DNA of 5,030 bases, from the NCBI GenBank assembly GCA_003131945.1, contig PKWD01000239.1, positions 152 through 5,181 of the forward strand. The letters are read 5' to 3'. The notes beneath the pieces are model-generated. The model did not search any database, had not been told where the DNA came from, and was given only the letters and a program-made list of their open reading frames with translations. This stretch comes from Acidimicrobiaceae bacterium (lineage in GTDB: Bacteria; Actinomycetota; Acidimicrobiia; Acidimicrobiales; UBA8190). The position numbers were made by a program, and so were the translations under genes. The stretch's first letter is position 1. Each line of letters opens with the position of its first letter. Of the stretch, positions 1 through 5,030 are shown piece by piece.

Positions 1-210
1 TCGGCCATAACCCATGAGAACGCCATCCGGCACTTCCGGTTCGACCCCTTTGTGCACCGCCCGAAGGAGTCCTGCACGGTGGGGGCCCTGCGGGCGGGGG
101 CGGCCGATGTCGATGTAAGCCAACAGGCATCGTCGTTGGCCGGGGCGACGAGGGGTCCCCGGCTGACGAAGGCCTCGGACCTGACCGGTCATCCGGGGAC
201 GAACCGCTAA
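1..210 (+). CDS. Amidohydrolase family protein, C-terminal 69 residues (5' end outside window)
   Basis: Frame 1 is open from the first base to a TAA at 208-210. The translation begins SAITHENAIRHFRFDPF and continues with a CTVGALRA segment. This His-Glu-Asn / FDPF / TVGALRA pattern is what I recognise from the C-terminus of actinobacterial metal-dependent amidohydrolases of the amidohydrolase_2 type (TIM-barrel enzymes that hydrolyse or decarboxylate carbon-ring and amide substrates in the cytoplasm). The metal-binding residues lie upstream of the window, so activity cannot be judged. The last 25 or so residues are Gly/Thr/Pro-rich and look like a disordered tail. The stop is 12 bases before the left hairpin of the tnpB element, so the element landed just behind the gene without truncating it. 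A second amidohydrolase gene starts at the other end of the window. The family call rests on a short C-terminal match only. Confidence 0.68.
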   Translation, partial: SAITHENAIRHFRFDPFVHRPKESCTVGALRAGAADVDVSQQASSLAGATRGPRLTKASDLTGHPGTNR

Positions 211-221
211 CTGCTCGACCG

Positions 222-239
222 GTAACAATGCGCTGTTAC
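222..239. repeat. Perfect inverted repeat GTAACA-6-TGTTAC, probable left-end hairpin of the tnpB element
   Basis: GTAACA (222-227) and TGTTAC (234-239) are exact reverse complements around a six-base loop, and they lie five bases before the tnpB start codon. Subterminal hairpins of this size are characteristic of IS200/IS605-type ends, where TnpA recognises them as single-stranded structures. The hairpin also contains the TAA (223-225) that closes the tnpB frame upstream, so the protein cannot start further left. A smaller GTGC-G-GCAC palindrome follows at 244-252, over the start codon. The hairpin is seen directly; its role as the element's end is inferred from position. Confidence 0.5.
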
Positions 240-243
240 AGCC

Positions 244-1659
244 GTGCGGCACCATGGGAGCGTGCCCCGCCAGCGTCGGCCAGATGCGCCCACGGTCGTC
301 CACAGGACAGCGCGCATCGCCTTGCGAACCACCGCCGGACAACGCCAGCGTTGCTTCGGTCTCCTGCGCTCGGGGGGAGACGTCTGGGCCTGCGTCCTCG
401 AACTGAGCGCCGTGCGTCGTCATCGAGGGGCGGCACCCCTGGCCGGCTATCAGGAGCTGTGCCGGGTTCTGGCGGCCGATGGACCAGGGATCTTCGGTGA
501 GCTGTCGACGACCGGGGCGCGGTCCATTCTGCGGCGCTACTCCGATGCGTGGATGACCACGGCCCAGAGACGCAGAGCCGGTGACAAGTCGGCCCGCTAT
601 CCGAGGCGCAAGAAGGCCCTCATGCCCTCGCGCTACTACGCTGGCACCTTCGACCTCGACGGACGTCGCCTCCGGCTCCCCACTGCTCGGGGGGTGCCAC
701 TACTGGTGGTCCGACTCACCCGGGATGCTCCGTACCCGGCATCGTCGATCCGCTCGGTGACGCTTCTGGCCGACGGTTCCCGGCTGTGTGTGGACGTGAC
801 GGCCGAGATCGAGGTCGAGACCTACCAACCGGGGGAGGGTCCCGACCCGGACCGTGTCGCCGGGGTGGACCTGGGCATCATCCACCTTTTCGCCGTGGCC
901 ACCGAGGACGGGGCCCTGCTCGTCTCAGGACGCGCCGCCCGGGCCGAATCCCGCCTGCACCTGGCCGAAGCGAAGGCCCGGCACCGCGCCGTGGCCCGCC
1001 GGGCGCCGACCAAAGGCCAGCGCGGCTCTCGTCGGTGGCGGAAGTACCGGGCCCGGACTCAGGTCTTGGAAGGCCGGCACCGACGCCGTCTGGCCCAGGC
1101 CCGTCACGAGGCAGCCACCACCGTCGTCGACGTGGCCCGCCAGAAGCGCATCGGCACCCTGGTGGTGGGCGACCCCCGGGGGGTGCTCGATCGAGACGCC
1201 GGCGCCCGGCAGAACCTGGCCACTCGCAATTGGCGGGTGGGACAACTCATGGCGGTGCTCACCGACAAGGCGCAAGCGGCCGGGATCGAGGTCCTGCTCG
1301 TCGACGAAAGAGGCACCTCGTCGACCTGCCCGCGCTGTGGGGCCAAGGTGCCCAAGCCCAAGGGCAGGAACTTCTCCTGCCCCCACTGCGGTCTTCACGC
1401 CCACCGCGACATCGTGGGTGCCATCAACATCGCCTCCCGATCACCTGGGGGCGGGACCACGGTCGACCCCGAAGGGTTGGCCATCACGCACCGTCGAGCC
1501 GGCCGGCATCTGCCCGGTCGGACCCGGCGTGACCCGAGACGGGTGGCCTTGGAGAAAAAAGGCGCCCTCAGAGGTCTCTGGCCGGCTGTGGCCCGCCTCG
1601 AGGACGTCGACAATGACGATCCCGGGGAGTCGCTCGCAAGGGATGCTTCGGCTGCCTGA
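244..1659 (+). CDS. tnpB: TnpB / OrfB family RNA-guided endonuclease-like protein with variant RuvC-II motif
   Basis: The protein has 471 residues. TnpB proteins are RNA-guided nucleases of IS200/IS605 and IS607 elements, ancestral to Cas12, that cut DNA next to an element-specific motif and favour retention of the element. In order: a WED-like beta segment at about 22-55 (RTARIAL, CFGLLRSGGDVWACVLE), a helical segment at 65-130, RuvC-I with Asp209 (AGVDLG), an Arg/Lys-rich bridge-like helical stretch at 235-300, RuvC-II at 303-313 (IGTLVVGDPRG), the TSSTCPRCG segment, a zinc ribbon with Cys362/365 and Cys379/382, and RuvC-III with Asp389 (HRDIVGAINI). The RuvC-II position that is normally Glu appears to be Gly309 followed by Asp310. 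About 75 residues follow RuvC-III; they are Arg- and Gly-rich and may be translated guide-RNA sequence. The start is GTG 244; GTG 262 is an alternative, and neither has a convincing Shine-Dalgarno site. A stop at 223-225 excludes anything further upstream. Confidence 0.9.
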   Translation: MRHHGSVPRQRRPDAPTVVHRTARIALRTTAGQRQRCFGLLRSGGDVWACVLELSAVRRHRGAAPLAGYQELCRVLAADGPGIFGELSTTGARSILRRYSDAWMTTAQRRRAGDKSARYPRRKKALMPSRYYAGTFDLDGRRLRLPTARGVPLLVVRLTRDAPYPASSIRSVTLLADGSRLCVDVTAEIEVETYQPGEGPDPDRVAGVDLGIIHLFAVATEDGALLVSGRAARAESRLHLAEAKARHRAVARRAPTKGQRGSRRWRKYRARTQVLEGRHRRRLAQARHEAATTVVDVARQKRIGTLVVGDPRGVLDRDAGARQNLATRNWRVGQLMAVLTDKAQAAGIEVLLVDERGTSSTCPRCGAKVPKPKGRNFSCPHCGLHAHRDIVGAINIASRSPGGGTTVDPEGLAITHRRAGRHLPGRTRRDPRRVALEKKGALRGLWPAVARLEDVDNDDPGESLARDASAA

Positions 1660-1706
1660 ACGAGGAACCATGAACCACTGTCCAAAGAGGGCAAACGTTT
1701 GTGGTT
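1480..1706 (+). ncRNA. Candidate omega RNA (reRNA) region at the 3' end of tnpB
   Basis: In characterised TnpB elements the guide RNA is read from the 3' end of tnpB through the right end of the element, and its last bases, the guide, come from flanking DNA. Here the coding sequence runs about 220 bases past the conserved RuvC-III motif without further recognisable domain. The region just beyond the stop can form AACCAC/GTGGTT (1673-1678 with 1701-1706). This is the expected position for such an RNA. I did not fold it, and neither boundary is determined. The interval is a positional prediction only. Confidence 0.25.
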
Positions 1707-1721
1707 GCAGCACTAAGTGCT
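1673..1721. repeat. Two adjacent inverted repeats between convergent tnpB and NRDE genes
   Basis: AACCAC at 1673-1678 pairs with GTGGTT at 1701-1706, enclosing a loop that itself contains the palindrome CAAACGTTTG (1692-1701). Directly after it, AGCACT-A-AGTGCT at 1709-1721 is a perfect 13-base palindrome that includes the TAG stop codon of the minus-strand NRDE gene (1713-1715). These may be the right-end structure of the tnpB element, a bidirectional transcription stop for the two convergent genes, or both. There is no T-run on either strand, so a classical Rho-independent terminator is not supported. Confidence 0.4.
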
Positions 1722-2486
1722 CCAGAGCCCTCCGGCGTCGACGAAGGGCGCCGTGCAGGGATGGCCGTCGGCGTACGAGACCTCGGGCCTGGCCTCTGTC
1801 CGGAGAGGCACGAGAATGAGGGTGGAAGAGCGCGTGCCGTAGGTGTCGGTGTGGACACAGGCGGCCAAGGTCTCGGGCCGTCGGCCCGGCGGGGACGCCG
1901 GCCCGAGGACCGCCGTCTCGTGATCGGCCAGAAGGACCCGGAGCCCTCCGGTCAGCTCGTCGGCGGTGAGACCGGCGGTGTCGCCGAGGAGAGAGCGGAC
2001 ATGGTCGGCCTTCCATGACGGGGCATGGAGGGGATTGTTCTCGAGGACATAGAGGCCGGGACCTAAAGGTTCGACGAGGGGCCGGGGTCCGTCGCTCATG
2101 TCGATGAAGAAGAGGGACTCCCGGTCGCCGACGAGGAACCAGGCCGGGTTGTAGTCGGCCGGGCTGACTCTCTCGACGAAGTCGCTGACGGCGTCGGCCG
2201 CCCGTGTGTGGGAGGCGAGGGCCAGGGGTAGCTCGCCCCGGGTCCGCTTGGCCGGGTCGCGGCCGTCGGGGAGAGGGCGGTTGGTGAGGCCGGCCACGAG
2301 GCCGTGCTCGTTCAGGGCCAGCCAGGTGCCGCCGGCCTCCTCGTCGCGGCCGCCGAGGATCCGGGGGTGGGCGTGACGCAGGACGGTCATGGCCGTGGCC
2401 CGACGATCGAGGCGTTCGTCGCGGTTGGCCGCCACCACCAGAGGGGCCTCTTCGTGGAGACCAAAGGCCATGACCAGGAGGCACAC
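1713..2486 (-). CDS. NRDE / TANGO2 family protein
   Basis: The gene encodes 257 residues from a GTG at 2484-2486. The N-terminus reads M-C-L-L-V-M-A-F, then VVAANRDERLDRRA with the signature Asn-Arg-Asp-Glu at 21-24, then GGRDEEAGGTWLALN and GLVAGLTNR (45-70). These are the hallmarks of the NRDE family (TANGO2 in eukaryotes, linked there to heme handling). The family has an Ntn-hydrolase-like arrangement with a conserved Cys at position 2, which is why I prefer this GTG. The frame stays open upstream to a TTG at 2606, but that would add about 40 Pro/Lys/Thr-rich residues and bury the Cys. The length is typical of the family. The C-terminus (GHPCTAPFV) is complete, so the tnpB element beside it did not cut it. 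No Shine-Dalgarno sequence precedes the GTG; a leaderless start is plausible. The bacterial substrate is unknown, and no neighbour suggests one. Confidence 0.88.
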   Translation of the reverse strand: MCLLVMAFGLHEEAPLVVAANRDERLDRRATAMTVLRHAHPRILGGRDEEAGGTWLALNEHGLVAGLTNRPLPDGRDPAKRTRGELPLALASHTRAADAVSDFVERVSPADYNPAWFLVGDRESLFFIDMSDGPRPLVEPLGPGLYVLENNPLHAPSWKADHVRSLLGDTAGLTADELTGGLRVLLADHETAVLGPASPPGRRPETLAACVHTDTYGTRSSTLILVPLRTEARPEVSYADGHPCTAPFVDAGGLWST

Positions 2487-2855
2487 GGCCGGAAGGGTAC
2501 CGGTCTGCTCGCCGTCTGCTTCCGGCTGCTTCGTCGACGGTTTCGTCGGTGGTTTCGCCACGGTTTGGTCGATGGCCTGAGGACTGCTTCGACGACGGAC
2601 CGACAATCGGCACCCTTAGGCACAAATTCTCACTCTCAGTAGCTCAAGCAGCGACCACTGCGAGCCGATGTGCGGGAATACCAAAAGCAGACGTTCGGAA
2701 AAGGGGGGGTCCATCCGAGGTGAGAGATCGGTCGCCATGCCAGACCGTGCTCGGTGAACCCGATTCCGGACGTTTCATCCATGGTGCATCAACCGGATGG
2801 AGAGGACCGTTTCGCCCCGGCGTAACGAACCCGCACCGGGCTTTCGTGCAACACG
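2487..2855. other. Divergent intergenic region between the NRDE gene and the SGNH-like gene
   Basis: No convincing gene is seen on either strand in these 369 bases; the open frames that cross it have low-complexity or unfamiliar translations and belong to overlapping shadows. It should carry the promoters of both divergent genes, but apart from the weak TACCCT near the NRDE start I find no clear -35/-10 pair. Visible structure: three to four degenerate 12-base units at 2526-2573 (core GGTTTCGTCG), a run of seven G at about 2704-2710, and a small CCCG-CAC-CGGG hairpin at 2830-2840, 15 bases before the next gene. Confidence 0.5.
2494..2499 (-). promoter_or_regulatory. Possible -10 element (TACCCT) for a leaderless NRDE transcript
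   Basis: On the minus strand TACCCT fits the TAnnnT -10 pattern and lies seven bases before the preferred GTG start (2486), the spacing expected if transcription starts at or one base before the start codon. This would explain the absence of a ribosome binding site. No good -35 hexamer is seen at the usual distance, so the evidence is weak and rests on position. Confidence 0.28.
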
Positions 2856-4925
2856 ATGTGGGGGGTTCGAGTGAGCATCCGGCCTGAACAACCTGAGCCG
2901 TTCCTGCGCGGGTGCGTCTTCCCCGCCGTCACGAATGCGCCCTATCCGAGAGCGGACCCGGCCGGGGCCGAATACCTGCCGGCCGATGTCTGGGACGCGG
3001 CCCAACTGCCGGTCGGGGTCAGGCTCGAGCTGACCGGGAACGCCCGGACGATCCGGGTCTGGTACAGGACGACGAGGGCCAGCCTCGGCTACCGGGGGGA
3101 GTCGGCCGGCTGCAGCTTCGTGGCCTACCGGGCCGGCCAGAAGGTGGCCACGGTGGAGGCGGTCATGGGGGAGGGGATGGCCGAGCTGGTCATGTCGGGC
3201 CGGACCGACCTCCCGGTCACGGTCTACCTCCCCGAGGGCATGGTGCCGCTCGTCACCGGGGTGGCCGGGGTGGAGGAGCCGATGAACCCGGCGCCGCTCC
3301 AGCCGCGGTGGCTCGCCTACGGGGACGCGGTCACCCAGGGATGGCTGGCCTCGGCGCCTGCTATGGCCTGGCCGGCGGTGGCCGGTCGGAAGCTCGGGCT
3401 CGACGTCTGCAACTTCGGCTACGCCGGGACGGCCCGGGGGGAGACGATCTCGGCGCTCCTACTGGCCGAGACGCCGGCCGAGGCCGTCTCGATCGCCTTC
3501 GGGCTGAGCAATTGGAGCCGGGTCCCCCACACGACAGGGCTCATGGCCGAAGAGGTCCGCTGTTTTCTGTCGGTCGTCCGTCAGGGTCACCCGGATGTTC
3601 CGATCGTCGTGGTGAGCCCGACGGCACGGCCCGACGCCGAGGACACCCCGAACCGGGTCGGGGCCACTCTCGCCGAGCTCCGGCTGGCCATGGAAAAGAC
3701 GGTCCTCGACACGATCGCCGACGGCGACGAGAGGCTCTTTCTGGTCGAGGGTCTGGCGGTCGTCGACCCCGAGGATCTCGAGGACGGCATGTACCCGGGC
3801 GACGAGGGCCACCGGCGCCTCGCCGCGGCCGTGGCCAAGGTCCTCGTGCCCCACTTGGCTGATCTCCAGACAGCGGCCGATAAGCGTTGGGCCAACGAAG
3901 GGACTCCGGCCACGCCGGTCGCCTCCTTCACAGTGTCTCCGCCGGCCTCGGCCCGGGCCCCGACACCACAGGCCCCCACTAGACCGGCCCGCACGACACC
4001 GGCCCCCGCGGCGCAGGACTCGGCGCTGAACCTCGACATCGATGACTTCGGCTCTCTCGACAGCGGCTCGCCGAACGATGGGTTCGACGCGCTGTCGCCG
4101 GAGACGGGGTCGCGACCGGACATGGCGGCCCTGGAAGACGCCCTCCTGCACCATGCGCCGCTGAACGGGGCCGCCATTGCCACCCCGCCGACCTCCGCCG
4201 ATGTCGAGGACCCGCCGGACGAGATGTTCCCGGTCGACACAGGACCCGTGGACACAGCGCCGGTCGACACTGCGCCGCTAACTGACACTGTGCCGGTCGA
4301 CACCGCGCCGCTGACTGACACCGCGCCGCTGATTGACACGGCGCCGGTGGATGACACTGCGCCGCTGATTGACGCAGCGCCGGTGGAGCTGGCTTCGCCG
4401 GCCAACCCCCAAGGCGGTCATTCACTCAATGACACGTCGACGAATGGCACGGCACCATCGAACGCTGAAGCAGAAACGGTCCCGCCGACCGATGTCAAGC
4501 CGCCTGTCCGCCGTGACATGACCCCAGTCGACATAGAGATCGCCGACATGGTCGTCGCCGCGCTGACCTTGGCCACCAACGGCGCCGATGACGTCATGTA
4601 CGAGCGGGACATCTTCACCACCAATGAACTGCAGTGGCCGGAAGGGGGGGAACCGGTTCCCCACTACGAGCTGAAGTGGGAGGAAGGCACCGGACCGGCG
4701 GCCAGCTACGAGCTGGACTGGGCCGAGGTAGCGCACCCGGCCCCGACCGAGGAATCGCCGTGGTCCGACCCGGTAGCCACCGACGGCATCGAGTGGGCGG
4801 ACGCCGGTGCGACCGAGGAATTGCAATGGTCAGACCCGGTCCCGACCGATGACATCGACTGGACCGTCCCCGGGGCGACCGAGGAACTGCAATGGGCCGA
4901 GCCGGCCGAACCGGGCGCTTACTGA
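2856..4925 (+). CDS. SGNH/GDSL hydrolase-like protein with degraded catalytic residues and long repetitive acidic C-terminal tail
   Basis: The protein has 689 residues. Residues 15-130 form a beta-rich accessory domain (VRLELTGNARTIRVWY) of the kind preceding this SGNH subgroup; 150-335 is the SGNH fold. Block I reads WLAYGDAVTQGW (152-163), with Ala158 where the nucleophile Ser is expected; block II is NFGYAG (186-191); block III is FGLSNW (215-220), where the Gly-x-Asn pattern seems shifted; block V is DGMYPGDEGH (310-319), with Asp310 kept but Tyr313 at the catalytic His position. Functional SGNH enzymes cleave ester or acyl groups; this one is probably inactive and may bind a ligand. After residue 345 come a Pro/Ala/Thr linker, a Pro-Val-Asp-Thr repeat tract (459-510), a short helix-like stretch (558-574) and eight Trp motifs (591-680). 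No signal peptide or membrane segment is seen, so a cytoplasmic location is likely. ATG 2856 lacks an RBS; GTG 2871, five bases after six G (2860-2865), is an equally good start. Confidence 0.85.
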   Translation: MWGVRVSIRPEQPEPFLRGCVFPAVTNAPYPRADPAGAEYLPADVWDAAQLPVGVRLELTGNARTIRVWYRTTRASLGYRGESAGCSFVAYRAGQKVATVEAVMGEGMAELVMSGRTDLPVTVYLPEGMVPLVTGVAGVEEPMNPAPLQPRWLAYGDAVTQGWLASAPAMAWPAVAGRKLGLDVCNFGYAGTARGETISALLLAETPAEAVSIAFGLSNWSRVPHTTGLMAEEVRCFLSVVRQGHPDVPIVVVSPTARPDAEDTPNRVGATLAELRLAMEKTVLDTIADGDERLFLVEGLAVVDPEDLEDGMYPGDEGHRRLAAAVAKVLVPHLADLQTAADKRWANEGTPATPVASFTVSPPASARAPTPQAPTRPARTTPAPAAQDSALNLDIDDFGSLDSGSPNDGFDALSPETGSRPDMAALEDALLHHAPLNGAAIATPPTSADVEDPPDEMFPVDTGPVDTAPVDTAPLTDTVPVDTAPLTDTAPLIDTAPVDDTAPLIDAAPVELASPANPQGGHSLNDTSTNGTAPSNAEAETVPPTDVKPPVRRDMTPVDIEIADMVVAALTLATNGADDVMYERDIFTTNELQWPEGGEPVPHYELKWEEGTGPAASYELDWAEVAHPAPTEESPWSDPVATDGIEWADAGATEELQWSDPVPTDDIDWTVPGATEELQWAEPAEPGAY
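4230..4385 (+). repeat. Tandem Pro-Val/Leu-Asp-Thr repeat tract within the SGNH-like gene
   Basis: Residues 459-510 are about ten units of five or six residues, PVDTA or PL(T/I)DTA with small variations. At the DNA level the 15- and 18-base units keep a CCGGTCGACACnGCG or CCGCTGAnTGACACnGCG theme, with varied third positions. Such tracts are usually extended, disordered, acidic spacers. The mixture of two unit types suggests expansion by slippage or unequal recombination followed by drift, so length is expected to vary between strains. Confidence 0.85.
4626..4895 (+). repeat. Eight-unit acidic tryptophan repeat at the C-terminus of the SGNH-like protein
   Basis: Trp residues at 594, 608, 622, 636, 647, 658, 669 and 680 end motifs ELQW, ELKW, ELDW, SPW, IEW, LQW, IDW and LQW. 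The spacing is exactly 14 residues three times, then exactly 11 four times. The last four units form a higher-order pair of 22 residues (DNA 4764-4829 and 4830-4895, about 80% identical by eye). The units are rich in Asp/Glu, Pro and Ala and end nine residues before the C-terminus. This resembles an array of short linear binding motifs on a disordered tail; I do not recognise a named domain. Confidence 0.88.
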
Positions 4926-4950
4926 CGCTCCCGACGGCGCTTTTCGTCAA

Positions 4951-4965
4951 CTGACAGGCCGTCAG
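4951..4965. promoter_or_regulatory. Palindromic operator-like site CTGAC-AGGCC-GTCAG over the -35 box
   Basis: CTGAC (4951-4955) and GTCAG (4961-4965) are perfect reverse complements around five bases. The site covers the -35 hexamer and the start of the spacer. Size, symmetry and position resemble operators of TetR-type repressors, which would block RNA polymerase here. No regulator gene is in the window, so the binding protein is unknown. Confidence 0.45.
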
Positions 4966-4986
4966 ATCCCTGGCTATGCTCGCCGC
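4951..4986 (+). promoter_or_regulatory. Promoter for leaderless transcript of the downstream amidohydrolase
   Basis: CTGACA (4951-4956) matches the TTGACA -35 consensus at five of six positions. An 18-base spacer leads to TATGCT (4975-4980), which fits TAnnnT. The last T lies six bases before the ATG at 4987, so the expected first transcribed base is the A of the start codon. No Shine-Dalgarno sequence lies before that ATG, in line with leaderless translation, which is common in actinobacteria. Confidence 0.6.
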
Positions 4987-5030
4987 ATGGCCGAACTGCC
5001 CATGATCGTCTCGGTCGACGACCACGTCGT
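4987..5030 (+). CDS. Amidohydrolase family protein, N-terminal 14 residues (3' end outside window)
   Basis: The ATG at 4987 opens MAELPMIVSVDDHVV, which runs off the window. The MIVSVDDHVV opening is typical of the actinobacterial amidohydrolase_2 group, where the first beta strand ends in an Asp-x-His or Asp-Asp-His metal-site motif. The start is fixed by a -10 element six bases upstream that would make a leaderless message. It is 61 bases after the SGNH-like gene and has its own promoter, so it need not be co-transcribed with it. With so few residues, the family call is tentative. Confidence 0.6.
   Translation, partial: MAELPMIVSVDDHV

Follow-up and report, generated by a model that had tools for sequence, protein, structure and literature searches.

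What becomes of an SGNH hydrolase once its catalytic serine and histidine are gone? The question is raised by a gene in the 5,030-nucleotide stretch of Acidimicrobiaceae DNA analysed here (the window), whose product has alanine and tyrosine at these two positions. Judged from its sequence, we consider the protein most likely to be a maintained pseudo-esterase that serves as a binding or adaptor module, a reading to which we assign a probability of about 0.8. The features of the locus are collected in Table 1.

Table 1. Features of the pseudo-SGNH gene and its downstream neighbour, in window coordinates.
Feature	Position	Strand	Details
Pseudo-SGNH protein gene	2871..4925	+	684 aa; probable GTG start 2871, stop 4925
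Alternative start ATG	2856	+	15 bases upstream of GTG 2871; adds five residues
N-terminal domain, mostly beta	2871..3296	+	about residues 1-142; AlphaFold model; full-length matches 3skv, 4lhs, 2wao
SGNH domain	3297..3875	+	residues 143-335; Pfam match, AlphaFold model, fold matches
Block I GDAVTQGW	3321..3344	+	nucleophile position 153 = Ala, codon GCG 3327-3329
Block II NFGYAG	3411..3428	+	Gly183 and Gly186 retained
Block III GLSNW	3501..3515	+	oxyanion Asn position 213 = Ser
Block V DGMYPGDEGH	3783..3812	+	Asp305 and His314 retained; His position 308 = Tyr, codon TAC 3792-3794
C-terminal low-complexity tail	3876..4922	+	residues 336-684; 349 residues
Tandem repeats, DTAPLxDTAPV-type units	4230..4382	+	15/18/33/36/51 bp; repeat analysis
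Short tail motif PVDIEIADMVVAALTLATNGADDV	4524..4595	+	pattern in 17/25 rows (window and P0003-P0026)
Tandem repeats, acidic Trp motifs (EELQW, DDIDW)	4744..4895	+	33/66 bp; repeat analysis
Palindrome CTGAC-N5-GTCAG	4951..4965	.	precedes amidohydrolase gene
Downstream amidohydrolase, first codons (MAELPMIVSVDDHV)	4987..5030	+	cut by window end; same start in L001

The first-pass annotation placed an SGNH-fold protein at 3309..3809 and named Ala158 and Tyr313 as the altered residues. This span covers blocks I–V, but not the whole protein, and the residues are as named, but their numbers are probably better given as 153 and 308, since the starts of 24 of 32 aligned rows coincide with GTG 2871 or lie at most two residues after it (the other eight rows are longer). 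The full-length SGNH scaffold claimed for the protein is borne out by a complete and confident predicted fold: the SGNH domain has a pLDDT of 93.6 in the AlphaFold model and matches Pfam Lipase_GDSL_3 (PF14606) with 58.1 bits, against a curated gathering cut-off of 27. The model used had a 108-sequence input; an earlier one from 32 sequences was weak near block I (mean pLDDT 71). The solved folds nearest to the model are those of SsfX3, a salicylyl-acyltransferase (PDB 3skv), and BACOVA_00914 (PDB 4lhs), which its title describes as a putative GDSL-like lipase, and the protein has the same arrangement of an SGNH fold with a flanking N-terminal domain.

In phmmer alignments, Ala153 lines up with the Ser in 3skv (YGDS) and in 4lhs (YGSS), and Tyr308 with the 4lhs His (DGTHPND), although the alignment to 3skv ends short of block V. 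The changes from GDS to GDA and from DxxH to DGMY that had been read from the sequence were thereby upheld, as was the remark that the GCG codon is one base away from a Ser codon and the TAC codon one base away from a His codon. The protein thus differs from SsfX3 in having GDA at the nucleophile and in its long tail, and from BACOVA_00914 in both block I and block V. Nor does it have the Ser-His dyad of the CE2 carbohydrate esterases (PDB 2wao, 2wab, 2w9x), of which CtCE2 retains both dyad and esterase activity. As described in an excerpt of PMC2661963, CtCE2 nonetheless offers a precedent, in a related fold, for binding without turnover.

The nucleophile column was counted in 121 rows, consisting of the window translation and the 120 of 139 matches that were listed as homologues. 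It holds 82 Ala, 18 Trp, 18 Ser and one each of Gly, His and Gln; the window is in this count twice, as its own translation and as the 100% identical database copy P0002. This rules out GDS and DGLH as features common to all of the closest homologues. A larger set of 171 rows was made up of the window, 119 of 121 proteins and 51 of 72 loci from named genomes, excluding P0001 and P0002 (window duplicates) and L046 and L053–L072 (partial or distant). Written as nucleophile/Asp/base, the states in this set are ADY in 77 rows, SDH in 46, WDH in 19, ADH in 17, SDY in nine, and GDY, HDY and QDH in one each.

For the tree, rows with fewer than 250 filled columns were dropped, together with same-state near-copies at 90% identity, leaving 126 rows, and columns 153 and 308 were not used. 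The window falls inside a clade of 54 rows without any Ser (the no-Ser clade; SH-aLRT 99), whose sister is a mixed clade of 42 rows (support 98), with 30 outgroup rows outside. In the outgroup, Ser153, Asn213, Asp305 and His308 are all invariant (30 of 30 rows). In the no-Ser clade, residue 153 is Ala in 52 rows, His in one and Gly in one, and residue 308 is Tyr in 51 and His in three (ADY 49, ADH 3, HDY 1, GDY 1), so that the block I Ser of an active SGNH hydrolase is found in none of the 54 rows and the block V His in three. A clade with Ala and Tyr in common, as the first-pass annotation had proposed to look for, therefore exists, and an isolated sequencing error is ruled out. The mixed clade has Ser in 19 rows, Trp in 16, Ala in six and Gln in one at position 153, His in 35 and Tyr in seven at 308, and Asn in seven and Ser in 30 at 213.

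That block III lacks Gly-x-Asn is correct for the window, which has Ser213, but does not extend to its close relatives, since all 24 rows P0003–P0026 have Asn. Asn is present in 36 of the 54 rows of the no-Ser clade, and has also been lost in other lineages of the family, as seen in the alignment rows; the block II glycines of the oxyanion hole are retained in the window. Asp305 and His314 are invariant in all 54 rows and in the sister clade. His314, numbered 319 at first pass, had been suggested as a replacement base; this candidate was discarded because intact relatives keep the residue equally (29 of 30 outgroup rows).

A second tree used 80 of the 126 rows and left out columns 153, 308 and 213. 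Both the no-Ser clade (29 rows) and the two derived clades together (56 rows) were supported at 100/99. On this tree, at least seven changes between Ser and non-Ser are needed (bootstrap range 7–8; the starred branches force five), a result of the mixed composition of the sister clade; His/Tyr needs five changes and Asn/other six. The counts alone cannot separate loss from regain, but loss is favoured because all 30 outgroup rows are intact. The outgroup includes Streptomyces, Catenulispora, Trujillonella and assembled genomes named Acidimicrobiia or Acidimicrobiales; intact members are thus also present in the class Acidimicrobiia. In six of six genomes, no active paralogue of the SGNH family was found at E 1e-5.

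Only columns 40, 153, 156 and 308 are fixed differently between the no-Ser clade and the outgroup (≥90% on each side), so that the strictest changes are centred on the active site and the rest of the domain is retained. Column 156 is Glu in all 30 outgroup rows and Gln in all 96 derived rows, the window included, and Thr155 is found in 94 of the 96 derived rows vs one of 30 in the outgroup. Cys occupies position 81 (codon 3111-3113), in the N-terminal domain of the AlphaFold model, in 52 of the 54 no-Ser rows and in none of the outgroup; the sister clade has Ile or Val there in 41 of its 42 rows.

Within the mixed clade, five rows (L008, L009, L012, L020 and P0097) have the full Ser-Asn-Asp-His set and may be active. 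Trp replaces the catalytic Ser, with the His intact, in 16 of the 126 tree rows (including P0059, P0065, P0073, P0084 and L014), placing a bulky residue at the expected position of the oxyanion pocket. A further clade retains Ser and has Tyr for His (P0090, P0093, P0100, P0104, P0105, P0107 and P0109); six of these seven have a YRRSAR-like basic motif close to the C-terminus. A C-terminal AASS-tip was tried as a mark of the mixed clade and rejected, as only 18 of 42 rows matched.

The tail is shared by all 96 derived rows, in which it extends 20–502 residues beyond residue 335 (43–502, median 196.5, in the no-Ser clade; 20–271, median 81, in the mixed clade). In the outgroup the median length is 0: 25 of the 30 rows fall short of 10 residues, five reach at least 10 and one at least 40. 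L028, from Catenulispora, has no tail. The tails look low-complexity, are probably disordered given their composition, and differ in sequence between subclades. The pattern PVDIxIADMVVAALTLATNGADDV is present in 17 of the 25 close rows and absent from eight. A search with residues 535–684 gave 14 matches, all of them SGNH homologues, so that within the length limits of the search no tail motif was found outside the family.

Between the window and L001, which carries an 85% relative, dN/dS is about 0.17 for the SGNH domain, indicating purifying selection, and about 0.54 for the tail (dS 1.08), which is thus fast evolving. Catalytic motifs are absent, and both gene and fold are conserved, as expected of a pseudoenzyme. 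We consider the predicted loss of ester hydrolysis well supported. In a Streptomyces rimosus lipase, replacement of either the Ser or the His by Ala abolishes activity, according to the excerpted text of PMC10779480.

Neighbouring genes were located with a crude gene caller, and the results were checked again in tblastn searches using 11 reference proteins. Many intact outgroup loci have the order luciferase-like (LLM) monooxygenase, short-chain dehydrogenase (SDR), SGNH, IclR (e.g., L021, L024, L027–L030, L036–L038 and L052), and in the five Streptomyces loci LLM and SDR genes are present, with no IclR match of ≥40%. Together, SDR, LLM monooxygenase and esterase resemble the known cascades of oxidation, Baeyer–Villiger reaction and hydrolysis, and the ancestral ligand may for this reason have been an ester or a lactone. 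The L001 amidohydrolase belongs to PF04909. In the mixed clade, eight of 11 loci have an amidohydrolase 81–86% identical to it, preceded by an SDR in seven of the eight and followed by acyl-CoA dehydrogenases in all eight. In the no-Ser group, amidohydrolase and acyl-CoA dehydrogenases are present in four of 11 loci (L001–L004; 82–83% identity of L002–L004 to L001). The amidohydrolase neighbours are absent from the other seven, of which L006, L007 and L011 show no such gene across 10 kb of downstream sequence, and L005, L010, L015 and L016 have less than 5 kb of contig left on that side. The role of the pseudo-SGNH protein is therefore not strictly tied to the amidohydrolase cluster. In the outgroup, L019, L036 and L040 have a less similar amidohydrolase (54–74%) 3.5–6 kb away.

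The palindrome was found before the amidohydrolase in all 13 derived-clade loci that hold the gene, window included. The site as in window 4951-4987 is seen in L001–L004, L008, L012, L013, L017, L018, L020, L025, L035 and L051, with the L012 locus ending soon after the amidohydrolase start. L019 has a variant copy in this place, and the pattern was not found before the amidohydrolase in L036 or L040. There are 40 copies in 796,270 bases, vs one in one mononucleotide shuffle, and none of the 54 sequences has a copy in the 1.3 kb that precede its SGNH match. A -10-like TATGCT (4975-4980) lies just ahead of the amidohydrolase start codon at 4987, and the promoter is apparently leaderless. This promoter-like site makes co-transcription of the SGNH gene and the amidohydrolase doubtful and weakens the case for an operon. 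Several of these loci have additional palindrome copies at other places, which hints at a regulon; that it is controlled by a TetR-like repressor is a guess. Upstream, the window encodes an IS605-type TnpB (244-1659, +; PF01385 and PF07282 matches), with no TnpA noticed in the window, and a TANGO2-family protein (1713-2606, -; PF05742) that is 64% identical to the counterpart occupying this position next to the SGNH gene of L001. In L002, L010, L011 and L015, a gene of one family adjoins the no-Ser SGNH gene on its upstream side; its L011 member has DnaJ model matches below cut-offs.

Under the pseudo-esterase reading, the ancestor would have been an SsfX3-like two-domain SGNH esterase or acyltransferase, of the kind that stands beside the LLM monooxygenase and SDR in many intact relatives. 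A single lineage of actinobacteria, whose records are named Acidimicrobiaceae, Acidimicrobiales or Actinomycetes, would then have lost the catalytic machinery, with the fold and most pocket-frame residues kept. With both Ser and His missing, a Ser hydrolase should form no acyl-enzyme. That the frame is retained, and that Ala and Tyr are conserved, points to binding that is not followed by turnover, and the old pocket may hold a small molecule or a protein in this way. The tail carries repeated or terminal motifs and could tether the protein to a partner, so that the protein would act as an adaptor or sensor. Compatible with this, and in our estimate only a little short of even odds, is a different order of events, in which the ancestor of all 96 derived rows, with Gln156, Thr155 and the tail, was already a binding protein and the catalytic residues were then free to go repeatedly. 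Gln156 and tails in every derived row, including those with Ser and His, fit this order, as do the repeated Ser/non-Ser changes, but minimum counts do not tell loss from regain, and the five mixed-clade rows with a full catalytic set may be active. More tentatively, and rather unlikely in all its parts, the esterase lineage would have become a multivalent scaffold or ligand sensor for catabolic enzymes, acquiring first the tail with subclade-specific docking motifs (EELQW repeats in the window's group) and only then shedding its catalytic residues several times, with Ala, Trp or Gln taking the nucleophile's place and Tyr that of the base.

The reworked site (Ala153, Thr155, Gln156, Asp305, Tyr308 and His314) might instead run another reaction. 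Tyr308 or His314 could then serve as the acid or base, or the nucleophile could have migrated, a role for which Thr155 and Cys81 are the sole candidates seen. We regard such an atypical enzyme as improbable. The near-fixation of Tyr308, Asp305, His314, Gln156, Thr155 and Cys81 would suit it, as would the location among catabolic genes in several genomes, and pseudoenzymes with migrated residues are known (PMC10211241, in excerpt). Thr155, however, is also present in all 19 Ser-bearing rows of the mixed clade and so did not arise to replace Ser; Cys81 sits in the N-terminal domain, His314 is likewise conserved in intact relatives, and in the sister clade the nucleophile position is taken by Trp, Ala, Gln or Ser. 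Far less probable still is drift of the gene after loss of function. The several Ser, His and Asn changes in related lineages and the presence of a match in just 28 of 397 genomes from the order could be taken as decay, but there are no internal stops, dN/dS is low, the frame residues are invariant, and Ala and Tyr are themselves conserved across the clade. It is this purifying selection and clade-wide conservation that uphold the first-pass view of a maintained pseudoenzyme rather than a decaying gene.

GDSL pseudoenzymes are already known in plants: three of 116 Arabidopsis GDSL sequences lack catalytic residues and are retained in the genome, as reported in an excerpt of PMC4757993. The window protein shares this absence, but its clade is bacterial and combines long tails with changes that recur; it is the repeated changes within one bacterial family, together with the gain of a tail, that are notable here. 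No description of a bacterial SGNH clade of this kind was found in excerpts of the open-licence PMC literature. For most of the clade, the names given by sources that name these proteins, mostly lysophospholipase L1-like esterase or SGNH/GDSL hydrolase, are probably wrong. Intact relatives, tailed Ser-His members, variants with Trp, Ala or Gln as nucleophile residue, and members with Ser and Tyr form a natural series within the family, which makes the steps from enzyme to pseudoenzyme directly testable.
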